From NCBI RefSeq assembly GCF_016597785.1, contig NZ_JAENJG010000001.1, forward strand, positions 1,426,001-1,490,000: 64,000 nt of DNA. The letters run 5' to 3'. The first letter of the stretch is position 1. Each line of letters opens with the position of its first letter. The translations under genes were made by a program, and so were the position numbers. Of this stretch, positions 1 to 64,000 are shown piece after piece. The DNA is from Leucobacter sp. L43. Lineage in GTDB: Bacteria > Actinomycetota > Actinomycetes > Actinomycetales > Microbacteriaceae. The notes beneath the pieces are model-generated. The model worked only from the letters and a program-made list of their open reading frames with translations, did not search any database and was not told the DNA's origin.

Positions 1-320
1 GCACCACGATTCGTCGCGACGGGATGACAATCGCTCCGCTCACGCGGGAGGCCTCGGAGGTGCGCGCGTTCAAGATCACCTACCACCCCGGAGCTCCCGA
101 GTGCGAGTTGCAGGTGCACGAGGGACACGAGTGGCTCTACGTGCTGTCGGGCAGATTGCGCCTCTCACTCGCCGAGCGCGAGCACGTGCTCGGTCGAGGC
201 GAGGCGGCGGAGTTCGACACGACGGTGCCGCACCTCATGCAGGCCGAGGGGACGACGCCGTGCGAGGTGATCAGCATCTTCAACACGGTCGGCGAACGGC
301 TGCACCTGCACAGCACGTAG
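1..320 (+). CDS. Cupin-domain protein, 5'-truncated (probable XRE-cupin regulator)
   Basis: The reading frame is open from the window edge, so the true start lies outside. The visible ~105 residues form a small beta-barrel cupin: the stretch HEGHEWLYVLSGRLRLSL and the later VPHLMQAE correspond to the two cupin metal-binding motifs. In actinobacteria this arrangement is usually the C-terminal sensor half of XRE-family regulators (HTH plus cupin_2), but the helix-turn-helix part is not in view, so a stand-alone cupin is possible. It converges with pdxT. The internal ATG at 24 is not a convincing start because coding sequence runs through it. Confidence 0.7.
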   Translation, partial: TTIRRDGMTIAPLTREASEVRAFKITYHPGAPECELQVHEGHEWLYVLSGRLRLSLAEREHVLGRGEAAEFDTTVPHLMQAEGTTPCEVISIFNTVGERLHLHST

Positions 321-372
321 GCCGGCGCGACCCTCCGCTTCCCCCCTTCCCCGCGCCCGCACGCCATGCCGA

Positions 373-1083
373 TCAGCGGACCTGCGCGAGGAGCGCCCTG
401 TGGAAGGCCGCGTCGCCCGTGAGCTCCGGATGGAAGGCGATGCCCGTCACCGTACCGAGCCTGCGCCGAGCGTCGCGAGCGCCGATCCTGCCATCCGCGT
501 CGCGCTCGGGCCCCGCGTCCGAGTCGCCCCCGGGCGCCGCCGTCGTGGCGCCGAGCACGCGCCCGTCGACTCGGCAAATCGCGCGAGCGCCGATTCCGAC
601 TGAAAGCACCTCCGGAGCGCGGATGAGCGCCGCACGCACGCGGCCACCCTGCCGCCCGATCACCTCAGCCGCGTCGACCGCGATGTCGACCTCGTGCGAC
701 ACCAGCTGCGGGCCGAGCGCATTGCGTCGCACGGCGACGTCGAGCACGTCGAGAGATCTCTGAGAGGGTGCCGCATCCCGCACCTCTCGGGCGAGCAGCA
801 CGAGCCCGGCGCACGTTCCCAGCGTGGGGAGCCCCTCCGTGATGATCGATCGCAGGCCCTCAGCCATATCGAAGAGGCGGAGCAGCCGATCCTGTGCGCT
901 GGATTCTCCGCCGGGCAGCACGAGCGCATCGATGCGCGGTCCGTCAGCACCCGCGAAGTCGCTCTCGCGTCGCACCAGCACGACGCGCGCGCCGAGCTGC
1001 TCGAGCACGTCGCCGTGCTCCGACACGCCCCCCTGCAGCGCGAGCACCCCGACGACGGGTGCCGAGCGGGGCTCCGTCACCAC
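373..1083 (-). CDS. pdxT: Pyridoxal 5'-phosphate synthase glutaminase subunit PdxT
   Basis: Class I glutamine amidotransferase that hydrolyses glutamine and channels ammonia to PdxS for pyridoxal phosphate synthesis. Visible features are the family motif PGGESS (residues 57-62; usually PGGEST), the nucleophile Cys91 in GTCAGL and the His218/Glu220 pair in FHPEL. At 236 residues it is longer than typical PdxT (about 190-200). The extra length is an Asp/Arg/Gly-rich insertion around residues 173-205, just before the catalytic His. Its start overlaps the pdxS stop by 7 bases, so the two are almost certainly translated together. Confidence 0.95.
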
Positions 1084-2018
1084 CCTCGCTCGGCCAAGCG
1101 GTGCGGGGCGGGCAGGTCGGCGACGTTGATGCCCACCATGGCCTCTCCCAGTCCGCGGGAGGCCTCTGCGATCGCGCCGGGGTCATCGAAACGCGCCGTC
1201 GCTCGCACGATGGCGGCGGCACGCTTCGCGGGGTCGCCCGACTTGAAGATGCCGGATCCCACGAAGACCCCGTCGGCGCCGAGCTGCATCATCATCGCCG
1301 CATCCGCGGGCGTGGCCACCCCGCCCGCGGTGAAGAGCACCACCGGCAGGCGGCCAGCGGCCGCGACCTCTCGGACGAGGTCGTACGGCGCAGCCAGGTC
1401 TTTCGCCGCGACGTACAGCTCATCCGGACCGAGCGCGGAGAGGCGGGCGATCTCCCCGCGAATGGTGCGGATGTGCTTGGTCGCCTCCGAGACGTCGCCG
1501 GTGCCGGCCTCGCCCTTCGAGCGGATCATCGCCGCACCCTCTGAGATGCGGCGAAGCGCTTCGCCCAGGTTCGTCGCCCCGCACACGAACGGAACCGTGA
1601 ACCGCTGCTTGTCGATGTGGTTCACGTAGTCGGCAGGCGACAGCACCTCCGATTCATCGATGTAATCCACCTCGAGCGCTTCGAGCACCTGCGCTTCGAC
1701 GAAGTGCCCGATGCGGGCCTTCGCCATCACGGGAATCGAAACGGTCGCTCTGATGCCGTCGATGAGGTCCGGGTCGCTCATGCGCGCCACCCCGCCCTGT
1801 GCGCGGATGTCCGCCGGAACGCGCTCGAGCGCCATCACGGCGACGGCACCGGCGTCTTCCGCGATCCTCGCCTGTTCGGGGGTGACGACGTCCATGATCA
1901 CCCCGCCCTTGAGCATGTCGGCGAGGCCTCGCTTGACGAGGGGCGAGCCGGTGGTCGGAGCTGCGGTGGACGCTGATGCCTGGGATTCGGTCATACGCAC
2001 CAGCTTGCCCGGCCGCAT
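1077..2018 (-). CDS. pdxS: Pyridoxal 5'-phosphate synthase lyase subunit PdxS
   Basis: Condenses ribose 5-phosphate, glyceraldehyde 3-phosphate and PdxT-derived ammonia into pyridoxal phosphate in a PdxS12-PdxT12 complex. The TIM-barrel sequence is highly conserved: [19 protein letters not shown], the Schiff-base lysine in MAKARIGH (Lys100) and the second catalytic lysine in [10 protein letters not shown] (Lys168). The start at 2018 is preferred because a GAGG Shine-Dalgarno sits 7 bases upstream. An ATG at 1994 (MTESQ) is also possible but has no ribosome site. pdxT follows with a 7-base overlap. Confidence 0.95.
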
Positions 2019-2063
2019 TGGTCTGCCTCAAGGTCCACAAGTGCCAAGTTGCAGGAGACCAAT
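2017..2063 (-). promoter_or_regulatory. Inverted repeat at pdxS start, candidate operator
   Basis: Perfect 8-bp arms ATTGGTCT (2017-2024) and AGACCAAT (2056-2063) flank AAGGTCCAC and AAGTGCCAA, two related short direct elements. The left arm overlaps the pdxS start codon region. MocR-type PdxR activators are known to control pdxST in other actinobacteria through repeated short sites, so a regulatory role is plausible. No pdxR gene is in the window, and the match to a known PdxR site is only loose. Confidence 0.35.
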
Positions 2064-2072
2064 CCTTCGGCC

Positions 2073-2106
2073 CCGCCGGCTCATCGATAGATCGGGGAGC
2101 CGGCGG
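2073..2106 (-). terminator. Hairpin terminator after the ABC/CMD operon
   Basis: A 10-bp perfect stem, CCGCCGGCTC (2073-2082) with GAGCCGGCGG (2097-2106), begins 6 bases after the stop codon of the CMD-fusion gene. It has no long U-tract, which is common for high-GC actinobacterial terminators. Confidence 0.6.
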
Positions 2107-2112
2107 TGAGCC

Positions 2113-3429
2113 TCAGGCCGTCGTGGGTTCACCGATCGAGAGCATCAGGCGGTTCGCCCAGTTGAAGAAGGCGCCCGCCTGAATCGCGTCGAGCAGTTCG
2201 AGCTCGGCGAGCCCCACGTCGCGCAGGGCGGAGATCTGGGGCTGCCCGAAGCGCGGCGGCGTCGCCGTCAGAGCGACGGTCGCGTCGACGATGGCGTCGA
2301 TCCTCGTCGAAATCCGCGCCCCCACCCCTTCGTCGAGCAACCGCTGCACCTCGGCACGATCGGCGCCCTGCTCCGTCGCGAACCGCGAATGCACCGAGGC
2401 GCAGAACACGCACCCGTTGAAGCGCGAAGCGGCGGCCGCTGCGAGTTCGCGCTCGGCGCGAGGCAGCCCGGCGTCGGTGTTGAAGAAGATGTCGAGGTCG
2501 GTGAGCGTGCGCTCCCGCAGCGCTTCGGGATCACGCGCGAGCAACCGGAAGTACGGCATGTGCACGCGGTCGCGCTGCACGAGCGCGTCGTAGTGCGCCT
2601 CGGTGAACTCGGCGACCGGCAGGGGCTCGAGCCACGGCTTCCACCCCAGCACGTCTTGCGTGAAGCGTGCTGGCTCGTCGACACGAGGCGCAGCTGGCAG
2701 TGCCTCTGCAGCCGCAACCGGCGCCTGTTCGGTCGACGCCCCTGCACGTTCGCGCGCCACCGCGGCGACGTCGGCGGCGAGCGCCGGGAGGTCTTCGGCG
2801 CGCGTCGCCGCGGCGCCGCCGACGCTCTCGCGCAGTTCGCGCAAGCCGTGGGCGACGCGCAGTTGGAACGCGAGGAACGAGATGAGCTGGGAGAGCGTGA
2901 CGATACCGGTGCTGCTCCATCCGGCGTCGAGCAGCCGACCGAGGCGCTCACGATCGGCGTCGCGCGGGTGGAGCACCAGCATGTGCGCGTGCTCGAGCGC
3001 CGCTGAGAGCCGATCGCCCAGCGCATAGGCGGCTTCGACCGAGGCGACGCTGTACTCGGGCCCGGCTTCGCTCTCTGGGGCGTTCTCCGCGCGGAACGCC
3101 CCGTACGGGCCCTGCCCGGCAGCGCGCTCGGCTTCTGCGACGATCAGGGGCTCGAGCCCGGCACCACCCCCCGTCTCGCGCAGCAGCGCACCGTAGAACG
3201 CGACGGCCTCCGGCTCCTCGTGCAGCCGCGCGACGAAGAGCGCGACTGCGGCCCGCTCGGCCAGCGACACCTCAGAGGCGTCGAGCGGCACGAAGAGCGC
3301 CTCGAAGCTGCCCTGCGCGTGCTGCTTCGATTCCGGGCGGCGATCGCGCGCCCGATCGAGGGCGTCGCCCGGGGAGATGCCGGTCAGTGCGGCGATGATG
3401 TCGGTGTGGACGAATGCGGGAAGGGTCAT
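2113..3429 (-). CDS. CMD-domain/alkylhydroperoxidase-domain fusion protein
   Basis: A 438-residue protein with two AhpD/CMD-like halves. The N-terminal half (about 1-190) resembles the CMD-domain protein of the Avi_7170 type. The C-terminal half (about 250-438) resembles the alkylhydroperoxidase-domain protein of the Avi_7169 type and carries the redox pair in FNGCVFCASVHSRF, the CxxC plus downstream His pattern of AhpD. An Ala/Glu-rich linker joins them. In other genomes these two families are encoded next to a TIGR04028-like binding protein and dipeptide-type permeases, as here, so it probably processes the imported compound. The start is set by AGAAGGAG 9 bases before ATG 3429. It is the last gene of its operon. 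Confidence 0.8.
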   Translation of the reverse strand: MTLPAFVHTDIIAALTGISPGDALDRARDRRPESKQHAQGSFEALFVPLDASEVSLAERAAVALFVARLHEEPEAVAFYGALLRETGGGAGLEPLIVAEAERAAGQGPYGAFRAENAPESEAGPEYSVASVEAAYALGDRLSAALEHAHMLVLHPRDADRERLGRLLDAGWSSTGIVTLSQLISFLAFQLRVAHGLRELRESVGGAAATRAEDLPALAADVAAVARERAGASTEQAPVAAAEALPAAPRVDEPARFTQDVLGWKPWLEPLPVAEFTEAHYDALVQRDRVHMPYFRLLARDPEALRERTLTDLDIFFNTDAGLPRAERELAAAAASRFNGCVFCASVHSRFATEQGADRAEVQRLLDEGVGARISTRIDAIVDATVALTATPPRFGQPQISALRDVGLAELELLDAIQAGAFFNWANRLMLSIGEPTTA

Positions 3430-3451
3430 TGCGGTGGTGCTCCTTCTAGTG

Positions 3452-5134
3452 TCAGATCTCCCAGTGCCCCGACGACAGCGATGCGCCGGGGATCGCCTCG
3501 ATGAGGCGCTGGGTATAGGGGTCTTGCGCATTGCTGAACACGTCTTCGGTGCGGCCGTGCTCCACCTGGCGGCCGCGCTGCAGCACGGTCACCGTGTCGG
3601 AGATCTGGCGAACGACGGCGAGATCGTGCGAGATGAAGACATAGGTGAGGCTCAACTCGTGCTGCAGGCGCGCGAGCAGTCGAAGAATCTGCGCTTGCAC
3701 CGTGACGTCGAGCGCCGACACGGCTTCGTCGAGCACCACCAGCTCGGGCTCGACGATCAGTGCGCGGGCGATGGCGACCCGCTGCCGCTGCCCGCCCGAC
3801 AGCTCGCGGGGGCGACGCTGAGCGAACTCGGCAGGCAGCGAGACGATCTCGAGCGCGTGGGCGACCCGCTCGACGCGATCCGCGCGACTCCCAGTGCCGA
3901 TGCGGAAGTTCTTGAGCGGCTCGGCGAGCGTCTGCCCAACGGAGAGACGAGGATCGAGCGAGCCGTACGGGTTCTGGTAGACCATCTGCGTGGTCCGCCG
4001 GAACTCGCGCAGGCCGGAGCGCCGCAGCTCGGTGACCTCTGCACCGTCGACGCGCACGCTGCCCGCCGTCGGAACGGAGAAGCCGGCGATCGCGCGACCG
4101 GTGGTGGTCTTGCCCGAACCCGACTCGCCGACGAGGGCGTGGGTGGTGCCCCGCGCGACCGTGAACGACACCCCGTCGACCGCGACGAAGGCGTCTGAGC
4201 CGCGCCCGAACACCTGATGCAGGTCGCGCACTTCGACGAGCGGGGCCGCCGGCGCAGGTGATGCGGGAGTCGCAGCTGCACCGCCGGGAACGGATGCGAC
4301 AGCGATCGTCTCCCGCTCGACGAGCTTGCCGAACGAGGGCGCATCGGCCATGAGCTGCTTCGTGTAATCAGATGACGGCTTCGCCAGTACCTGCGCTGCC
4401 GGGCCGGCCTCTTGCACTTCGCCTCCGCGCATCACGACCACGCTGTCGGCGCGATCCGCCGCCACCGCGAGGTCGTGCGTGATGAACAGCACGCCCGTTC
4501 CCATCTCCTCGCGCAGGCGGTCGATCAGATCGAGCACGGTGCGCTGCACGGTGACGTCGAGCGCGGAGGTGGGCTCGTCGGCGATGATCAGCTCGGGATC
4601 ATTGGCGAGCGCCGCCGCGATGAGGACGCGCTGACGCATGCCGCCTGAGAACTCGTGCGGGTACTGCTTGGCCCGCTTGATCGGCTGATCGATGCCGACC
4701 TGCTCGAGCAGTGCGTGGACGCGATCGTGCACCTCGTCGCGACTCGGCCGGCCGTGGATGCGCAGCGATTCGCTGATGCTCTTTCCGACCGGTTGCACCG
4801 GGTTGAGGGAGTTGCCCGGATCCTGCGGAATGAGCCCGATGCATCGGCCGCGCAGGTCGCGCCAGCGCCGCTCGGGAAGGCCGACGAGTTCGGTCGACCC
4901 GAGGCGTCGCTCGTTCAGCGTGACGCTGCCGGCGGTCACCCGCCCGTTGGCGGGGAGCAGGCCGATGACCGATTGGGCGACCGTGGTCTTGCCGGATCCC
5001 GACTCGCCCACCACGGCGGTGACCTCGCCGGCGCGCACATCGAAACCGATGCCGCGCACGGCGTCGATGTGTCCCTGCCGGGTGCGGTACTGCACGGCGA
5101 GATCGCGGATGCTGAGCAGCGGTTCGACGCTCAT
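3452..5134 (-). CDS. Dipeptide-type ABC transporter ATP-binding protein, fused DppD-DppF
   Basis: A 560-residue protein with two complete ABC cassettes. The first has Walker A GESGSGKTT, signature SGGMRQR and Walker B LIIADEP; the second has GESGSGKTT, signature LSGGQRQR and Walker B LVVLDEA. The oligopeptide-transporter C-terminal extension follows each cassette. It energises uptake through the two permeases encoded upstream. The start ATG 5134 overlaps the preceding permease stop as ATGA, and the longer frame upstream has no support. The CMD-fusion gene follows after 22 bases. Confidence 0.92.
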   Translation of the reverse strand: MSVEPLLSIRDLAVQYRTRQGHIDAVRGIGFDVRAGEVTAVVGESGSGKTTVAQSVIGLLPANGRVTAGSVTLNERRLGSTELVGLPERRWRDLRGRCIGLIPQDPGNSLNPVQPVGKSISESLRIHGRPSRDEVHDRVHALLEQVGIDQPIKRAKQYPHEFSGGMRQRVLIAAALANDPELIIADEPTSALDVTVQRTVLDLIDRLREEMGTGVLFITHDLAVAADRADSVVVMRGGEVQEAGPAAQVLAKPSSDYTKQLMADAPSFGKLVERETIAVASVPGGAAATPASPAPAAPLVEVRDLHQVFGRGSDAFVAVDGVSFTVARGTTHALVGESGSGKTTTGRAIAGFSVPTAGSVRVDGAEVTELRRSGLREFRRTTQMVYQNPYGSLDPRLSVGQTLAEPLKNFRIGTGSRADRVERVAHALEIVSLPAEFAQRRPRELSGGQRQRVAIARALIVEPELVVLDEAVSALDVTVQAQILRLLARLQHELSLTYVFISHDLAVVRQISDTVTVLQRGRQVEHGRTEDVFSNAQDPYTQRLIEAIPGASLSSGHWEI

Positions 5135-5994
5135 GCGTTGCCTCCAACGCTGATGGCCCGGCTCAGTCGGTTGCTCGCGAGCACCACGAACACCACGACG
5201 ATTCCGGGAAGCACGGTCAGCCACCACGAGGTGGCCAGGTAGTTGCGCCCCTCCGCGATGAGCAGGCCCCACTCCGGCGTGGGCGGCGGCGCTCCGTATC
5301 CCAGGAATCCGAGCGTCGAGATCTGCAGGATCGCCGAACCGAGCTGCAGCGCGGCGAGCGCGATCACGGCGGTGAGCGAGTTCGGCAGAATGTGCCGCCA
5401 GAGCACCCCGAAGAACGTACCGCCGGAGCCGTAGGCGGCTTCGACGAACTCGCTCGCGCGTACGCTCACGACCTGGGATCTCGACAGTCGGGCGAACACT
5501 GCGATCGACGTGGCTCCCACTGCGATCGCAGCGTTCGCGGTGCCGAAGCCGAGCAGGATCACGATGCTGAGCGAGAGCAGCAGGGTCGGGATCGCGAGCA
5601 GCACGTCGACCACGCGCATGAGGGCCTCATCCACCCAGCCGCCGACGGCGCCCGCGGTGATGCCGATGAGCGAGCCTGCGACGAGCCCGACGAGTACGGC
5701 GATCAACGCGGCGCTGATCGACTGCGAAGCGCCGTAGATCACGCGTGCGTAGAGATCGCGCCCCGTCGCGTCGGTGCCGAACCAGTGCTCGGAGCTCGGC
5801 GCCTGCAGTGCCGGCCCGACGCTCGCGGTCGGGTTGACGGAGGTGAACAGCCCGGGGGCCACGGCCCACGCGAGTGCGATGAGCAGCACGAGCGCCGGCA
5901 CGATGATGCCCGGGCGCCGAAGGGCGCGCCACGACCAGGCGCGCGCCCCGGTCGGCGGCACCGCGCGTGCGGCTGAGACGTCGATCGCGGTCAT
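5131..5994 (-). CDS. Dipeptide-type ABC transporter permease, DppC-like
   Basis: A 287-residue inner-membrane subunit with an N-terminal segment (RPGIIVPALVLLIALAWAV) followed by the typical DppC start of the soluble loop (HWFGTDATGRDLYARVIYG) and five further membrane segments. The EAA-type loop EAAYGSGGTFFGVLWRHILP contacts the ATPase. The start ATG 5994 overlaps the dppB-like stop as ATGA; the ATPase gene overlaps its end the same way. The tight overlaps suggest one translationally coupled importer. Confidence 0.92.
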   Translation of the reverse strand: MTAIDVSAARAVPPTGARAWSWRALRRPGIIVPALVLLIALAWAVAPGLFTSVNPTASVGPALQAPSSEHWFGTDATGRDLYARVIYGASQSISAALIAVLVGLVAGSLIGITAGAVGGWVDEALMRVVDVLLAIPTLLLSLSIVILLGFGTANAAIAVGATSIAVFARLSRSQVVSVRASEFVEAAYGSGGTFFGVLWRHILPNSLTAVIALAALQLGSAILQISTLGFLGYGAPPPTPEWGLLIAEGRNYLATSWWLTVLPGIVVVFVVLASNRLSRAISVGGNA

Positions 5995-6953
5995 GCGGTC
6001 GCTCCTATCGACTTGCGCGCGGTGCGCTGCCTGAGCCGCGCATCGAGCACGGGGTAGAGCAGATCGACCACGAGGTTGATCGTGACGAAGACGACGGTCG
6101 CGATGACGACGACCGCGAGCAGCACGGGGGTGTCTCGGTTGGCGACCGCCTGCGCCGTGAGCGCGCCGATGCCGACGCGTCCGAAGACGGCCTCGGTGAC
6201 GATCGCTCCGCCCACGAGTTCCCCGAAGAGCAGACCGGCCATCGTCATCGCGGGCAGCAGGGCGTTCGGGGCGACGTTGCGCCACAGCAGCCAACTGGTG
6301 CTGGCTCCCCTGGCGCGCACCACCGCGACGAACGGCTGCTCGCTCACCTCGTCGATGCTGCGCAGCAGCACCTGCGCGAGGGGCGCCGCGATCGGGATGG
6401 CGAGCGTGATGGCGGGCAGAATGAGCGCCTGCAGCTCGGTCGCTCCGATCGTCGGCACGAGACCGAGCTGGAACGAGAAGACTTGGATGAGCACGATGCC
6501 GATCCAGAAGACCGGCAGCGACACGAAGAGCGGCGGCAGGTTGCGGAACGCGCGGCGCAACCAGCTGCCGGCTCCGTAGCTCGCAGTGAACGCGATGACG
6601 ACCGCCAGGAAGACGGCGAGGATCAGCGCGACCACCGCGAGCGTGAGCGTCGACGGCAGCGCCTCGGCGAGGAGAGTGGAGACCGCCGCCCCGCTCTGCA
6701 CGGAATACCCGAGGTCCCCCTGCAGGAACGCCCCGACCGAGTCGAAGAACCGCACGAGGAATGGGCGATCCACCCCGTAGCTCGCCCGAATGTCGGCGAG
6801 CTGCTCGGCTGAGAGCCCGAGGTCGGGGTTGCCGAAGCGTGCCATCACCGCGTCGCCCGGCAGCGCCGCGAGCAGCACGTAGGCGGCGGTGTACGCGAGC
6901 GCGAGGACCAGGATCGCCTGGCCGACGCGTCGCAGCAGCGCCGCCCGACTCAC
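5991..6953 (-). CDS. Dipeptide-type ABC transporter permease, DppB-like
   Basis: A 320-residue six-segment membrane protein of the DppB/OppB family. It has the N-terminal TM1 (VGQAILVLALAYTAAYVLLA), the LPGDAV turn after it, and the EAA loop VVRARGASTSWLLWRNVAPN. Translation begins with GTG at 6953, overlapping the binding-protein stop as GTGA. It is the partner of the DppC-like permease encoded next. Confidence 0.92.
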   Translation of the reverse strand: MSRAALLRRVGQAILVLALAYTAAYVLLAALPGDAVMARFGNPDLGLSAEQLADIRASYGVDRPFLVRFFDSVGAFLQGDLGYSVQSGAAVSTLLAEALPSTLTLAVVALILAVFLAVVIAFTASYGAGSWLRRAFRNLPPLFVSLPVFWIGIVLIQVFSFQLGLVPTIGATELQALILPAITLAIPIAAPLAQVLLRSIDEVSEQPFVAVVRARGASTSWLLWRNVAPNALLPAMTMAGLLFGELVGGAIVTEAVFGRVGIGALTAQAVANRDTPVLLAVVVIATVVFVTINLVVDLLYPVLDARLRQRTARKSIGATA

Positions 6954-8593
6954 TTGCCGAGCTGCACGTCGTAGAAGGAGGGCCTGCCGATCGACTCGGT
7001 GGCGAAGCCCTGCACGGAGGCCTGGAGCCCGAAGACCTGGGGCTCCTCGAAGAGCGGCAGCACGTAGGCCTGCTCGGCGATGCGCTGCTGCGCCTTCGCG
7101 GATGCGTCGGCGCGCTCCTCAGCCGTCGGCACGGAGGCGATCTCGGCGAGCGCGGCGTCCAGTTCGGGGTCGTGGATGGTCCCGGACTCCGTATCGAGGT
7201 TCAGGTTCGCGTTGCGGTTCGTCGAGTAGATCTGCGACTTCAGCACGTCGTAATCCGCGCGGCCGACCATGGAGTGGTAGACCTGGATCGTGTCGGCGTC
7301 GAGTCGCGCCTCGTCTTGAGCGGCCTGATCGCCCGGGAAGAGCTCGACCTCGATGCCGAGCTCTGCGAGCTGCTCCTGAATGAGGGTGACGACCTCCTTC
7401 GAGCGAGGCTGCGGGAGCGCTTCGTTGAAGGTGATCGAGAGGCGCTCGCCGTCCTTCTCACGAATGCCGTCCGACCCCGGCGCCCAGCCGGCCTCATCGA
7501 GCAGCTGCTCCGCCTTCGACGGGTCGTACTCGTAGAACTCGGAAGTATCCGTGTAGCCGAGAGCGGTCTCCGCGAGGATGCCGGTGGCGAGCGGGTAGTT
7601 CTCGGTGAAGAGTGTGCTCACGATCGCCTCGCGGTCGATGCCCGCGATGATCGCCTGTCGCACCTTGATGTCGGTGAGCGGGGCGTGGGCGAAGCGGAAG
7701 CTGAGGCTGTTGTTCACTCCATTCGTGGCGGCGTGCTCGAGCGCCAGGTTGTCGCCGGCGAACTGCGCCTCGTCGGGTGCTGGAATCGATCGAGCGATCT
7801 GCGCCTGACCCGAGGTGACCGTGCCGACGCGCACACTCGACTCGCCGGCGACGATGATGTTCACGGCATCGAGGTGGGCGCGACCTTCGTGCTCGCGCGA
7901 CTCCGGCGCCCAGTCGTAGTCCTCGCGCACCGCCAGGTCGGTCTGCTTGCCGATCTGCTCGTCCGAGATCACGAACGGCCCGCTGCCGATGATCTCGGTG
8001 GCGTTGCCCGGCCCGAACTCCTCGTTCGTGCGGTCGAGGCTCGCGTTCGCGAGCAGGCCGGAGTTGATCGTCGACGTCGCCTGCGCGAAGCCAGGAGACG
8101 GGGCGGTGAAGAAGAACTTCACCGTGTACTCGTCGATCGCCTCACCGTGGTCGTAGTTGTTGATGGCCTCGGAGATCGACAGAGCGCGGTCGGTGTCGCC
8201 CTTGCCGTAGAGATCGAAGTTCTTGACGACGTTCTCCGCGTCGAGCGGTGTGCCGTCGGAGTAGGTCACTCCCTCGCGGAGCTTGAACGTGTACTCCGTC
8301 GCATCCGCGTTCACCTCGGGCAGTTCGCTCGCGATCCACGGCTCGAGCTCGAGCGTCTCGGGGTTCTGGTAGAGCAGGCGATCCGTCACCTGGTTGACCA
8401 CGCCGCCGTTCGGGTAGAAGCCCGCGGCCGGCGGGTAGAGCGTGTTCCAGGTCTGCGGTTCGAGGTAGGTGAGCGTGCCGCCCTCCTGCGCCGCGCCGTC
8501 GCCGGAGCCGCCGCCAGCGTTCGCCGAGCACCCGGTGAGCGCCATCGCGGCTACTGCCATCGTGGCGATCCAGGCGATGCGGTGCTTCTTCAT
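6950..8593 (-). CDS. ABC transporter substrate-binding lipoprotein, TIGR04028-like
   Basis: A 547-residue SBP_bac_5 family lipoprotein with a lipobox ending AMALTGC (Cys22) and a mature region beginning LTYLEPQTWNTLYPP. The family normally binds peptides, nickel complexes or opines. This subtype (KPN_01854-like, by memory of the family) is linked in other bacteria to CMD/alkylhydroperoxidase proteins and a luciferase-like monooxygenase, suggesting an unusual small ligand. GAAGGAG precedes the start by 5 bases. It is the first gene of the five-gene importer operon and is divergent from the flavoprotein operon. Confidence 0.88.
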   Translation of the reverse strand: MKKHRIAWIATMAVAAMALTGCSANAGGGSGDGAAQEGGTLTYLEPQTWNTLYPPAAGFYPNGGVVNQVTDRLLYQNPETLELEPWIASELPEVNADATEYTFKLREGVTYSDGTPLDAENVVKNFDLYGKGDTDRALSISEAINNYDHGEAIDEYTVKFFFTAPSPGFAQATSTINSGLLANASLDRTNEEFGPGNATEIIGSGPFVISDEQIGKQTDLAVREDYDWAPESREHEGRAHLDAVNIIVAGESSVRVGTVTSGQAQIARSIPAPDEAQFAGDNLALEHAATNGVNNSLSFRFAHAPLTDIKVRQAIIAGIDREAIVSTLFTENYPLATGILAETALGYTDTSEFYEYDPSKAEQLLDEAGWAPGSDGIREKDGERLSITFNEALPQPRSKEVVTLIQEQLAELGIEVELFPGDQAAQDEARLDADTIQVYHSMVGRADYDVLKSQIYSTNRNANLNLDTESGTIHDPELDAALAEIASVPTAEERADASAKAQQRIAEQAYVLPLFEEPQVFGLQASVQGFATESIGRPSFYDVQLGK

Positions 8594-8663
8594 GGTGCTC
8601 CTTCTGCGAACTCGTGAATCTGTGGTGCTGTCTCTGCGTCATGTTGCAGGCAACCCGGCTAAT

Positions 8664-8679
8664 GTTATAGCTCTCATAA
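8664..8679 (-). promoter_or_regulatory. Candidate promoter/operator of the importer operon
   Basis: On the minus strand TATAAC (8664-8669) is a good -10 element about 70 bases before the binding-protein start. It is embedded in the imperfect palindrome TTATAG-CTC-TCATAA (8665-8679), a size and shape typical of a dimeric repressor site. No good -35 was found. Confidence 0.4.
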
Positions 8680-8768
8680 GCTAGCGGAAATCCTCGGTGT
8701 CACAGAACTTCATGAACTTCTCGCGTCATAAACGGTCATCCGATCAGACATCCGGACCCCCGGCCGCG

Positions 8769-8780
8769 TATAACGGAACC
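8769..8780 (+). promoter_or_regulatory. -10 element for a leaderless flavoprotein mRNA
   Basis: TATAAC at 8769-8774 lies exactly 6 bases before ATG 8781. There is no Shine-Dalgarno, so transcription probably starts at or next to the start codon. No clear -35 is visible. Confidence 0.55.
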
Positions 8781-10964
8781 ATGACCCCTCTGCCGACGAT
8801 CGCCATCATCGGAGTCGGGCCGCGCGGCACGTCGCTCGTCGAGCGCATCGGAGCCCACCTGCACGCAGCCGCCTCCGAGCCCGACACCGCGGGCACTGAC
8901 GGCGCCGAACCCGCACGCGACCTCGAACTGCACCTCATCGAGGAGACTGCATTCGGCGCCGGGCGCATCTGGCGCACCGACCAGACCCGCGAGCTCTGCA
9001 TGAACACCCTCGCCGACGCCGTGACGCTCTTCACCGAGCCCGGCAGCTCCATCACGGGTCCGGTCCGCGTCGGCCCCACACTCTACGAATGGGGGCTGCT
9101 GGCGCTCGCAACGCAGCCGACGAACGAGTCGGCGACGCGCACGACGGTTTCGGATGCGCTCGCCGCGGCGATCGACCGCATTCCGGCGGCGCACGCTGCG
9201 GTGGTCGACGCCCACCCGATCCGACCCGGATTCGCCGATGCGTACCGCCGCGAGCTCGAGGCGTTCCGCCCGGAGTCGCACCCGAGCCGAGCACTCTACG
9301 GCGAGTACCTGGAGTGGTGCCTCGAGCGAGCGATCGCAGAGTTGCCCGATGGCGTGCGCGTGATTCGCCACCGCGAGCGCGCCGTGAGCGTGGTCCAGGG
9401 CGATGCAGGGCGGCAGCGCATCGGCCTGCGCGACGGCGGTGCGGTCGAAGCGGACGCCGTCGTGCTCGCGACCGGGTGGCTGCCGACCATCGAGACAGCG
9501 GAAGAACGCGAGTTCGCAGCAGTACTCGCCGAGCGACCCGAACTGTCGTGGGTGCGACCGGCGAGTCCCGTCGAGCAGGACCTGAGCGGAGTGAGTTCGG
9601 GAGAGCACGTGATCGTGCGCGGAATGGGCATGGGGTTCTTCGACACCATGGCGCTGCTCACGCTCGGGCGCGGCGGCGAGTTCGTCGCCGACGCGCGGGC
9701 GCGCGGTGGGCTGCGCTACGAGCCCTCGGGGCGCGAGCCCGTGCTGCATGTGACCTCGGGGCGCGGAGTCCCGTTCCGCGCGAAGACGCTCTACGGTTCG
9801 CTCCCCCCGCGACCAGAGCAGCGCTTTCTCGCCGGCGTCGACTGGGCGACGGCACCTCGACCCATCGACTTCGACCGCGAGTTCTGGCCGCGCATCGTCG
9901 CCGACGCGCACTTCGACCACTACCGCACACTGCGACGCGTGCGGCCGGACGCGGCGTCGGGCACCGCCGATGACGTCGAGACGGTGATCGCCGCCGCGAT
10001 CCAACCGCATCTCGCCGCCGCTCCCGTCGCGAACCCCGCCTCGGATCGCGACGCCGCTGACGCAGATGCGCTCGAAGCGGTCGCCCAGGACGTGGCTGAC
10101 GCGGTGGCGCCGTTCATCGCGGATGCCGCCGACCGACTCGATCTGCTCGGCGAGATGCGCCCGGTCCGACACGTCTTCGACAGCGCGGAAGCCTTCGACG
10201 CCTGGGTGACGGGACGCGTGTCCCATGATCTCGATGAGGCCGCGCTGGGTCGCGACAGCGCCTGGAAGGCGGGGCTCTGGTCGGTGAGCTCTGCGCGGGG
10301 GGTCGCCAACCGCGTGGGTTCGCTCGGAGGCTTCGACGCCGAATCGAGAGCCTCGGGATTCGCGATGCTCATGGCCGTCGGCGGCATGGCAGGATCCGGA
10401 CCGCCCGCGTTCCGCAACCGCCAGCTGCTGGCGCTCGCCGAGGCCGGGTTCGTGCGCTTCATCGGCCCGAGGGCTCGTGTCGCCATCTCCGACGCGGGGT
10501 TCACGGCCGCGTCGCCGTGCGTGACCGATTCGCAGGTGGCCGCTGCGACACTCATCGATTCCTGGATGCACTTCCATCGCCTCGCCGACAGCTCCGACCC
10601 GCTCGCGCTCGGCCTGGTCGAAGCCGGGCGAGCGCGGCCGTTCCGCATCAGCGCGCGATCCGGCGAACCCCGCGAGACCGGCGCCTTCGACATCGATTCG
10701 GCGACCGGGCTGCTCGTGCACGCCGACGGCTCGCTCGACAACGCGGTGCACGTCGCCGGCATTCCGGTCGATGCGGCGCTCCACGACACGGTGATCAGCC
10801 CGATGCCGGGAACCGATCCTCCGATGCTGCGCGAGACCGATCGCGTGGCGCGCAGTCTCATCGTCGTCGCCCGACGGGCCCGATCCGGGCTCTCGCCGAG
10901 CCGCGGCGCGGCCGCAGACTCCGCCGCCCATCACCGACCGCTCGAAGGAGCCCACCGTGTCTGA
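8781..10964 (+). CDS. FAD/NAD(P)-binding flavoprotein of the pfam13454 type
   Basis: A 727-residue protein starting with a dinucleotide-binding fold (IAIIGVGPRGTSLVERI, residues 5-21) and an FAD-contact region FGAGRIWRTDQ. A second Rossmann-like ATG motif is seen in ADAVVLATGWLP. The C-terminal ~350 residues have no recognised domain. The family is broad and mostly uncharacterised; an N- or C-oxygenase or dehydrogenase role is inferred only. It heads a tightly overlapping operon with an SDR and a sarcosine-oxidase-like enzyme and is divergent from the importer, so it may act on the imported compound. ATG 8781 is chosen because of the -10 immediately upstream. Confidence 0.7.
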   Translation: MTPLPTIAIIGVGPRGTSLVERIGAHLHAAASEPDTAGTDGAEPARDLELHLIEETAFGAGRIWRTDQTRELCMNTLADAVTLFTEPGSSITGPVRVGPTLYEWGLLALATQPTNESATRTTVSDALAAAIDRIPAAHAAVVDAHPIRPGFADAYRRELEAFRPESHPSRALYGEYLEWCLERAIAELPDGVRVIRHRERAVSVVQGDAGRQRIGLRDGGAVEADAVVLATGWLPTIETAEEREFAAVLAERPELSWVRPASPVEQDLSGVSSGEHVIVRGMGMGFFDTMALLTLGRGGEFVADARARGGLRYEPSGREPVLHVTSGRGVPFRAKTLYGSLPPRPEQRFLAGVDWATAPRPIDFDREFWPRIVADAHFDHYRTLRRVRPDAASGTADDVETVIAAAIQPHLAAAPVANPASDRDAADADALEAVAQDVADAVAPFIADAADRLDLLGEMRPVRHVFDSAEAFDAWVTGRVSHDLDEAALGRDSAWKAGLWSVSSARGVANRVGSLGGFDAESRASGFAMLMAVGGMAGSGPPAFRNRQLLALAEAGFVRFIGPRARVAISDAGFTAASPCVTDSQVAAATLIDSWMHFHRLADSSDPLALGLVEAGRARPFRISARSGEPRETGAFDIDSATGLLVHADGSLDNAVHVAGIPVDAALHDTVISPMPGTDPPMLRETDRVARSLIVVARRARSGLSPSRGAAADSAAHHRPLEGAHRV

Positions 10965-11664
10965 CCACCGTTCGAACGACCGCCCCATCGCTCTCGTCAC
11001 AGGTGCTTCCGGCGGCATGGGGCGCGAGATCGTTCGCGACCTCACCCGCACCCATCGCGTCATCGCCGTCGGGCGCAACGCCGGGCGTCTCGACGCGGTC
11101 GTCGCAGAGACCGGTGCCACCGCGTGGCAGCTCGATGTCACCGAACACGAAGCGTTCTCGCGCAGGATCGCCGACCTCGACCGACTCGACGTGCTCGTGC
11201 ACGCTGCGGCGATCGGCGAGCATCTCTCAGTCGAGACAGCCGACGCATCGGCCTGGGAACGCCATCTGGCCAGCAATGTGACCGGGCCCGCGCTCATCAC
11301 CCGCGCAGCGCTCCCCCTCCTGCGCGCCGCCGCTGCGACCGTCGTCTTCATCGGTTCGGGCGCGGGCACCCGTCCGGTCGCGGGCAGCGCCGTCTACACC
11401 GCGTCGAAGCACGCTCTGCGCGGCCTCGCCGACGTCCTGCGCATCGACGAAGAACCGCACCGGGTGCGCGTCGTCACGATCGCTCCCGGGCAGACGGACA
11501 CGGACATGCTGCGCGCCGGCATCCCGGCGGATCAGTACCGGCCCGAGCGATACATCCGCCCGCAGTCCGTCGCGGAGACCGTGCGCTTCGTCGTCGACGC
11601 TCCCGCAGACGTCCAGCTCACCGACATCGCCGTACGCCCGCGACAAGAGATCGCACGACTGTGA
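10957..11664 (+). CDS. Short-chain dehydrogenase/reductase
   Basis: A 235-residue classical SDR with cofactor motif TGASGGMG (residues 14-21) and active-site YTASK (Tyr-X-X-X-Lys) preceded by the Ser in FIGSGAG. The Arg-rich start of the second strand (VGRNAGR) suggests NADP(H). It starts at GTG 10957 with GAAGGAG 6 bases upstream, overlaps the flavoprotein gene by 8 bases, and overlaps the next gene as GTGA. Substrate unknown; from its context it may oxidise or reduce a product of the neighbouring flavoenzymes. Confidence 0.85.
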   Translation: MSDHRSNDRPIALVTGASGGMGREIVRDLTRTHRVIAVGRNAGRLDAVVAETGATAWQLDVTEHEAFSRRIADLDRLDVLVHAAAIGEHLSVETADASAWERHLASNVTGPALITRAALPLLRAAAATVVFIGSGAGTRPVAGSAVYTASKHALRGLADVLRIDEEPHRVRVVTIAPGQTDTDMLRAGIPADQYRPERYIRPQSVAETVRFVVDAPADVQLTDIAVRPRQEIARL

Positions 11665-12797
11665 GCGAGCCCACCGACCACCTCGTGATCGGCGGCGGCG
11701 CCATGGGTCTCGCCACGGCCCGGCAGTTCGCCTCCCGCGGAGCGAGCGTGCGTCTGCTCGAACGCTTCGAAGCGCACCACACTCGCGGCGCGTCGCACGG
11801 CTCGACGCGCAACCTCAACAACGCGTACGACGAGCCCGCGTACCTCGACCTCTTCGACGAGGCGACCACGCTGTGGCGCACGCTCGAATCCGAGACCCGC
11901 ACCGAGCTGCTCGGCCTCCACGGACTCGTGACGCACGGAGACGAGAGCGTGGTCGCGTCCGCACACGATGCGCTCCTCGCGCGCGGAGCTGCGGTGTCGC
12001 TGCTCTCGGCCGACGAGGCTGGCACCCGCTGGCCGGGGATGCGCTTCGCAGGCGGCGCGCTGCTCAGCGCGGATGCCGGCATCGTGCACGCCGCACGTGC
12101 GCTCGCAGCGCTCGAGACGAGCGCGATCCGCCACGGGGCGATCGTGGAGCGCGGCGAACAGGTGCTGCGCATCGAGACGAGCGCGAACGACGCCCGGGTG
12201 CGCGTGACGAGCCGCGGCCGCGAGGGCGGCATCCGCGAGCTGGTCGCCGATCATGTGACCGTCGCCGCCGGCGCGTGGACGGCGCCGCTGCTCGACGGCC
12301 TAGTCGAACTGCCGTCGCTCACCGTCACCGAGGAGCATCCGGCACATTTCGCGCCGCGATCGGCGTCGATCCCGTGGCCGTCGTTCAACCATCTGCTGCC
12401 GCCCGAGCTGCTGGCGAGCTTCGCCGCCCCCGTCTACGGGATGCCGAGCCCCGGAGAAGGCGTGAAGGTCGGTTTCCACAGGGTCGGCGAGACCGTCGAC
12501 CCTGACGCCCGCCCGTTCCGCGCGAGCGATGCCCAGCGCGCGACGCTGCGGCGGTACGTCACCGAATGGTTCCCGGGGCTCGACCCGGACTCGCCGACCG
12601 AGATCAGTTGCACGTACACCTCGACCGACTCGGGGAGATTCGTGCTCGACACGGTCGGCCCGATCACCGTGGGTGCGGGGTTCTCCGGCCACGGGTTCAA
12701 GTTCACACCCGCGATCGGTCGCGTGCTCGCCGACGCGGCGATGGGGCACTCGACTCCGCCCGAGTTCTTCCTGCTGGCAGCCCACGGGGCCCGGTAA
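11661..12797 (+). CDS. FAD-dependent amine oxidase, sarcosine oxidase/SolA-like
   Basis: A 378-residue DAO-fold oxidase. It has the N-terminal GGGAMGLATARQFASRG, the SHGSTRNLNNAY active-site entry typical of monomeric sarcosine and N-methyltryptophan oxidases, and a Cys in SCTYTSTDSGRFVLD at the position where that group attaches FAD covalently. GAGFSGHGFKFTPAIG closes the flavin site. Such enzymes oxidise secondary N-methyl amines with oxygen, giving aldehyde and hydrogen peroxide. The real start is GTG 11661, overlapping the SDR stop; coding upstream in this frame is unsupported. It converges with an NCS1 permease gene 39 bases away. Confidence 0.85.
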   Translation: MSEPTDHLVIGGGAMGLATARQFASRGASVRLLERFEAHHTRGASHGSTRNLNNAYDEPAYLDLFDEATTLWRTLESETRTELLGLHGLVTHGDESVVASAHDALLARGAAVSLLSADEAGTRWPGMRFAGGALLSADAGIVHAARALAALETSAIRHGAIVERGEQVLRIETSANDARVRVTSRGREGGIRELVADHVTVAAGAWTAPLLDGLVELPSLTVTEEHPAHFAPRSASIPWPSFNHLLPPELLASFAAPVYGMPSPGEGVKVGFHRVGETVDPDARPFRASDAQRATLRRYVTEWFPGLDPDSPTEISCTYTSTDSGRFVLDTVGPITVGAGFSGHGFKFTPAIGRVLADAAMGHSTPPEFFLLAAHGAR

Positions 12798-12836
12798 CCG
12801 CCGGTTTCCCGCCGAACCCCTGTGGGCGCGCCGCGC

Positions 12837-14285
12837 TCAGGCGGAGCCGGTGTGCGACTCCGAGGCGGTGCGCGACTCCGAGGCCGACGCCGAGTCCTGC
12901 TCGAGCGTGCGGCGTTGGGCGCGGCGGCGTACGAGCAGCAGGTAGACCGCTGCCGTCACCGCGAAGCCGACGAGCCAGGCGATGTCGATGCCCTGCAGCG
13001 GTTCGGCGAGGGGCCCGGTGAACAGCGGGGTGATCATGAACGGGACCTGTGCGAGCAGTCCGATCCCGTAGCTCGAGAGCCCCACCGCATTCCACTTGCC
13101 GTAGCGGCCACCGGTCGGATCGAAGAGATCCGCGACCACGTAGTGCCCCTTCTGCACGATGAAGTAATCGGCGAGATTGATCGCCGACCACGGAATCAGC
13201 ACGTACAGCAGCAGCGTCAGGAAGCTCTCGAACATCGTCATGAAGTCCCCCTGACCCAGAATCGCGATGAGGGTGGCGAGTACGCCGCAGACGATCGTGG
13301 TCCAGACCCGCGTGCCGGAGGTGATGACGGTCTTGAAGTTCGATTGCATCACCGTGAGCGCGTTCATCACTGCCGAGTACAGCTCGACGCCGTTGATGAG
13401 CGCTGAACTGACCGCGAAGATGATGAGCACGACCATGCCGACCGGGCCGAGGAAGTCACCGAGGGCCGCGAGCGGGTTCTCCGGGTTCGCGGCTCCGAGC
13501 AGCACACCGAGCGTCATCACGAACACCGAGCTGACCACGAGCCCCAGGTACGTGCTCCAGAACGCGGTCTTCGGTCCGGTCGCCTTCGGCAGGTACCGCG
13601 AGTAGTCGGAGACGTACGGCGCATACGCGAGCTGCCAGACGATGCCGATCGCGAGCATGGCGAAGAAGCCCTCGTAGGTGAACGCGGCTTCCGCCCGCTG
13701 CGAGGTCACCTCCGGCTTCGTCCAGAACATGATCATCGACACGGTGACCGCCACCGCGATCACGATCGACAACCACACCATCGTCTTGCGCAGCAGGTCG
13801 TAGCCGAAGACGCAGAGCACGATCCCGATCGCAGCGAAAGCGAGGATCGCGACCGTCCCGTTGAAGTCGGGGAAGACCGCCGCGAGCGCATCTTTCGCGA
13901 CGATCAGGATGCTCGCGAAGAACCCCATGAACATCACGAATGCGATCAGCGCGAAGAGGCTCGCTCCGAGATATCCGAATTGCGCGCGAGCCTGCAGCAT
14001 CTGCGGGATCCCGAGATGCGGCCCCTGCGAGGCGTGCAGGGCGGAGCCGAACGCGCCGATCACATTCCCCGCGAGAATCGCGACGATGCTCCACCCGATC
14101 GGCAGCCCGTACGCGCCGCTCGCGACGGCACCGGTGACCACGGTGAGAGGCATCATGTTCAGCCCGACCCAGATCGCGAAGAGCGACCAGTTCGTGCCCG
14201 TCCGCTCGTTCTCGGGAATGGGCATGATGTGCTGTTGTTCGAATCGCACGAATGTCTGCGTGACGACGGGTGGTTCCTGCGTCAT
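12837..14285 (-). CDS. NCS1-family purine/pyrimidine-type permease (copy 1)
   Basis: A 482-residue secondary transporter with 12 predicted membrane segments. Family hallmarks are the early FEQQHIMPIPENERT, the TM1 region IWVGLNMMPLTVV, and the central APYVSDYSRYLP block. NCS1 proteins take up cytosine, allantoin, hydantoins or related bases with H+ or Na+. The cytoplasmic tail is Ser/Glu-rich (EQDSASASESRTASES). AAAGGAG lies 7 bases before ATG 14285. The gene follows the aminotransferase and is clearly homologous to a second NCS1 gene in the same island. Confidence 0.9.
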   Translation of the reverse strand: MTQEPPVVTQTFVRFEQQHIMPIPENERTGTNWSLFAIWVGLNMMPLTVVTGAVASGAYGLPIGWSIVAILAGNVIGAFGSALHASQGPHLGIPQMLQARAQFGYLGASLFALIAFVMFMGFFASILIVAKDALAAVFPDFNGTVAILAFAAIGIVLCVFGYDLLRKTMVWLSIVIAVAVTVSMIMFWTKPEVTSQRAEAAFTYEGFFAMLAIGIVWQLAYAPYVSDYSRYLPKATGPKTAFWSTYLGLVVSSVFVMTLGVLLGAANPENPLAALGDFLGPVGMVVLIIFAVSSALINGVELYSAVMNALTVMQSNFKTVITSGTRVWTTIVCGVLATLIAILGQGDFMTMFESFLTLLLYVLIPWSAINLADYFIVQKGHYVVADLFDPTGGRYGKWNAVGLSSYGIGLLAQVPFMITPLFTGPLAEPLQGIDIAWLVGFAVTAAVYLLLVRRRAQRRTLEQDSASASESRTASESHTGSA

Positions 14286-14380
14286 GGTTCTCTCCTTTGA
14301 GGCTTCGCCGCGCGGGAACCGTCCCGAGCAGCACAGGATCGCCCCCGCTATCCGCGTGAGGCGTGAAGGGCGACTCGGGT

Positions 14381-14402
14381 CGAGCATCCACGATGATGCT
14401 CG
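14381..14402. terminator. Short hairpin between aminotransferase and NCS1 permease genes
   Basis: A perfect 8-bp stem, CGAGCATC (14381-14388) with GATGCTCG (14395-14402), lies 26 bases after the aminotransferase stop in a 142-base gap. No U-tract follows, so it may be a weak terminator or an mRNA-stabilising element that lowers expression of the downstream permease. Confidence 0.35.
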
Positions 14403-14427
14403 GCCGAGCCGCCCACGAGCGCAGCCG

Positions 14428-15864
14428 CTAGAGGCCTGCTCCGTCGGAGGCGATGGTGAAGGCCTGGTCGAGCAGCGACGCGAGCTCGTCGATGTCTTCG
14501 CGCGTCATCACCAGGGGCGGCGACACCTGCACGAGCGGGTTGCCCTCCGCGTCGATCGCGACGCGGCAGATGAGGCCGACCTCTGCGAGCGCCGGATTCA
14601 GGTGCCCGCTGACGAAGTCGCCCGCAGAGAGGGGATCAGCGGCCCAGCGCTTGGCCGCGTGGTCGGTGACCAGCTCGAAGCTGCGGTGGAAGCCGTCGCC
14701 GCGCAGGTCGCCGACGATCTTGACGTGCTTCGCAGCGACCTCGCCGAGCTTCTCGCCCAGGTACGGGCTCAGGGCTGCAACGTTCTCGACGACGCCTTCG
14801 CGCTCCATGATCTCGAGGTTCTTCAACGCCGCTGCACACGCGACGGGGTGCCCGCCGTAGGTCAGCGCGTGGTTGAACATGCCGACGGGCCCGTCCAGCA
14901 CGGTCTCGATGATCCGATCGCTCGCGATGACGCCGCCGAGGGGAACGTACGCCGACGCGATTCCCTTGGCGAACGTGATCATGTCGGGCTGGAACCCGTA
15001 GTGCGCGGAACCGAACCACGACCCGAGACGGCCGTATCCGGTGATGACCTCGTCGGCGATGAGCAGGATGCCGTATGTGTCGCACAGCGCGCGCACACCG
15101 GCGAAGTACTCGGATGTCGGAGGCGTCAGGCTGCCGCCGGCGTTCTGCAGCGGTTCCATGATGAGCGCAGCGATCGTATCCGCGCCCTCCTGCACGATCA
15201 GCGACTCCAGCTCGCCGAGCAGGAACTCGGTGGTCTGCGCCGCGGTCTCGCCTTCAGGCCGACGGTAGCGCTTCGTGTTGTGCGTGTGCCGCACTCCGTT
15301 CATGAGCGGCTCGAACATCTTGCGCACGTCGGTCATGCCGTTGAGCGACATCGCGCCGAAGCTGGTGCCGTGGTACGCGACACGACGCGCGATGAACTTG
15401 TACCGCGCGTGGTCACCGCGAGTGATGTGGTACTGGCGCGCGAGCTTGATCGCGGCCTCGTTCGATTCGCCGCCGCCCGACGCGAAGAACACGCGGTTCA
15501 GGTCGCCGGGCGCGAGTTCGGCGATCTTCTGCGCCAGTAGTGCTGCGGGTGGATGCGTGACGCTCCATGTTGTCTGGAAGGGGAGCGTGGCGAGCTGCTC
15601 GCGCACCGCTTCGCCGACCTCTGCGCCATGCGTGTATCCGAGCTGCACGCAGAAGAGACCGGCGAGACCGTCGAAGAACTGGCGCCCGCTCTCGTCGAAG
15701 ACGGAGCAGTGCTCCCCCCGCACGAACACCGGGAGTTCGTCGTCGCGATACTTGCTCGCCGGCGTGAAGTTCATCACGAGATGACGCTTGGCGATCTCGG
15801 CGATTCCGCTCGGCACCTCGGCTGCGGCCTCGCGGTCCGAGAGCGTCTCTGGCTGCAAAGTCAT
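14428..15864 (-). CDS. Class III (omega) aminotransferase
   Basis: A 478-residue PLP enzyme. It has the substrate-side AGLFCVQLGYTH, phosphate-binding SGGGESNEAAIKLARQYH, the pyridine-nitrogen aspartate in LIADEVITGYGRLG, and the Schiff-base lysine in TFAKGIAS. The sequence is closest in style to beta-alanine, taurine or other omega-amino acid:pyruvate transaminases, but the exact substrate cannot be read. AAAGGA stands 8 bases before ATG 15864. Its promoter region carries two palindromes. Together with the amidase, aldehyde dehydrogenase and SDR it fits stepwise breakdown of an omega-amino compound. Confidence 0.9.
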   Translation of the reverse strand: MTLQPETLSDREAAAEVPSGIAEIAKRHLVMNFTPASKYRDDELPVFVRGEHCSVFDESGRQFFDGLAGLFCVQLGYTHGAEVGEAVREQLATLPFQTTWSVTHPPAALLAQKIAELAPGDLNRVFFASGGGESNEAAIKLARQYHITRGDHARYKFIARRVAYHGTSFGAMSLNGMTDVRKMFEPLMNGVRHTHNTKRYRRPEGETAAQTTEFLLGELESLIVQEGADTIAALIMEPLQNAGGSLTPPTSEYFAGVRALCDTYGILLIADEVITGYGRLGSWFGSAHYGFQPDMITFAKGIASAYVPLGGVIASDRIIETVLDGPVGMFNHALTYGGHPVACAAALKNLEIMEREGVVENVAALSPYLGEKLGEVAAKHVKIVGDLRGDGFHRSFELVTDHAAKRWAADPLSAGDFVSGHLNPALAEVGLICRVAIDAEGNPLVQVSPPLVMTREDIDELASLLDQAFTIASDGAGL

Positions 15865-15907
15865 GTTCTGTGTCCTTTCAGTCGTCGGTGACTGGACGGA
15901 AGACCGT

Positions 15908-15974
15908 CATTGGTTCCCAATGGTTCCAGGGCCGGATCGATCGGTAAAATAGTCTTTTGATGTGATCTAGATCA
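15908..15974 (-). promoter_or_regulatory. Promoter with two palindromes upstream of the aminotransferase
   Basis: Minus-strand -10 TATTTT (15946-15951) is followed by a transcript start near 15939. A perfect 12-bp palindrome TGATCTAGATCA (15963-15974) covers the -35 position with a 17-base spacer and overlaps the amidase stop codon. A second inverted repeat, CATTGG-TTC-CCAATG (15908-15922), lies just inside the transcript. Both are well placed for repressor binding. Confidence 0.5.
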
Positions 15975-17363
15975 TTTCAATTGATCGGCATGTTCGTGCA
16001 ACCGGCGGGCCACGCGTCCGGCCACCTCGATGAGCCGGCGATCGGCGAAGCGCGCCCCTTCGAGTGTGAGCCCCACAGGGAGACCTTCGGAGTAACGGGG
16101 CGCTGGCACAGTGAGAGCCGGGGCGCCCGCCACCGAGCCCGGGTTCACATTCCGCGTTGCGCGCACGAAGACTCCGGCATCGCCTGGCGCCCGCTCGCCC
16201 ATGGCCGCCTCGGCCCGTGGACGAGGAGCCTCGAGCAACGAGGCGACCATCGGCACGGATGGGTAGAGCAGGGCGTCGAGCGCATACGCTGTGTGGAACT
16301 CCGTGTGCATGCGCTGCAGAGCGCTGCGCAGCCTCAGCGCCGCCGCGTACCCGTGCTGATCATTGCGGTGCCCGAGCGACTCGTCGAGCAGATCGCGAAC
16401 CTCCGCGCGGGCAACTCGATCGCGAAGCTCGCCGAACGGGATCGGCTCCGGCAGCCGGCCGAGATAGCGCGTCAGCTCGTGTGAGATTTCGTAGAGCTCG
16501 ATAGTGGTTCCGCACGACCGCTCCGCTCGGTGCAGGCCCGGATCCACCACCGGTACCAGCTCGATGTCGGGTACTTGGGCGAGAATCAGCAACGCCTCCA
16601 TCCATGCACGCGCGACCTCGGCGTCGCAGTGCGTCACCCACTCTGAGTCCTCATCGGGAATCCCGATGCGCATCCGAGAGCGCTTCGGTGGACGCCCGCT
16701 TCGGTGCCCCTGGTATCGGGGGGCGACCACGCGATCCACCTCGGCGATCCACTGCACGGATTCGGCGATCACGCCGACCGTATCGCGCGTGCTCGAGAGC
16801 GGCACAGTCCCCTGAGCGGACCAGCGGCCCGTCGATGGGCGGAAACCGTAGACTCCGCACCACGCGGCTGGAATGGTGATCGATCCCCCAGTGTCGGTGC
16901 CGAGCGCGAAGGGGACGATCCCCGCGGCCACTGCTGCACCCGAGCCCCCCGATGAGCCACCGGCGCTCCGACGCGAATCCCGCGGATTCACGGTCGCGGG
17001 GAACGCGGCTGCGCTCGACGTGACGCCGAGTGCGAGCTCGTGCATGCCCGTCTTGCCGATCAACACCGCACCGACAGCGCGAAGCGCAGCGACCACCGGG
17101 CTCTCTGCAGTGCCCGACGTGCCGAGCAACGCCGGAGTATTCGCGGTGGTCGGGAAGCCGCGCGCTTCGAGATTGTCTTTCGCTGCGAAGGGCACCCCGG
17201 CGAACGCGGCTCGGGGATGAGACGACCGCGGCGCCGACTCCGCCACGGCGATGAAGCTTCGAAACGGGTCATGCCGAGCCCGCTCGAGCGCGTGCAGCAC
17301 GAGCACGCCGTCTTCGCCCGTCGACCGGGTGAGCCCGTCGCCGGCATCCGCAATCGTACTCAT
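15972..17363 (-). CDS. Amidase-signature family amidohydrolase
   Basis: A 463-residue enzyme with the full Ser-cisSer-Lys triad: the lysine in PFAAKDNLE, the cis-serine in [18 protein letters not shown] and the nucleophilic serine in [12 protein letters not shown]. Amidase-signature enzymes hydrolyse amides, carbamates or carry out tRNA transamidation. No GatB/GatC partner is present here and the C-terminus lacks a GatA-specific extension, so a catabolic amide hydrolase is likelier. ATG 17363 has GGGAG 5 bases upstream. It lies just behind a strong hairpin that follows the NCS1 gene. Confidence 0.88.
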
Positions 17364-17376
17364 CAACGCTCCCTGG

Positions 17377-17407
17377 CTCGAGGCCGCCGGCCCCCGGCGG
17401 CCTCGAG
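17377..17407 (-). terminator. 14-bp perfect hairpin between NCS1 permease and amidase genes
   Basis: CTCGAGGCCGCCGG (17377-17390), a 3-base loop, and CCGGCGGCCTCGAG (17394-17407). It begins 14 bases after the NCS1 stop and ends 13 bases before the amidase start. It probably terminates most permease transcripts, so the amidase may depend on read-through. Confidence 0.55.
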
Positions 17408-17421
17408 CGGATTCGATCGGC

Positions 17422-18840
17422 TCAGACCTCGACCGGAATGCGACGTTCCGCCTGGCGGCGTTCCACAGCGCGCTGCGCGAAGAAGTAGATCGGGCAGATC
17501 ACGATGAGCCCGACGATCCACGAGATATCGACATCACCCAGCGCGGCTCCGATGGGACCGGTGTACAGCGCCGTCACCATGAATGGGATCTGGATGACTG
17601 CGCCGAGGACGTAGCAGCCGATCGCCACCCAGTTGAATCGGCCGTAGATGCCGCCGTCCTGTTTGAAGAAGTCGGCGACGCGGTAGTCGCCGTGCTTCAG
17701 CAAGTAGTAGTCCACCAGGTTGATCGCCGTCCACGGCACGAGCACGTACAGCAGCAGGGCGAGGAAGTTCGAGTAGTACACGAGGAAGTTGTCGGCCCCG
17801 ATGAGCGCGAGGCCGAGCGCGATCGCGAAGATGATGACCGCCGTCACTGCACGAGTCTTGGCACGCGGCGTCCACGAGGGCTTGAACGACTGGACGACGG
17901 TGAGCGTCGACAGCACGCCGCAGTACAGATTCATGGAGTTCGTCGCCGCGACGCCCAAGGAGAAGATGCCGACGATCACGACGGTCACCGGCTGGAGCAA
18001 CTGTCCCATTCCTTCGACCACGTTGTCCGGGTTCATTCCGGCGGCGAGCAGCTTCGCACCCACGAGTGCGCCGAGGATCATCGGCAGCGTCGCGCCGAGC
18101 ACGCAGCCCCAGTAGGAGGCCCAGAACGCCGCCTTCGGGCCCGTATCGCGGGGGAGGTACCGCGAGTAGTCGGAGACATAGGGCGCGTAGGCGATCTGCC
18201 AGAGAGCCGCTACCGAGACGGTTCCCATGAAGCCGCCCCAGCTGAAGCCGCCCACGACGCCGAAGTCGCTCCCCGTCGCCGACATCGCGAGCAGCACGAA
18301 TGCGACCACGAGCGCGATACCGGAGACGATGCTCAAGATCTTCGTATAGGCGTGGATCAGGCGGTATCCGTAGATCGTCGCGATGACGCTCACGATGCCG
18401 ATGATGATGATGCCGGCGTTCACCGGCAGCCCGGGAATGATCGTGGAGAGCGCCTGGCCTCCGAGTACGAGGTTCGCCGCGAAGAAACCGACGTACATGA
18501 GCACGGTCACGATCACGACGAGAAGTGCGCCGTACGATCCGAACTGGCCACGCGTCTGCACCATCTGCGGAACGCCGAGTTGAGGCCCCTGCGCTGAATG
18601 GAGCGCCATGAAGACGGCGCCGAGGAGGTTGCCGATCGCGACGGCGATCACCGCGCTCCAGAAGTCGAGCCCGAACACCGTCGTGCTGAGGGCGCCGGTG
18701 ACGATCGTGAGCACCATGATGTTCGAGCCGAACCAGATGGTGAAGAGGTCACGTGGTTTGCCGTGACGCTCGTCGAGGGGAATGGGTTGGATCGTTTTGT
18801 CTTCGATCGTGGGAACGTGAGGTTGCGACGTTGCACTCAT
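17422..18840 (-). CDS. NCS1-family purine/pyrimidine-type permease (copy 2)
   Basis: A 472-residue transporter homologous along its whole length to the NCS1 protein encoded at 12837-14285. Shared blocks include HSAQGPQLGVPQM, APYVSDYSRYLP and VPWTAINLVDYYLL, with about 12 membrane segments. It has a short C-terminal tail without the Ser/Glu-rich extension of copy 1. GGAG lies 13 bases before ATG 18840, a long spacing. Two NCS1 carriers in one island suggest related but different ligands, or uptake of one and exchange of another. Confidence 0.9.
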   Translation of the reverse strand: MSATSQPHVPTIEDKTIQPIPLDERHGKPRDLFTIWFGSNIMVLTIVTGALSTTVFGLDFWSAVIAVAIGNLLGAVFMALHSAQGPQLGVPQMVQTRGQFGSYGALLVVIVTVLMYVGFFAANLVLGGQALSTIIPGLPVNAGIIIIGIVSVIATIYGYRLIHAYTKILSIVSGIALVVAFVLLAMSATGSDFGVVGGFSWGGFMGTVSVAALWQIAYAPYVSDYSRYLPRDTGPKAAFWASYWGCVLGATLPMILGALVGAKLLAAGMNPDNVVEGMGQLLQPVTVVIVGIFSLGVAATNSMNLYCGVLSTLTVVQSFKPSWTPRAKTRAVTAVIIFAIALGLALIGADNFLVYYSNFLALLLYVLVPWTAINLVDYYLLKHGDYRVADFFKQDGGIYGRFNWVAIGCYVLGAVIQIPFMVTALYTGPIGAALGDVDISWIVGLIVICPIYFFAQRAVERRQAERRIPVEV

Positions 18841-18873
18841 GGTTGCTGGCTTTCTCCAGTGGCTGCTTCCGAC

Positions 18874-19644
18874 CTACTTGGTCAGGAAGCCGCCGTCGAT
18901 GGGAAGTGAGACCCCGGTGATGAATGCAGCGTCATCGGAGAGGAGGAACGTGATGCCCGAAGCGATCTCCTCGGGCTGAGCGAGCCGTCCGAAGGGGATG
19001 GGCGCGGCGAGTTCTGCCTTCGCAGTTTCGAGCGCGGCGCCTTCGACGCCGAGAAGACCCGCGATGAGCGGCGTATCGCAGTCGGACGGGAGCACCGCGT
19101 TGACGCGCACGCGATCCTGCGCGTGCTGCACCGCCATCTGGCGCGTGAGGTTGATCACCGCGCCCTTCGAAGCGGCGTACCCGCACTCATCTGGGTTTGC
19201 AACCATGCCGAAGACGGACGCGATGTTCACGATCGAGCCGCCACCCGCTGCGATGATGCGGGGAATGGCGTACTTGCCGGTGAGGAAGATGCTCTTGACG
19301 TTGATCGCCATGGTCTTATCCCATGCGTCCTCAGTGCAGTCGACGACGCCGCCTTCGCCGAGCGCCACCCCGGCGCAGTTCACCACGAAGTGCACGGCAT
19401 CGTACGCGTCCACGAGGCGTTCGACTCCTGCCTCGACCTGCGCCGCCGACGTGACATCGGCGACCACGGCGATCGCTTCGCCACCACCGGCCACGATTTC
19501 CTCGACGACTGATTGAGCCGCCGCTTCGCGCAGGTCAACGACGCCGACCTTCGCGCCCTCCCGCGCCAGGCGGAGCGACACCTGCCGCCCGATGCCCGAG
19601 CCTCCGCCCGTGACGAATGCAACCTTTTCTGCCAGACCGTTCAT
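18874..19644 (-). CDS. Short-chain dehydrogenase/reductase
   Basis: A 256-residue classical SDR: cofactor motif TGGGSGIGR (residues 11-19), Asp at the end of the second strand (VVDLRE) favouring NAD+, NNAG variant NCAG, active-site Ser in NIASVFG and Tyr/Lys in CGYAASKGA. Such enzymes oxidise secondary alcohols or 3-hydroxyacyl groups. GAGGAAACGAAC precedes ATG 19644. It is flanked by the aldehyde dehydrogenase gene upstream and the NCS1 gene 33 bases downstream. Confidence 0.88.
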   Translation of the reverse strand: MNGLAEKVAFVTGGGSGIGRQVSLRLAREGAKVGVVDLREAAAQSVVEEIVAGGGEAIAVVADVTSAAQVEAGVERLVDAYDAVHFVVNCAGVALGEGGVVDCTEDAWDKTMAINVKSIFLTGKYAIPRIIAAGGGSIVNIASVFGMVANPDECGYAASKGAVINLTRQMAVQHAQDRVRVNAVLPSDCDTPLIAGLLGVEGAALETAKAELAAPIPFGRLAQPEEIASGITFLLSDDAAFITGVSLPIDGGFLTK

Positions 19645-19779
19645 GTTCGTTTCCTCTTCTGCTGTGTTGAATGCCGCGTCGACATCGGTTCGCACTTCGG
19701 TGTGAAGTGGCCTCTGACGCGTTCACTGGTGTGTTCCGGTGCGATCGTGTCGTGAATCACCTGGCGCGGTCCACGGTGC

Positions 19780-21270
19780 TCACCCCCACTGCAGCCACGT
19801 CGTCTTGTAGTCGGTGTAGTTCTCGAGCGCGTGCACCGACAGGTCTCGCCCGAAACCGGACTGCTTGAATCCGCCGAAGGGGGTGGTGAAGCCGAGTGCG
19901 TCGACGGTGTTGACGGAGACGGTGCCGGCCACCAGGCGCTGCGACACCCGGTGCGCCCGCGAGAGACTTCCCGTCCAGAGCGAGGCCGCGAGGCCGAACG
20001 GGGTCTCGTTCGCGCGCGCGATCGCCTCGTCTTCCGAGTCGAACGGTGTCACGACAGCGACGGGTCCGAAGATCTCTCGTGTGTGCACCTCATGATCGGC
20101 CGGCACGTCGGTCACGATCGTCGGCTCGATGAAGGCGCGCGAGCCGTTGATCTCGGGCCGGGTGCCGCCTGCGGCGATCCTGCCGTCGGTGCGGGCCCGC
20201 TCGATCGTCGCCCACACCTCGTCGGCGTGCCTCTCTGAAACGAGCGAACCGATTCCCGACGCAGGATCCAGCGGGTCACCGGGCGCGTACGCCAGAGCCG
20301 CTTCTGCGTAGAGCGCGAGAAATTCTTCGTAGACCTCCCGCTCGACGAAGATGCGGGAGTTCGCCGAGCAGACCTCGCCCTGGTTGTAGAAGCTTCCAAA
20401 GGCGGCCTTCTCGGCTGCAGCGCGCAGGTCGTCGCAGTCGGCGAAGATCAGATTCGAGCTCTTGCCCCCCGCTTCGAGCGCGAGTCGCTTCATGTTCGAC
20501 TGCCCGGCGTACTGCTGCAGCTGTTTGGCGACTTCGGTCGAGCCGGTGAATGCGAGCATATCGACGTCCTCGTGCCGACCGAGCGCGCGTCCCACGGTGG
20601 ATCCGCGCCCCGTGACGACGTTCAGCACTCCGGCGGGGATGCCGGCTTCGATCGCGAGCTCGGCGAGCAGCAGCGTCGAGTGCGAGGCCTCCACCGGAGG
20701 CTTGACCACGACCGAGTTCCCTGCGGCGAGCGCGGGCGCGAGCTTCCACGTCGCGATCTCGAGCGGATAGTTCCACGCCACGATCACCGCCACGACGCCG
20801 AGCGCTTCGCGCGTCACCAGCGCCGTCGACCCCGGCGGCGTGACCGGGATCAGATCCTCCTGCTTCTCGATGGCCTCGCCGTAGAAGCGGTAGAGGGCCG
20901 CGGATCCGGGTGCGTCGATCGACGCGGACTCGCGCACCGGCTTGCCCATGTCAAGAGAGTCGTAGAGCGCGAATTCATCTGCCCGAGCTTCGATCAGCCA
21001 CGCGAGTTCGAGGAGGCGTTCGCGGCGGAAGCCGGCGCCGGCCCGCGACCACGCTCCCGACTCGTAGGCGGCCCTGGCGGAGGCGACCGCGGCGTCGACC
21101 TCGACGTCGCTGCACGCGTGAATCTCCGAGAGAGCGGCGCCGGTGGCTGGGTTCGTCTTGGTGATGGTCTCACCGGTGCTCGCGGCGATTCTCACGCCGT
21201 CGATCACCGGTCGGCCATCGAATTCGAGTGCGGCCGCGGCTGCCTGCCACTCTGCGAGGGTTCTGGTCAT
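19780..21270 (-). CDS. Aldehyde dehydrogenase (NAD(P)+), PuuC/GabD-like
   Basis: A 496-residue ALDH superfamily enzyme. It has the NAD-binding AWNYPLEIATWKLAPALAAG, the glycine-rich FTGSTEVAKQ, the general base Glu in LEAGGKSSN, the nucleophile Cys in NQGEVCSANSR and the C-terminal GGFKQSGFGRD. It oxidises an aldehyde to the acid; the style resembles gamma-glutamyl-aminobutyraldehyde or other amino-aldehyde dehydrogenases, which suits an aminotransferase product. ATG 21270 overlaps the MFS stop as ATGA, so the two genes are coupled. Confidence 0.9.
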   Translation of the reverse strand: MTRTLAEWQAAAAALEFDGRPVIDGVRIAASTGETITKTNPATGAALSEIHACSDVEVDAAVASARAAYESGAWSRAGAGFRRERLLELAWLIEARADEFALYDSLDMGKPVRESASIDAPGSAALYRFYGEAIEKQEDLIPVTPPGSTALVTREALGVVAVIVAWNYPLEIATWKLAPALAAGNSVVVKPPVEASHSTLLLAELAIEAGIPAGVLNVVTGRGSTVGRALGRHEDVDMLAFTGSTEVAKQLQQYAGQSNMKRLALEAGGKSSNLIFADCDDLRAAAEKAAFGSFYNQGEVCSANSRIFVEREVYEEFLALYAEAALAYAPGDPLDPASGIGSLVSERHADEVWATIERARTDGRIAAGGTRPEINGSRAFIEPTIVTDVPADHEVHTREIFGPVAVVTPFDSEDEAIARANETPFGLAASLWTGSLSRAHRVSQRLVAGTVSVNTVDALGFTTPFGGFKQSGFGRDLSVHALENYTDYKTTWLQWG

Positions 21271-22709
21271 GACGGGTCTCCTTCGATGCGGGTGCCGGGG
21301 GTGCTGGGGGTGCTGGGGGTGCTGGGGGTGCTGAGAGTGCTGGAACTACCGGCGGTGCGAATATCGGGGATCGTCACGGTCGCCGTCTCGAGATCCTGCG
21401 CTTTGAGCAGCGGGATGCCGCGGGTCTCGGGCAGGCTGAGCACCGTCACGACGCCGACGAGCCCGACTCCGACGAGGAAGTAGCCGGGGACGAGCTGATC
21501 GCCCGTCGTGTCGATGAGCCAGGTCAGCAGGTACGGTGCGGTGCCGGCGAACAGTGCCGCCGTGAGGGCGTAGGCGATCGAGAGGCCCGTCTGCCGCGTG
21601 CGGGTCGGGAAGAGTTCGACGACGGTGACGGCGTGGGTGCCGAGCACGATGGCGAGGATCAGGGCGAGCCCGAGCGTCGAGACGAATGTCGCCCACGGCG
21701 CTGGGTCGTTCATCAGCATGAACAGCGGAACGGAGAGCACCGTGAGCGCGACCGCGGCCGTGAGCAGCACCGGCTTGCGTCCGACGCGATCCGATGCGAT
21801 CCCCGCGAGCGGCACGACGATGAGTCCGAGCGCGGAGGCGAGCGTCGAGAGAAGCGCCGCGTTGCCGGCATCGATGCCGACGGTCACCTCCTGGTACGTG
21901 AGCAGATAGACGAGCACGACGTAGAACGTGACGTTCATGAAGGTCTCCATGCCGCAGGTCTGGATGAACTCCTTGAAGTTGCGCTGGAACACCTCCTTGA
22001 CGGGGGCGTGCGAGACGGTCTCGAGCTCCTGCAGCTGCTGGAACTCGGGGGTGTCCTCGATCTTGCGGCGGATGTAGAGGCCGATGAAGCCGAGCGGCAC
22101 CGTGATGAGGAACGGGATGCGCCAGGCCCAATCGGCGATCTGCTGCTGATCGAAGGCCAGGTTCAGCAGGAACACTGCGAATGAGGCGAGCAGGAACCCG
22201 AGGAGGCTGCCGAACTCGAGCCAGCTGACGCCGAAGCCTCTGCGCTTCGCCGGCGAGAACTCGCCGAGGAAGGCCGCAGCGCTGCCGAACTCGCCGCCGG
22301 CAGCCAGCCCCTGCACGATGCGCGTCGCGATGAGCAGGATCGGAGCCAGGATGCCGATCGTGGAGTACCCGGGCAGAAGCCCGAGCACGAGCGTCGAGAG
22401 CGCCATCGCGAGGATCACGATCGAGAGGGTCTGCTTGCGGCCGAGTCGATCGCCGAGCCGCCCGAAGATGATGGCGCCGATCGGGCGCACGAGGAAGGAG
22501 ACCGCGAAGACTGCGAAGGTCGCGAGCAGGCCGGCGGTCGCACTCTCCTCGGGGAAGAAGACGGAGGCGATGGTGCCCGCGAGGTAGGCGTAGACGGCCC
22601 AGTCGAACCAGTGCACCAGCACGCCGATGGCGCCGGCGGCGACGCTCTTGCGCAGGCTCTTCTGGTCGACGAGGTCGCTGAGCTCTCGAATGGGTTCGGA
22701 GGTCGACAT
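21267..22709 (-). CDS. MFS transporter, metabolite:H+ symporter (MHS) type
   Basis: A 480-residue twelve-segment carrier. The motif GRLGDRLGRKQTL between TM2 and TM3 and the HWFDWAVYAYLA start are typical of the MHS group (proline/betaine, citrate, alpha-ketoglutarate or shikimate carriers). The central loop and second half (GIASDRVGRKPVLL) complete the family pattern. The cytoplasmic tail ends in a Ser-Thr-Pro repeat. AAAGGA precedes ATG 22709. It is coupled to the downstream aldehyde dehydrogenase gene and likely imports an organic acid or its amide. Confidence 0.88.
   Translation of the reverse strand: MSTSEPIRELSDLVDQKSLRKSVAAGAIGVLVHWFDWAVYAYLAGTIASVFFPEESATAGLLATFAVFAVSFLVRPIGAIIFGRLGDRLGRKQTLSIVILAMALSTLVLGLLPGYSTIGILAPILLIATRIVQGLAAGGEFGSAAAFLGEFSPAKRRGFGVSWLEFGSLLGFLLASFAVFLLNLAFDQQQIADWAWRIPFLITVPLGFIGLYIRRKIEDTPEFQQLQELETVSHAPVKEVFQRNFKEFIQTCGMETFMNVTFYVVLVYLLTYQEVTVGIDAGNAALLSTLASALGLIVVPLAGIASDRVGRKPVLLTAAVALTVLSVPLFMLMNDPAPWATFVSTLGLALILAIVLGTHAVTVVELFPTRTRQTGLSIAYALTAALFAGTAPYLLTWLIDTTGDQLVPGYFLVGVGLVGVVTVLSLPETRGIPLLKAQDLETATVTIPDIRTAGSSSTLSTPSTPSTPSTPGTRIEGDPS
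21291..21344. repeat. 9-bp tandem repeat in the MFS gene tail
   Basis: Six tandem units of GGTGCTGGG-type sequence: the three central units are identical and the outer ones differ by one or more bases. The repeat lies in the last codons of the MFS gene and encodes a Ser-Thr-Pro repeat (STPSTPSTPGT). Short unit length and near identity suggest slippage-prone copy number. Confidence 0.8.
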
Positions 22710-22791
22710 TGACGGTTCCTTTGCTCCTGGATGTGGTGATTCGCGGTTCGCGGGCATTCAGCGCTCGCGGGGGTGCCGGTCGGGCTGCGGC

Positions 22792-23943
22792 CTACGCGGA
22801 ATGCCCGCGCGTACGGGCGACGTCGAGGGCCGTCCACGCCAGCGCGGTGGCGCCGTCGCGGAGGGTCTGCTCGGCGATCGGCCCGACGCACGCGTCGGCG
22901 AAGGCCGGCTGGTGGTTGGACGCCGCCCCGCCGACTCCGATGTAGGGGTGGATGGCGTCGACGACGGCTGAGACATTGCCCATGTCCGTGGAGGCGCGAT
23001 TCATCGTGGCCGCCTCCGGCGGGACGTCGAAGTCGCGGCCGAGTGCGACGGCATTGGCTCGGTAGACGGCGAGCGCCTCCGCATCGGTGCGCATCTCGGC
23101 GTATCGCTTGCTCTCCGGGGTGACGGTCAGCTTCGCGCCGGAGGCGAGCGCGCCCGCCTCGAAGCACCGCAGCACCCGCGATTCGAGTGCGAGCAGCTGT
23201 TCCATCGTCTCGGCGCGCACGTACCAGCGCCCCTCCGTGCGTTCGGGAATCGCGTTCGGCGCTTCGCCTCCGCGCGTCTGCACCCCGTGCACGCGCACGC
23301 CGGAGGGGAGTTGCTGACGCAGGAGTGCGATCGCGGTCTGGGCGATGATGAACGCGTCGTTCGCGTTCACCCCGCGCTCGGGATACGCGGCGGCGTGCGC
23401 CGCGACGCCGTCGAACTGCACGTGCCAGTGCGCGACGGCGAACGGACGCGCCTCGGCGACATCGACGGGTGCCGGGTGCGCCATGAGCGCGAGGTCGAGC
23501 TCGGTGAACGCTCCGCGCTCCAGCAGCTCGATCTTGCCGCCCCCGCCCTCCTCGGCCGGCGTGCCGATCACCTCGACGGCGATCCCGAGCTCATCGGCGA
23601 CCGCTGCCAGCGCGATCGCGCCACCCGCCGACATCGCGGCGATCAGATTGTGCCCGCAGGCGTGCCCGAGCCCCGGAAGCGCATCGTACTCGGCGAGGAA
23701 GCCGACGGTGAACCCGGCGGACTCCGGATCGCCGAGCGTCGCTCGGAACGCGGTCTCCAGGCCGAGATACGGCTGCTCGACCGCGAATCCGTGAAACGCG
23801 AGCACCGCGGCGACCGCTGCCGACGAGCGGTGCTCCTGCCATCCGAGTTCGGGGTCGCCGTGCAGACGGTTCGAGAGTGCGATGAGATCGTCGTCGATGC
23901 GCTCCCGCTGCTCGACGATCCGCTGCTTCAGTGCGTCACTCAT
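22792..23943 (-). CDS. M20-family amidohydrolase (AbgB/M20D-like)
   Basis: A 383-residue metallo-aminoacylase. Metal-binding motifs seen are GHACGHN (His ligand), PAEEGGGGK (Glu base and ligand), AHPAP and the C-terminal GVGGAASNHQPAFA. A dimerisation domain lies in the middle (HWHVQFDGVAAHAAAYPERG). Members cleave N-acyl amino acids, including p-aminobenzoyl-glutamate and acyl conjugates. Its start (ATG 23943) overlaps the DUF1028 gene end by 8 bases, so both are translated together. Confidence 0.9.
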   Translation of the reverse strand: MSDALKQRIVEQRERIDDDLIALSNRLHGDPELGWQEHRSSAAVAAVLAFHGFAVEQPYLGLETAFRATLGDPESAGFTVGFLAEYDALPGLGHACGHNLIAAMSAGGAIALAAVADELGIAVEVIGTPAEEGGGGKIELLERGAFTELDLALMAHPAPVDVAEARPFAVAHWHVQFDGVAAHAAAYPERGVNANDAFIIAQTAIALLRQQLPSGVRVHGVQTRGGEAPNAIPERTEGRWYVRAETMEQLLALESRVLRCFEAGALASGAKLTVTPESKRYAEMRTDAEALAVYRANAVALGRDFDVPPEAATMNRASTDMGNVSAVVDAIHPYIGVGGAASNHQPAFADACVGPIAEQTLRDGATALAWTALDVARTRGHSA

Positions 23944-24613
23944 CGCCGGGCACCCCGTACGACGGTGCGGCTGCCGGGTTCAGCCCGCGGTTCACGTACG
24001 CGTCGCGCTGCGGCAACCACTCGTCGAGCGCGCGCCCGAGCTCGGCGATCGGGTCGTCGGACCAGTCCACCCGGAGATCCGTGACCCGCCAACCTGCATT
24101 CGCGACGACGGAGATCCCGGCGGAGTGCACGGGGCCGGCCTCGCCGCCTGCGGCGATCGCCGCCTGGAGCGCTGCGAGCAGCCGCTCTTCGATCGAGCCG
24201 TGCGATGTGAGCGCCGTCTCGACCAGCGCATCGAGCACGTCGAGGCTCGCCAGCATGTTGCCGCCCGCGACGGCGTTCTCGCGCTCCGTCGCCCCGAAGA
24301 TTCCGAGCGCCCGCTCCCCCGAGTGGACGGCGGTTCTGCCATCGGCGTCGAGCACGAGCAGCTGGCGGTATGCGATCGAGGTCTGGTCGGTGGAGGAGAC
24401 GACCGCCAAGAGCGCCTCAGCGGCCGTCGCCCCCGCGCGGAGCTGCTCGATGAGCCGGTGCCCGAGCCGCGGGTCGGTGACGTTCTGCGAGTGCGCACCG
24501 CCGATGCCGTCGGCGAGGTTCACGCACCGGGCCGCCACGGCGGGGGACGACGACGAGATGGCCGATCCGAACTCTCCCGACTCGGGATCGCGCAGCAGCA
24601 GTGAGAAGGTCAT
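23936..24613 (-). CDS. DUF1028 family protein (Ntn-hydrolase fold)
   Basis: A 225-residue protein with the family start MTFSLLLRDPESGEFGSAIS, followed by AHSQNVTDPRLGHRLIEQL and the GGNML turn. DUF1028 proteins are predicted N-terminal-nucleophile-like hydrolases of unknown substrate and are frequently encoded beside RidA and M20 enzymes, exactly as here. It lies 4 bases after the ridA-like gene and overlaps the M20 gene, pointing to a joint hydrolytic pathway. Confidence 0.85.
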   Translation of the reverse strand: MTFSLLLRDPESGEFGSAISSSSPAVAARCVNLADGIGGAHSQNVTDPRLGHRLIEQLRAGATAAEALLAVVSSTDQTSIAYRQLLVLDADGRTAVHSGERALGIFGATERENAVAGGNMLASLDVLDALVETALTSHGSIEERLLAALQAAIAAGGEAGPVHSAGISVVANAGWRVTDLRVDWSDDPIAELGRALDEWLPQRDAYVNRGLNPAAAPSYGVPGDE

Positions 24614-24617
24614 GCGC

Positions 24618-25040
24618 TCACCGCTCGCTGAGCACGGCGGTCGCGTCGATCTCGACGAGCCACTCCGGGCGCGCGAGCGCTTGCACGACGATGCCCGTCG
24701 AGACGGGGTAGACGCCTGTCAGCCACCTGCCGACGGTGCGGTACACGTCTCCGCGGTATCGCGGATCGATGATGTAGATGGTGACCTTCACGATGTCTTC
24801 GAGGCGGCTCCCCGCTTCGTCGAGCAGCATCTTGATGTTCGACATCGCCTGCTCGGTCTGCGCGACGACATCGCCGATGCCGACCGATTCCCGGGTGTCG
24901 AGATCCTGACCGATCTGCCCGCGCAGGTAGACCACCCCGCCCGCGACGACGGCCTGGCAGAGATCGTTGTCGAGATTCTGCTCGGGGTACGTCTCTTTAG
25001 TGTTGAACTTGCGCAGGCGCACGTGCGTCGTTTCCGTCAC
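24618..25040 (-). CDS. RidA/YjgF family enamine/imine deaminase
   Basis: A 140-residue RidA-fold protein (TYPEQNLDNDLCQAV, VYLRGQIGQDL, the QTEQAMSNIKMLLDEAG helix and VEIDATAVL strand). Classic RidA hydrolyses reactive 2-aminoacrylate; divergent members such as this one often serve specific catabolic routes. The usual catalytic Arg near the C-terminus is not evident, so activity is uncertain. GTG 25040 is chosen because a perfect AGGAGG lies 5 bases upstream. First gene of the catabolic operon, divergent from lysR. Confidence 0.85.
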   Translation of the reverse strand: MTETTHVRLRKFNTKETYPEQNLDNDLCQAVVAGGVVYLRGQIGQDLDTRESVGIGDVVAQTEQAMSNIKMLLDEAGSRLEDIVKVTIYIIDPRYRGDVYRTVGRWLTGVYPVSTGIVVQALARPEWLVEIDATAVLSER

Positions 25041-25104
25041 AGGATCCTCCTCGTCGAGTGGCGCTCTCACGCCCGGCTTTCCCCCATTCTTCGAGCGATT
25101 CCGG

Positions 25105-25151
25105 TATCTGTAAAATAGCTAAAAGTTACTCACCATATCTATTCATCAGAT
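25105..25151. promoter_or_regulatory. Divergent promoter/LysR site between ridA-like and lysR genes
   Basis: A palindrome ATCT-N7-AGAT (25137-25151), which fits the ATC-N9-GAT form of the LysR T-N11-A rule, lies between the divergent genes. The minus-strand -10 TATTTT (25112-25117) sits about 20 bases away, well placed for LysR-dependent activation of the catabolic operon. The same GTAAAATAG core recurs at the aminotransferase promoter (15944-15952). Confidence 0.5.
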
Positions 25152-25200
25152 CGACTATGGCGGCGAGAACGCTTCGTTCGTTCGAGCAAGGAGGCCCGAC

Positions 25201-26112
25201 ATGGTGCAGCGGTTCCCGATCACCCTCACGCAACTCGTCTATTTCGCCGAGTGCGCGAAGACCCTCAACATGACGGCGGCCAGTGCCGAGCTGCATGTCG
25301 CGCAATCGGCGGTCTCGACGGCGATCACGCAGCTCGAGCGCTCCCTCGGCGCCTCGCTGTTCATCCGTCAGCACTCGAAGGGGCTCATCCTCACGACGGC
25401 CGGCGAGACGCTGCTGCGCGACGCGCACCACCTGTTCGGCACCCTCAACGACACGATCGATTCGATCCGCTCCGACCAGCGCGAGGTGCACGGCTCCATC
25501 ACCATCGCCTGCTTCAAGACGCTCGCGCCGTTCGTGCTTCCGCGCCTGCTCAGCTCGGTGCGCGAGACGCACCCGGGGCTCGACGTCACCGTCTTGGAGG
25601 GCGATCACTCGGAGTGCCTGGCGGCGCTCCGCGACGGGAGGGCCGAGCTCGCCGTCACCTACGACCTCCCGAGCGGGGACGGCATCGAGAACACCCTCGT
25701 CGCGGAGTTCCGGCCGCACGTGATCCTCGCACGCTCCCATCCGCTCGCGCAGCGGGAACGGATCGCACTCGCGGAACTCGCCGACGAGCCGTTCGTGCTG
25801 CTCGATCTGCCGAGCAGCAGCGACTACTTCGTGCGGATTCTCACCGATGCTGGCATCTCCCCGAACCTCAGATACCGGAGCACGAGCTACGAGACCGTTC
25901 GCTCGATGGTGGCCATGGGCCTCGGCTTCTCCATTCTCAACCAGCGCCCGCGTACCGCGCAGACGTACGCCGGGGCCGAGATCGCCGCCGTCGAGATATC
26001 GGACGACGCCGCGGGGCTCACGATGGAGGTGTCGTCGCTCGCGCAGGTGCGGCGATCGAGCCGCGCGCGCGCCGTCGAGGAGGCGATCGGAGCCCTGTTC
26101 TCCCCGAACTGA
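25201..26112 (+). CDS. LysR family transcriptional regulator
   Basis: A 303-residue regulator with an N-terminal winged HTH (residues 8-66: LVYFAECAKTLNMTAASAEL then QSAVSTAITQLERSLG) and a periplasmic-binding-like effector domain (ITIACFKTLAPFVLPRLL onward). AAGGAGG precedes ATG 25201. It is transcribed away from the ridA-DUF1028-M20-MFS-ALDH operon and by LysR convention probably activates that operon in response to a pathway intermediate and represses itself. Confidence 0.9.
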   Translation: MVQRFPITLTQLVYFAECAKTLNMTAASAELHVAQSAVSTAITQLERSLGASLFIRQHSKGLILTTAGETLLRDAHHLFGTLNDTIDSIRSDQREVHGSITIACFKTLAPFVLPRLLSSVRETHPGLDVTVLEGDHSECLAALRDGRAELAVTYDLPSGDGIENTLVAEFRPHVILARSHPLAQRERIALAELADEPFVLLDLPSSSDYFVRILTDAGISPNLRYRSTSYETVRSMVAMGLGFSILNQRPRTAQTYAGAEIAAVEISDDAAGLTMEVSSLAQVRRSSRARAVEEAIGALFSPN

Positions 26113-26121
26113 GCCTCCCTC

Positions 26122-26137
26122 GCCCCGCAACCGGGGC
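26122..26137 (+). terminator. Hairpin after lysR
   Basis: GCCCCG-caac-CGGGGC, a 6-bp GC stem 9 bases after the lysR stop. Short and without a U-tract; plausible weak terminator. Confidence 0.35.
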
Positions 26138-26330
26138 ATCCCCAAATCCGATGCTCTCCCTGGGATCGATCTGCTGCGGTGATCGAGTGTACCGCGAACG
26201 TGTATTGGCCAGATGCTCGTCTCGTGAGGTTGTCTGAGAGGCACCCGGGCAAGGATCTCGCCCGGAGCGTCTCGGGGCGTTGCACCCGAAACGCGTCAGC
26301 AGCGAAGCGATGCGAGTGGAGAAGTAACGT

Positions 26331-27656
26331 ATGACGAGCCAGCAAATCGAGGCCACCGAAGTCCTCGTCGTCGGCGCCGGCCAGGCCGGAGTCGCCATGA
26401 GTGAACACCTGTCCCAGCGGGGCATCGCGCACATCGTGCTCGAACGGCGTCGCATCGCCGAACGCTGGCGCTCAGAGCGCTGGGACTCGCTCGTCGCCAA
26501 CGGCCCCGCCTGGCACGACCGTTTCCCCGGCCTGGAGTTCACCGGCGTCGATCCCGACGCGTTCGCACCGAAGGAGCGCGTGGCCGCGTACTTCGAGGAG
26601 TACGCGGAGCGCTTCGAGCTGCCGATCCGCACCGGCGTGAACGTGACGAGCGTCCGCAAAGCCTCAGGGGCGCCCGGCTTCATCGCCGAGACATCGGCCG
26701 GTCCGATCCGGGCGCGCTACGTCGTCGCGGCGACCGGCGCATTCCAGAATCCGTCCATCCCGCCGCTCGTGCCGAGCGATGCGGGCGTGCATCAGATCCA
26801 TTCGAGCGGATACCGCAACCCGGAGCAGCTGCCGGACGGCGGTGTGCTCGTCGTCGGCGCCGGTTCCTCCGGAGTGCAGATCGCCGACGAACTGCGGCGA
26901 TCCGGCCGCGACGTCGTACTCGCCGTTGGCCCCCACGACCGTCCTCCTCAGCGCTACCGCGGTCGCAACTTCGTCTGGTGGCTGGGCGTGCTCGGCAAGT
27001 GGGAGGCCTCGGCACCGCCGCAGGGCGCCGAGCACGTGACGATCGCGGTGAGCGGAGCGAACGGTGGCCGCACGATCGACTTCCGCGAGCTCGCCGATTC
27101 GGGGATCACGCTCGTCGGCCGCGCGAACGCCTTCTCAGACGGCGTGCTGCGCTTCGGCACCGATCTCGCCGCGAACATCGCGCGCGGCGACGACAACTAC
27201 CTGTCGCTGCTCGACGAGGCGGACGCGTACATCGAGCGCAACGGACTCGACCTGCCGGAGGAGCCTGAGGCGCGTGAGTTCGGGCCCACTCCGGAGTGCG
27301 TCGCGAATCCCATTCTCGAACTCGACCTCGCCACTGCGGGGATCACCTCGATCGTGTGGGCGACCGGCTTCACCGTCGACTACTCCTGGCTCGAGGTCGA
27401 TGCGTTCGACGAACGCGGTCGACCGGTGCAGCAGCGCGGCGTGTCCGTCGAGCCCGGCGTCTACTTCCTCGGCATACCGTGGCAGTCGCGCCGCGGGTCG
27501 AGCTTCATCTGGGGCGTCTGGCACGACGCGAAGTACCTGGCCGACCAGATCGAGATTCAGCGCGGCTACGTCGCGTACGAGGGAGACTCGTACCCGGCCG
27601 ACGCCGACTCCCTGCCCGCGCACCCGGCCCCTCCCGAGATCTCGTACGCAGGATAG
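26331..27656 (+). CDS. Flavin-containing monooxygenase-type oxidoreductase (CzcO-like)
   Basis: A 441-residue enzyme with two Rossmann motifs: FAD-binding VVGAGQAGVAMSEHL (residues 14-28) and NADPH-binding VVGAGSSGVQIADEL. The ATGAF turn and the conserved WATGF near the C-terminus complete the flavin monooxygenase pattern. Such enzymes hydroxylate N or S atoms or perform Baeyer-Villiger oxidation with NADPH and oxygen. GGAGAAG is 6 bases before ATG 26331. The 218-base leader holds one GC-rich hairpin (CCGGGC/GCCCGG) but no recognised riboswitch. It is not in an operon. Confidence 0.85.
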   Translation: MTSQQIEATEVLVVGAGQAGVAMSEHLSQRGIAHIVLERRRIAERWRSERWDSLVANGPAWHDRFPGLEFTGVDPDAFAPKERVAAYFEEYAERFELPIRTGVNVTSVRKASGAPGFIAETSAGPIRARYVVAATGAFQNPSIPPLVPSDAGVHQIHSSGYRNPEQLPDGGVLVVGAGSSGVQIADELRRSGRDVVLAVGPHDRPPQRYRGRNFVWWLGVLGKWEASAPPQGAEHVTIAVSGANGGRTIDFRELADSGITLVGRANAFSDGVLRFGTDLAANIARGDDNYLSLLDEADAYIERNGLDLPEEPEAREFGPTPECVANPILELDLATAGITSIVWATGFTVDYSWLEVDAFDERGRPVQQRGVSVEPGVYFLGIPWQSRRGSSFIWGVWHDAKYLADQIEIQRGYVAYEGDSYPADADSLPAHPAPPEISYAG

Positions 27657-27695
27657 AGCCTCGGTACTCCGACCGGGTCTCGGCGCTCCGACACG

Positions 27696-27743
27696 GCGTC
27701 GGCTCGAGGACCGGGCGTCGGCTCGAGGACCGGGCGTCGGCGG
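27696..27743. repeat. 19-bp direct repeat, about 2.5 copies
   Basis: GCGTCGGCTCGAGGACCGG occurs at 27696-27714 and 27715-27733 and starts a third time (gcgtcggcgg). It lies in the 114-base gap between the convergent monooxygenase and Dabb genes. Function unknown. Confidence 0.75.
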
Positions 27744-27770
27744 AACGCACGCGGACGTGGCGGCCGACGC

Positions 27771-28073
27771 TCAGATCGTGAAGTCGCTGGCGGCCCTGGC
27801 GGTGGCGATGCCCTTCACCAGGTCGATCACCGGCAGGTGCTCGGGGTGCGACGCGTACTCGGCGAGCCCCGCCTCATCGTCGAAGTCGGCGATGAGCGTC
27901 ACGTCGTAGTTCGCTCCGTCGAACAGCTCATTGCGATGCACGGAGAGCGCGCGCACCGAGGGCACGAGATCTCGGAGCGGCTCGATGGCGGCGATGGCCC
28001 GAGCCGCGTGCGCGTCGCGCTCCTCCCGGGTCTCTCCGGCGAACTTCCAGCTGACGATGTGGCGCAGTGCCAT
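27771..28073 (-). CDS. Dabb (stress-responsive A/B barrel) family protein
   Basis: A 100-residue ferredoxin-fold protein: MALRHIVSWKFAGETREERD at the start and the conserved YASHPEHLPVIDLVKGI near the end. Dabb proteins dimerise into small barrels; some are cyclases or degrade polyketides, most are unassigned. The gene stands 42 bases downstream of a glutaredoxin-like gene on the same strand. A second, divergent Dabb gene is at 58263-58577. Confidence 0.85.
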   Translation of the reverse strand: MALRHIVSWKFAGETREERDAHAARAIAAIEPLRDLVPSVRALSVHRNELFDGANYDVTLIADFDDEAGLAEYASHPEHLPVIDLVKGIATARAASDFTI

Positions 28074-28115
28074 GGGGACTCCTCGGGTTGCGGACGTACG
28101 GTCGGGGATTCGGGG

Positions 28116-28409
28116 CTATCGGCGACGCAGCGCACGCAGCGGATTGCGGGCGGCCTTCGTCACGGCGGCGGCGAGGCGATCCGGATCGACGCGCCAGATC
28201 GCGTGACGTCGCCCGTCGATCTGCACCACCGGGATGTGCTCGGCGTGCAGCTCGGCGAGGGCCGCGTCACGAGTGATGTCGCGCTCGTCGAGCGTCGTCG
28301 CGACGCCGGCTGCATCGAGCCGCTCGCGCACCTCCTCGACGACCGATCGAGCGTCGTCGCACAGGTGACAGCCCGGCTTGCCGATGAGGGTCAGGCGTAC
28401 GGCAGACAT
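28116..28409 (-). CDS. Glutaredoxin-like (DUF836) thiol protein
   Basis: A 97-residue thioredoxin-fold protein with redox pair CHLC (GKPGCHLCDDAR, residues 11-22), the cis-proline in EHIPVVQIDGRRH and an Arg-rich tail. Glutaredoxin-like proteins of this class in actinobacteria probably use mycothiol or thioredoxin reductase rather than glutathione (inference from the lineage). No clear Shine-Dalgarno was noted. Confidence 0.85.
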   Translation of the reverse strand: MSAVRLTLIGKPGCHLCDDARSVVEEVRERLDAAGVATTLDERDITRDAALAELHAEHIPVVQIDGRRHAIWRVDPDRLAAAVTKAARNPLRALRRR

Positions 28410-28459
28410 GATGCCTCGAGTCTACGCGCACCCAGAACGGTCTGACATTCCGGGCACGA

Positions 28460-28493
28460 GAAAGGCGCCGACCCGGGATGGGCGGCGCCTTTC
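28460..28493. terminator. Bidirectional-looking terminator after the bS22-like gene
   Basis: GAAAGGCGCCG (28460-28470) pairs with CGGCGCCTTTC (28483-28493), an 11-bp stem with A/T ends on both sides. It lies 29 bases downstream of the bS22-like stop on the minus strand. Confidence 0.75.
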
Positions 28494-28522
28494 ATCGATC
28501 GGCCGTCTTCTGACGGCGTCGA

Positions 28523-28621
28523 CTACTTCTTGTTGCGACGCTGGTGACGCGTCTTGCGAAGCAGCTTGCGGTGCTTCTTCTTTGACATGCGCTTACGACG
28601 CTTCTTGATTACTGAACCCAC
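28523..28621 (-). CDS. Small basic ribosomal protein, AURKAIP1/COX24 domain (bS22-like)
   Basis: A 32-residue, extremely Lys/Arg-rich protein ([19 protein letters not shown] and so on) that matches the AURKAIP1/COX24-domain family. In mycobacteria the equivalent peptide is an extra small-subunit ribosomal protein called bS22. It starts with GTG 28621, with GAGG 5 bases upstream, and ends at TAG 28523-28525. Its AT-rich upstream region (around 28665-28685) probably holds the promoter. It is short enough to be missed by automatic gene finding. Confidence 0.9.
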
Positions 28622-28736
28622 ATTAACCTCACAACGTCTCTCGGGCCGCTGGGAGTCGGGGCCCATAAAACATAGATCTTACCTGGCGTCGGCCGCAGAT
28701 GCGAACCGAGCGGTGCGAACGGCCGCCTCGAGCCGC

Positions 28737-29201
28737 TCAGCCGCGCAGTTTGAATCGCGCGACGAGTTCTTTCACCCGGTGCTCTGCACGCGCCGCAGCC
28801 CGGCCGATCCGCTCTGCTGCTGCGGTCGCCTCTTCGGGCAGCACCTCGTCGAACTCATCGTGCTCGCCGGGCCCGTGCACGCGCTCACCGCTCTCCGACA
28901 GGTACTCCACCGTCACTTCCGTCTCGAACCCGGCCGAGAGGAAGGGGATCACGAAGTCCTCCACCATCTCGAGCGGCTCGGGGTCGAGCGAGTAGAACCG
29001 GTGCTGCCCTTCTTCGCGCACGACCACGAGTTCGGCCTCGCGCAGCACTTTGAGATGCTTCGACACGGTGGGCTGACTGATCTCGAGCCTGCCCACGATT
29101 TCAGACACGCTCATCTCGGCCTGCTGCACATGCTTCTCGAGCAGCGCCTGCAGAATGTCGCGCCGGGTCGCGTCGGCGATGACTCCGAAGATATCTGGCA
29201 T
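28737..29201 (-). CDS. ArsR family winged-helix regulator
   Basis: A 154-residue protein with an ArsR-type HTH in its first 80 residues (FGVIADATRRDILQALLE, ISQPTVSKHLKVLREAELV, EEGQHRFYSL). No Cys pair is present on the recognition helix, so it is unlikely to sense metals in the usual way. The C-terminal half is acidic then basic and ends with a predicted helix (AAAERIGRAAARAEHRVKEL). ATG 29201 has -10 TACTCT 7 bases upstream (29209-29214) and no Shine-Dalgarno, so the mRNA is probably leaderless. Divergent from trkH-trkA. Confidence 0.85.
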   Translation of the reverse strand: MPDIFGVIADATRRDILQALLEKHVQQAEMSVSEIVGRLEISQPTVSKHLKVLREAELVVVREEGQHRFYSLDPEPLEMVEDFVIPFLSAGFETEVTVEYLSESGERVHGPGEHDEFDEVLPEEATAAAERIGRAAARAEHRVKELVARFKLRG

Positions 29202-29374
29202 AGGCACCAGAGTAGTGGGAGGAGCCCGGATCTGTCCCGGCCTGCGAGCGCCTTGCGCACGTGTCGCGCTCATGAGGACTCCGGGATGTGTACCATGACA
29301 GCATCGAGTCGAGGCCGCGTCATGCTTCGACTCTCACCATCGCCCCGAAAGCAGGAGTCGTGAGGACACGCGCT

Positions 29375-30799
29375 GTGAGCGCCCGGTTCACCGGAGCGCT
29401 CTCGCTGAAGTCGTGGATCGGAAGCCTGATCCATTCATCGCCTGCACGTGTGGCGCTTCTGGTGTTCACCGGCTTGATCCTGGTCTGGACGGCGCTCCTC
29501 TCGCTTCCGATCGCGAGCAGCACGCGCGAGGTCACCCCGCTCGCCGACGCCCTCTTCACCGCGGTATCGGCCATCTGCGTCACCGGGCTCTCCACCGTGG
29601 ATATGGCGACGCACTGGTCGCTCTTCGGCGATCTGCTGATCTTGGGCGGCCTGCAGATCGGCGGCATCGGCGTCCTCACGCTGGCGAGCATCCTCGGCCT
29701 CACCGTCACTCGTCGGTTGGGGCTGCGCTCGCGCCTGCTGGCCGCCGGAGACACGAACCCGATGCGCATGGGGCGGGACGTGTCCGAGAGCCAGGCCGTC
29801 GGCCTCGGCGAGATCGGCGGCCTCCTGGCCGCGGTCGCGACGAGTCTCGTCGTGATCGAGCTCGCGCTCACCGCGTTCATCACCCCGCGCCTCATCGCAG
29901 AGGGGTACACCTTCTGGCACGCGCTGTGGAACGGGTTCTACCTTGCCGCATCCGCTTTCACGAACACCGGGTTCGTGCCGCTTCCAGGCGGTCTCGAACC
30001 GTTCGCGACCGATACCTATCTCCTCAGCGTGCTCGCCGTCGGCGTCTTTCTCGGCAGCATCGGCTTCCCCGTCATCTTCGCCCTCTACCGCTACGTGGTG
30101 GGCGGGGGCTGGCGGGCGCACAAGCGGCTCGGGCTGCATGCGAAGCTCACGCTGACGACGACGCTCCTCTTCGTCGTCTTCGGGTGGATCGCGATCGCGG
30201 GGCTCGAATTCAACAACACCCGCACCCTGGGCTCGCAGGGGCTCGGCGACACGCTCTTCAGCTCGGTCTACATGTCGGTGATGACGCGCTCAGGCGGGCT
30301 CGGAGTCATGGACCCGTCCGATATGAACGGGTCGACGCTGCTGGTGATGGACATGCTGATGTTCGTCGGAGGCGGATCTGCCTCCACGGCCGGCGGCATC
30401 AAGGTCACGACGATCGCCGTACTGTTCCTCGCGGCCTATGCCGAAGCGCGCGGGTACAAGGACATGCAGGCCTTCGATCGGCGCATCCCCAACGAAGTGC
30501 TGCGCGTGGCCGTCTCCGTGCTCATCTGGGGCGCGACCATCGTGCTCGCGGCCTCCGTCGCGATCATGCACCTCACTCGAGAACCGCTCGACATCGTGCT
30601 GTTCGAGGCGATCTCGGCGTTCGGCACCTGCGGCCTCTCGACGGGCCTCTCCAGTGAGATCGATGACCCGGGCAAGTACATTCTTGCCGCTACCATGTGG
30701 GCAGGCCGCGTGGGAACCGTTACGCTGGCGGCGGCTGTCGCAGCGACGAGCCGCTCACGCATGTTCCGCCTCCCCGAAGAAAGGCCGATCGTTGGTTGA
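29375..30799 (+). CDS. TrkH family potassium uptake channel subunit
   Basis: Membrane pore of a K+ uptake system. The four pore loops of the family are visible: CVTGL, NTGF, TRSGG and TCGL. Membrane segments begin at VALLVFTGLILVWTALLSLP. The start is uncertain: GTG 29375 has GAGG upstream and places the first membrane helix about 25 residues in; alternatives are GTG 29360 and GTG 29288. From 29375 the protein has 474 residues. The trkA-type gene overlaps its end by 8 bases. Confidence 0.88.
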   Translation: MSARFTGALSLKSWIGSLIHSSPARVALLVFTGLILVWTALLSLPIASSTREVTPLADALFTAVSAICVTGLSTVDMATHWSLFGDLLILGGLQIGGIGVLTLASILGLTVTRRLGLRSRLLAAGDTNPMRMGRDVSESQAVGLGEIGGLLAAVATSLVVIELALTAFITPRLIAEGYTFWHALWNGFYLAASAFTNTGFVPLPGGLEPFATDTYLLSVLAVGVFLGSIGFPVIFALYRYVVGGGWRAHKRLGLHAKLTLTTTLLFVVFGWIAIAGLEFNNTRTLGSQGLGDTLFSSVYMSVMTRSGGLGVMDPSDMNGSTLLVMDMLMFVGGGSASTAGGIKVTTIAVLFLAAYAEARGYKDMQAFDRRIPNEVLRVAVSVLIWGATIVLAASVAIMHLTREPLDIVLFEAISAFGTCGLSTGLSSEIDDPGKYILAATMWAGRVGTVTLAAAVAATSRSRMFRLPEERPIVG

Positions 30800-31457
30800 T
30801 ATTCGCAGTGATGCCCCGGTGATCGTCATCGGTCTCGGGCGCTTCGGCGCTGCCACCGCCGGGCAGCTCGATCGTCAGGATCGCGAAGTGCTGGTCGTCG
30901 ACACCGACCCCGGCCTGGTGCAGAAGTGGGCCGACCGCGTCACGCACGCGGTGCAGGCCGACGCCCGCTCCATGGAGGCGCTCAGGCAGATCGGCGCGGA
31001 CGAGTTCCAGATCGCGGTCGTCGCCACGGGGGCTTCGATCGAGTCGAGCGTGCTGATCGCGGCGAACCTCGTCGATCTCGGCGTCCCGCAGATCTGGGCG
31101 AAGGCGATCTCGCTGTCGCACGGCAAGATCCTGGAGCGCATCGGCGTGCACCACGTCATCTACCCCGAGCGCGAGGCCGGCGAGCGGGTCGCGCACTTGT
31201 TGAGCGGCAGCATGCTCGACTTCATCCAGTTCGACGACAACTACGTCATCGCGAAGATGTACCCGCCGCGGTCCATCCGCAATCGCTCCCTCAGCGACAG
31301 CGGCGTGCGCACGCGCTATCGCGTCACCGTCGTCGGCGTGAAGACGCCGGGGCAGCCCTTCACCCACGCGACGCAGGACACGATCGTCTCGCGTCACGAC
31401 CTGATCATCGTGAGCGGCACCGCCGCAGACGTGGAGCGTTTCGCCGCGATCGGATAG
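30792..31457 (+). CDS. TrkA family potassium uptake regulator (KtrA/TrkA-N RCK protein)
   Basis: A 221-residue cytoplasmic gating subunit. It has an N-terminal RCK Rossmann domain (PVIVIGLGRFGAATAGQL, VVDTDPGLVQ) that binds NAD(H) or ATP, and a C-terminal TrkA_C domain (RSLSDSGVRTRYRVTVVGV). It starts with TTG at 30792 inside the last codons of trkH, supported by AAAGG 7 bases upstream. The pair forms a complete Ktr-like uptake system. Confidence 0.9.
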   Translation: MVDIRSDAPVIVIGLGRFGAATAGQLDRQDREVLVVDTDPGLVQKWADRVTHAVQADARSMEALRQIGADEFQIAVVATGASIESSVLIAANLVDLGVPQIWAKAISLSHGKILERIGVHHVIYPEREAGERVAHLLSGSMLDFIQFDDNYVIAKMYPPRSIRNRSLSDSGVRTRYRVTVVGVKTPGQPFTHATQDTIVSRHDLIIVSGTAADVERFAAIG

Positions 31458-31463
31458 CCCGGC

Positions 31464-32327
31464 TCACTCCCCCCGCTCGATCTCCTCTGAGCGACGGATG
31501 TTGGCGGCGAGCGCACGGTCGAAGAGGTCGGCCCAGCCACCGCTCTGGAGTTCGAGCACGGCCTGCTCGGTCGTGCCCTTCGGGCTGGTGACCTTCCGCC
31601 GGAGCGTCTCGGGGCGTTCATCGCTCTGCGCCCACAGCTGGGCTGCGCCCACGATCGTCTGCTTGACGAGTGCGCGAGCCTGATCCTCGTCGAATCCCGC
31701 GCGTTCCGCTGCCGCCGTCATCTCCTCCGCGTAGAGGAACAGATAGGCCGGGCCGGATCCCGACACCGCAGCGACGGCGTTGATCTGATCCTCGCGCACG
31801 ACCAGCGCTTCCCCTACTGTGGCGAACATGCGCTGCACGAGCGCGACGTGCTCCGACGTGGCTGAGGCGCCGCCCGCGATGCCCGTTGCCCCGAGGCCGA
31901 CGGTCGACGGCGTGTTCGGCATCGCCCGCACCACGGGCACCCCCTCGGGCAGCTCGGCCTCGATCGCGGAACTCGGCACGCCGGCGGCCACGCTCACCAC
32001 GACCGCGCCCGGTTCCAGGTCGGCGGCGATCTCGCGCACGACGTCGCGCATCATCCACGGCTTGACGCCGAGCACGACGAGCTCGGCGCCGCGCACGGCG
32101 CGCCGGTTGGCGTCCGGATCCCGCTCCGACGACGTCGCCGTCACGTCACTCGCGTCGGCGAAGGCCCGCGCGCTCGCCTCGGATTTCGTCGTCACGACGA
32201 TCGGGCGCTCGATGTCGACGTCGGGTGCGCGCAGGCCCTCGAGAATCGCGCCTCCCATCGAACCGACACCGATCATCGCGGTGCGAGGCAGGCGGGCAGT
32301 GGTACGGAAAGCTGTCGATTCGTCCAT
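31464..32327 (-). CDS. proC: Pyrroline-5-carboxylate reductase
   Basis: Last step of proline synthesis: NAD(P)H-dependent reduction of pyrroline-5-carboxylate. A 287-residue protein with N-terminal GVGSMGGAILEGL, the VLGVKPWMM segment, PNTPSTVGLGATGIAG and the C-terminal signature around AAVSGSGPAYLFLYAEEM and KVTSPKGTTEQAVLEL. ATG 32327 has the -10 TACACT (32334-32339) 6 bases upstream, so a leaderless transcript is likely. It converges with trkA, only 6 bases apart. Confidence 0.93.
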   Translation of the reverse strand: MDESTAFRTTARLPRTAMIGVGSMGGAILEGLRAPDVDIERPIVVTTKSEASARAFADASDVTATSSERDPDANRRAVRGAELVVLGVKPWMMRDVVREIAADLEPGAVVVSVAAGVPSSAIEAELPEGVPVVRAMPNTPSTVGLGATGIAGGASATSEHVALVQRMFATVGEALVVREDQINAVAAVSGSGPAYLFLYAEEMTAAAERAGFDEDQARALVKQTIVGAAQLWAQSDERPETLRRKVTSPKGTTEQAVLELQSGGWADLFDRALAANIRRSEEIERGE

Positions 32328-32463
32328 GCCCCCAGTGTATGGAGCACCTCCGACAGAATGAGACGCTGACCTTGTCCGTTTCCATACCGCCCCGACGCGG
32401 GGTGCGGCATAGACTTGGGCCAGCAATTCGGACACTCGAGGTCCATCATGGGAGGCATCTGGA

Positions 32464-33426
32464 ATGAGCGCGTCAGGCGGCAGCAAGGCGATCATCGCGG
32501 CGTTACTCGCCAACTTGGGAATCGCGGTGACGAAGTTCATCGCGTGGGCGTTCTCGGGCTCCTCCTCGATGCTCGCCGAGGGCGTGCACTCGCTCGCCGA
32601 CTCGGGAAACCAGGTACTGCTGCTCGTCGGCGGCAAGCGAGCGCAGCAGAAGGCCGATAAGGAGCACCCGTTCGGCTACGGTCGCGTCAGATACGTCTAC
32701 GCCTTCGTCGTCGCGATCGTGCTCTTCTCGATCGGCGGCGTCTTCTCCGTCTACGAGGGCGTGTCGAAGATTCAGCACCCCCACGCGCTCGAGGTGTGGT
32801 GGCTCCCGCTCGCCGTGCTCCTCATCGCCATCGTGCTCGAGAGCTTCTCGCTGCGCACCGCGGTGCGAGAGAGCCGGCCGCACAAGGGGACTTCGAGCTG
32901 GTTCCAGTTCATCCGCCGATCCAAGGCGCCGGAGCTGCCCGTCGTGCTGCTCGAAGACCTCGCCGCACTGCTCGGTCTGGTGTTCGCGTTCATCGGCGTC
33001 GGCCTCACTGTACTCACCGGCAACGGGCTCTTCGACGGCATCGCAACCGTCGCGATCGGCGTGCTGCTCGTGGCCGTCGCCATCGTGCTCGGCATCGAGG
33101 TCAAGAGCCTGCTGGTCGGCGAGGGCGCGAACGACGACGACGTCGCCAAGATCGAGGCGGCGCTCCTCAAGTCGCAGGACATCATTCGCATCATCCACAT
33201 GAAGACCCTCTATCTCGGCCCCGACGAGTTCATGGTCGGCGCGAAGGTCGACATCGCCCCGACGAAGACCATGAACGAAGTCTCGGTCATCATCAACCTC
33301 GCCGAGCGACGCGTGCGCGAGGCCGTCCCCGCCGCACGCGTCATCTACATCGAACCCGACGTCTACCTCGACCCCGATGCCGCCACACTGTCGACGAGCT
33401 CGATCGTCATGCTGTCGAGCGACTGA
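32464..33426 (+). CDS. Cation diffusion facilitator (CDF) family exporter
   Basis: A 320-residue metal exporter, probably for Zn2+ or Fe2+/Mn2+. Metal-site motifs are AEGVHSLADSGNQ in TM2 and LLEDLAALLG in TM5, the latter giving Glu-Asp where many CDFs have His-Asp, as in the SLC30A9-like group. Two membrane segments around the HPFGYGRVRYVYAF loop, then a C-terminal cytoplasmic domain (VAKIEAALLKSQDIIRIIHM). GGAGG is 7 bases before ATG 32464. It stands alone, divergent from proC. Confidence 0.88.
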   Translation: MSASGGSKAIIAALLANLGIAVTKFIAWAFSGSSSMLAEGVHSLADSGNQVLLLVGGKRAQQKADKEHPFGYGRVRYVYAFVVAIVLFSIGGVFSVYEGVSKIQHPHALEVWWLPLAVLLIAIVLESFSLRTAVRESRPHKGTSSWFQFIRRSKAPELPVVLLEDLAALLGLVFAFIGVGLTVLTGNGLFDGIATVAIGVLLVAVAIVLGIEVKSLLVGEGANDDDVAKIEAALLKSQDIIRIIHMKTLYLGPDEFMVGAKVDIAPTKTMNEVSVIINLAERRVREAVPAARVIYIEPDVYLDPDAATLSTSSIVMLSSD

Positions 33427-33515
33427 CCGCCCGATCCGCGCTCGTGCTGCATCGGGTGCACGCACCGTTCACCCAGCAGCCACCGCGTAGCTCCGTCCCG
33501 GCCACCGCGCACTTC

Positions 33516-33600
33516 TAGCGTGGGGTCTCGGATCGGCCGCCCCTCACGGGCGAGTCCGCACGCGCCTCCCGGCGATCCGAACCCCATCTGTTGGAAGGAA
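33516..33600 (+). promoter_or_regulatory. -10 element and strongly folded 5' leader of the PotD-like ABC operon
   Basis: -10 TAGCGT at 33516-33521 is followed by a 13-bp stem: GGGGT (33522-33526), bulged C, TCGGATCG (33528-33535) paired with CGATCCGA (33573-33580) and ACCCC (33581-33585). The stem encloses a smaller hairpin CGCCC/GGGCG (33538-33552) and about 20 further bases. The Shine-Dalgarno GGAAGGA (33593-33599) starts 8 bases after the stem. It could be a cis-regulatory RNA; it matches none I recognise. Confidence 0.5.
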
Positions 33601-33605
33601 CACCC

Positions 33606-34742
33606 GTGACCTCTCGCGCTATTGTGCGCTCCGCCGCCGTGATCACCGCCCTCCTCATCGGCGGCTCGCTCGCCGCCTGCTCCACGGCGAGCAACGCCGA
33701 AGGCGGATCGAGCTCATCGACCGACGCAGCCACCGCCACCAGCGCCGAAGACTTCGGCGGCATGGATGCACTCGTGGCCGCGGCGCAGGAGGAGGGCGAG
33801 CTCAACGTCATCGCGCTGCCAGAGACCTGGGCCAACTACGGCAAGATCATCACCGGCTTCGAAGACAAGTACGGCATCACCGTCAACTCGGCGTCGCCCG
33901 ATGCATCGAGCGCCGAGGAGATCCAGGCCGCGGAGAACCTGCAGGGGCAGGACACGGCGCCCGACGTCTTCGACCTCGGCACCGCGGTGGCGCTCGACAA
34001 CCTCGACAAGTTCGCGCCCTATCAGGTGGAGACCTGGGACGACATTCCCGCAGGCAACAAGGAGTCGACCGGCCTCTGGGTGAACAACTACTCGGGGATC
34101 ATGTCGATCGGCTACGACGCCGACGCGCTCGCCGAGCCGAAGGCGCTCGACGACCTGCTGGATGCGGAGTACCAGGGATCCGTCGTGCTCAACGGCGACC
34201 CGACGCAGGCCGGTGCGGCGTTCGCCGCCGTCGGCTCGATCTCCGCGCTGAACGGCGGAGGCGTCGACGACTTCGGCCCCGGCATCGACTTCGTCTCCGA
34301 GCTGCGGGACGCGGGCAACCTGCTGACCGTCGACCCGACGCCGGCGACCATCGCCTCGGGCGAGACGCCGCTGGTCTTCGACTGGTCGTTCAACAACATC
34401 GCGGCCGCCGCTGACAAGCCCAGCTGGAAGACCACCGTGCTCGAAGGGCCCGCGTACGTCTCCTTCTACAACGAGGCCATCAACAAGGACGCCCCCAACC
34501 CCGCTGCCGCCCGGCTGTGGCAGGAGTGGATCTTCTCCGACGAGGTGCAGAGCCTGTACCTCGAGGCGAATGCGGTTCCGGTGCGGGCCGACGCGCTGCA
34601 GCAGGCCGGTTCCGTCGATGAGTCGCTCCTCGAGGCCGCCACGTTCGGCACGAGCAGCGACGACTGGATCACCCCGACCGAAGACGACACGGCCGCCGCC
34701 AACACGCTCCTCGGGGAGCGCTGGGCCGACGCCATCAAGTAG
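33606..34742 (+). CDS. ABC transporter substrate-binding lipoprotein, PotD/AfuA-like
   Basis: A 378-residue lipoprotein with a signal ending SLAAC (lipobox) and a mature region starting LVAAAQEEGELNVIALPETWANYG, typical of family SBP_bac_8-type binding proteins for polyamines, Fe3+, thiamine or 2-aminoethylphosphonate. The ligand cannot be assigned from sequence. GTG 33606 is used because GGAAGGA lies 6 bases upstream. It is the first gene of a four-gene importer, separated from the first permease by a strong hairpin that probably keeps binding protein in excess. Confidence 0.85.
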   Translation: MTSRAIVRSAAVITALLIGGSLAACSTASNAEGGSSSSTDAATATSAEDFGGMDALVAAAQEEGELNVIALPETWANYGKIITGFEDKYGITVNSASPDASSAEEIQAAENLQGQDTAPDVFDLGTAVALDNLDKFAPYQVETWDDIPAGNKESTGLWVNNYSGIMSIGYDADALAEPKALDDLLDAEYQGSVVLNGDPTQAGAAFAAVGSISALNGGGVDDFGPGIDFVSELRDAGNLLTVDPTPATIASGETPLVFDWSFNNIAAAADKPSWKTTVLEGPAYVSFYNEAINKDAPNPAAARLWQEWIFSDEVQSLYLEANAVPVRADALQQAGSVDESLLEAATFGTSSDDWITPTEDDTAAANTLLGERWADAIK

Positions 34743-34751
34743 TCCCCGATC

Positions 34752-34786
34752 CGTGCGGTGGGGGCGCGATCAGCCCCCACCGCACG
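34752..34786 (+). terminator. Intra-operon attenuating hairpin after the binding-protein gene
   Basis: CGTGCGGTGGGGGC (34752-34765) pairs perfectly with GCCCCCACCGCACG (34773-34786), 7-base loop. It begins 9 bases after the binding-protein stop and lies before the permease gene. Partial termination or 3'-end protection would explain excess binding protein. Confidence 0.65.
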
Positions 34787-34837
34787 CGTGCGTCTGCACC
34801 ATCGTCATCTCAGTTCGGCCGACCGCCCGGAGCCCAC

Positions 34838-35683
34838 GTGAAACGCCTCATCTCGCTGATCGGGCTCGCCCCCTTCACCGTCTACATCCTGCTGTTCCTC
34901 GCCGTACCCACGATGCTCGCCGTGGGCAGCGGCTTCACCGATGATCAGGGATTCACCCTCGCAAACCTTCAGGTGCTCACCGCGCCGGCGACACTCAGCG
35001 CTTTCGGCGCGAGCGTCGGCGTCAGCTGCATCACCGCCGTGGTCGGCGCCCTGATCGGAGCGATTCTCTGCTGGGCGCTCGCCGGGCTCCCGGAGAACGG
35101 ACCGCTCCGACGCGTCATCGATGCTGCGAGCTCCGTGCTGGCTCAGTTCGGCGGCGTCATGCTCGCCTTCGCCTTCGTGGCGACGATCGGCATCCAGGGG
35201 CTCGTCACAGTCACCCTCCGCGATCGCCTCGGCGTCGACATCTACGCCGAAGGGGTCTGGCTGTACGAACTGCCCGGGCTGATCCTCCCCTACCTCTACT
35301 TCCAGGTGCCGCTGATGGTCATCACCTTCCTGCCAGCCGTCGTCGCCCTGCAGCCGGGTTGGGCTGAAGCGGTCGCGACGCTCGGCGGCAACAGCTTCAG
35401 CTACTGGTGGCGGATCGGCCTGCCCGTACTCGCCCCCGCGTTCCTCGGCTCGCTGCTCCTGCTCTTCGCGAACGCGTTCTCGTCGTATGCCACGGCGGCC
35501 GCACTCATCAGCCAGGGCGCGCAGATCGTCCCGTTGCAGATCCGCGCGGCACTGATCGGTGAGACCGGCGGATCGAACTCTGCGACTGCCGGCGTACTCG
35601 CGCTCGGCATGATCGTCGTGATGACCGTCGTGATGCTCGCCTACGGCAGACTCATGGCCCGTGCGGGGCGGTGGCAGCGATGA
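34838..35683 (+). CDS. ABC transporter permease, PotB-like
   Basis: A 281-residue membrane protein with six predicted segments (GLAPFTVYILLFLAVPTML at the N-terminus) and the EAA loop EAVATLGGNSFSYWWRIGLP that docks to the ATPase. It starts with GTG 34838 after GGAG. Its stop overlaps the next permease start as ATGA. The order binding protein, two permeases, ATPase is usual for Fe3+/polyamine/thiamine importers. Confidence 0.88.
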   Translation: MKRLISLIGLAPFTVYILLFLAVPTMLAVGSGFTDDQGFTLANLQVLTAPATLSAFGASVGVSCITAVVGALIGAILCWALAGLPENGPLRRVIDAASSVLAQFGGVMLAFAFVATIGIQGLVTVTLRDRLGVDIYAEGVWLYELPGLILPYLYFQVPLMVITFLPAVVALQPGWAEAVATLGGNSFSYWWRIGLPVLAPAFLGSLLLLFANAFSSYATAAALISQGAQIVPLQIRAALIGETGGSNSATAGVLALGMIVVMTVVMLAYGRLMARAGRWQR

Positions 35684-36522
35684 GCACGCGCATGCCCGGT
35701 CGCCCGTCACGAGGCGCCGCCTACGCCGTCGTCGGCGTCATCGGACTCGTCTTCCTCATTCCGCTTTTCGCAATGCTCGAGTTCACGCTGCGGCAGACCA
35801 CCGGCGGGTACGGCCCCAACCACTGGCTCGCGCTCTTCGACCCCGATAACGCCCGCGCGTACCGGCCGCTGTTCCAGGGCCTCGGCAACTCCTTCCTCCT
35901 CGCCGCCCTCACTCTCGTGATCGTGCTCGGCGTGTTCTTCCCGACCGTCGTGCTCGTGCACCTGAGGTTTCCCCGACTCGAACGAGCGCTCGACCTCCTC
36001 ACCGTGCTGCCCATCGCGATCCCCGCCATCGTGCTCGTCGTCGGGTTCGCGCCGATCTACCGCGCACTCGGCTCCGTCGTCGGCTCCGGAGCGTGGACCC
36101 TCTCGCTCGCCTACGGCGTGCTCGTCCTGCCCTTCGCCTACCGAGCGATCAACTCGGACCTGCAGGGCATGGACGCCCGCACCCGCGCCGAGGCCGCTCG
36201 GTCGCTGGGTGCCGGATGGGGCACCGTTCTCGTGCGGATCGTCACGCCCGGAGTGCGGCGCGGGCTGCTCGGGGCATCGCTCCTCACCATCGCGATCGTG
36301 CTCGGCGAGTTCACCGTGTCTTCACTGCTCAACCGCGTCACGCTCCAAACGGCGCTGCTGCAGATCTCGAAGTCGGACCCGTTCGTAGCCGTCGCGGTAT
36401 CGTTGCTCTCGCTGGTCGGCGCCTTCCTCGTTCTTCTCCTCGTCAGCAGCACCGGGGGCGCTCCGCGCCGTCACACGCGACGCGGTTCCCGCTCGAACAC
36501 TTCCCAGGAGTCCTCCTCATGA
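35680..36522 (+). CDS. ABC transporter permease, PotC-like
   Basis: A 280-residue second permease of the same importer. It has an N-terminal membrane segment (YAVVGVIGLVFLIPLFAML) and the EAA loop EAARSLGAGWGTVLVRIVTPG. The C-terminus has a Ser/Arg-rich tail (RRHTRRGSRSNTSQ). ATG 35680 overlaps the preceding stop; the stop overlaps the ATPase start as ATGA. Confidence 0.88.
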   Translation: MSTRMPGRPSRGAAYAVVGVIGLVFLIPLFAMLEFTLRQTTGGYGPNHWLALFDPDNARAYRPLFQGLGNSFLLAALTLVIVLGVFFPTVVLVHLRFPRLERALDLLTVLPIAIPAIVLVVGFAPIYRALGSVVGSGAWTLSLAYGVLVLPFAYRAINSDLQGMDARTRAEAARSLGAGWGTVLVRIVTPGVRRGLLGASLLTIAIVLGEFTVSSLLNRVTLQTALLQISKSDPFVAVAVSLLSLVGAFLVLLLVSSTGGAPRRHTRRGSRSNTSQESSS

Positions 36523-37613
36523 ACGGCACGATGACCCAGACCCGATCGGGCGCCGCCGTGCGCCTCGAACAGGTGACCAAGGCGTACGGGGCGACCACCG
36601 TGCTGCACGGCATCGACCTGGCGCTCGAACCCGGCGAACTCGTCTGCCTGCTCGGCCCGTCGGGCTGCGGGAAGACGACGGCGCTGCGCTGCATCGCGGG
36701 CCTCGAAGACGTGACGTCCGGGCACGTGCGAATCGGCGACGACGACGTGACCGGCGTGCCAGTGAACCGACGCGACATCGGCATGGTCTTCCAGCAGTAC
36801 TCGCTCTTCCCCCACCTGACCGTGGCGCGCAACGTCGAGTTCGGGCTCGGCATGCGCAAAGTGCCGAAGGCCGAGCGCGTCGCACGCATCGGCGAGATGC
36901 TCGAGATCGTCGGGCTGACCCACCTCGCTGCGCGCTTCCCGCACGAGCTCTCCGGCGGGCAGCAGCAGCGCGTCGCCCTGGCGCGCGCGCTCGTCACTCG
37001 CCCACGGGCACTCCTACTCGATGAGCCGCTCTCGGCGCTCGACGCCAAGGTGCGGGTGCGGCTCCGCGAGCAGATCCGCATGATCCAGACGGACCTCGGC
37101 ATCACGACCGTATTCGTCACGCACGATCAGGAGGAGGCGCTCGCCATCTCCGACCGGGTCGCGGTGATGGAGGGCGGCAGGATCGCGCAGCTCGGCACCC
37201 CCGAAGACCTCTACCGCCGGCCGGCGTCGCCCTTCGTCGCCGACTTCGTCGGGCTCTCCAACCAGCTCGAGGCGACGCAGGAACGGGAGCTCGTCAACAT
37301 CCGCGGCGCCCGGCTCCCGACGATCGTTCCGGCGGGAACCGGTACGACCGGCGTGGCCGGCGCCCGAGTGGTGGCGTATGTGCGCCCCGAGCACGTGCGG
37401 CTCGCGGCAGAGACTCCGGGATCCTTCGCCACGCCGCTGAGCGGGGTCGTGCTGTCGAGTGGGTTCCTCGGGCCCATTCGCCGTACCGTCGTGCAGTTCG
37501 ACGACGGCACCGAACTGGCGTCGCAGCACGCGGCGGACGAGTCGTTCCGCGCAGGAGACCGCGTCGTCGTGTCGTTCGCCGCCGAACCGGTCACGGTCGC
37601 GCCCCGCGTCTGA
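36519..37613 (+). CDS. ABC transporter ATP-binding protein, PotA-like
   Basis: A 364-residue ATPase with Walker A GPSGCGKTT, Q-loop VFQQYSLFPHL, signature LSGGQQQRVALARAL, Walker B LLLDEPLSALD and the H-loop VTHDQEEAL. A C-terminal TOBE domain (about residues 285-364) follows, as in PotA/FbpC. CAGGAG precedes ATG 36519. It completes the importer whose ligand is unknown; the long frame running upstream in the same phase is not coding. Confidence 0.92.
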   Translation: MNGTMTQTRSGAAVRLEQVTKAYGATTVLHGIDLALEPGELVCLLGPSGCGKTTALRCIAGLEDVTSGHVRIGDDDVTGVPVNRRDIGMVFQQYSLFPHLTVARNVEFGLGMRKVPKAERVARIGEMLEIVGLTHLAARFPHELSGGQQQRVALARALVTRPRALLLDEPLSALDAKVRVRLREQIRMIQTDLGITTVFVTHDQEEALAISDRVAVMEGGRIAQLGTPEDLYRRPASPFVADFVGLSNQLEATQERELVNIRGARLPTIVPAGTGTTGVAGARVVAYVRPEHVRLAAETPGSFATPLSGVVLSSGFLGPIRRTVVQFDDGTELASQHAADESFRAGDRVVVSFAAEPVTVAPRV

Positions 37614-37677
37614 CGGGGCCCGGGGCGGCTCGGCGCCTCCGCCTCCTACTGAGCCTCCGCCTCCGCCACTGCCACGC

Positions 37678-37737
37678 GGGTCACTTTGGGAGAGTGTTGC
37701 GCCGCGCGACCGCGCCGACACCCTCCCAAAGTGACCC
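37678..37737. repeat. Intergenic palindrome 1 (20-bp stem)
   Basis: GGGTCACTTTGGGAGAGTGT (37678-37697) pairs with ACACCCTCCCAAAGTGACCC (37718-37737) with one mismatch and a 20-base loop. It is the first of three inverted repeats between the convergent ATPase and tadA genes. Confidence 0.85.
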
Positions 37738-37764
37738 CGCTGGCCGTGAGGTGCGGGGTGCCCC

Positions 37765-37793
37765 GGCGGGGTGCCCCGGCGGGGCACCCCGCC
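37765..37793. repeat. Intergenic palindrome 2 (14-bp stem)
   Basis: GGCGGGGTGCCCCG (37765-37778) and CGGGGCACCCCGCC (37780-37793) are perfect arms around one base. The unit GGGGTGCCCCGGC also occurs as a direct repeat just to the left. Confidence 0.8.
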
Positions 37794-37804
37794 CACTGCC
37801 GCCG

Positions 37805-37864
37805 GAGCGGGGTCACTGTTGGTGCGTGTCGGGCGCGCGACACGCACCAACAGTGACCCCGCTC
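37805..37864. repeat. Intergenic palindrome 3 (27-bp perfect stem)
   Basis: Arms at 37805-37831 and 37838-37864 are perfectly complementary over 27 bp with a 6-base loop GGCGCG; outer ends read GAGCGGGGTCACTG and CAGTGACCCCGCTC. It shares the GGGGTCACT end with palindrome 1, suggesting members of one repeat family. It lies 36 bases before the tadA stop and could also act as a terminator. Confidence 0.85.
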
Positions 37865-37899
37865 GCAGAAGGTGCGCGAGGCGCGGCACCCGCGCCCCG

Positions 37900-38373
37900 C
37901 TAGCGGCGGCGCTCGAAGAAGGCGCGGAGCAGCGCGGCGCACTCGTCGGCGCGCACCCCTCCCACCACCTCAGGCACCGCGTGCGGCAGTCGCCCGTCGC
38001 GCAGCAGATCGTAGACACTGCCGACAGCACCGGCCTTCTCGTCCCAGGCTCCGATCACGACGCGCTCGATGCGCGCAGCGAGGATCGTGCCGGCGCACAT
38101 GACGCAGGGCTCCAGCGTCACGACGAGCGTGCAGCCGTCGAGCATGCGACTTCCACGCGCAGCTGCCGCCTCGCGAATGGCGAGCACCTCGGCATGGCCC
38201 GTCGGATCCGGCACCGACTCGCGGGCGTTGCCGCCCGCACCGATGACGACCCCGTCGGCATCGAGCACGAGCGCTCCGACCGGAATCTCGCCCGCATCGA
38301 ATGCCTCGCGCGCCTGGTGGAGCGCGAGTCCCATCGACTCGAACTCGGCGCGCGATGGGGGGATGGGGGTCAC
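37900..38373 (-). CDS. tadA: tRNA-specific adenosine deaminase (TadA-like nucleoside deaminase)
   Basis: A 157-residue zinc deaminase that converts A34 to inosine in tRNA-Arg(ACG), by family. The catalytic motifs HAEVLAIREAA (His ligand and Glu proton shuttle) and PCVMCAGTILAARI (two Cys ligands) are intact. It starts with GTG 38373 directly behind -10 TATTCT (38380-38385), 6 bases away, so the mRNA should be leaderless. It is divergent from upp with only 17 bases between start codons. Confidence 0.9.
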   Translation of the reverse strand: MTPIPPSRAEFESMGLALHQAREAFDAGEIPVGALVLDADGVVIGAGGNARESVPDPTGHAEVLAIREAAAARGSRMLDGCTLVVTLEPCVMCAGTILAARIERVVIGAWDEKAGAVGSVYDLLRDGRLPHAVPEVVGGVRADECAALLRAFFERRR

Positions 38374-38390
38374 GCCAATAGAATAGGTCC
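38374..38390. promoter_or_regulatory. 17-bp bidirectional leaderless promoter of tadA and upp
   Basis: The gap GCCAATAGAATAGGTCC carries TAGAAT (38379-38384) 6 bases before upp ATG and, on the other strand, TATTCT (38380-38385) 6 bases before tadA GTG. The two -10 elements overlap by 5 bases, so RNA polymerase cannot open both at once. Confidence 0.65.
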
Positions 38391-39029
38391 ATGCGAGTCT
38401 TCGTTGCGGATCATCCCCTCATCACCCACAAGCTCACCGTGTTGCGTGACACGAAGACCTCCCAGCCGACGTTCCGGCTCCTCATCGAGGAGCTGATGAC
38501 GCTCCTCGCCTATGAGGCCACGCGCGAGGTGCGCGTCGAACCGCACGCGATCGAGACGCCGGTCGCGCCCACGACGGGCGTGAAGCTCAGCGAGCCGCTG
38601 CCGCTCATCGTCCCGATTCTGCGCGCGGGGCTCGGAATGCTCGAGGGCATGGTGAAGCTCGTCCCCACAGCCGAAGTCGGATTCCTCGGCATGGCACGCG
38701 ACGAAGAGACGCTGCAGCCCACGACGTACGCCGAGCGGCTGCCCGATTCGCTCGCCGGGCGTCAGTGCTTCGTGCTCGACCCGATGCTCGCGACGGGAGG
38801 ATCACTGGCGGCAGCGATCAAGTTCCTGTTCGACCGCGGCGCCGACGATGTGACGGCGATCTGCGTGCTCGGCACCCCTGAGGGCGTCGAGGCGATCAAG
38901 CAGGCAGCGGGCGACCGCGAAGTGACGCTGGTGCTCGGAGCGCTCGACGACGGCTTGGACGAGCACGCGTACATCGTCCCCGGCCTGGGCGACGCCGGCG
39001 ACCGCCTGTACGGCACCGCCGACCACTGA
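38391..39029 (+). CDS. upp: Uracil phosphoribosyltransferase
   Basis: Salvages uracil with PRPP to UMP. A 212-residue protein with [16 protein letters not shown] at the N-terminus, the PRPP-binding segment [17 protein letters not shown] and the C-terminal uracil site [19 protein letters not shown] 38391 lies 6 bases after a -10 element, so translation is probably leaderless. Standard family length. Confidence 0.95.
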
Positions 39030-39074
39030 CCCGGCCGCGCGACCGCTCAGTTCTGCTGCATCCGCAGCTTCCGC

Positions 39075-39104
39075 TTGACACTCGGAGCAATGCTTTGCTT
39101 AACT
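39075..39104 (+). promoter_or_regulatory. Strong sigma70-type promoter of the Met/Cys leader ORF
   Basis: Consensus -35 TTGACA (39075-39080), an 18-base spacer, and -10 TTAACT (39099-39104). The predicted transcript start falls at about 39111, next to the ATG at 39112. This is one of the best consensus promoters in the window. Confidence 0.65.
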
Positions 39105-39111
39105 TGCGGTT

Positions 39112-39216
39112 ATGCATGAGACCATTCGTCCCCAGTCCGCCTTCGAGGTGAACTTTGGGAACCCCGGCATGATGATGGCCGGGCAGAGTGTCATGCGTTG
39201 TCGAATGTGCATGTGA
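39112..39216 (+). CDS. Putative Met/Cys-rich leader peptide
   Basis: A 34-residue open frame starting 7 bases after a consensus -10, therefore leaderless. Its C-terminal half is GMMMAGQSVMRCRMCM: 6 Met and 2 Cys in the last 15 residues. Such runs are typical of peptides where ribosome pausing senses an amino acid, as with poly-Cys upstream ORFs in mycobacteria. Downstream (39217-39399) are GGCCGGT/ACCGGCC and GCGC/GCGC hairpins, then an orphan winged-helix regulator. I do not recognise this peptide and its translation is inferred. Confidence 0.5.
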   Translation: MHETIRPQSAFEVNFGNPGMMMAGQSVMRCRMCM

Positions 39217-39399
39217 ACGTCTTCTAGCAGTACGTCCACCCCGCGACATCTTCCCGTCGCCGCGATCTCGGGTCGCCGCTTCCACTGAGACTCCTCGGAA
39301 GCGCCGCCCGCTTCGCCCGCACCACTGGCCGGTCACCGGCCTCCGTGTTCCGCGCACCGCTGCGCAGAACCGCATTCGACAGCCTCGAAGGACATCATC

Positions 39400-40095
39400 A
39401 TGAACGCCACCACCCAGACCCTCCGCGCCGCTCGCCCCGACCTCGCCGCAGATCTCTCGCCGCAGCACACTTCAGAGCGCCGCGTTCCCGAAGGCACCGA
39501 GGTGCGCGGTTTCGCACTCTACGTCGGCCTCGCCGACGACAAGATCGCCGACGGCGACCCGAAGCTCGGCGCCATCGTCACCCGCATCAAGCAGCTCGTC
39601 GCCGAACTCGCTCCGGCGGCCGAAACCTACGCAGCCGTCGCCCTCGCCCCGGAGCAGACGGGCGGTCGTGACGTCGACGTCGTGCGCCTCGCGCTCGGCG
39701 ACCCCGCAGCTGTCGCCCGTCAGAAGCAGCACGAAGCGGAAGAGCAGGATCACGCTGCGAGCGGCGTGATCCTCGATCTGTCGCGGAAGCGCGTCCTGCT
39801 CGACAACGTCACTGCCGCGCTCACGTTCCGGGAGTTCGAACTGCTGCAGTACCTCGTGCTGCGCGAGGGGCGCACGATCAGCCGCGAGGAGCTCATCTCC
39901 GCGCTGTGGAGCGAGGGCACCGACGAAGAGGTGCCCAGTGAGCGCACCATCGACGTGCACATCCGCCGTCTCCGGGTGAAGCTGGCGCAGTACCAGGACA
40001 TCGTGCGCACGGTGCGCGGCACCGGATACCGCTTCGACCGTCACGCTGACGTCGCGATCCTCCACACGGCGGCACCGAGCCCCGACGCTTTCTGA
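39400..40095 (+). CDS. Orphan winged-helix (OmpR/PhoB-type DNA-binding) regulator
   Basis: A 231-residue protein. Residues about 125-222 form an OmpR-type winged helix (LTFREFELLQYLVLREGRTI, SRE-ELISALW, SERTIDVHIRRLRVKL, VRTVRGTGYRFD). The N-terminal ~110 residues are not a receiver domain: there is no phospho-acceptor Asp pattern, but a region VRGFALYVGLADDKIADGD followed by a helix. It therefore probably senses something other than a histidine kinase signal. AAGGA is 8 bases before ATG 39400. The 184-base leader begins right after the Met/Cys ORF. Confidence 0.8.
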   Translation: MNATTQTLRAARPDLAADLSPQHTSERRVPEGTEVRGFALYVGLADDKIADGDPKLGAIVTRIKQLVAELAPAAETYAAVALAPEQTGGRDVDVVRLALGDPAAVARQKQHEAEEQDHAASGVILDLSRKRVLLDNVTAALTFREFELLQYLVLREGRTISREELISALWSEGTDEEVPSERTIDVHIRRLRVKLAQYQDIVRTVRGTGYRFDRHADVAILHTAAPSPDAF

Positions 40096-40101
40096 GCCGC
40101 A

Positions 40102-40144
40102 CCGCACGGGTTCACCGCACGGGTTCACCGCACGGGTTCACCGC
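40102..40144. repeat. 13-bp tandem repeat, three copies
   Basis: CCGCACGGGTTCA at 40102-40114, 40115-40127 and 40128-40140, plus four bases of a fourth copy. It starts 6 bases after the winged-helix gene stop. Exact identity suggests recent slippage. Confidence 0.85.
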
Positions 40145-40271
40145 GCAGCGCAGGCCCGTGACGGCTGCTGCGGTGCTGCGCCATCCTGTCGCGCGCTGCA
40201 ACGCGCTACCGCGTCGTGAGCCACCTGCGGTAGCCTCGGAAACGCATCCTACGTCTTGAAGGAGACCGAAC

Positions 40272-40970
40272 ATGACTACGTTGCCCCCAGAGGATCAGCC
40301 CGGCCGAGAGTCTGCCGCACCCGTTTCAGGCGATCCCGCACCGACCACGCCACCGGCTCCTCCCACGCCTCCGGCGACGCCCCAGTCGCCCCCGAGTGCT
40401 CCCGAGACGCCTTCGACGGCGCCGCAGTTCCAGTCGCCGCAGTACCAGGCGCCGGCTACGCCTCCGGTCCCGCCGCAAGCGCCGCAGTACCAGGCGCCGC
40501 AGTACCAGGCGCCGAACGCCCAGCAGCCGCAGCAGCCCCAGCAGCCGCCGCAGTACGGCACGCCGGGCCAGACGCCTCCGCCTCCGGGCGGCTACCAGCA
40601 GCCGCCCGCCGGCTACGCTCAGCCGGTCGCCGATCCGGCCAGCAATGTCGTGCTCAACTACTGGCTGTCGGTCTTCTTCTCGTGGATTCCCGCGCTGATC
40701 TTCTTCCTCGTCGACAAGGACAAGGGCGATCAGCGTCTCTACGCTTACCAGCGCGACAACCTGAACTTCTCGCTGCTGCGCGTCGGCGTCGGCCTCGCCA
40801 CATGGATTCTCGGGCTCATCCCATACCTGGGACTGATCTTCGGCTTCCTGCTCGGCATCGGCTCGGTCGTGCTGTTCGTGTTCCACATCATCGCCGCTGT
40901 GAAGGCGAGCGAGGGATTCCGCCGCGGCGAGCAGCCCGGATTCATCTTCAACGTTCCGCTCATCAAGTAG
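40272..40970 (+). CDS. DUF4870 membrane protein with Pro/Gln-rich cytoplasmic tail
   Basis: A 232-residue protein. Residues 1-115 are a low-complexity Pro/Gln/Ala/Tyr tail containing QYQAP repeats. Residues about 122-232 are the DUF4870 (Tic20-like) core: NVVLNYWLSVFFSWIPALIFF, LYAYQRDNLNFSLLRVGVGL and LGLIFGFLLGIGSVVLFVF, about four membrane helices. Function is unknown; such proteins may be scaffolds. GAAGGAG is 8 bases before ATG 40272. A strong terminator follows. Confidence 0.85.
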   Translation: MTTLPPEDQPGRESAAPVSGDPAPTTPPAPPTPPATPQSPPSAPETPSTAPQFQSPQYQAPATPPVPPQAPQYQAPQYQAPNAQQPQQPQQPPQYGTPGQTPPPPGGYQQPPAGYAQPVADPASNVVLNYWLSVFFSWIPALIFFLVDKDKGDQRLYAYQRDNLNFSLLRVGVGLATWILGLIPYLGLIFGFLLGIGSVVLFVFHIIAAVKASEGFRRGEQPGFIFNVPLIK

Positions 40971-40988
40971 CGCGTCGTTCCTCCGTCG

Positions 40989-41027
40989 ACGGCGCCCCGG
41001 TCAGCTTCTGCGAAGCCGGGGCGCCGT
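40989..41027 (+). terminator. 12-bp terminator after the DUF4870 gene
   Basis: ACGGCGCCCCGG (40989-41000) pairs perfectly with CCGGGGCGCCGT (41016-41027), followed by TGTCATTTCC. It lies 18 bases after the DUF4870 stop. Confidence 0.8.
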
Positions 41028-41086
41028 TGTCATTTCCGCGCTGAGCTGGAGCCGTGATCGCGCGCCGCTCCCGGGCGGTCAGCGGC

Positions 41087-41437
41087 TCAGGTGCCGAGAG
41101 CAGCGCGGCGCGAGCGCCGTGCTCGCCAGCGCTCGGCGAAGCGAGCGAGGGCCATGCGCGCCCATACGAGCAGCCGGCGCGCCCAGTGGAACTCGGTGCC
41201 GAGTATGGCGAGTCCGAAGAAGACGATGAGCCAGCCCGGCCCGGGCAGCGGCACCAGGATCAGCCCGATGCCGACGATGAGCGCACCCACCGCGGTCAGG
41301 GCGACGCGGTAGAGCGTGTCGAGCCACCGACGCCGTTTGATGACGGCGCGAACGCGCGACGAGCCACACGCGATGCGATCCCAGCGACGACGTGAGCGCC
41401 CGTCGGGCGCGGCTCGGTGTGCGTCGGGTGCGGGCAT
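41087..41437 (-). CDS. TIGR02611 (PGPGW) family membrane protein
   Basis: A 116-residue protein with two membrane segments around the hallmark turn: LYRVALTAVGALIVGIGLIL, then PLPGPGWLIVFFGLAILGTEF. Both ends are Arg-rich, fitting a cytoplasmic-in topology. Function unknown. -10 TAGGCT (41444-41449) lies 6 bases before ATG 41437, so it is probably leaderless. Confidence 0.85.
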   Translation of the reverse strand: MPAPDAHRAAPDGRSRRRWDRIACGSSRVRAVIKRRRWLDTLYRVALTAVGALIVGIGLILVPLPGPGWLIVFFGLAILGTEFHWARRLLVWARMALARFAERWRARRSRRAALGT

Positions 41438-41506
41438 GGGGCGAGCCTAGGTCGTGACGCTGGCAGCCCGCCGCGAGTCAGGTGAGTGCTCGCTTAGACT
41501 GGCGGA

Positions 41507-42751
41507 ATGACTGAGCGATGGCGGTCCGTGGCGGCAGCGGCGGGCCTGGCGGCCGACGACGGCTCGACCCGGCCGACCATCTTCGCGGAGATGACCGCAC
41601 TGGCGCTGGCGACGGATTCCGCGAATCTCGGACAGGGGTTTCCAGACGCCGACGGCCCGGAGTGGATCCGTCGGCTCGCGGCGGAGGCGATCCTGCAGGG
41701 AGAGAATCAGTACCCGCCTGGGCGCGGGATCCCAGCCCTGCGCGAATCGATCGCGCAGCACCGTCTCCGCCACACCGGCATCGCCGTCGACCCGTCGACC
41801 GAGGTGCTGGTGACGGCTGGCGCGACGGAAGCCCTGGCCGCGGCGCTGCTCGCATTCACCAGTCCCGGTGATGAGGTCGTGACGCTCGAGCCCTTCTACG
41901 ACGCCTATGCCGCACTCATCGCCATGTCGGGTGCGACGCATGTGACGGTGCCCCTCCGGCACATCGACGGAGCGTTCCGAGTGGACCGCGCCGCCCTCGC
42001 CGACGCCGTCGGAGACCGCACTCGCGTGATCGTGATCAACACTCCGCACAATCCCACCGGCACCGTGCTGAGCGCCGACGAGCTCGGCCTCATCGCCGAC
42101 GCCGCGCAACGCGTCGACGCACTCGTGCTGACCGATGAGGTCTACGAGCACCTCACGTTCGACGGAGCCCGGCATCATGCGCTCGCGGCGCTTCCCGGCA
42201 TGGCCGACCGAACCATCACGATCTCGTCCTCCGGCAAGACGTTCTCGCTCACCGGTTGGAAGATCGGATGGGCCGTCGGCCCCGCGCCGCTCATCGAGGC
42301 GATGACCGCGGTGAAGCAGTTTCTCACCTACTCGGGCGGAGCTCCGTTCCAGCCCGCGATCGCACGAGCCCTTGCCGCAGGCGACGACGACATTCTCGAG
42401 CTGCGCGACTCGTTGGCGGATCGCCGTGACCTGCTCGTCTCGGGCCTGCGCGCGGCCGGCTTCGATCTCGTGGTCCCAGGGGGCACATACTTCGTGTGCG
42501 CCGACGCGACACCGTTCCTGAGCGATGCCGCGCCCGATGGTGCGGCGTTCGCGCGCATGCTGCCCGGTGCGATCGGCGTGGCGTGCGTGCCGATCTCCGC
42601 GTTCTGCCGCGCAGGGTCGGAGACGGCTTCTGCGCTCTCGTCGTGGGTGCGCTTCACCTTCGTCAAGGACGAGCGGACCCTGCGTACCGCGATCGATCGC
42701 CTGTCTCGACTCGGCGGCGCAGCTGAGCCTGCGAGTGAGCAGCACGGCTGA
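41507..42751 (+). CDS. Class I/II PLP-dependent aminotransferase (DapC/YbdL-like)
   Basis: A 414-residue fold-type I transaminase. It has NLGQGFPDADGPEWI at the start, the tyrosine of EPFYDAYAAL, PHNPTGTV, the aspartate in VLTDEVYEHLTF, and the Schiff-base lysine in SSSGKTFSLTGWKIGW. The pattern matches the N-succinyldiaminopimelate/methionine/kynurenine aminotransferase group; the exact substrate is open. -10 TAGACT (41495-41500) is 6 bases before the ATG, so probably leaderless. The last 89 bases overlap a convergent glycosyltransferase gene. Confidence 0.88.
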   Translation: MTERWRSVAAAAGLAADDGSTRPTIFAEMTALALATDSANLGQGFPDADGPEWIRRLAAEAILQGENQYPPGRGIPALRESIAQHRLRHTGIAVDPSTEVLVTAGATEALAAALLAFTSPGDEVVTLEPFYDAYAALIAMSGATHVTVPLRHIDGAFRVDRAALADAVGDRTRVIVINTPHNPTGTVLSADELGLIADAAQRVDALVLTDEVYEHLTFDGARHHALAALPGMADRTITISSSGKTFSLTGWKIGWAVGPAPLIEAMTAVKQFLTYSGGAPFQPAIARALAAGDDDILELRDSLADRRDLLVSGLRAAGFDLVVPGGTYFVCADATPFLSDAAPDGAAFARMLPGAIGVACVPISAFCRAGSETASALSSWVRFTFVKDERTLRTAIDRLSRLGGAAEPASEQHG

Positions 42752-43661
42752 GCCGCGCGTCTCCGTAACGCACACCTCCGCGCAGGCGCAGTGCGAGGGC
42801 GATCCAGATCGTGACGCCCCGTTCGATCATCCACAGCGGAGCCCACCAGGGCGCGCTCCGCGGGAAGACCCTGCGACCGTTGCTGCGCCGCCGACCGCGC
42901 TCTGCGACGAGCAGCAGCGCACCGAGCAGGGCGATGGCACGTGCGCGCTTGCGCAGGCACCAGAGCACGACCGGGAGGATCGCTGCTTCGGCGAGCAGAC
43001 GCGCCGGCTGAGCCCAGCTGTCGTACGCCTGGCGCACGCGCTGGGACCGGAAGTGGCGCGCCGAGGGCGGGCGCCGCGCGACGTAGATCCCGGGTCGGTG
43101 CGCGACCCGCCCCCCGTGCGCGCGGACGGTGCGTTCGAGTTCCAAATTCTCGAACAGCACTTCGGGATCGTACCCGCCCATGGCGGTGAACGTGGACCGT
43201 CGCAGCCCGTACGTGCCCGGGTAGTCTTCACCCAGCGCGCGATTGAGCAGGCTGCGGCCCGTATCCCACCTCGCGTGCCAGGGGGCGGGGGTGAAGTAGT
43301 TCTGCGGTTTGACGAGATCGGCGGCGCCCAGGGCGCGGATCACGGCGGTCAGCGCGGGGCGGTCGTACCGCACGTCGTCGTCCGCGAGGATGACGCGCTC
43401 GTGGCGCGCGGCTGCGACTCCCGCGAGCACCCCGTGCACCTTGCCGTTGCCCGCGCCGGAGCCGGTCACCGGAAGATGCCGCACGATACCCCGCCAGGCG
43501 TCAGCATGCGCCGAGAACCGCTCCTCGTCCGACCCGTCAACGACGGTGACGTCGATCCATGTGGCGAGTTGTCGCAGGTACGACGTCATTTCGGCGAGCT
43601 CGCCATCCGCGCGCCAGCGCAGTGGGATGACGTACTCAGCCGCTTCCCGGTCGCCCATCAT
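42663..43661 (-). CDS. Family 2 glycosyltransferase, membrane-associated
   Basis: A 332-residue GT-A enzyme. It has the nucleotide-sugar site RVILADDDVRYDRPAL (Asp-rich metal motif), YPGTYGLRRSTFTAMGGYDP, the EDL-like FENLELERTV and two C-terminal hydrophobic stretches (PARLLAEAAILPVVLWCL, AIALLGALLLV). Substrates unknown. Two adjacent ATGs (43661, 43658) are possible starts; the Shine-Dalgarno is poor. It begins 7 bases after the CDGSH gene and so shares its transcript. The 3' end runs 89 bases into the convergent aminotransferase gene. Confidence 0.8.
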   Translation of the reverse strand: MMGDREAAEYVIPLRWRADGELAEMTSYLRQLATWIDVTVVDGSDEERFSAHADAWRGIVRHLPVTGSGAGNGKVHGVLAGVAAARHERVILADDDVRYDRPALTAVIRALGAADLVKPQNYFTPAPWHARWDTGRSLLNRALGEDYPGTYGLRRSTFTAMGGYDPEVLFENLELERTVRAHGGRVAHRPGIYVARRPPSARHFRSQRVRQAYDSWAQPARLLAEAAILPVVLWCLRKRARAIALLGALLLVAERGRRRSNGRRVFPRSAPWWAPLWMIERGVTIWIALALRLRGGVRYGDARLSRAAHSQAQLRRRVETGDRSRYAGSARP

Positions 43662-43668
43662 GCCGCCA

Positions 43669-43869
43669 TTAGTCGTCCGTGCGGAATCCGGAGAGCCGGT
43701 GGGTCCCATCGCAGAACGGTTTGATCGTCGAGAGGCCGCACCTGCAGAGCGCGATAGTTCGTCGCTTCTGCGGAATCGGCGCTCCGTCCGACGTCCGCAG
43801 GTTGATCGCCCCGCGCACGATCAGCGGACCGTCGGGGTAGGGAGTGATCGACGGTTCCTCGGGAGTCAT
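43669..43869 (-). CDS. CDGSH-type [2Fe-2S] protein
   Basis: A 66-residue protein with the three-Cys-one-His cluster motif: ALCRCGLS then KPFCDGTHR (C-X-C-...-C-X2-G-X-H). CDGSH proteins (mitoNEET family) carry a labile [2Fe-2S] cluster that can pass electrons or the cluster. It overlaps the diiron oxidase-type gene by 4 bases (ATGA), which suggests it serves that enzyme. Confidence 0.92.
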   Translation of the reverse strand: MTPEEPSITPYPDGPLIVRGAINLRTSDGAPIPQKRRTIALCRCGLSTIKPFCDGTHRLSGFRTDD

Positions 43870-44909
43870 GCGGCCGTCGCCTCTCGGAGCGACGAACGCC
43901 CCTCAGTCCACGCGGTGAGCATGTGCTCTCCCATCCAACCGTCGACGGTGAGACACGCCACCGCTCCGAACATGATGTCCGGCAGGAGCTCGGGGCGGTC
44001 CTCGGCGAGCGCGCCGGCCATGTCGCGCCCGGCGATCTGCTCGTGCACCGCGTCGGCTTCGACGTGCTCGTCGAAGTAGTCAGTCACTTCCTCGCCGTAT
44101 CCGAGGCGCCGGAATCCGTCGCCGTACAGCCGATTCGGGATGGCGGAGGTCATTTCGAACGCGGCGAGGTGCCCGACGATCGCCCCGACCAGCCTGCGGT
44201 TGAGCCCGAACATCGACATCATGTTGTGCGAGGCGAAGGTGATGGAGGGAACGACGTCGACGTATCGCCCGTAGGCGTCGTCGAGCCCCGCCTCGCGCAT
44301 CGTCTTCGCATAGATCGTGGCATGGACTCGGTCCGGCCGGCCGCTCCCGTACTCGTCCGCCTGAATCTCGACGAGCGCCGCCTTCGCTCCCCCGCGCAGG
44401 CGCGGAATCGCCCAGGAATGCGGATCGGCTTCGCGGAGCGTGTAGATCGACTTCTGCATCAGGAACTCTTCGGCCTGCTCCTGCGTCGCTCGTTTGGCGA
44501 AGTACCGCGACAGGCTGGGCCCGGCGTCTGCCGACGTCAGATCGAAGAGAGCCTTCGCGACGGCTCGCGCCTGCGGGGCCGGAATCTCGGGAAGCGAGAT
44601 GCGCGCGCGCAGCTCCGATTCGAATGCCGCCTCCAGCACCGCTCGCGCCTCGATGAGCGCGGTGTCCCACTCGCAGTCGGCGGAGATGCCGTCGATGGAC
44701 CCGTAGTGGCAGGCGTAGAGCAGGAAGAGCGCGAGCTGAATGTCATCATCGTGCGTGATGTCCGCACTCTCCTCGACCGCGCGCCGCGCCGCCTCCGGAG
44801 CACCTGCGGTCTCCTCCGCCCCGGCGAGGCTGCGGAGCAGCGATTCGCTCAGCGGCCCCCGCGCGTGAAATGCGAGCAGTGCGGATGATGTGTCGACGGT
44901 GGCGGACAT
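43866..44909 (-). CDS. Iron-containing redox enzyme family protein (heme-oxygenase-like diiron oxidase)
   Basis: A 347-residue all-helical protein of the HDO superfamily. Likely metal ligands include Glu/His in ALVEIQADEYGSGRPDRVHA and HVEADAVHEQ, with GHLAAFEMTSAIPNR between. HDO enzymes use dioxygen for N-oxygenation, desaturation or chain scission; the substrate here is unknown. TAGGAG is 6 bases before ATG 44909. It heads a three-gene operon with CDGSH and GT2. Confidence 0.82.
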   Translation of the reverse strand: MSATVDTSSALLAFHARGPLSESLLRSLAGAEETAGAPEAARRAVEESADITHDDDIQLALFLLYACHYGSIDGISADCEWDTALIEARAVLEAAFESELRARISLPEIPAPQARAVAKALFDLTSADAGPSLSRYFAKRATQEQAEEFLMQKSIYTLREADPHSWAIPRLRGGAKAALVEIQADEYGSGRPDRVHATIYAKTMREAGLDDAYGRYVDVVPSITFASHNMMSMFGLNRRLVGAIVGHLAAFEMTSAIPNRLYGDGFRRLGYGEEVTDYFDEHVEADAVHEQIAGRDMAGALAEDRPELLPDIMFGAVACLTVDGWMGEHMLTAWTEGRSSLREATAA

Positions 44910-45026
44910 GGCTCTCCTATCTCAAGTCTTCTCAGCTTGGCCGAGCGAGAGGTGCACGAACAGGGCTTGGCGCCGTGCCAGTGCGTGCGCTATGCGCCGT
45001 GACCGGCCCTCCGCCCGCGGTGCCCG

Positions 45027-46109
45027 TCAGCTCTCGTTGCGCTCGCGGATCTCCCGCCCGTCGTCGATGTCCTTCTGCTCCTTCTTCGCGGCCTTGTCGC
45101 TCTTGCGGGTATCCCGCGGAGGGAGTTGGATGCGTTCTTCCGCGGGCATGCCGGCCTGCAGTTCACGGCCGCGCTCCAGTTCGGCGTCGAATTCGGCTCC
45201 GAAGAGAATGGCGTTGTTCGCGATCCAGAGCCACAGGAGGAAGATGATGACGCCCGCGAGCGAACCGTAGGTCTTGTCGTAGTTGGAGAAGTTCGCGACG
45301 TAGAAGCCGAACGCGGCAGTCGCGATCGCGAGGAGAATGAGCGCGAGGAAGGCTCCCATGCTCATCCAGCGGAACTTGGGCTGCTTGGCGTTCGGAGTCG
45401 CGTAGTAGAGGATCGCCAGGATCAGCGCGAACACCACGGCGAGCACGGGCCACTTCGCGATCGACCACACCATCGTCGCAGTCTCGCCGATGCCGAGCGC
45501 CGAGCCGACCGCGTCGGCGACCGGCCCCGAGACCACGAGCATGACCGCTGCGATCACGATGAGCACGAGCGAGATGATCGTGACGAGCAGCTGGGCCGGC
45601 TTGAGCTTCCAGAACGGTCGTCCCTCCTCGATTTCGTAGATCCGGTTCATCGCACGGCTGAAAGCCGTCACGTAGCCGGAAGCCGACCAGATGGCGACGA
45701 CGAGGCCGCTCACCAGGGCGAAACCGGCGGCGGGCGAAGTGGCGAACTGCTCGATGGGCCCGCGCACCACATCTGCCGTCCCCCCGGGAGCGACTTCGTC
45801 GACGATGCCCAGAATCGCATCCGTCGCGGCAGGGCCCTGCCCGAAGACGCCCAGCAGCGAGAAGATCGCGATGAGCGCGGGGAAGAGCGCGAGTACGGCG
45901 TAGTACGTGAGGCTCGCCGCGATATCGGTGCACTGGTCCGCTCCGAATTCGCGGAGGGTTTTGCGCAGAACGTACACCCATGACCGCTTCTGCAGATCCG
46001 TCGGCCCATCGGGCTTCCGCGAATCCTCCGGGTCCGGTGCGGCCTTCCTGGCGTCGGTCTGCGGGCGGCGATGCGCGCTCGCGGTGCGTGAGGTGTGATC
46101 CGTGTTCAT
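45027..46109 (-). CDS. YihY/BrkB family inner-membrane protein
   Basis: A 360-residue protein. After a ~40-residue polar N-terminus come six predicted membrane helices: YAVLALFPALIAIFSLLGVF, ALVSGLVVAIWSASGYVTAF, the following MNRIYEIEEGRPFWKLKP loop typical of the family, and YGSLAGVIIFLLWLWIANNAILFGAEFD. The C-terminus is highly charged. Function is not settled (often annotated ribonuclease BN in error). ATG 46109 has only a weak GAG upstream; the longer frame lacks support. Confidence 0.88.
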   Translation of the reverse strand: MNTDHTSRTASAHRRPQTDARKAAPDPEDSRKPDGPTDLQKRSWVYVLRKTLREFGADQCTDIAASLTYYAVLALFPALIAIFSLLGVFGQGPAATDAILGIVDEVAPGGTADVVRGPIEQFATSPAAGFALVSGLVVAIWSASGYVTAFSRAMNRIYEIEEGRPFWKLKPAQLLVTIISLVLIVIAAVMLVVSGPVADAVGSALGIGETATMVWSIAKWPVLAVVFALILAILYYATPNAKQPKFRWMSMGAFLALILLAIATAAFGFYVANFSNYDKTYGSLAGVIIFLLWLWIANNAILFGAEFDAELERGRELQAGMPAEERIQLPPRDTRKSDKAAKKEQKDIDDGREIRERNES

Positions 46110-46301
46110 CAGGTGCTCTTCCCGTGTCGGCTCGAAGATGCGGACGTTCCTCTCCAGTGAATGACGGCCGGCGCGCGTCGTCATCGGGGTCGCGAACTGG
46201 CGTCGGCTGCCCTATAGTGGCGCGATCTGCTCCGCACCGCTCCTCCGAGTTCGAGGCGGAATATTCTGCCGGGGCGACCGGCGAGACGGCAGGATAGAAC
46301 C

Positions 46302-48005
46302 ATGGTCGCCTCCCCGCACGCTTCTCGCCCCTGGCTCACCTCGTATGCGGAGGGTGTGCCCGCAGAGATCGATGAACCGGCGCAATCGCTGCCCGAGATG
46401 CTCTCGGCGAGTGTGCGAGCGTTTCCCTCCCATGTCGCACTCGAGTTCTTCGGTGCTCCGACGACCTACCGGCAATTGGGGGAACAGGTCGAACGCGCGG
46501 CTGAGGGGCTGCGGCGCATCGGCGTGACCAAGGGGGATCGCGTAGCGCTCGTGCTCCCGAACTGTCCGCAGCATGTCGTCGCGTTCTACGCCGTGCTCCG
46601 GCTCGGCGCCATCGTCGTGGAGCACAACCCGCTGTACACGGCGCGCGAGCTGCGGCACCAGTTCGAGGATCACGGCGCCCGGTTCGCCATCGTCTGGGAC
46701 AAGGTCGTGGACACCGTCGCCGGGTTCCCGTCGGATCTCAAGCTCGAACGCATCGTGAGCGTTGACCTGACCGCCGCCATGCCCCGCGCGCAGCGTCTCC
46801 TCCTGCGGCTGCCGATTCCGGCGGCGCGCGCATCGCGGGCGAAACTGACGACCGCTCCGCGGGCGAAGGATCTCATCTCGTGGAAATCGCTGCTCGACCA
46901 CCGACGGCTCTCCAAGCGCGTCCCGGGTCCTGCGATGCGGGATACGGCGCTCCTGCAGTACACCAGCGGCACCACCGGAACCCCGAAGGGTGCGATTCTC
47001 ACGCACGCGAATCTCATGGCCAACGCGATGCAGGGCCGGGCGTGGGTGCCGGGGCTCGTCGCGGGATCCGAGACGTTCTACGGAGTGCTGCCGCTCTTCC
47101 ACGCCTACGGGATGACGCTGTGCCTGACCTTCGCGATGAGCATCGGGGCCAAACTCGTCCTGTTCCCGACCTTCAGCGTCGACCTCGTGACGAAGGCGGC
47201 GCGCAAGAGCGCTCCCACGTTCCTGCCAGCGGTTCCTCCGATCTACGATCAGCTCGCGCGTGCGGCGTCCCGCGGAACCATCGATCTCTCCAGCGTGCGC
47301 TTCGCCATCTCCGGCGCCATGAGCCTGCCAGTCGCGACGGTCGAGCGATGGGAAGACGCGACGGGCGGCCTGCTCGTCGAGGGCTACGGGATGACGGAGA
47401 GCTCGCCGGTCGCACTCGGCAATCCGATCGGCAAGACCCGGCGTCCTGGAACGGTCGGCGTGCCGTTTCCCAGCACCGAGATCCGCGTCGTCGACCCGGA
47501 GGATCCCCTGACCGACCTTCCCTTGGGCGAAGCCGGAGAACTGCTCATCCGCGGCCCCCAGGTCTTCCAGGGGTACTGGGGTCGCCCGATCGAGACTGCG
47601 GAGGCCCTGCTGCCCGACGGGTGGCTCCGAACGGGTGACATCGCCGAGGTTTCTGACGACGGGTTCGTGACGATCGTCGATCGACTCAAAGAGATCATCA
47701 TCACGGGGGGATTCAACGTCTCGCCGAGCGAGGTGGAGAGCGCCATCGCGGCGCACCCGGACGTGGTCGCGGCTGCCGTCGTGGGGCTGCCGAGGCCCGA
47801 TGGCGGCGAGGAGGTCGCCGCCGCAGTGGTGCTCCGAGACGGTGCGGAGCTGGAACCGGCGGCCCTGCGGGACTTCTGCCGCACGCGCCTCACCCCGTAC
47901 AAGGTGCCGAGACGCTTCTTCCAGGTCGAAGACCTCCCCCGCTCGCTCATCGGCAAGGTGCTGCGCCGAAGCGTGCGAGAGCAGCTGCTCGCCAGCTCAG
48001 AGTGA
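46302..48005 (+). CDS. Long-chain fatty acid-CoA ligase (AMP-binding enzyme)
   Basis: A 567-residue acyl-adenylating enzyme that activates fatty acids with ATP and CoA. Motifs: P-loop YTSGTTGTPKGAILTH, LLVEGYGMTESSPVAL, WLRTGDIAEVSDDGF and the hinge KEIIITGGFNVSPSEVE, with the catalytic lysine in SLIGKVLRR near the end. AGGAT is 7 bases before ATG 46302. A -10 TATAGT (46213-46218) gives a leader of about 77 bases. It is monocistronic, divergent from brkB. Confidence 0.9.
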   Translation: MVASPHASRPWLTSYAEGVPAEIDEPAQSLPEMLSASVRAFPSHVALEFFGAPTTYRQLGEQVERAAEGLRRIGVTKGDRVALVLPNCPQHVVAFYAVLRLGAIVVEHNPLYTARELRHQFEDHGARFAIVWDKVVDTVAGFPSDLKLERIVSVDLTAAMPRAQRLLLRLPIPAARASRAKLTTAPRAKDLISWKSLLDHRRLSKRVPGPAMRDTALLQYTSGTTGTPKGAILTHANLMANAMQGRAWVPGLVAGSETFYGVLPLFHAYGMTLCLTFAMSIGAKLVLFPTFSVDLVTKAARKSAPTFLPAVPPIYDQLARAASRGTIDLSSVRFAISGAMSLPVATVERWEDATGGLLVEGYGMTESSPVALGNPIGKTRRPGTVGVPFPSTEIRVVDPEDPLTDLPLGEAGELLIRGPQVFQGYWGRPIETAEALLPDGWLRTGDIAEVSDDGFVTIVDRLKEIIITGGFNVSPSEVESAIAAHPDVVAAAVVGLPRPDGGEEVAAAVVLRDGAELEPAALRDFCRTRLTPYKVPRRFFQVEDLPRSLIGKVLRRSVREQLLASSE

Positions 48006-48044
48006 GCTCGGCGCGGCTCTCCCCCGCCACGCCGGCAGACGCGA

Positions 48045-48073
48045 CAGGGCCCGCCGCAATGCGACGGGCCCTG
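48045..48073. terminator. Hairpin between acyl-CoA ligase and tRNA-Ser genes
   Basis: CAGGGCCCG (48045-48053) pairs with CGGGCCCTG (48065-48073), 11-base loop. It lies just behind the tRNA-Ser 3' end on the minus strand and 40 bases after the ligase stop, so it can serve both. Confidence 0.65.
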
Positions 48074-48074
48074 A

Positions 48075-48162
48075 TGGCGGAGGATGGGGGATTTGAACCC
48101 CCGAGGGCGTGAACCCAACACGCGTTCCAGGCGTGCGCCATAGGCCGCTAGGCGAATCCTCC
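48075..48162 (-). tRNA. tRNA-Ser (anticodon GGA)
   Basis: Read on the minus strand: acceptor GGAGGAT pairs with ATCCTCC, discriminator G, encoded CCA end. The anticodon loop CTGGAAC gives GGA, reading UCC/UCU serine codons. A long variable arm (GTTGGGTTCACGCCC region) and T-loop GGTTCAAATCC are present, as expected of a class II tRNA. Confidence 0.97.
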
Positions 48163-48309
48163 TCACTGGCCGAAGCCAGCGCGCACCAGTCTAGCGGGTT
48201 CTCGTCAGCACGCCGAACCGGGGGTGCCGCCGACCGCGTCGGAGACCTCACAGACGCCTGTTCGTCGCCCGAAAGAAACCTGAAGATGTACGAGACCTGA
48301 CTACTGAAC

Positions 48310-48373
48310 TTGAAAGTAACGGAACGGTAACGCATACTAGGTGAGGCGCACGGGCCACCGCCCGGCGCTTTTT
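48310..48373 (+). promoter_or_regulatory. Promoter, direct-repeat operator and terminator-like hairpin before the CHAP-like gene
   Basis: -35 TTGAAA (48310-48315) and -10 CATACT (48333-48338) are 17 bases apart. Between them GTAACG occurs at 48316-48321 and 48327-48332, an 11-bp offset as in OmpR-type (for example MtrA) sites. From 48346 a stem GCGC-A-CGGGC/GCCCG-GCGC is followed by TTTTTG (48369-48374), an intrinsic-terminator shape ahead of the gene. Confidence 0.5.
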
Positions 48374-48397
48374 GTTGGAAAGTCCGGAGTTTATCGC

Positions 48398-49039
48398 GTG
48401 AATGTTTCTGCCAAGGTGTTCGTAGTCGGCCTGGTTTCCTCAGTGACCTTTGCCGTCGGCGCAGCACCAGCGGCGGCCGATGTGCCGCTCGAGGATTTCT
48501 CCTCACCGGCCGCAGCCGTACAGCCCGTCACCACCGTCGCCCAGCAGCTCGACACCACTGAAGACGCCCTCGCCGGCGCTTCCATCGAGTCGGTACTGCA
48601 GGTCGAAGAAGAGATCGCGACGGTTCCGCACGGTTACGACGTCGAAGCGGCGATCGAGCTCGCGAAGAGCGAGATCGGCACCAGCCGCCCCACCGGGTGG
48701 AACGCTCCGGGCGAGTGCATCATGTCTGCGCAGCGCTGGGTCAAGGCAGGCAACGGCGCCTGGAACGGAAGCGGCGATCCCGTGGCGAACTACACGGGCG
48801 CGACTCGCGTGTCGCTCGCCGATGCCGAAGCCGGCGACATCATCCAGTACGAGTACACCGCTTCCCCCACATCGTGGGTGACCGGCGTCCACACGGTGCT
48901 CATCACCGAGGTCAACGACGACGGCACCTTCACGATCATCCAGTCGAACAGCCCCGGAGGCTCCGGCCTCGTCACCGAGGAGCAGGACTGGACCCCGGCG
49001 CCGCCGGAGGGCTTCACCGCCGCCGTCTGGCGCTTCTAG
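48398..49039 (+). CDS. Secreted CHAP-like cysteine amidohydrolase domain protein
   Basis: A 213-residue exported protein. Residues 1-30 form a signal peptide with hydrophobic core VFVVGLVSSVTFAVG and cleavage likely after PAAA. After an acidic Ala/Val/Thr linker, residues about 95-213 look like a CHAP/NlpC-type domain: the Cys in APGECIMSAQRWV and the His in WVTGVHTVLITEV, followed by the FTIIQSNSPGGSG strand. Likely acts on peptidoglycan cross-bridges. GTG 48398 has GGAG 8 bases upstream. Confidence 0.75.
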   Translation: MNVSAKVFVVGLVSSVTFAVGAAPAAADVPLEDFSSPAAAVQPVTTVAQQLDTTEDALAGASIESVLQVEEEIATVPHGYDVEAAIELAKSEIGTSRPTGWNAPGECIMSAQRWVKAGNGAWNGSGDPVANYTGATRVSLADAEAGDIIQYEYTASPTSWVTGVHTVLITEVNDDGTFTIIQSNSPGGSGLVTEEQDWTPAPPEGFTAAVWRF

Positions 49040-49095
49040 CCCCATCGCGCGCACCGCGCGGCTCCGGCAGCTTCACGCGCTCCCCATCGCGCCCC

Positions 49096-50316
49096 TCAGG
49101 CGCTGCGAGCGGCGCTGAGCACCGACTCGTACACGGCGAGCATCTCGCCGCTGCGAGCCGACTGCAGAAAACGCGTCGCCACTGACGCATCCACCCGTCG
49201 CACTCCCGGAGCAGCCGCCAATTCCGCGGCGGCCTCCCGCAGTGCACGCGCGAGGGCTGCGACGCTTCCGTCGGCCACCACCCACTTCTGGTCGACGTCG
49301 ACGTCGTCGGCGATCTCCGCGTCGGAGAAGATGGTCGGCGTTCCGAGCGCTGCCGCTTCGAACGGCGTGAGGCCCTGCGTCTCGAACCCTATCGATGTCT
49401 GCACCAGGGCGTCGGCATCCCGCAGCGCCGCAAGCGCAGCGGGATAGGGAACCGGCCCGGGGATCGTCACCCGGTCGGCGAGCCCGAGCGCAGCGATGCG
49501 CTCTTCGACGCGCGGCAGCAGCAGCCCGGCTCCGTGCAGGGCGATGTCGGCGTCGATTCCCGACAGCGCGATCGCGTCGATGAACTCGAGTACGCGCTTC
49601 TCGTGACTCATGCGCCCGAGCCACACGAGCTTCGGGCGAGTTCGTTCCGAGCGCGGCACCTCCCGAGCAGCGGCGACCGCTTCGTCGTCCACCCCGTTCG
49701 GCGTGACGAGCACGGTGGAGCTCACCCCGTGCCGTCGCAGCGCCTCGGCGAAGTGCTGCGACGGTGCGGTGACGGCGTCGGCGTCGGCTGCGAGCTCGGC
49801 CAGGTACCGCCACGCGCCACGCGAAGCAGGGTCGACGCCCCCGCGCGGGCGGCCGAGAACGAGCTGTCGCCACGCGCGCAGCCCCGCGAACGCGAGCGGC
49901 GCGAGCGGCGTCACGGCGCGCGTGCCCTCATCGACGTGGTTGTGCATCGTGTGCACGATCGGCACCCGGAGACCTCGTGCCGCACGCACGCCGATCATCG
50001 CTCCCCAGAAGTCGCCCTGCACGTGCACCAGATCGACGGGCGGCCTGGTCGCGAGCGCGTTCGCGAGCCTGCGATCAGCACTCCTCCCCGGCCAGATCAG
50101 GCTGTACTCGCGATCGCGCGTGATCGGCCGAGAGGGGAGATCGATGTACGCGTCGCGATTCGGCTCCGCCGTCGAGTAGCCAAGTCGGTGCAGTGCGGGT
50201 GCCGCGACCGTGACACGATGCCCGAGGCGTTCGAGAGCGCGTCGCTGCATGCGGATCGCCACCTGCACACCGCCGAGCGATTCGGGGTGCTGATCGGTGA
50301 CGATGAGGATGTGCAC
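49096..50316 (-). CDS. GT4-family glycosyltransferase
   Basis: A 406-residue GT-B enzyme. It has the acceptor-side loop HPESLGGVQVAIRMQRRALE, the HVQGDFWG and HTMHNHVD segments and the donor-side FETQGLTPFEAAALGTPTIF (E-X7-E retaining motif). It likely transfers a hexose from a nucleotide sugar to a cell-envelope lipid or polymer. It starts with GTG 50316, 2 bases after a second GT4 gene, with which it forms an operon. Confidence 0.88.
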   Translation of the reverse strand: MHILIVTDQHPESLGGVQVAIRMQRRALERLGHRVTVAAPALHRLGYSTAEPNRDAYIDLPSRPITRDREYSLIWPGRSADRRLANALATRPPVDLVHVQGDFWGAMIGVRAARGLRVPIVHTMHNHVDEGTRAVTPLAPLAFAGLRAWRQLVLGRPRGGVDPASRGAWRYLAELAADADAVTAPSQHFAEALRRHGVSSTVLVTPNGVDDEAVAAAREVPRSERTRPKLVWLGRMSHEKRVLEFIDAIALSGIDADIALHGAGLLLPRVEERIAALGLADRVTIPGPVPYPAALAALRDADALVQTSIGFETQGLTPFEAAALGTPTIFSDAEIADDVDVDQKWVVADGSVAALARALREAAAELAAAPGVRRVDASVATRFLQSARSGEMLAVYESVLSAARSA

Positions 50317-50318
50317 GG

Positions 50319-51506
50319 TCAGCGGGAGTCGGCTTCGCCGCGGTAGAGCTCCTCGAACGTGTCGAGGGTGCGATCGATGTCGTGCACGGTCACCGCTTCG
50401 AGCGACGCGCGCTGCATGCGCAGGTACTCCTCTGGCGTCTGCTGCAGCACGCGGGTGATGCGGCTCGCGAGCTCGCGGTCGTTGCCCGGTTGGAAGAGAA
50501 AGCCGTTCTCCCCGTCGTGCACGAGGTGCGGCAGCGCCATCGCGTTCGCGGCGACGATGGGGAGACCCGAGGCCATGGCCTCCATCGTCGCGATCGACTG
50601 CAGCTCGGCGATCGATGCGATGGTGAAGACGCTCGCACTGGTGAGGTGCGCGCGCAGTTCGGCGTCGGTGACCCGGCCCGTGAATTCGACACGATCGGAG
50701 ATGCCGAGTTCTTCGGCGAGCTTCTCGAGATTCTTGCGCTGGTCGCCGTCGCCGACGACGGTGAAGTGCACGTCGAGTGATTCGTCGAGGCGCGGGATCG
50801 CGCGGAGAATCACGTCGATCTCCTTCTCGAGCGTGACGCGACCGACGAAGACGAGCTTGTTCGCGGTGCGCGGCTCGAGATCCGCGGTGTAATCGGAGGC
50901 GCGAAGCCCGCAGCTCACCGGTCGCACACCGCGGCGGTGGGTATTGCGCTCGAGGAAGTCCGCCGCCCGACGGGTGGGCGTGGTGACGGCGGCGGCGAGC
51001 CGGAGCACGCGGTCAGCGGCGTTCCAGCCCCAGCGCACGAAGACGCGCTTCGCCTTCTCGGGCAGCAGCGTGAAGTCGAGCACGTTCTCCGGCATGACGT
51101 GGTTCGTGGCGACGATTCGGATGCCCCGCTTCGCGCCCTCGATGGCGAGCGCCCGGCCGATGACGATGTGCGACTGGATGTGGATGACGTCGGGTCGCAC
51201 CCGGTCGAGCAGCTTTCGCGCGTATCCGCGCGCCCTCCAGGGCAGCACGAACCGCAGCCAATCGTGCGGGTACCAGCGCCAACTCGCCCACCGGTGCACG
51301 GTCATGCGCTCGCCTTCGATGGTCTCGACGTAGCTGCCGTGCTGACTGTGGCGTTTCGCTGGTGCGACGACGTGGACGTCGTGGCCGCGCTGCACGAGCC
51401 CGGCTGAGAGGCGTTCGGCGAACCGAGCAGCGCCGTTCACATCTGGAGAGAAGGTGTCGCAGCCCTGCAGAATACGCAGGGGAGCCTGGCGATCGGTGGT
51501 GCTCAC
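50319..51506 (-). CDS. GT4-family glycosyltransferase, mannosyltransferase-like
   Basis: A 395-residue GT-B enzyme with GCDTFSPDVNGAARFAERL at the acceptor side, VIHIQSHIVIGRAL and the donor motif IAELQSIATMEAMASGLPIV. It resembles GDP-mannose or UDP-sugar dependent enzymes that build glycolipids such as dimannosyl-diacylglycerol in actinobacteria; the precise activity is not certain. It starts with GTG 51506. First gene of the pair. Confidence 0.88.
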   Translation of the reverse strand: MSTTDRQAPLRILQGCDTFSPDVNGAARFAERLSAGLVQRGHDVHVVAPAKRHSQHGSYVETIEGERMTVHRWASWRWYPHDWLRFVLPWRARGYARKLLDRVRPDVIHIQSHIVIGRALAIEGAKRGIRIVATNHVMPENVLDFTLLPEKAKRVFVRWGWNAADRVLRLAAAVTTPTRRAADFLERNTHRRGVRPVSCGLRASDYTADLEPRTANKLVFVGRVTLEKEIDVILRAIPRLDESLDVHFTVVGDGDQRKNLEKLAEELGISDRVEFTGRVTDAELRAHLTSASVFTIASIAELQSIATMEAMASGLPIVAANAMALPHLVHDGENGFLFQPGNDRELASRITRVLQQTPEEYLRMQRASLEAVTVHDIDRTLDTFEELYRGEADSR

Positions 51507-51600
51507 GGTGCGCGGGAGTCCTTCGGTCGGAGATGGGTGCGGATTCGCGCGTACGACGCGCGACGCTGCACCAGTCTACAAAGCGCGGCTTGGAACCACT

Positions 51601-52866
51601 TCAGTCGCCGGATCGCGGCGGGCGCCGACCGACGTGCGGCAGATACCGCGGAATCCATCGCCCGAATCCGACGGCGCCGGCGACCGCGAGCAGCCCGGCG
51701 GCGACACTCGCAACGGGCAGCGACACTGCGGCGAGCCCGGAGACGGCGAGGGGCGCGACAGCGCCGCCGAAGTCCGTCAGCGTGCGCCATGCCGCGAGAA
51801 ACGGCGCCGGACGGTCGGCGGGCGCGAGGTCGGCGCCCAGCGTCATGTTGATGCCGCTCGACAGGCCGTTTCCGAGACCGACCACGATCGCGATCACGAG
51901 CAGCCAGACGCCGGCTCCCGGTAGGTCGTGCGTGCCCGCGAGCACGAGGAACCCGATCGCCATCACGACCATCGCAGGGAGGCTGGCCCACAGGCGGCCG
52001 AAGCGATCCATGATCTGGCCGCTCGTGTAGAAGAAGAGGAAGTCGACGGTGCCGGAGATGCCGACGACCAGCGCGACCTGCGTCGCGTCGAGTCCGATCG
52101 ACACTCCCCAGAGCGGGAGCAGCACGTCCTTGATCGACCGCATGCCGGAGAGGATCGCGGAGGCGCCTCCGATGCGCAGGAGCGCTGCCCCGCCGTCGCG
52201 CACCGCTCCGAGCACCCCCGGGCGGGATTCACTGGGGACGGTGCGCGACGCGGTGCTGCGCGCGCTTCGATCGGCGATGGCGTCGGGCGCTGCGCGTTCG
52301 GGATCGGGCGCCCAGGCGACGAGCGCTGCAGCGAGCACCAGGCACGCGGCGAATGCCCAGACCGGGGCCTCCGGATCGCCGGTCGTGGCGATCATGGCCG
52401 CGGCGAGGAACGGGCCGATGAACCGCCCGAGCCGGTTCGTTCCGCCGAGCAGCGACAGGGCCCGAGCCCGGAAGTGCAGCGGAACGCGCTTCGTCATGAA
52501 CGCGTGCCGCGCGAGCCCGAACGAGGCGGCGGCGAACCCGATGACGAGCACGGCTGCGCCGAGCAGCGCTGGAGTCGGGGCGAAGGCGACCCCGAGGCAG
52601 CCGAGCAGGGCGACGGCGGCGGCGAGCAGCATCGCCGCGCGTTCACCGGCTCGTGAGACCACCCAGCTCGCCGGAAGGTTGCCGAGCACCTGCCCGACGA
52701 CGGCCGCGGAGGCGATCACCCCGGCGAGCGCGATGCTCGCGCCCATCTCGACCGCGATGACGGCGACGAGCGGCAGAATCGCGTACTCGCCCAATGAGAA
52801 GAGCACCGACGGCCCGTAGATGCTCGGGGCCAGCCGCCAGAGGAACGCCGGAGCCGAATTCGTCAT
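51601..52866 (-). CDS. MFS transporter (drug-efflux type)
   Basis: A 421-residue twelve-segment carrier. It has TM1-2 (SIYGPSVLFSLGEYAILPLVAV), the loop SWVVSRAGERAAMLL and the FGLARHAFMTKRVPLHFRARAL segment, then a ~45-residue charged central loop. The second half includes SGQIMDRFGRLWASLP. Likely an exporter; substrate unknown. It lies 94 bases from the GT4 pair on the same strand. Confidence 0.8.
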   Translation of the reverse strand: MTNSAPAFLWRLAPSIYGPSVLFSLGEYAILPLVAVIAVEMGASIALAGVIASAAVVGQVLGNLPASWVVSRAGERAAMLLAAAVALLGCLGVAFAPTPALLGAAVLVIGFAAASFGLARHAFMTKRVPLHFRARALSLLGGTNRLGRFIGPFLAAAMIATTGDPEAPVWAFAACLVLAAALVAWAPDPERAAPDAIADRSARSTASRTVPSESRPGVLGAVRDGGAALLRIGGASAILSGMRSIKDVLLPLWGVSIGLDATQVALVVGISGTVDFLFFYTSGQIMDRFGRLWASLPAMVVMAIGFLVLAGTHDLPGAGVWLLVIAIVVGLGNGLSSGINMTLGADLAPADRPAPFLAAWRTLTDFGGAVAPLAVSGLAAVSLPVASVAAGLLAVAGAVGFGRWIPRYLPHVGRRPPRSGD

Positions 52867-52965
52867 ATCGGTTCCACAGTACTCTCAGCATCGCGCGCCG
52901 CCGGCCTCACGCGGCGCCGCGCTCCGGCGCCCTCCGCGCGCAGCGCCGCGTCGGCCTTGTCCCGG

Positions 52966-54141
52966 TCAGGATTCGCGCGTCGCCGACAGCACGGTGAAGA
53001 CGGCATTGCGCGCGAGCTGCCGCGTCGGCCCCACCTCTCGCTCGACGAGCGGTCGGTACCCGAGATGCGAGTTGAATACGAGCCGCAGTTCCCCGCCTGG
53101 CGCGAGCGCACGGCGGCACGCGCGGATGAGGCGATGACCGACTCCGGCGTGCACCGTGGCGCCGGTGTGGAACGGCGGGTTGAGCACGATCAGGTCCGCC
53201 CACGCATCGGGCACCGCCTCGAGCGCGTCGGAACGCTCGACGGCGATGCGATCCGCCACCCCCGCTGCCTGGGCCGTGAGGCGGGTGGCCGCGACGGCCG
53301 CCGTGGACTGATCGGTCGCCAGCACGCGCGCCTCGGGGAAGCGGCGCGCGGCCGACACGGCGAGCACACCGTTGCCGCATCCCAGATCGACGATCGTGGC
53401 GGGTTGCCGCTGCGTGTCGGCGAGCGTGGTGAGGAGCAGCCTGCTGCCGTGGTCGAGCACCGGGCCGCCGAATGTCGCACCGAAGGCCGCGAGCGAGAAG
53501 TCGAGATCTGGATCGGTGCCCCACCTCGGGAACGCGCTCTCCGTCGTCGCCGGCACTCGGGGCCCTGCCGCGCGGAGCACGCGCGACTTGCGCCAGCCGA
53601 GACCTGCCGAGACCTCCGCGAAATCGCGAGCGAGCACGTCATTCATCGCGCGCGTCATATGCTTCACGCGACCGCCGGCGAAGACGCGCACCTCCGGGTC
53701 CGCCCAGCGCGCGATCGCCCGAGACACCTCGGCGAGCGCGTCCAGGCCGCGCGGCAGTTGCACGAGCACGACCCGTGCCCCCGTCAGCGCAGCGGCATCG
53801 AGCCCGTGGTTCGTGTACCGGCCAGCCAACCGCATGCGCCGGGCGTTCTGAGCCAGGGCGCGCTCTCCGAGCAGCGGGTCCTGATGGGTCCGGATCCCCG
53901 CGACTCCGAACACGGTCGCGGCTCCGAGGGTGAGTGCGCCATGGCGGTCGCCGATGACGACGACGTCGTCGACTCCCAAGGGGACCTCGAATGGGTGGTC
54001 GGCCAAGTCGTCGGCCGCGGTGCGGAGGATGAGCTGGTCGGCGGCATCGAACGCTTGCAGCTCCGGCGCGTCGAAATCAGGTTCGCGCGTCAGCTGCGCG
54101 AACAGGGCCTCGAGTCGATCATCGGTATCGTGCGGACTCAC
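52966..54141 (-). CDS. Class I SAM-dependent methyltransferase, RlmG/RsmC-like
   Basis: A 391-residue protein with two halves. Residues 1-190 are a degenerate methyltransferase-like domain; residues about 215-391 are the catalytic domain with SAM motif IVDLGCGNGVLAVSAA, acidic ATDQS and the NPPFHTG motif typical of N2-guanine rRNA methyltransferases. The architecture is that of RlmG/RsmC, so 16S or 23S rRNA guanine methylation is likely. GTG 54141 overlaps the hspR stop as GTGA. Confidence 0.82.
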   Translation of the reverse strand: MSPHDTDDRLEALFAQLTREPDFDAPELQAFDAADQLILRTAADDLADHPFEVPLGVDDVVVIGDRHGALTLGAATVFGVAGIRTHQDPLLGERALAQNARRMRLAGRYTNHGLDAAALTGARVVLVQLPRGLDALAEVSRAIARWADPEVRVFAGGRVKHMTRAMNDVLARDFAEVSAGLGWRKSRVLRAAGPRVPATTESAFPRWGTDPDLDFSLAAFGATFGGPVLDHGSRLLLTTLADTQRQPATIVDLGCGNGVLAVSAARRFPEARVLATDQSTAAVAATRLTAQAAGVADRIAVERSDALEAVPDAWADLIVLNPPFHTGATVHAGVGHRLIRACRRALAPGGELRLVFNSHLGYRPLVEREVGPTRQLARNAVFTVLSATRES

Positions 54142-54560
54142 GGCTGCCACACGACGACCTCGGCGTTGCGCCGCATGCGTGTGCCGCGACGGAGGGTGAC
54201 CACTTCTCCCCCGGCGGATCCGGCCGCGAAGACGCGGCGGTCGGGGCGCTGCAGTCGTTCCTCCGTCAGTGCGCGTTCGAGGTCGCGCACGCGATCCTCG
54301 AGACGGCGCACCTGGTCTTCGAGCTCGAGCACGCGGCGGATGCCCTCGAGGCTGAGCCCTTCTGCGGAGAGACGCGCGACCTCTCGCAACCTGGCCACGT
54401 CGTGCAGCGAGTACCGCCTGGTGTTCCCGCGGGTGCGCTGCGGTGAGACGAGTCCGATGCGGTCGTACTGCCGCAGGGTCTGGGGGTGCATCTCGGCGAG
54501 CTCTGCGGCCGCGGCAATGGCGAATACCGGCGTGAAACGGTCTAGTTGCGGATTCGCCAT
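54138..54560 (-). CDS. hspR: HspR, MerR-family heat-shock repressor
   Basis: A 140-residue MerR protein with winged HTH (FAIAAAAELAEMHPQTLRQYDRIGL region, then QRTRGNTRRYSLHDVARLREV), a coiled-coil helix (LELEDQVRRLEDRVRDLERAL) and a basic tail. HspR binds HAIR operators upstream of dnaK with DnaK as co-repressor. Two HAIR sites are present at 58155-58237. It is separated from dnaJ by a 15-bp hairpin and coupled to the methyltransferase gene downstream. Confidence 0.92.
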   Translation of the reverse strand: MANPQLDRFTPVFAIAAAAELAEMHPQTLRQYDRIGLVSPQRTRGNTRRYSLHDVARLREVARLSAEGLSLEGIRRVLELEDQVRRLEDRVRDLERALTEERLQRPDRRVFAAGSAGGEVVTLRRGTRMRRNAEVVVWQP

Positions 54561-54588
54561 GATGCTGACCTGCTTTCGTGTGGCTCGT

Positions 54589-54632
54589 CGAGGAGCGCAG
54601 TGCGGGCCGCACGGCCGGCACTGCGCTCCTCG
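54589..54632 (-). terminator. 15-bp hairpin between dnaJ and hspR
   Basis: CGAGGAGCGCAGTGC (54589-54603) pairs perfectly with GCACTGCGCTCCTCG (54618-54632); the loop contains a further GGCCG/CGGCC stem. It starts 15 bases after the dnaJ stop and would reduce or stabilise transcription into hspR. Confidence 0.65.
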
Positions 54633-54647
54633 CTCAATGAGAGGAGA

Positions 54648-55601
54648 TTATCCCTTCGCGCGAGCCAGGAGATCGGCTCGCGGGTTCTCCTGCGGTTCGA
54701 CGTCGCGGAACGCTTCGAGCGCCGCCTTCGCCTCTGGCGACAGATGCGAGGGAACCACGATCTGCACCTCGGCGAGAAGGTCGCCGGTGCCCTTCGAGCT
54801 CGACACTCCGCGCCCCTTGACGCGAAGCACGCGGCCGCTCGGCGTGCCGGGCTGCACCTTGAGCTTCACCGGAGCGCCACCGAGTGTCGGCACTTCGACC
54901 GTCGCCCCCAGCGCCGCTTCGGAGAACGTCACCGGTAGCTTCACGCGGAGGTTCTGGCCGTCGCGCTCGAACACGGGGTGCTTGCGCACGCTCACGGTGA
55001 GAATGATGTCTCCCGCTGGTCCGCCCGTGGGGCTCGGTTCGCCCTTGCCGCGCACTTTGATCTTCTGGCCGTCGGAGACCCCTGCAGGGATCTTCACCTT
55101 GACCGAACCGGTCGAGGCCTGCAACGTGACCGTCTTACCCTGCACCGCCGTCTCGAAGTCGAGGGTCGTCGTGGCCTGGATGTCACGCCCGGACTGCGGC
55201 CCGCGCGGTGGAGCTCCGCCGAACATGCCTCCGAAGATGTCTTCGAAGCCCTGAGGGCCGCCCGACTGGAAATGGGTGTTGCGCGCGCCTCCGCCGAACA
55301 TGCCGCCGAAAACGTCCTCGAAGCCCTGGTTTCCGCCGCCACCCGCGGTGAAGCGGGCACCGCCGGCGCCCATCGCGCGGATCTGATCGTACTCGGCGCG
55401 CTGCTCGGGGTCGGAGAGCACCGAGTACGCCTCGCTGATCTCCTTGAATTTCGCCTCGGCAACCGCGTCACCCGGGTTGGAATCCGGGTGGTACTTGCGC
55501 GCGAGCTTGCGGTAGGTCTTCTTCAGCTCGGCGTCGCCGACATCTTTCGAGACGCCGAGAAGCTGGTAGAAGTCTTTATCGAGCCAATCCTGACTAGCCA
55601 T
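54648..55601 (-). CDS. dnaJ: J-domain co-chaperone DnaJ, zinc-finger-less (CbpA-like)
   Basis: A 317-residue protein. It has a J domain (residues 9-75: DFYQLLGVSKDVGDAELKKT, HPD in KYHPDSNPG), a Gly/Phe-rich region with duplicated GFEDVFGGMFGG and GFEDIFGGMFGG units, then the two C-terminal substrate domains. No CXXCXGXG zinc-finger repeats are present, so it is a type II (CbpA-like) DnaJ. It stimulates DnaK ATPase activity. ATG 55601 overlaps the grpE stop by 8 bases. Confidence 0.92.
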   Translation of the reverse strand: MASQDWLDKDFYQLLGVSKDVGDAELKKTYRKLARKYHPDSNPGDAVAEAKFKEISEAYSVLSDPEQRAEYDQIRAMGAGGARFTAGGGGNQGFEDVFGGMFGGGARNTHFQSGGPQGFEDIFGGMFGGAPPRGPQSGRDIQATTTLDFETAVQGKTVTLQASTGSVKVKIPAGVSDGQKIKVRGKGEPSPTGGPAGDIILTVSVRKHPVFERDGQNLRVKLPVTFSEAALGATVEVPTLGGAPVKLKVQPGTPSGRVLRVKGRGVSSSKGTGDLLAEVQIVVPSHLSPEAKAALEAFRDVEPQENPRADLLARAKG

Positions 55602-56205
55602 CCGCTCCCACCGCCACCGCGACCTTGGCGGGGCGCAGTTCGACCTCGCCGATGCGATATCCGCGCTCGATGACGTCGAGCACCGTGTGCTGCTCGGTGC
55701 CGGGAACCGGAACCTGTGCAATGGCCTCGTGGATCTGCGGGTCGAACACTTCACCCGTTTCACCGAAGCTCTGCACGCCGATGCGCTCGAACGTTCCGCG
55801 AATCTTCTGGGCGATCGTTGCGAACGCCGTGCCCTCTGCCAGATCGCCGTGCTTCTCAGCGCGATCCAGATCGTCGAGCACCGTCAGCATCGGGGAGACC
55901 GCCGCTGCGATCGCCCGCTGCTTCTCGACAGCCGCATTCGACTCCGTGCGCTTCCGATAGTTGGCGTACTCGGCCGTCAGCCTCCGCAGATCATCGAGAT
56001 ACGGGTTGTCCGCCTCGTTGCCCGCCGCTGCCTCGTTCGCCGCGTCGGCGTCCGCTGCGGCGTCGCTCTGCTCCGCTCCCAGAATGTCATCGACCGTGAG
56101 ATCGGGCTGGGGCGAGGAGCCGGAGTCCTGCGACTCCGGCTCCTGAGCAGGAACCTCGTCAGCGTTCGGGTCTTCCCCGGGCGTGCGCTGTTCCTCGTTC
56201 GCCAT
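55594..56205 (-). CDS. grpE: GrpE nucleotide exchange factor
   Basis: A 203-residue cofactor that releases ADP from DnaK. The first ~65 residues are an acidic low-complexity tail, then a long coiled coil (YLDDLRRLTAEYANYRKRTES) and the beta domain (FDPQIHEAIAQVPVPGTEQH, VIERGYRIGEVELRPAKVAV). It starts 2 bases after the dnaK stop, so it is co-translated. Confidence 0.95.
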   Translation of the reverse strand: MANEEQRTPGEDPNADEVPAQEPESQDSGSSPQPDLTVDDILGAEQSDAAADADAANEAAAGNEADNPYLDDLRRLTAEYANYRKRTESNAAVEKQRAIAAAVSPMLTVLDDLDRAEKHGDLAEGTAFATIAQKIRGTFERIGVQSFGETGEVFDPQIHEAIAQVPVPGTEQHTVLDVIERGYRIGEVELRPAKVAVAVGADG

Positions 56206-56207
56206 GG

Positions 56208-58237
<2,030 letters not shown>

Positions 58238-58262
58238 TCTCAGAATGAGAAGTGCGAACGTC

Positions 58263-58577
58263 TCAGCGCTCGTCCGAGCTCACGTGCACGACGAAGTCGT
58301 ACTCCTGGAATTCGGCGACCTCGACAGCCCACCTCGCCCGCACGAACTCGACGTGAGCCGGATGGTCGTTGTAGGCGCGGAACGCGCTCTCGTCGAGGAA
58401 CACCATGGAGAACTGCCATTCCAGGCCGCTCTTCGGACTGATCTGGCGCTGCACGGTGAACCCGTTCACGCCGGGAATCTGCGCGAGATCACGCGCCGCC
58501 GACTCCAAGAACTCCGCCTCCTCGGAAGACCCGCTGGCGTGGATGAGGCGGAAAACGACGGTGTGCTGGATGGGCAT
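58263..58577 (-). CDS. Dabb (stress-responsive A/B barrel) family protein
   Basis: A 104-residue single-domain protein: MPIQHTVVFRLIHASGSSEE, VNGFTVQRQISPKSGLEW and FRAYNDHPAHVEFVRARW match the Dabb fold. Role unknown. It lies upstream of dnaK on the same strand, with the HAIR promoter between them, so it is not in the heat-shock operon. Only distantly similar to the Dabb protein at 27771-28073. Confidence 0.85.
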   Translation of the reverse strand: MPIQHTVVFRLIHASGSSEEAEFLESAARDLAQIPGVNGFTVQRQISPKSGLEWQFSMVFLDESAFRAYNDHPAHVEFVRARWAVEVAEFQEYDFVVHVSSDER

Positions 58578-58729
58578 TCTGGCTCCTCGGGTCAGGGAAG
58601 CTCCTGCGCCTCCGGCCCGAGCCTACGGCGGAGCGGAAGCGCGCACCAGGGAACCAACGGAAGATGACGGAGCCATGAACGGCAGCGAAGCTCCTCACCC
58701 CGAGCCGTGACGGGGCTACGCTGAATCCC

Positions 58730-60049
58730 ATGAGCGACCACGTGCTGCCGGCCCCCGCCGCGTCGGGCCCAGCCGCCCCCGCCTCCGTGAAGAAGCGAAC
58801 CGTGTTCGCCTGGTCGCTGTGGGACTGGGGGTCGGCATCGTTCAACGCGGTCGTCACGACCTTCGTCTTCAGCGTCTACATCACGAGCGCCCCGTTCGGC
58901 CCGGAAGAGCGGGTCTCGGCCGAGCTCGGGATCGCGTTGCTCGTCGCCGGCATCGTCGTCGCGCTGTTCGCGCCGGTGATCGGGCGCCTCACCGACCAAG
59001 CGGGACGCCGGAAGACCTGGCTCGGCATCAACACCGGCATCGTCGTCGTCTCCACCCTGCTGATGGTGCTCGTGGCCCCGGACGAGCAGTTCTTGATCTT
59101 CGGCCTCGTGCTGCTCGCGATCGGCAACGTCGCCTTCGAGTTCGCGAGCGTCGGCTACAACGCGATGCTGGGGCAGATCGCGAACAACGGCAACGTCGGC
59201 AAGATCTCGGGCCTGGGCTGGGGCATGGGGTACCTCGGCGGGATCGTACTGCTCGCCCTCATCCTCGTCGGGTTCATCTTCCCCGAGGTCGGCTGGTTCG
59301 GCGTCACCTCGGATGGCGCCTGGAACGTGCGCATCGCCATGCTCCTCGCCGCCGCGTGGTTCGCCGTCTTCGCGATCCCCGTCTTCTTCGCGGTGCCCGA
59401 GATCCCGGCGGCCGCTCACCCCGAGAGCAAGGGACGCTGGTTCCTGCGCGCATACGCCGACGTGTTCCGGAGCGTCGCCGGCCTCTGGCGCGATGCGCGG
59501 CACACCCTGCACTTCCTCATCGCGAGCGCCGTGTTCCGCGACGGGCTCGCAGGAGTCTTCACGTTCGGCGGAGTGATCGCCGCGCGGAGCTTCGGGTTCG
59601 ACAACACGACCGTGATCCTCTTCGCCATCGCGGCGAACGTCGTCGCGGGGCTGGCGACGATCCTCGTCGGCTTCTTCGAGGATCAGCTGGGGGCGAAGCG
59701 CGTCATGGTCTGGTCGATCGTGCTCATGGTCATCTGCGCCATGCTCGTCTTCGCGCTGCACGACTCGGGCTCGTGGGTGTTCTGGATCTTCGGTCTCCTG
59801 CTCTGCATCTTCGTCGGACCGGTGCAGTCGGCGAGCCGCTCGTTCCTCGCCCGGCTCATTCCGCCGGGCCGAGAAGGAGAGATCTTCGGCCTCTACGCCA
59901 CCACCGGCCGCGCGGTCTCGTTCCTGGCACCCGCGGGCTTCACCATCGCGATCGCGATCGGGGGCGCGACCATCTTCGGCATCATCGGCATCGGAGCCGT
60001 GCTGCTCATCGGGCTCCTGCTGCTGCTTCCGGTGCGCGCCCCCAGGTGA
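58730..60049 (+). CDS. UMF1-family MFS transporter
   Basis: A 439-residue twelve-segment protein with the UMF1 hallmark near the N-terminus, FAWSLWDWGSASFNAVVTTF, followed by FAPVIGRLTDQAGRRKTWL. UMF1 (Atg22-like) proteins are vacuole/efflux-type carriers, often for amino acids; the substrate in bacteria is unknown. -10 TACGCT (58717-58722) is 7 bases before ATG 58730, so it is probably leaderless. Confidence 0.88.
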   Translation: MSDHVLPAPAASGPAAPASVKKRTVFAWSLWDWGSASFNAVVTTFVFSVYITSAPFGPEERVSAELGIALLVAGIVVALFAPVIGRLTDQAGRRKTWLGINTGIVVVSTLLMVLVAPDEQFLIFGLVLLAIGNVAFEFASVGYNAMLGQIANNGNVGKISGLGWGMGYLGGIVLLALILVGFIFPEVGWFGVTSDGAWNVRIAMLLAAAWFAVFAIPVFFAVPEIPAAAHPESKGRWFLRAYADVFRSVAGLWRDARHTLHFLIASAVFRDGLAGVFTFGGVIAARSFGFDNTTVILFAIAANVVAGLATILVGFFEDQLGAKRVMVWSIVLMVICAMLVFALHDSGSWVFWIFGLLLCIFVGPVQSASRSFLARLIPPGREGEIFGLYATTGRAVSFLAPAGFTIAIAIGGATIFGIIGIGAVLLIGLLLLLPVRAPR

Positions 60050-60087
60050 GGCGCGCAGCACGGGCCCTGGGGCAGTAGCCTGTTCGG

Positions 60088-61362
60088 GTGGCCCGTCCTG
60101 AACTTTCCGCCGAGCAGCTCGCCGTCTACGAACGCATCGAGCACACCCGCGAGCACCTGTTCATCACCGGCCGCGCCGGCACCGGTAAGTCGACCATCCT
60201 GAACCACCTCTCGTGGAACACGAGCAAGATCATCGCGGTATGCGCCCCCACCGGCGTGGCCGCGCTCAACGTCGGCGGGCAGACGATCCACTCGCTGCTC
60301 CGGCTGCCCACCGGCATCATCGCGGACCACGAGCTGGATCAGCCCGCTGAGCTCAAGAAGATGCTCGCCGCGATCGACACCCTCGTCATCGACGAGATCT
60401 CCATGGTGTCGGCCGACCTGATGGACGCGATCGACCGATCGCTGCGCCTCGCGCGCGGCAAGAAGCACGATCCGTTCGGCGGCGCGCAGATCATCATGTT
60501 CGGCGACCCCTACCAATTGCCGCCCGTGCCTCCGCGCGACCCCCACGAGCGCGCCTACTTCGCGGACACGTACCGCTCGCTGTGGTTCTTCGACGCCAAC
60601 GTGTGGACATCGACGCCGCTCTCGACCATCGAACTGCTCGAAGTGCACCGTCAGCGCGACGACCGTTTCAAACAGATTCTCGGCGCGGTGCGCCACGGGG
60701 TCGTGACCGAGGATCAGGCGCACGAGCTGAACTCGGCGGGCGCGCGGCCAGCCCCGCGCGACGTCATCACCCTCGCCACGACGAACGCCACGGTGAATCG
60801 CCTCAACGCCCAGCGCCTCTCCGAGATCACCGGCTCATCGCTTCGCGCGGTCGCCGAGATCAACGGCGAGTTCCGCGAGAACACCTACCCCGCCGACGAG
60901 GTGCTCGAGCTGAAACCGGGAGCGCAGGTGATGTTCCTGCGGAACGACTCGGACGGGCGCTGGGTGAACGGCACGATCGGCTCCGTCTCGCGCGTCGACG
61001 GGACCGTGTGGGTCGAGGTGGATCGCGAGGAGTTCGAGGTCGAACCGATGGTCTGGGAGCGGTACCGCTACCGGTACGACGCCGAGACGAAGAAACTCGA
61101 GAAAGAGGTAGTGGCTGAGTTCGAGCAGTTTCCGCTGCGCCTCGCCTGGGCGGTCACCGTGCACAAGTCGCAGGGACACACCTACAACGCAGCGGTCGTC
61201 GATCTCGGACCCAGAGCCTTCAGCGCGGGTCAGACGTATGTGGCGTTGAGCCGCGTGCGCTCACTCGACGGCCTGTACCTGCAGCGTCCGCTGCAGCCGC
61301 GCGACGTCATCGTCGACCCCAATGTCGTCCGGTTCATGCGCGGCAAAGAAGAGTCCGTCTGA
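60088..61362 (+). CDS. PIF1-like ATP-dependent DNA helicase
   Basis: A 424-residue superfamily 1B helicase. Motifs: Walker A ITGRAGTGKST (residues 25-35), motif II TLVIDEISMVSADLMD, motif III FGDPYQLPPV, and the C-terminal TVHKSQGHTY and YVALSRVRSLDGLYL. Unwinds 5' to 3', with roles at G-quadruplexes or recombination intermediates in the family. It starts with GTG 60088; -10 TAGCCT (60076-60081) is 6 bases upstream, so it is probably leaderless. Confidence 0.9.
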   Translation: MARPELSAEQLAVYERIEHTREHLFITGRAGTGKSTILNHLSWNTSKIIAVCAPTGVAALNVGGQTIHSLLRLPTGIIADHELDQPAELKKMLAAIDTLVIDEISMVSADLMDAIDRSLRLARGKKHDPFGGAQIIMFGDPYQLPPVPPRDPHERAYFADTYRSLWFFDANVWTSTPLSTIELLEVHRQRDDRFKQILGAVRHGVVTEDQAHELNSAGARPAPRDVITLATTNATVNRLNAQRLSEITGSSLRAVAEINGEFRENTYPADEVLELKPGAQVMFLRNDSDGRWVNGTIGSVSRVDGTVWVEVDREEFEVEPMVWERYRYRYDAETKKLEKEVVAEFEQFPLRLAWAVTVHKSQGHTYNAAVVDLGPRAFSAGQTYVALSRVRSLDGLYLQRPLQPRDVIVDPNVVRFMRGKEESV

Positions 61363-61396
61363 GCGGAAGCACTCGCCGCAAAGACAGTACGCGTGC

Positions 61397-61421
61397 GGGG
61401 ATCGGGCTCCGCCCGATCCCC
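61397..61421. terminator. Terminator between convergent helicase and heme oxygenase genes
   Basis: GGGGATCGGG (61397-61406), loop CTCCG, CCCGATCCCC (61412-61421): a perfect 10-bp stem located 34 bases after the helicase stop and 24 bases after the heme oxygenase stop, usable from either side. Confidence 0.75.
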
Positions 61422-61445
61422 TGATCCTGCATCGCGTGACGGCGA

Positions 61446-62459
61446 CTACGCCACCGCGAGCTTCGCCTGGCCCAGATCGCGGAAAACCGCCGTGTTGAAT
61501 GCGTACGCCGCGCGCACCTCGTCGAGCATCCGGGCGCGCTCGGCCTCGTCGAGCTGCTCGCCGAGAACATCGAGCGCCGCCCGGTACTGATGCTTGAACT
61601 CGGCGAGATCGCCCAGCTCGGAGAAATCGTAGAACGCGATGCCGGCGCTCGGCAGATCGTGCTGCTTCGCGACGCGCTTCGCGATGTACTGCCCGCCCGA
61701 GAGGTCGCCGAGATACCGCGTGTAGTGATGCGCGACCACGCCGGCCGCCCAGCCCTCAGCCGCGACCTCCCGCATGCGCGCCGCATACTCGAGCGTTGCA
61801 GGAACGGCGACGATCTGCTCGCGCCAGTCGGCGCCGATGAGGTGCACGAGGTCCGCCTCGAGTGCTGGCAGACGCACGAGCGACGGCGAATGGAAACCGG
61901 CGAAGCGCGGGTCTGCGGCGACCTGATCAGCGGCAGCCTCGAGGGCTTCGTACATGAAGTAATGCTGTGCGACGAGATCGATGTAGTCCTGCAGCGACCC
62001 CTTCCCGCGCATGATGTCTTCCATGAACGTCGCCCCCTCGCTGTCGGAGTGATCCGACCACGAGCTCTCACGGATGACGACGGAGAACGGCCGGTCCTCT
62101 GGCGCTGCGGCTGGCGCGTCGACGGACGCATCCGCAGCGTCGCTCTGCGGCTGCGCGCCGTGCTCGTCGCGCGCCGGCACACCGAGCTTCGCGCACGCCG
62201 CGGTGTAGAGCGCGACGACCTCTCGCCGGATCTCCGGTCGCTCCGTGATCGGGCCACCGGGCCATTCCACCGTCAGTTCGTGCTCTCCCTCGGCATCCGT
62301 CACGAGCCATCGACCGGAGGCGCCGGTCACGCCCACCATGGTGCTCGAGGTGGCGCCGGGGTACCCGAAAGCACGCGCGATCAGGAGGTTGTCGGCCATA
62401 TGGTCGCCGTTCATGTGCCGGGTCACGCCCGAGATCACGTCATCCGAAAAATTCGTCAC
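61446..62459 (-). CDS. DUF2470-heme oxygenase fusion, biliverdin-forming
   Basis: A 337-residue two-domain protein. Residues 1-95 are a DUF2470 (HugZ-type heme-utilisation) domain with HMNGDHMADNLLIARAFG. After an Ala/Asp linker (about 95-125), residues about 126-337 are an HmuO-like heme oxygenase: HSDSEGATFMEDIMRG (proximal His region), YLGDLSGGQ (distal helix glycines). It probably cleaves heme to release iron. -10 TAGACT (62466-62471) is 6 bases before GTG 62459, so it is probably leaderless. An upstream GTG at 62462 adds one residue. Confidence 0.88.
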   Translation of the reverse strand: MTNFSDDVISGVTRHMNGDHMADNLLIARAFGYPGATSSTMVGVTGASGRWLVTDAEGEHELTVEWPGGPITERPEIRREVVALYTAACAKLGVPARDEHGAQPQSDAADASVDAPAAAPEDRPFSVVIRESSWSDHSDSEGATFMEDIMRGKGSLQDYIDLVAQHYFMYEALEAAADQVAADPRFAGFHSPSLVRLPALEADLVHLIGADWREQIVAVPATLEYAARMREVAAEGWAAGVVAHHYTRYLGDLSGGQYIAKRVAKQHDLPSAGIAFYDFSELGDLAEFKHQYRAALDVLGEQLDEAERARMLDEVRAAYAFNTAVFRDLGQAKLAVA

Positions 62460-62465
62460 CACGTC

Positions 62466-62490
62466 AGTCTAGTAAGGGTGGCCTCACTTC
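62466..62490 (-). promoter_or_regulatory. Heme oxygenase promoter overlapped by a probable DtxR/IdeR box
   Basis: Minus-strand -10 TAGACT (62466-62471) directly follows GAAGTGAGGCCACCCTTAC, a partial match to the DtxR consensus TTAGGTTAGCCTAACCTAA: the half-sites TGAGGC and CCTTAC are recognisable. Overlap with the -10 is the usual place for iron-dependent repression of heme oxygenase genes. Confidence 0.45.
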
Positions 62491-62537
62491 GCCCTACCCG
62501 GCGCCAAACTTCCCAGTCGCACGCAGTAGACTCCCGT

Positions 62538-62582
62538 GTGTTCTGTGTCCAATTCACCTTCGAGATTGGCGGTCGAATTTGA
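62538..62582 (+). CDS. Possible 14-residue leader ORF coupled to the lipoprotein gene
   Basis: GTG 62538 lies 5 bases after a -10-like TAGACT (62527-62532); the frame reads VFCVQFTFEIGGRI and its TGA overlaps the TTG start of the lipoprotein gene (TTGA). The lipoprotein start has a weak Shine-Dalgarno, so coupling is conceivable. Too short to be sure. Confidence 0.25.
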   Translation: MFCVQFTFEIGGRI

Positions 62583-63835
62583 TTCCGCGCTTTGCCCCTC
62601 GCACCCGCCTGCTGGCCGTCGGGGCCATCGTCGTCGCCGCACTCGGTCTCACGGCATGCACCGACGGCGATTCGGTGACCAGTTCCGCCGACGTCAACAC
62701 CGTCGACCCGGCACTCGCGAGCGGCATCGATGACGCCATCGCGTCGGCCATGCAGCAGAGCGGTTCGACCGAAGCCGTCGTCGGCGTCTGGGGCAACGAT
62801 GGAAGCGAGTATCTGCGCGGGTACGGCGACAGCGGGGTCGACGGCTCCGTCAGTATCCGCGGAGCACAGGCGACCCAGCCGGTCATGTGCGCACTCATGC
62901 TCGACCTCGTCGATGAGGGAACGATCGATCTGGACGGGAAGGTGTCGGAGGATCTGACCCGCCAGTCCGGCATCGAAGACGTCACGTACCGGCAGCTCTG
63001 CGAGATGCGGTCCGGCATCGCCGACTACAAGAGCGGCTTCGCCGACATCTTCGCGAACAACCCGACGCGGCCGTGGGCCGAGCAGGAGCTGCTCGCGCAG
63101 GGGCTCTCGCGGTCACCCGAATCGTGGCCGGGGCTCGACTTCCACCAGTCGGACTCGAACCTCGTGCTCCTCGCCCGCGCCCTGAAGGTGAAGACCGGGC
63201 TCGAAATCCCCGACCTGCTGCGCGATCACGTCTTCTCCGACGCGAATATGGGATCGACGTACTTCCCCGCCCTGAACAGCACCACGATCTCCGGCGACAC
63301 GCTGCAGGGCCTCACCTATCCCTCGAGCGGTGGCAAGGCAGTCTGCGACGCCGAACCGGTCGAGGTAGCCGAGGTGTCACCCTCGATGCTCGCGGGAGCG
63401 GGCGCGACGGTCACGACCGTCACCGACCTCAAGAACTTCTACGACGGGTACCTCAGCGGCACCTTCGGCGGGGAGAGTGCCGGAGTCGTCACCGAGGCCT
63501 TCCCGACCAAGAACCCCGAGCGCGACGAGAACGGCGAACCCACCGAGGAGATCGCCATGGACGGTCGTCTCTGGAGCTTCGGCGTGGAGAAGGTCGGGCC
63601 GCTGTACGGCCGGAGCGGGGCCATCACCGGCACCCTCACCGCCGCCTACAGCGACCCCGACAGCGGCTTCTCCGTCGTCGTCTCGCTCAACAACTCCTCG
63701 GCGGGGGCGGGCTTCGCGAAGTCGCTCGCATTCCAACTCGCCTCGCTCGCACAAGCGCAGGGCGTCGCGCCGGAACTGACGTGGAGCGCCGAGGAGCAGA
63801 CCGAAGCGCTCGCGAAGGCCGCCGTCTGCCAGTAG
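62579..63835 (+). CDS. Serine-hydrolase-fold lipoprotein (class C beta-lactamase/DD-peptidase-like), degenerate active site
   Basis: A 418-residue lipoprotein: signal TRLLAVGAIVVAALGLTAC with lipobox LTAC. The remaining sequence follows the beta-lactamase class C fold (GYGDSGVDGSVSIRG, LVDEGTIDLDGKV, FHQSDSNLVLLARALKVKTG, YGRSGAITGTLTA). The usual SXXK is replaced by residues around AQATQPV, and YSN by DSN, while the KTG-like position reads RSG. Catalysis is therefore doubtful. It starts with TTG 62579. Confidence 0.75.
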   Translation: MIPRFAPRTRLLAVGAIVVAALGLTACTDGDSVTSSADVNTVDPALASGIDDAIASAMQQSGSTEAVVGVWGNDGSEYLRGYGDSGVDGSVSIRGAQATQPVMCALMLDLVDEGTIDLDGKVSEDLTRQSGIEDVTYRQLCEMRSGIADYKSGFADIFANNPTRPWAEQELLAQGLSRSPESWPGLDFHQSDSNLVLLARALKVKTGLEIPDLLRDHVFSDANMGSTYFPALNSTTISGDTLQGLTYPSSGGKAVCDAEPVEVAEVSPSMLAGAGATVTTVTDLKNFYDGYLSGTFGGESAGVVTEAFPTKNPERDENGEPTEEIAMDGRLWSFGVEKVGPLYGRSGAITGTLTAAYSDPDSGFSVVVSLNNSSAGAGFAKSLAFQLASLAQAQGVAPELTWSAEEQTEALAKAAVCQ

Positions 63836-63903
63836 CGGCGGTGCCGAGTACTCAGCCACTTTCTGCTACGGTGGGTGAGTCGGAATCCTCGTGATTCCGT
63901 ATC

Positions 63904-63974
63904 GGGGATGTAGTTCAATGGTAGAACTTCAGCTTCCCAAGCTGATAGCGCGGGTTCGATTCCCGTCATCCCCT
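63904..63974 (+). tRNA. tRNA-Gly (anticodon CCC)
   Basis: Acceptor GGGGATG pairs with CATCCCC, discriminator T, no encoded CCA. The anticodon stem-loop CAGC-TTCCCAA-GCTG gives anticodon CCC (reads GGG). T-loop GGTTCGATTCC is intact. 71 bases long. Confidence 0.95.
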
Positions 63975-64000
63975 CTGAACGGGCCCTTTCCTCCACGATT

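Follow-up and report, generated by a model that had tools for sequence, protein, structure and literature searches.

Canestrari et al. reportedly described, in 2020, polycysteine leaderless short open reading frames (ORFs) in mycobacteria. According to the passages cited here, such leaderless short ORFs with contiguous Cys codons attenuate the genes downstream of them in response to cysteine supply (PMC9031893, PMC13236596). Candidate Cys leaders are also given for the cys operons of Mycobacterium and Propionibacterium acnes and for cbs of Bifidobacterium longum, and in the LEU element of actinobacterial leuA a run of Leu codons is able to base pair with the Shine-Dalgarno region of the gene that follows (PMC1262725, in the parts used here). 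The leader uORF of whiB7/wblC is presented as a case in which ribosome stalling induces a transcription factor (PMC13236596), and the uORFC-8-2 motif upstream of cysS in Rhodobacterales is presented as a uORF with conserved tandem Cys codons (PMC8632094). No description of the leader-regulator system reported below was found in searches of open-access papers.

We analyzed a stretch of 64,000 nucleotides from Leucobacter sp. L43 (Microbacteriaceae; positions 1,426,001 to 1,490,000 of contig NZ_JAENJG010000001.1), referred to as the window, in which a short ORF rich in Met and Cys precedes an orphan winged-helix regulator. The reading that we favor, and consider reasonably probable, is that a leaderless leader peptide gauges the supply of Met and Cys for a receiver-less PhoB/GlnR-type regulator, which would be made when these amino acids are short.

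Results

Promoter and leader ORF

Unless stated otherwise, all features lie on the forward (+) strand of the window. A sigma-70-type promoter was read from the sequence at positions 39075 to 39104, with TTGACA at 39075-39080, an 18-nt spacer, and TTAACT at 39099-39104. The ATG at position 39112, located 7 nt past the −10 hexamer TTAACT, opens a probably leaderless ORF of 34 codons (39112-39216) that encodes MHETIRPQSAFEVNFGNPGMMMAGQSVMRCRMCM. An earlier note on this DNA, made from the letters alone, had placed the promoter directly before the ORF, and the relatives agree with this placement: for 102 of the 103 leaders, the top-scoring promoter was located 6 to 9 nt 5′ of the ATG, a result favored somewhat by the rule that, if one leader had several ATGs, the one 7 nt after a −10-like hexamer was preferred. 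This spacing fits a leaderless transcript, and the leader ORF is probably leaderless. With the −10 position limited to 6 to 8 nt ahead of the ATG, the −35 hexamer was TTGACA in 89 of the 109 distinct relatives. A simple promoter scan, which demands an A at the second −10 position, reported no site at TTAACT. The spacer at 39081-39098 (GCAATGCTTTGC) looks conserved by eye across much of Leucobacter; allowing one mismatch at most, it occurs once in the window genome. The upstream neighbor (38391-39029) is taken to be upp and the opposite-strand gene upstream (37900-38373) is presumably tadA, both names being assigned from the sequences.

The leader of the window ends with MMMAGQSVMRCRMCM. As had been noted before, and as is directly evident from the translation, 6 Met and 2 Cys are present among its final 15 residues. 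The presumed sensing codons, M-R-C-R-M-C-M, adjoin the stop codon (39193-39213). A search with this single sequence recovered the leader from 36 of the 37 genus-set genomes (the source genome included), and 1 of 23 genomes of other families gave a weak match (E 0.06) that was located within a long frame. At E≤0.1, a profile of 19 leaders matched 176 of the 299 family genomes, and a broader profile of 49 leaders matched 223 of the 299 Microbacteriaceae genomes at E≤0.01, covering 71 of 85 genera. Every gap in an alignment of 62 leaders was a multiple of three, and UGU and UGC interchange in the Cys columns of 109 leaders, UGG being absent. Relatives that lack the ORF or break its frame, the outcome that the earlier note had named as speaking against it, were thus mostly not found.

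Met and Cys together made up 24% of the post-start residues, with a minimum of 6 per leader (104 leaders), the genome average being 2.3% (261 ORFs of the window genome). The pattern used to pick leaders, which 128 of 138 loci passed, required a Met pair and (C/N)RM, and some of the residue conservation follows from this requirement. Ten of the 138 loci (L018, L019, L043, L067, L085, L092, L103, L107, L133, and L137) gave no leader or no regulator under this rule, and some of them show a visible leader on inspection. The 128 loci were reduced to 109 distinct ones, which include many close relatives and form 38 clusters; later counts are based on 104 loci, after removal of five with odd starts, or on 108, 103, or 102 after other removals. 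The 261 control ORFs were filtered by GC3 and replace a set of 266 ORFs that, judged by odd codon usage, probably held false frames. By all these comparisons, the 34-codon ORF is a real and widely conserved leader peptide.

A regulator with almost no Met or Cys

The gene downstream (39400-40095) encodes an orphan regulator of 231 amino acids that, according to domain and fold searches, has a C-terminal winged helix of the PhoB/OmpR/GlnR type and no receiver and that contains no Cys and no internal Met. Trans_reg_C (PF00486) matched residues 140 to 212 with 75.8 bits and no Pfam receiver domain matched the regulator, in agreement with its initial description as lacking a receiver. The fold search was led by the DNA-binding domains of PhoB and GlnR, and the AlphaFold model was confident for the winged helix only, the N-terminal half having low confidence. 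This N-terminal part (RGFALYVG...GGRDVDVVRLAL) is strongly conserved in orthologs and has no Pfam match. At E≤1e-30, 289 of 299 family genomes contain the regulator, a few giving two matches each, and a class-wide search matched 18 of 296 genomes, 14 of these being Microbacteriaceae. Among the matches listed, the closest was that of Leucobacter musarum (94% identical). At locus L018 (~1910-2200), from one genome of the genus, the regulator reading frame breaks off shortly past the RGFALYVG motif and the remainder is readable in another frame, which we ascribe to a sequencing error or decay.

Cys was absent from all 109 distinct orthologs (25,872 residues) and internal Met from 108 of them, the orthologs being related and not 109 independent cases. 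Regulator starts were set by a Shine-Dalgarno rule, and that of L074 is probably wrong; counting from the RGF motif, the result was still 108 of 109. The neighboring upp contained on average 5.0 Met and 2.1 Cys and was free of both in 0 of 87 cases. In the window genome, Met and Cys were both missing from none of 49 ORFs with 180 to 280 residues and from 2 of 227 with 150 to 1000 residues, and four paralogs of the regulator hold at least 4 Met/Cys each. At the genome rate, the chance of neither residue occurring in one protein of this size is ~0.005. In a second family of the order, probably the Micrococcaceae, the regulator was present in 80 of 80 genomes; 25 of 30 regulators were parsed, and 19 of these 25 lacked Met and Cys over the conserved part (mean of 194 residues), the rest holding one or two. 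The absence of Met and Cys has persisted across genera and largely into the second family. This avoidance provides the strongest independent support for a Met/Cys signal and for synthesis of the regulator during shortage.

Met and Cys are also the residues most easily oxidized, and the same composition could be explained by redox or metal sensing, in which the Met/Cys-rich nascent peptide itself, or a loss of free Cys caused by oxidants, electrophiles, or copper, would slow the leader and the composition of the regulator would let it survive oxidation. The lack of both residues in 108 of 109 orthologs and the retention of both in the leaders are in line with this explanation, but the conserved rarer codons CGA and UGU described below point to decoding speed over the chemistry of a finished peptide, and we consider it unlikely.

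Divergent leaders and other families

From 20 genomes named among the 76 without a leader match, 15 were examined, one per genus and all with the regulator. In 11 of the 15, the regulator is preceded by a short ORF of divergent sequence whose tail contains Met/Cys; no leader was found before the regulator in 3, and 1 could not be parsed. The residue order of the divergent leaders is rearranged and their Met+Cys content ranges from 12 to 41%, a content that is partly built in, as candidates were ranked by CGAATG or high Met/Cys. One of them, MTTRAQLDGAPQGAMMPCSMCMCMCMCR, has no CGA, contains four Met-Cys repeats, and is followed by an intact regulator. Judged by these cases, Met/Cys content tends to persist where the leader sequence drifts, and one leader ends with MMPCSMCMCMCMCR.

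Leaders of the second family were located by searching for the string CGAATG, which, followed by two codons and the stop codon, was present ahead of the regulator in 30 of 30 fetched loci. The tail Cys-Cys-Arg(CGA)-Met (CCRM) was found in 23 of the 30 loci; the residue before CGA was not Cys in 5, and locus L172 had zero Cys among the last 12 leader residues. The CGA codon is thus better kept than Cys in this family. ORFs seen whole usually begin with GTG directly after a promoter-like stretch. The leader profile detected no second-family leader (no match in G041, G042, and G059), and the leader of this family can be called related-looking, being alike in place, tail, and codon, not by profile.

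A direct repeat, TTGTTAC-N13-TTGTTAC, was present at the second-family leader promoter (L158 to L187) in 12 of 12 genomes searched, with 0 to 2 mismatches, and is possibly an autoregulatory site. Other hits to this repeat in the 12 genomes numbered 35 versus 74 for the reversed control and did not outline a regulon. Neither the repeat search in these genomes nor a spacer search in the window genome revealed a target gene or a shared operator. In a third family (L153), upp is followed by a short Met/Cys-containing ORF ending with AMMRCVRGLR and then by a regulator of 260 amino acids that, by eye, has no Cys and no post-start Met.

Codon-level and RNA constraint in the leader

The Arg codon that precedes the final Met of the motif (CGA at 39202-39204 in the window) was CGA in 109 of 109 distinct leaders, and CGA-ATG is equally far from the stop codon in the second family. 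Elsewhere, CGA accounted for 73 of the 2270 Arg codons of the regulator genes and for 962 of 8380 (11%) in the ORFs of the window genome. The Cys codon ahead of CGA was UGU in 75 of 107 leaders versus 62 of 669 (9%) in the window genome. Slower or rarer synonyms at the control codons are as expected of a supply gauge. Codons fixed beyond the needs of the protein were also found at three other positions: the GGG codon of Gly16 (39157-39159), used for 98 of 102 Gly codons in this column compared to 7% in the regulator genes and 21% in the 261 genome ORFs, GAG (100 of 100), and GTC (66 of 67).

Hairpin-forming sequence had previously been placed after the ORF; a hairpin does exist, but its better place is inside the ORF, at 39163-39183, where the run of Met codons (39169-39177, AUGAUGAUG) is located in the loop or close to it. 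For 71 distinct hairpins, the mean folding energy was −12.3 kcal/mol with native arms, −10.4 kcal/mol with chimeric arms, and −9.0 kcal/mol with synonymous codons. This amounts to a moderate covariation signal, as 32% of the 3′ arms taken from other loci folded, on average, no worse than the native one. RNAalifold returned weak consensus structures for the leader, and five weak Rfam matches were obtained, none close to its cutoff. Met and Cys are also retained in several divergent leaders that have no Met-run hairpin.

An RNA in which the hairpin and the invariant CGAAUG bind a ligand, a protein, or an sRNA, the peptide being a by-product, would account for the codon-level constraint at GGG, GAG, GTC, and CGA and for native hairpins pairing better than chimeric ones. 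It fits poorly with leader gaps that are multiples of three, with Cys columns that accept UGU and UGC and never UGG (109 leaders), with divergent leaders that keep Met/Cys and lack the Met-run hairpin or, in one case, CGA, and with the lack of an Rfam family at the cutoff; we regard it as improbable.

CGA decoding relies on the inosine-bearing ACG tRNA. The Arg tRNAs found in the window genome have the anticodons ACG, CCG, CCT, and TCT, and none has TCG. The leader might thus sense CGA decoding, which here only the ACG tRNA with inosine-34 performs, and report on TadA or on this tRNA, a suggestion encouraged by CGA in all 109 leaders, by CGA-ATG in 30 of 30 second-family loci, and by the position of tadA and upp just upstream. 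But the leader without CGA has four Met-Cys repeats, CGA is not very rare in the genome (11%), and a regulator free of Met and Cys would be left unexplained, which makes this suggestion very unlikely. Least probable of all is a small conserved ORF of the ordinary kind that senses nothing and, by being translated, couples to or tunes the regulator, since, common as leaderless transcripts and small proteins are in mycobacteria according to the cited part of PMC4633059, it predicts neither the Met/Cys enrichment of the leader nor the absence of these residues from the regulator.

The gap between leader and regulator

The gap from 39217 to 39399 is C rich and G poor (78 C and 45 G in 183 nt) and is a putative Rho-loading stretch. 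Its skew, (C−G)/(C+G), is 0.268, a value that none of 60 control gaps from the genome attained, and C exceeds G in the gap of 102 of 102 relatives. No intrinsic-terminator-like site was present between 38900 and 39500 of the window. Because of this result and the C richness of the gap, Rho-dependent termination is probably the more likely brake.

Two stretches of the gap were considered as pairing partners of the leader. The first, CATTCGACAGC at 39373-39383, is complementary to the Cys-Arg-Met codons, and its pairing in the window beats nearly all shuffles (0.017), making it a candidate partner in part of Leucobacter only. In part of this genus, CGACAGC (39377-39383 in the window) is present shortly before the Shine-Dalgarno sequence, matching GCUGUCG in the leader. 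A family-wide pairing between the gap and the Cys-Arg-Met codons was rejected, since shuffles were beaten at the 0.05 level in 13 of 108 loci, with a median of 0.43. CATTCG was not enriched in the gap (5.6 clusters versus 4.0 expected).

The second stretch, CATCATCATG at 39393-39402, spans the regulator start, is complementary to the Met codon run of the leader, and emerged from word enrichment. CATCATC and its overlapping shifts were the top enriched gap words, Shine-Dalgarno words aside, CATCATC occurring in 22.5 of 38 weighted clusters versus 1.8 expected. Within 260 nt past the leader, 67 of 109 loci of the main set (~60%) carry it, as opposed to 1 of 30 loci in the second family, where the Met run is missing; 41 of the 109 loci have no copy within 45 nt of the start, and several genera lack it. 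Base pairing between the Met codons and CATCATC close to the ribosome site is conceivable.

In folding calculations for 102 loci, a stall at the Cys codons changed the mean accessibility of the ribosome site from 0.48 to 0.43 (0.48 for a control mask), with an increase of more than 0.05 in 17% of the loci and a decrease in 37%. Folding thus lends no support to a ribosome site that opens when translation stalls on the Cys codons. With the ribosome placed on the Met run, mean accessibility rose slightly, to 0.52.

Discussion

Sensing of Met and Cys by the leader is likely in the light of these comparisons. In the mechanism we propose, a ribosome would complete the peptide and depart when Met and Cys are plentiful, and the C-rich gap, being left untranslated, would then permit an early end of transcription, probably by Rho, and/or masking of the ribosome site. 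A shortage of charged Met- or Cys-tRNA would make the ribosome stall on the final codons beside the stop codon. The stall would lift the block, and the regulator could be made, needing the initiator Met alone, and would then switch on a sulfur-amino-acid program. The earlier suggestion of control by Met/Cys supply gains support from sequence comparison, Met and Cys being kept amid change in the leaders and both being nearly missing from the regulator. Features beyond those noted earlier are the Met/Cys-poor regulator, the constraint on the CGA and GGG codons and on the hairpin in the ORF, and the C-rich, G-poor gap.

On a wider scale, the arrangement may represent a switch dedicated to starvation for sulfur amino acids and common to the Microbacteriaceae and the second family, in which a Met/Cys peptide serves as the sensor and a master regulator has been purged of Met and Cys, allowing its synthesis precisely when both are lacking, a proposal on which we are evenly divided. 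If true, it would reveal a system controlling sulfur amino acids in a large actinobacterial group, an attenuator that senses two amino acids simultaneously, and a clean case of a regulator whose composition is shaped by the shortage that it answers. The function of a regulator present in 289 of 299 family genomes would become directly testable.

Of the systems described before, whiB7/wblC resembles the proposed stall in that a uORF controls a transcription factor; that regulator drives intrinsic antibiotic resistance genes, and the cited passages of PMC13236596 mention no Met/Cys pattern. The uORFC-8-2 motif differs by its intrinsic terminator, its tRNA synthetase target, and its occurrence in alphaproteobacteria, as far as described in the cited part of PMC8632094. 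The intrinsic terminator of a classical attenuator is likewise not present at 38900-39500, counting the window only. As in the LEU element, the codon run AUGAUGAUG could pair with a downstream sequence, here CATCATC, the complement being present in ~60% of the loci; the LEU element differs by its Leu codons and its biosynthetic target (PMC1262725, cited part). The Cys leaders of the same source share with this locus Cys codons near the stop codon, which form runs there, the lack of a conserved terminator hairpin, and Rho, suggested as one possibility; they belong to other lineages and have metabolic targets, and no Met run is described for them in the parts used (PMC1262725).

The mycobacterial polycysteine ORFs are similar in having a short ORF (leaderless there and probably so here) with Cys codons upstream of a gene, elongation speed there reportedly depending on cysteine. 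They combine contiguous Cys codons with cysteine biosynthesis genes, in the portions of the sources cited above, whereas here mixed Met/Cys codons and a conserved CGA, a hairpin in the ORF, and an orphan regulator are found. The earlier note had already pointed to a difference in amino acid pattern and target. Contiguous Cys codons are not present in the leader of the window (R-C-R-M-C), and both positions before CGA are Cys codons in 63 of 109 relatives. Instead of a cysteine metabolism gene, a winged-helix regulator is located downstream, which has the Trans_reg_C winged helix of the OmpR/PhoB type without the N-terminal receiver of two-component regulators. Although the leader-regulator arrangement departs from the mycobacterial type in two features, contiguous Cys codons and kind of target, it would, by its sequence, work like the known Cys leaders and the LEU element.
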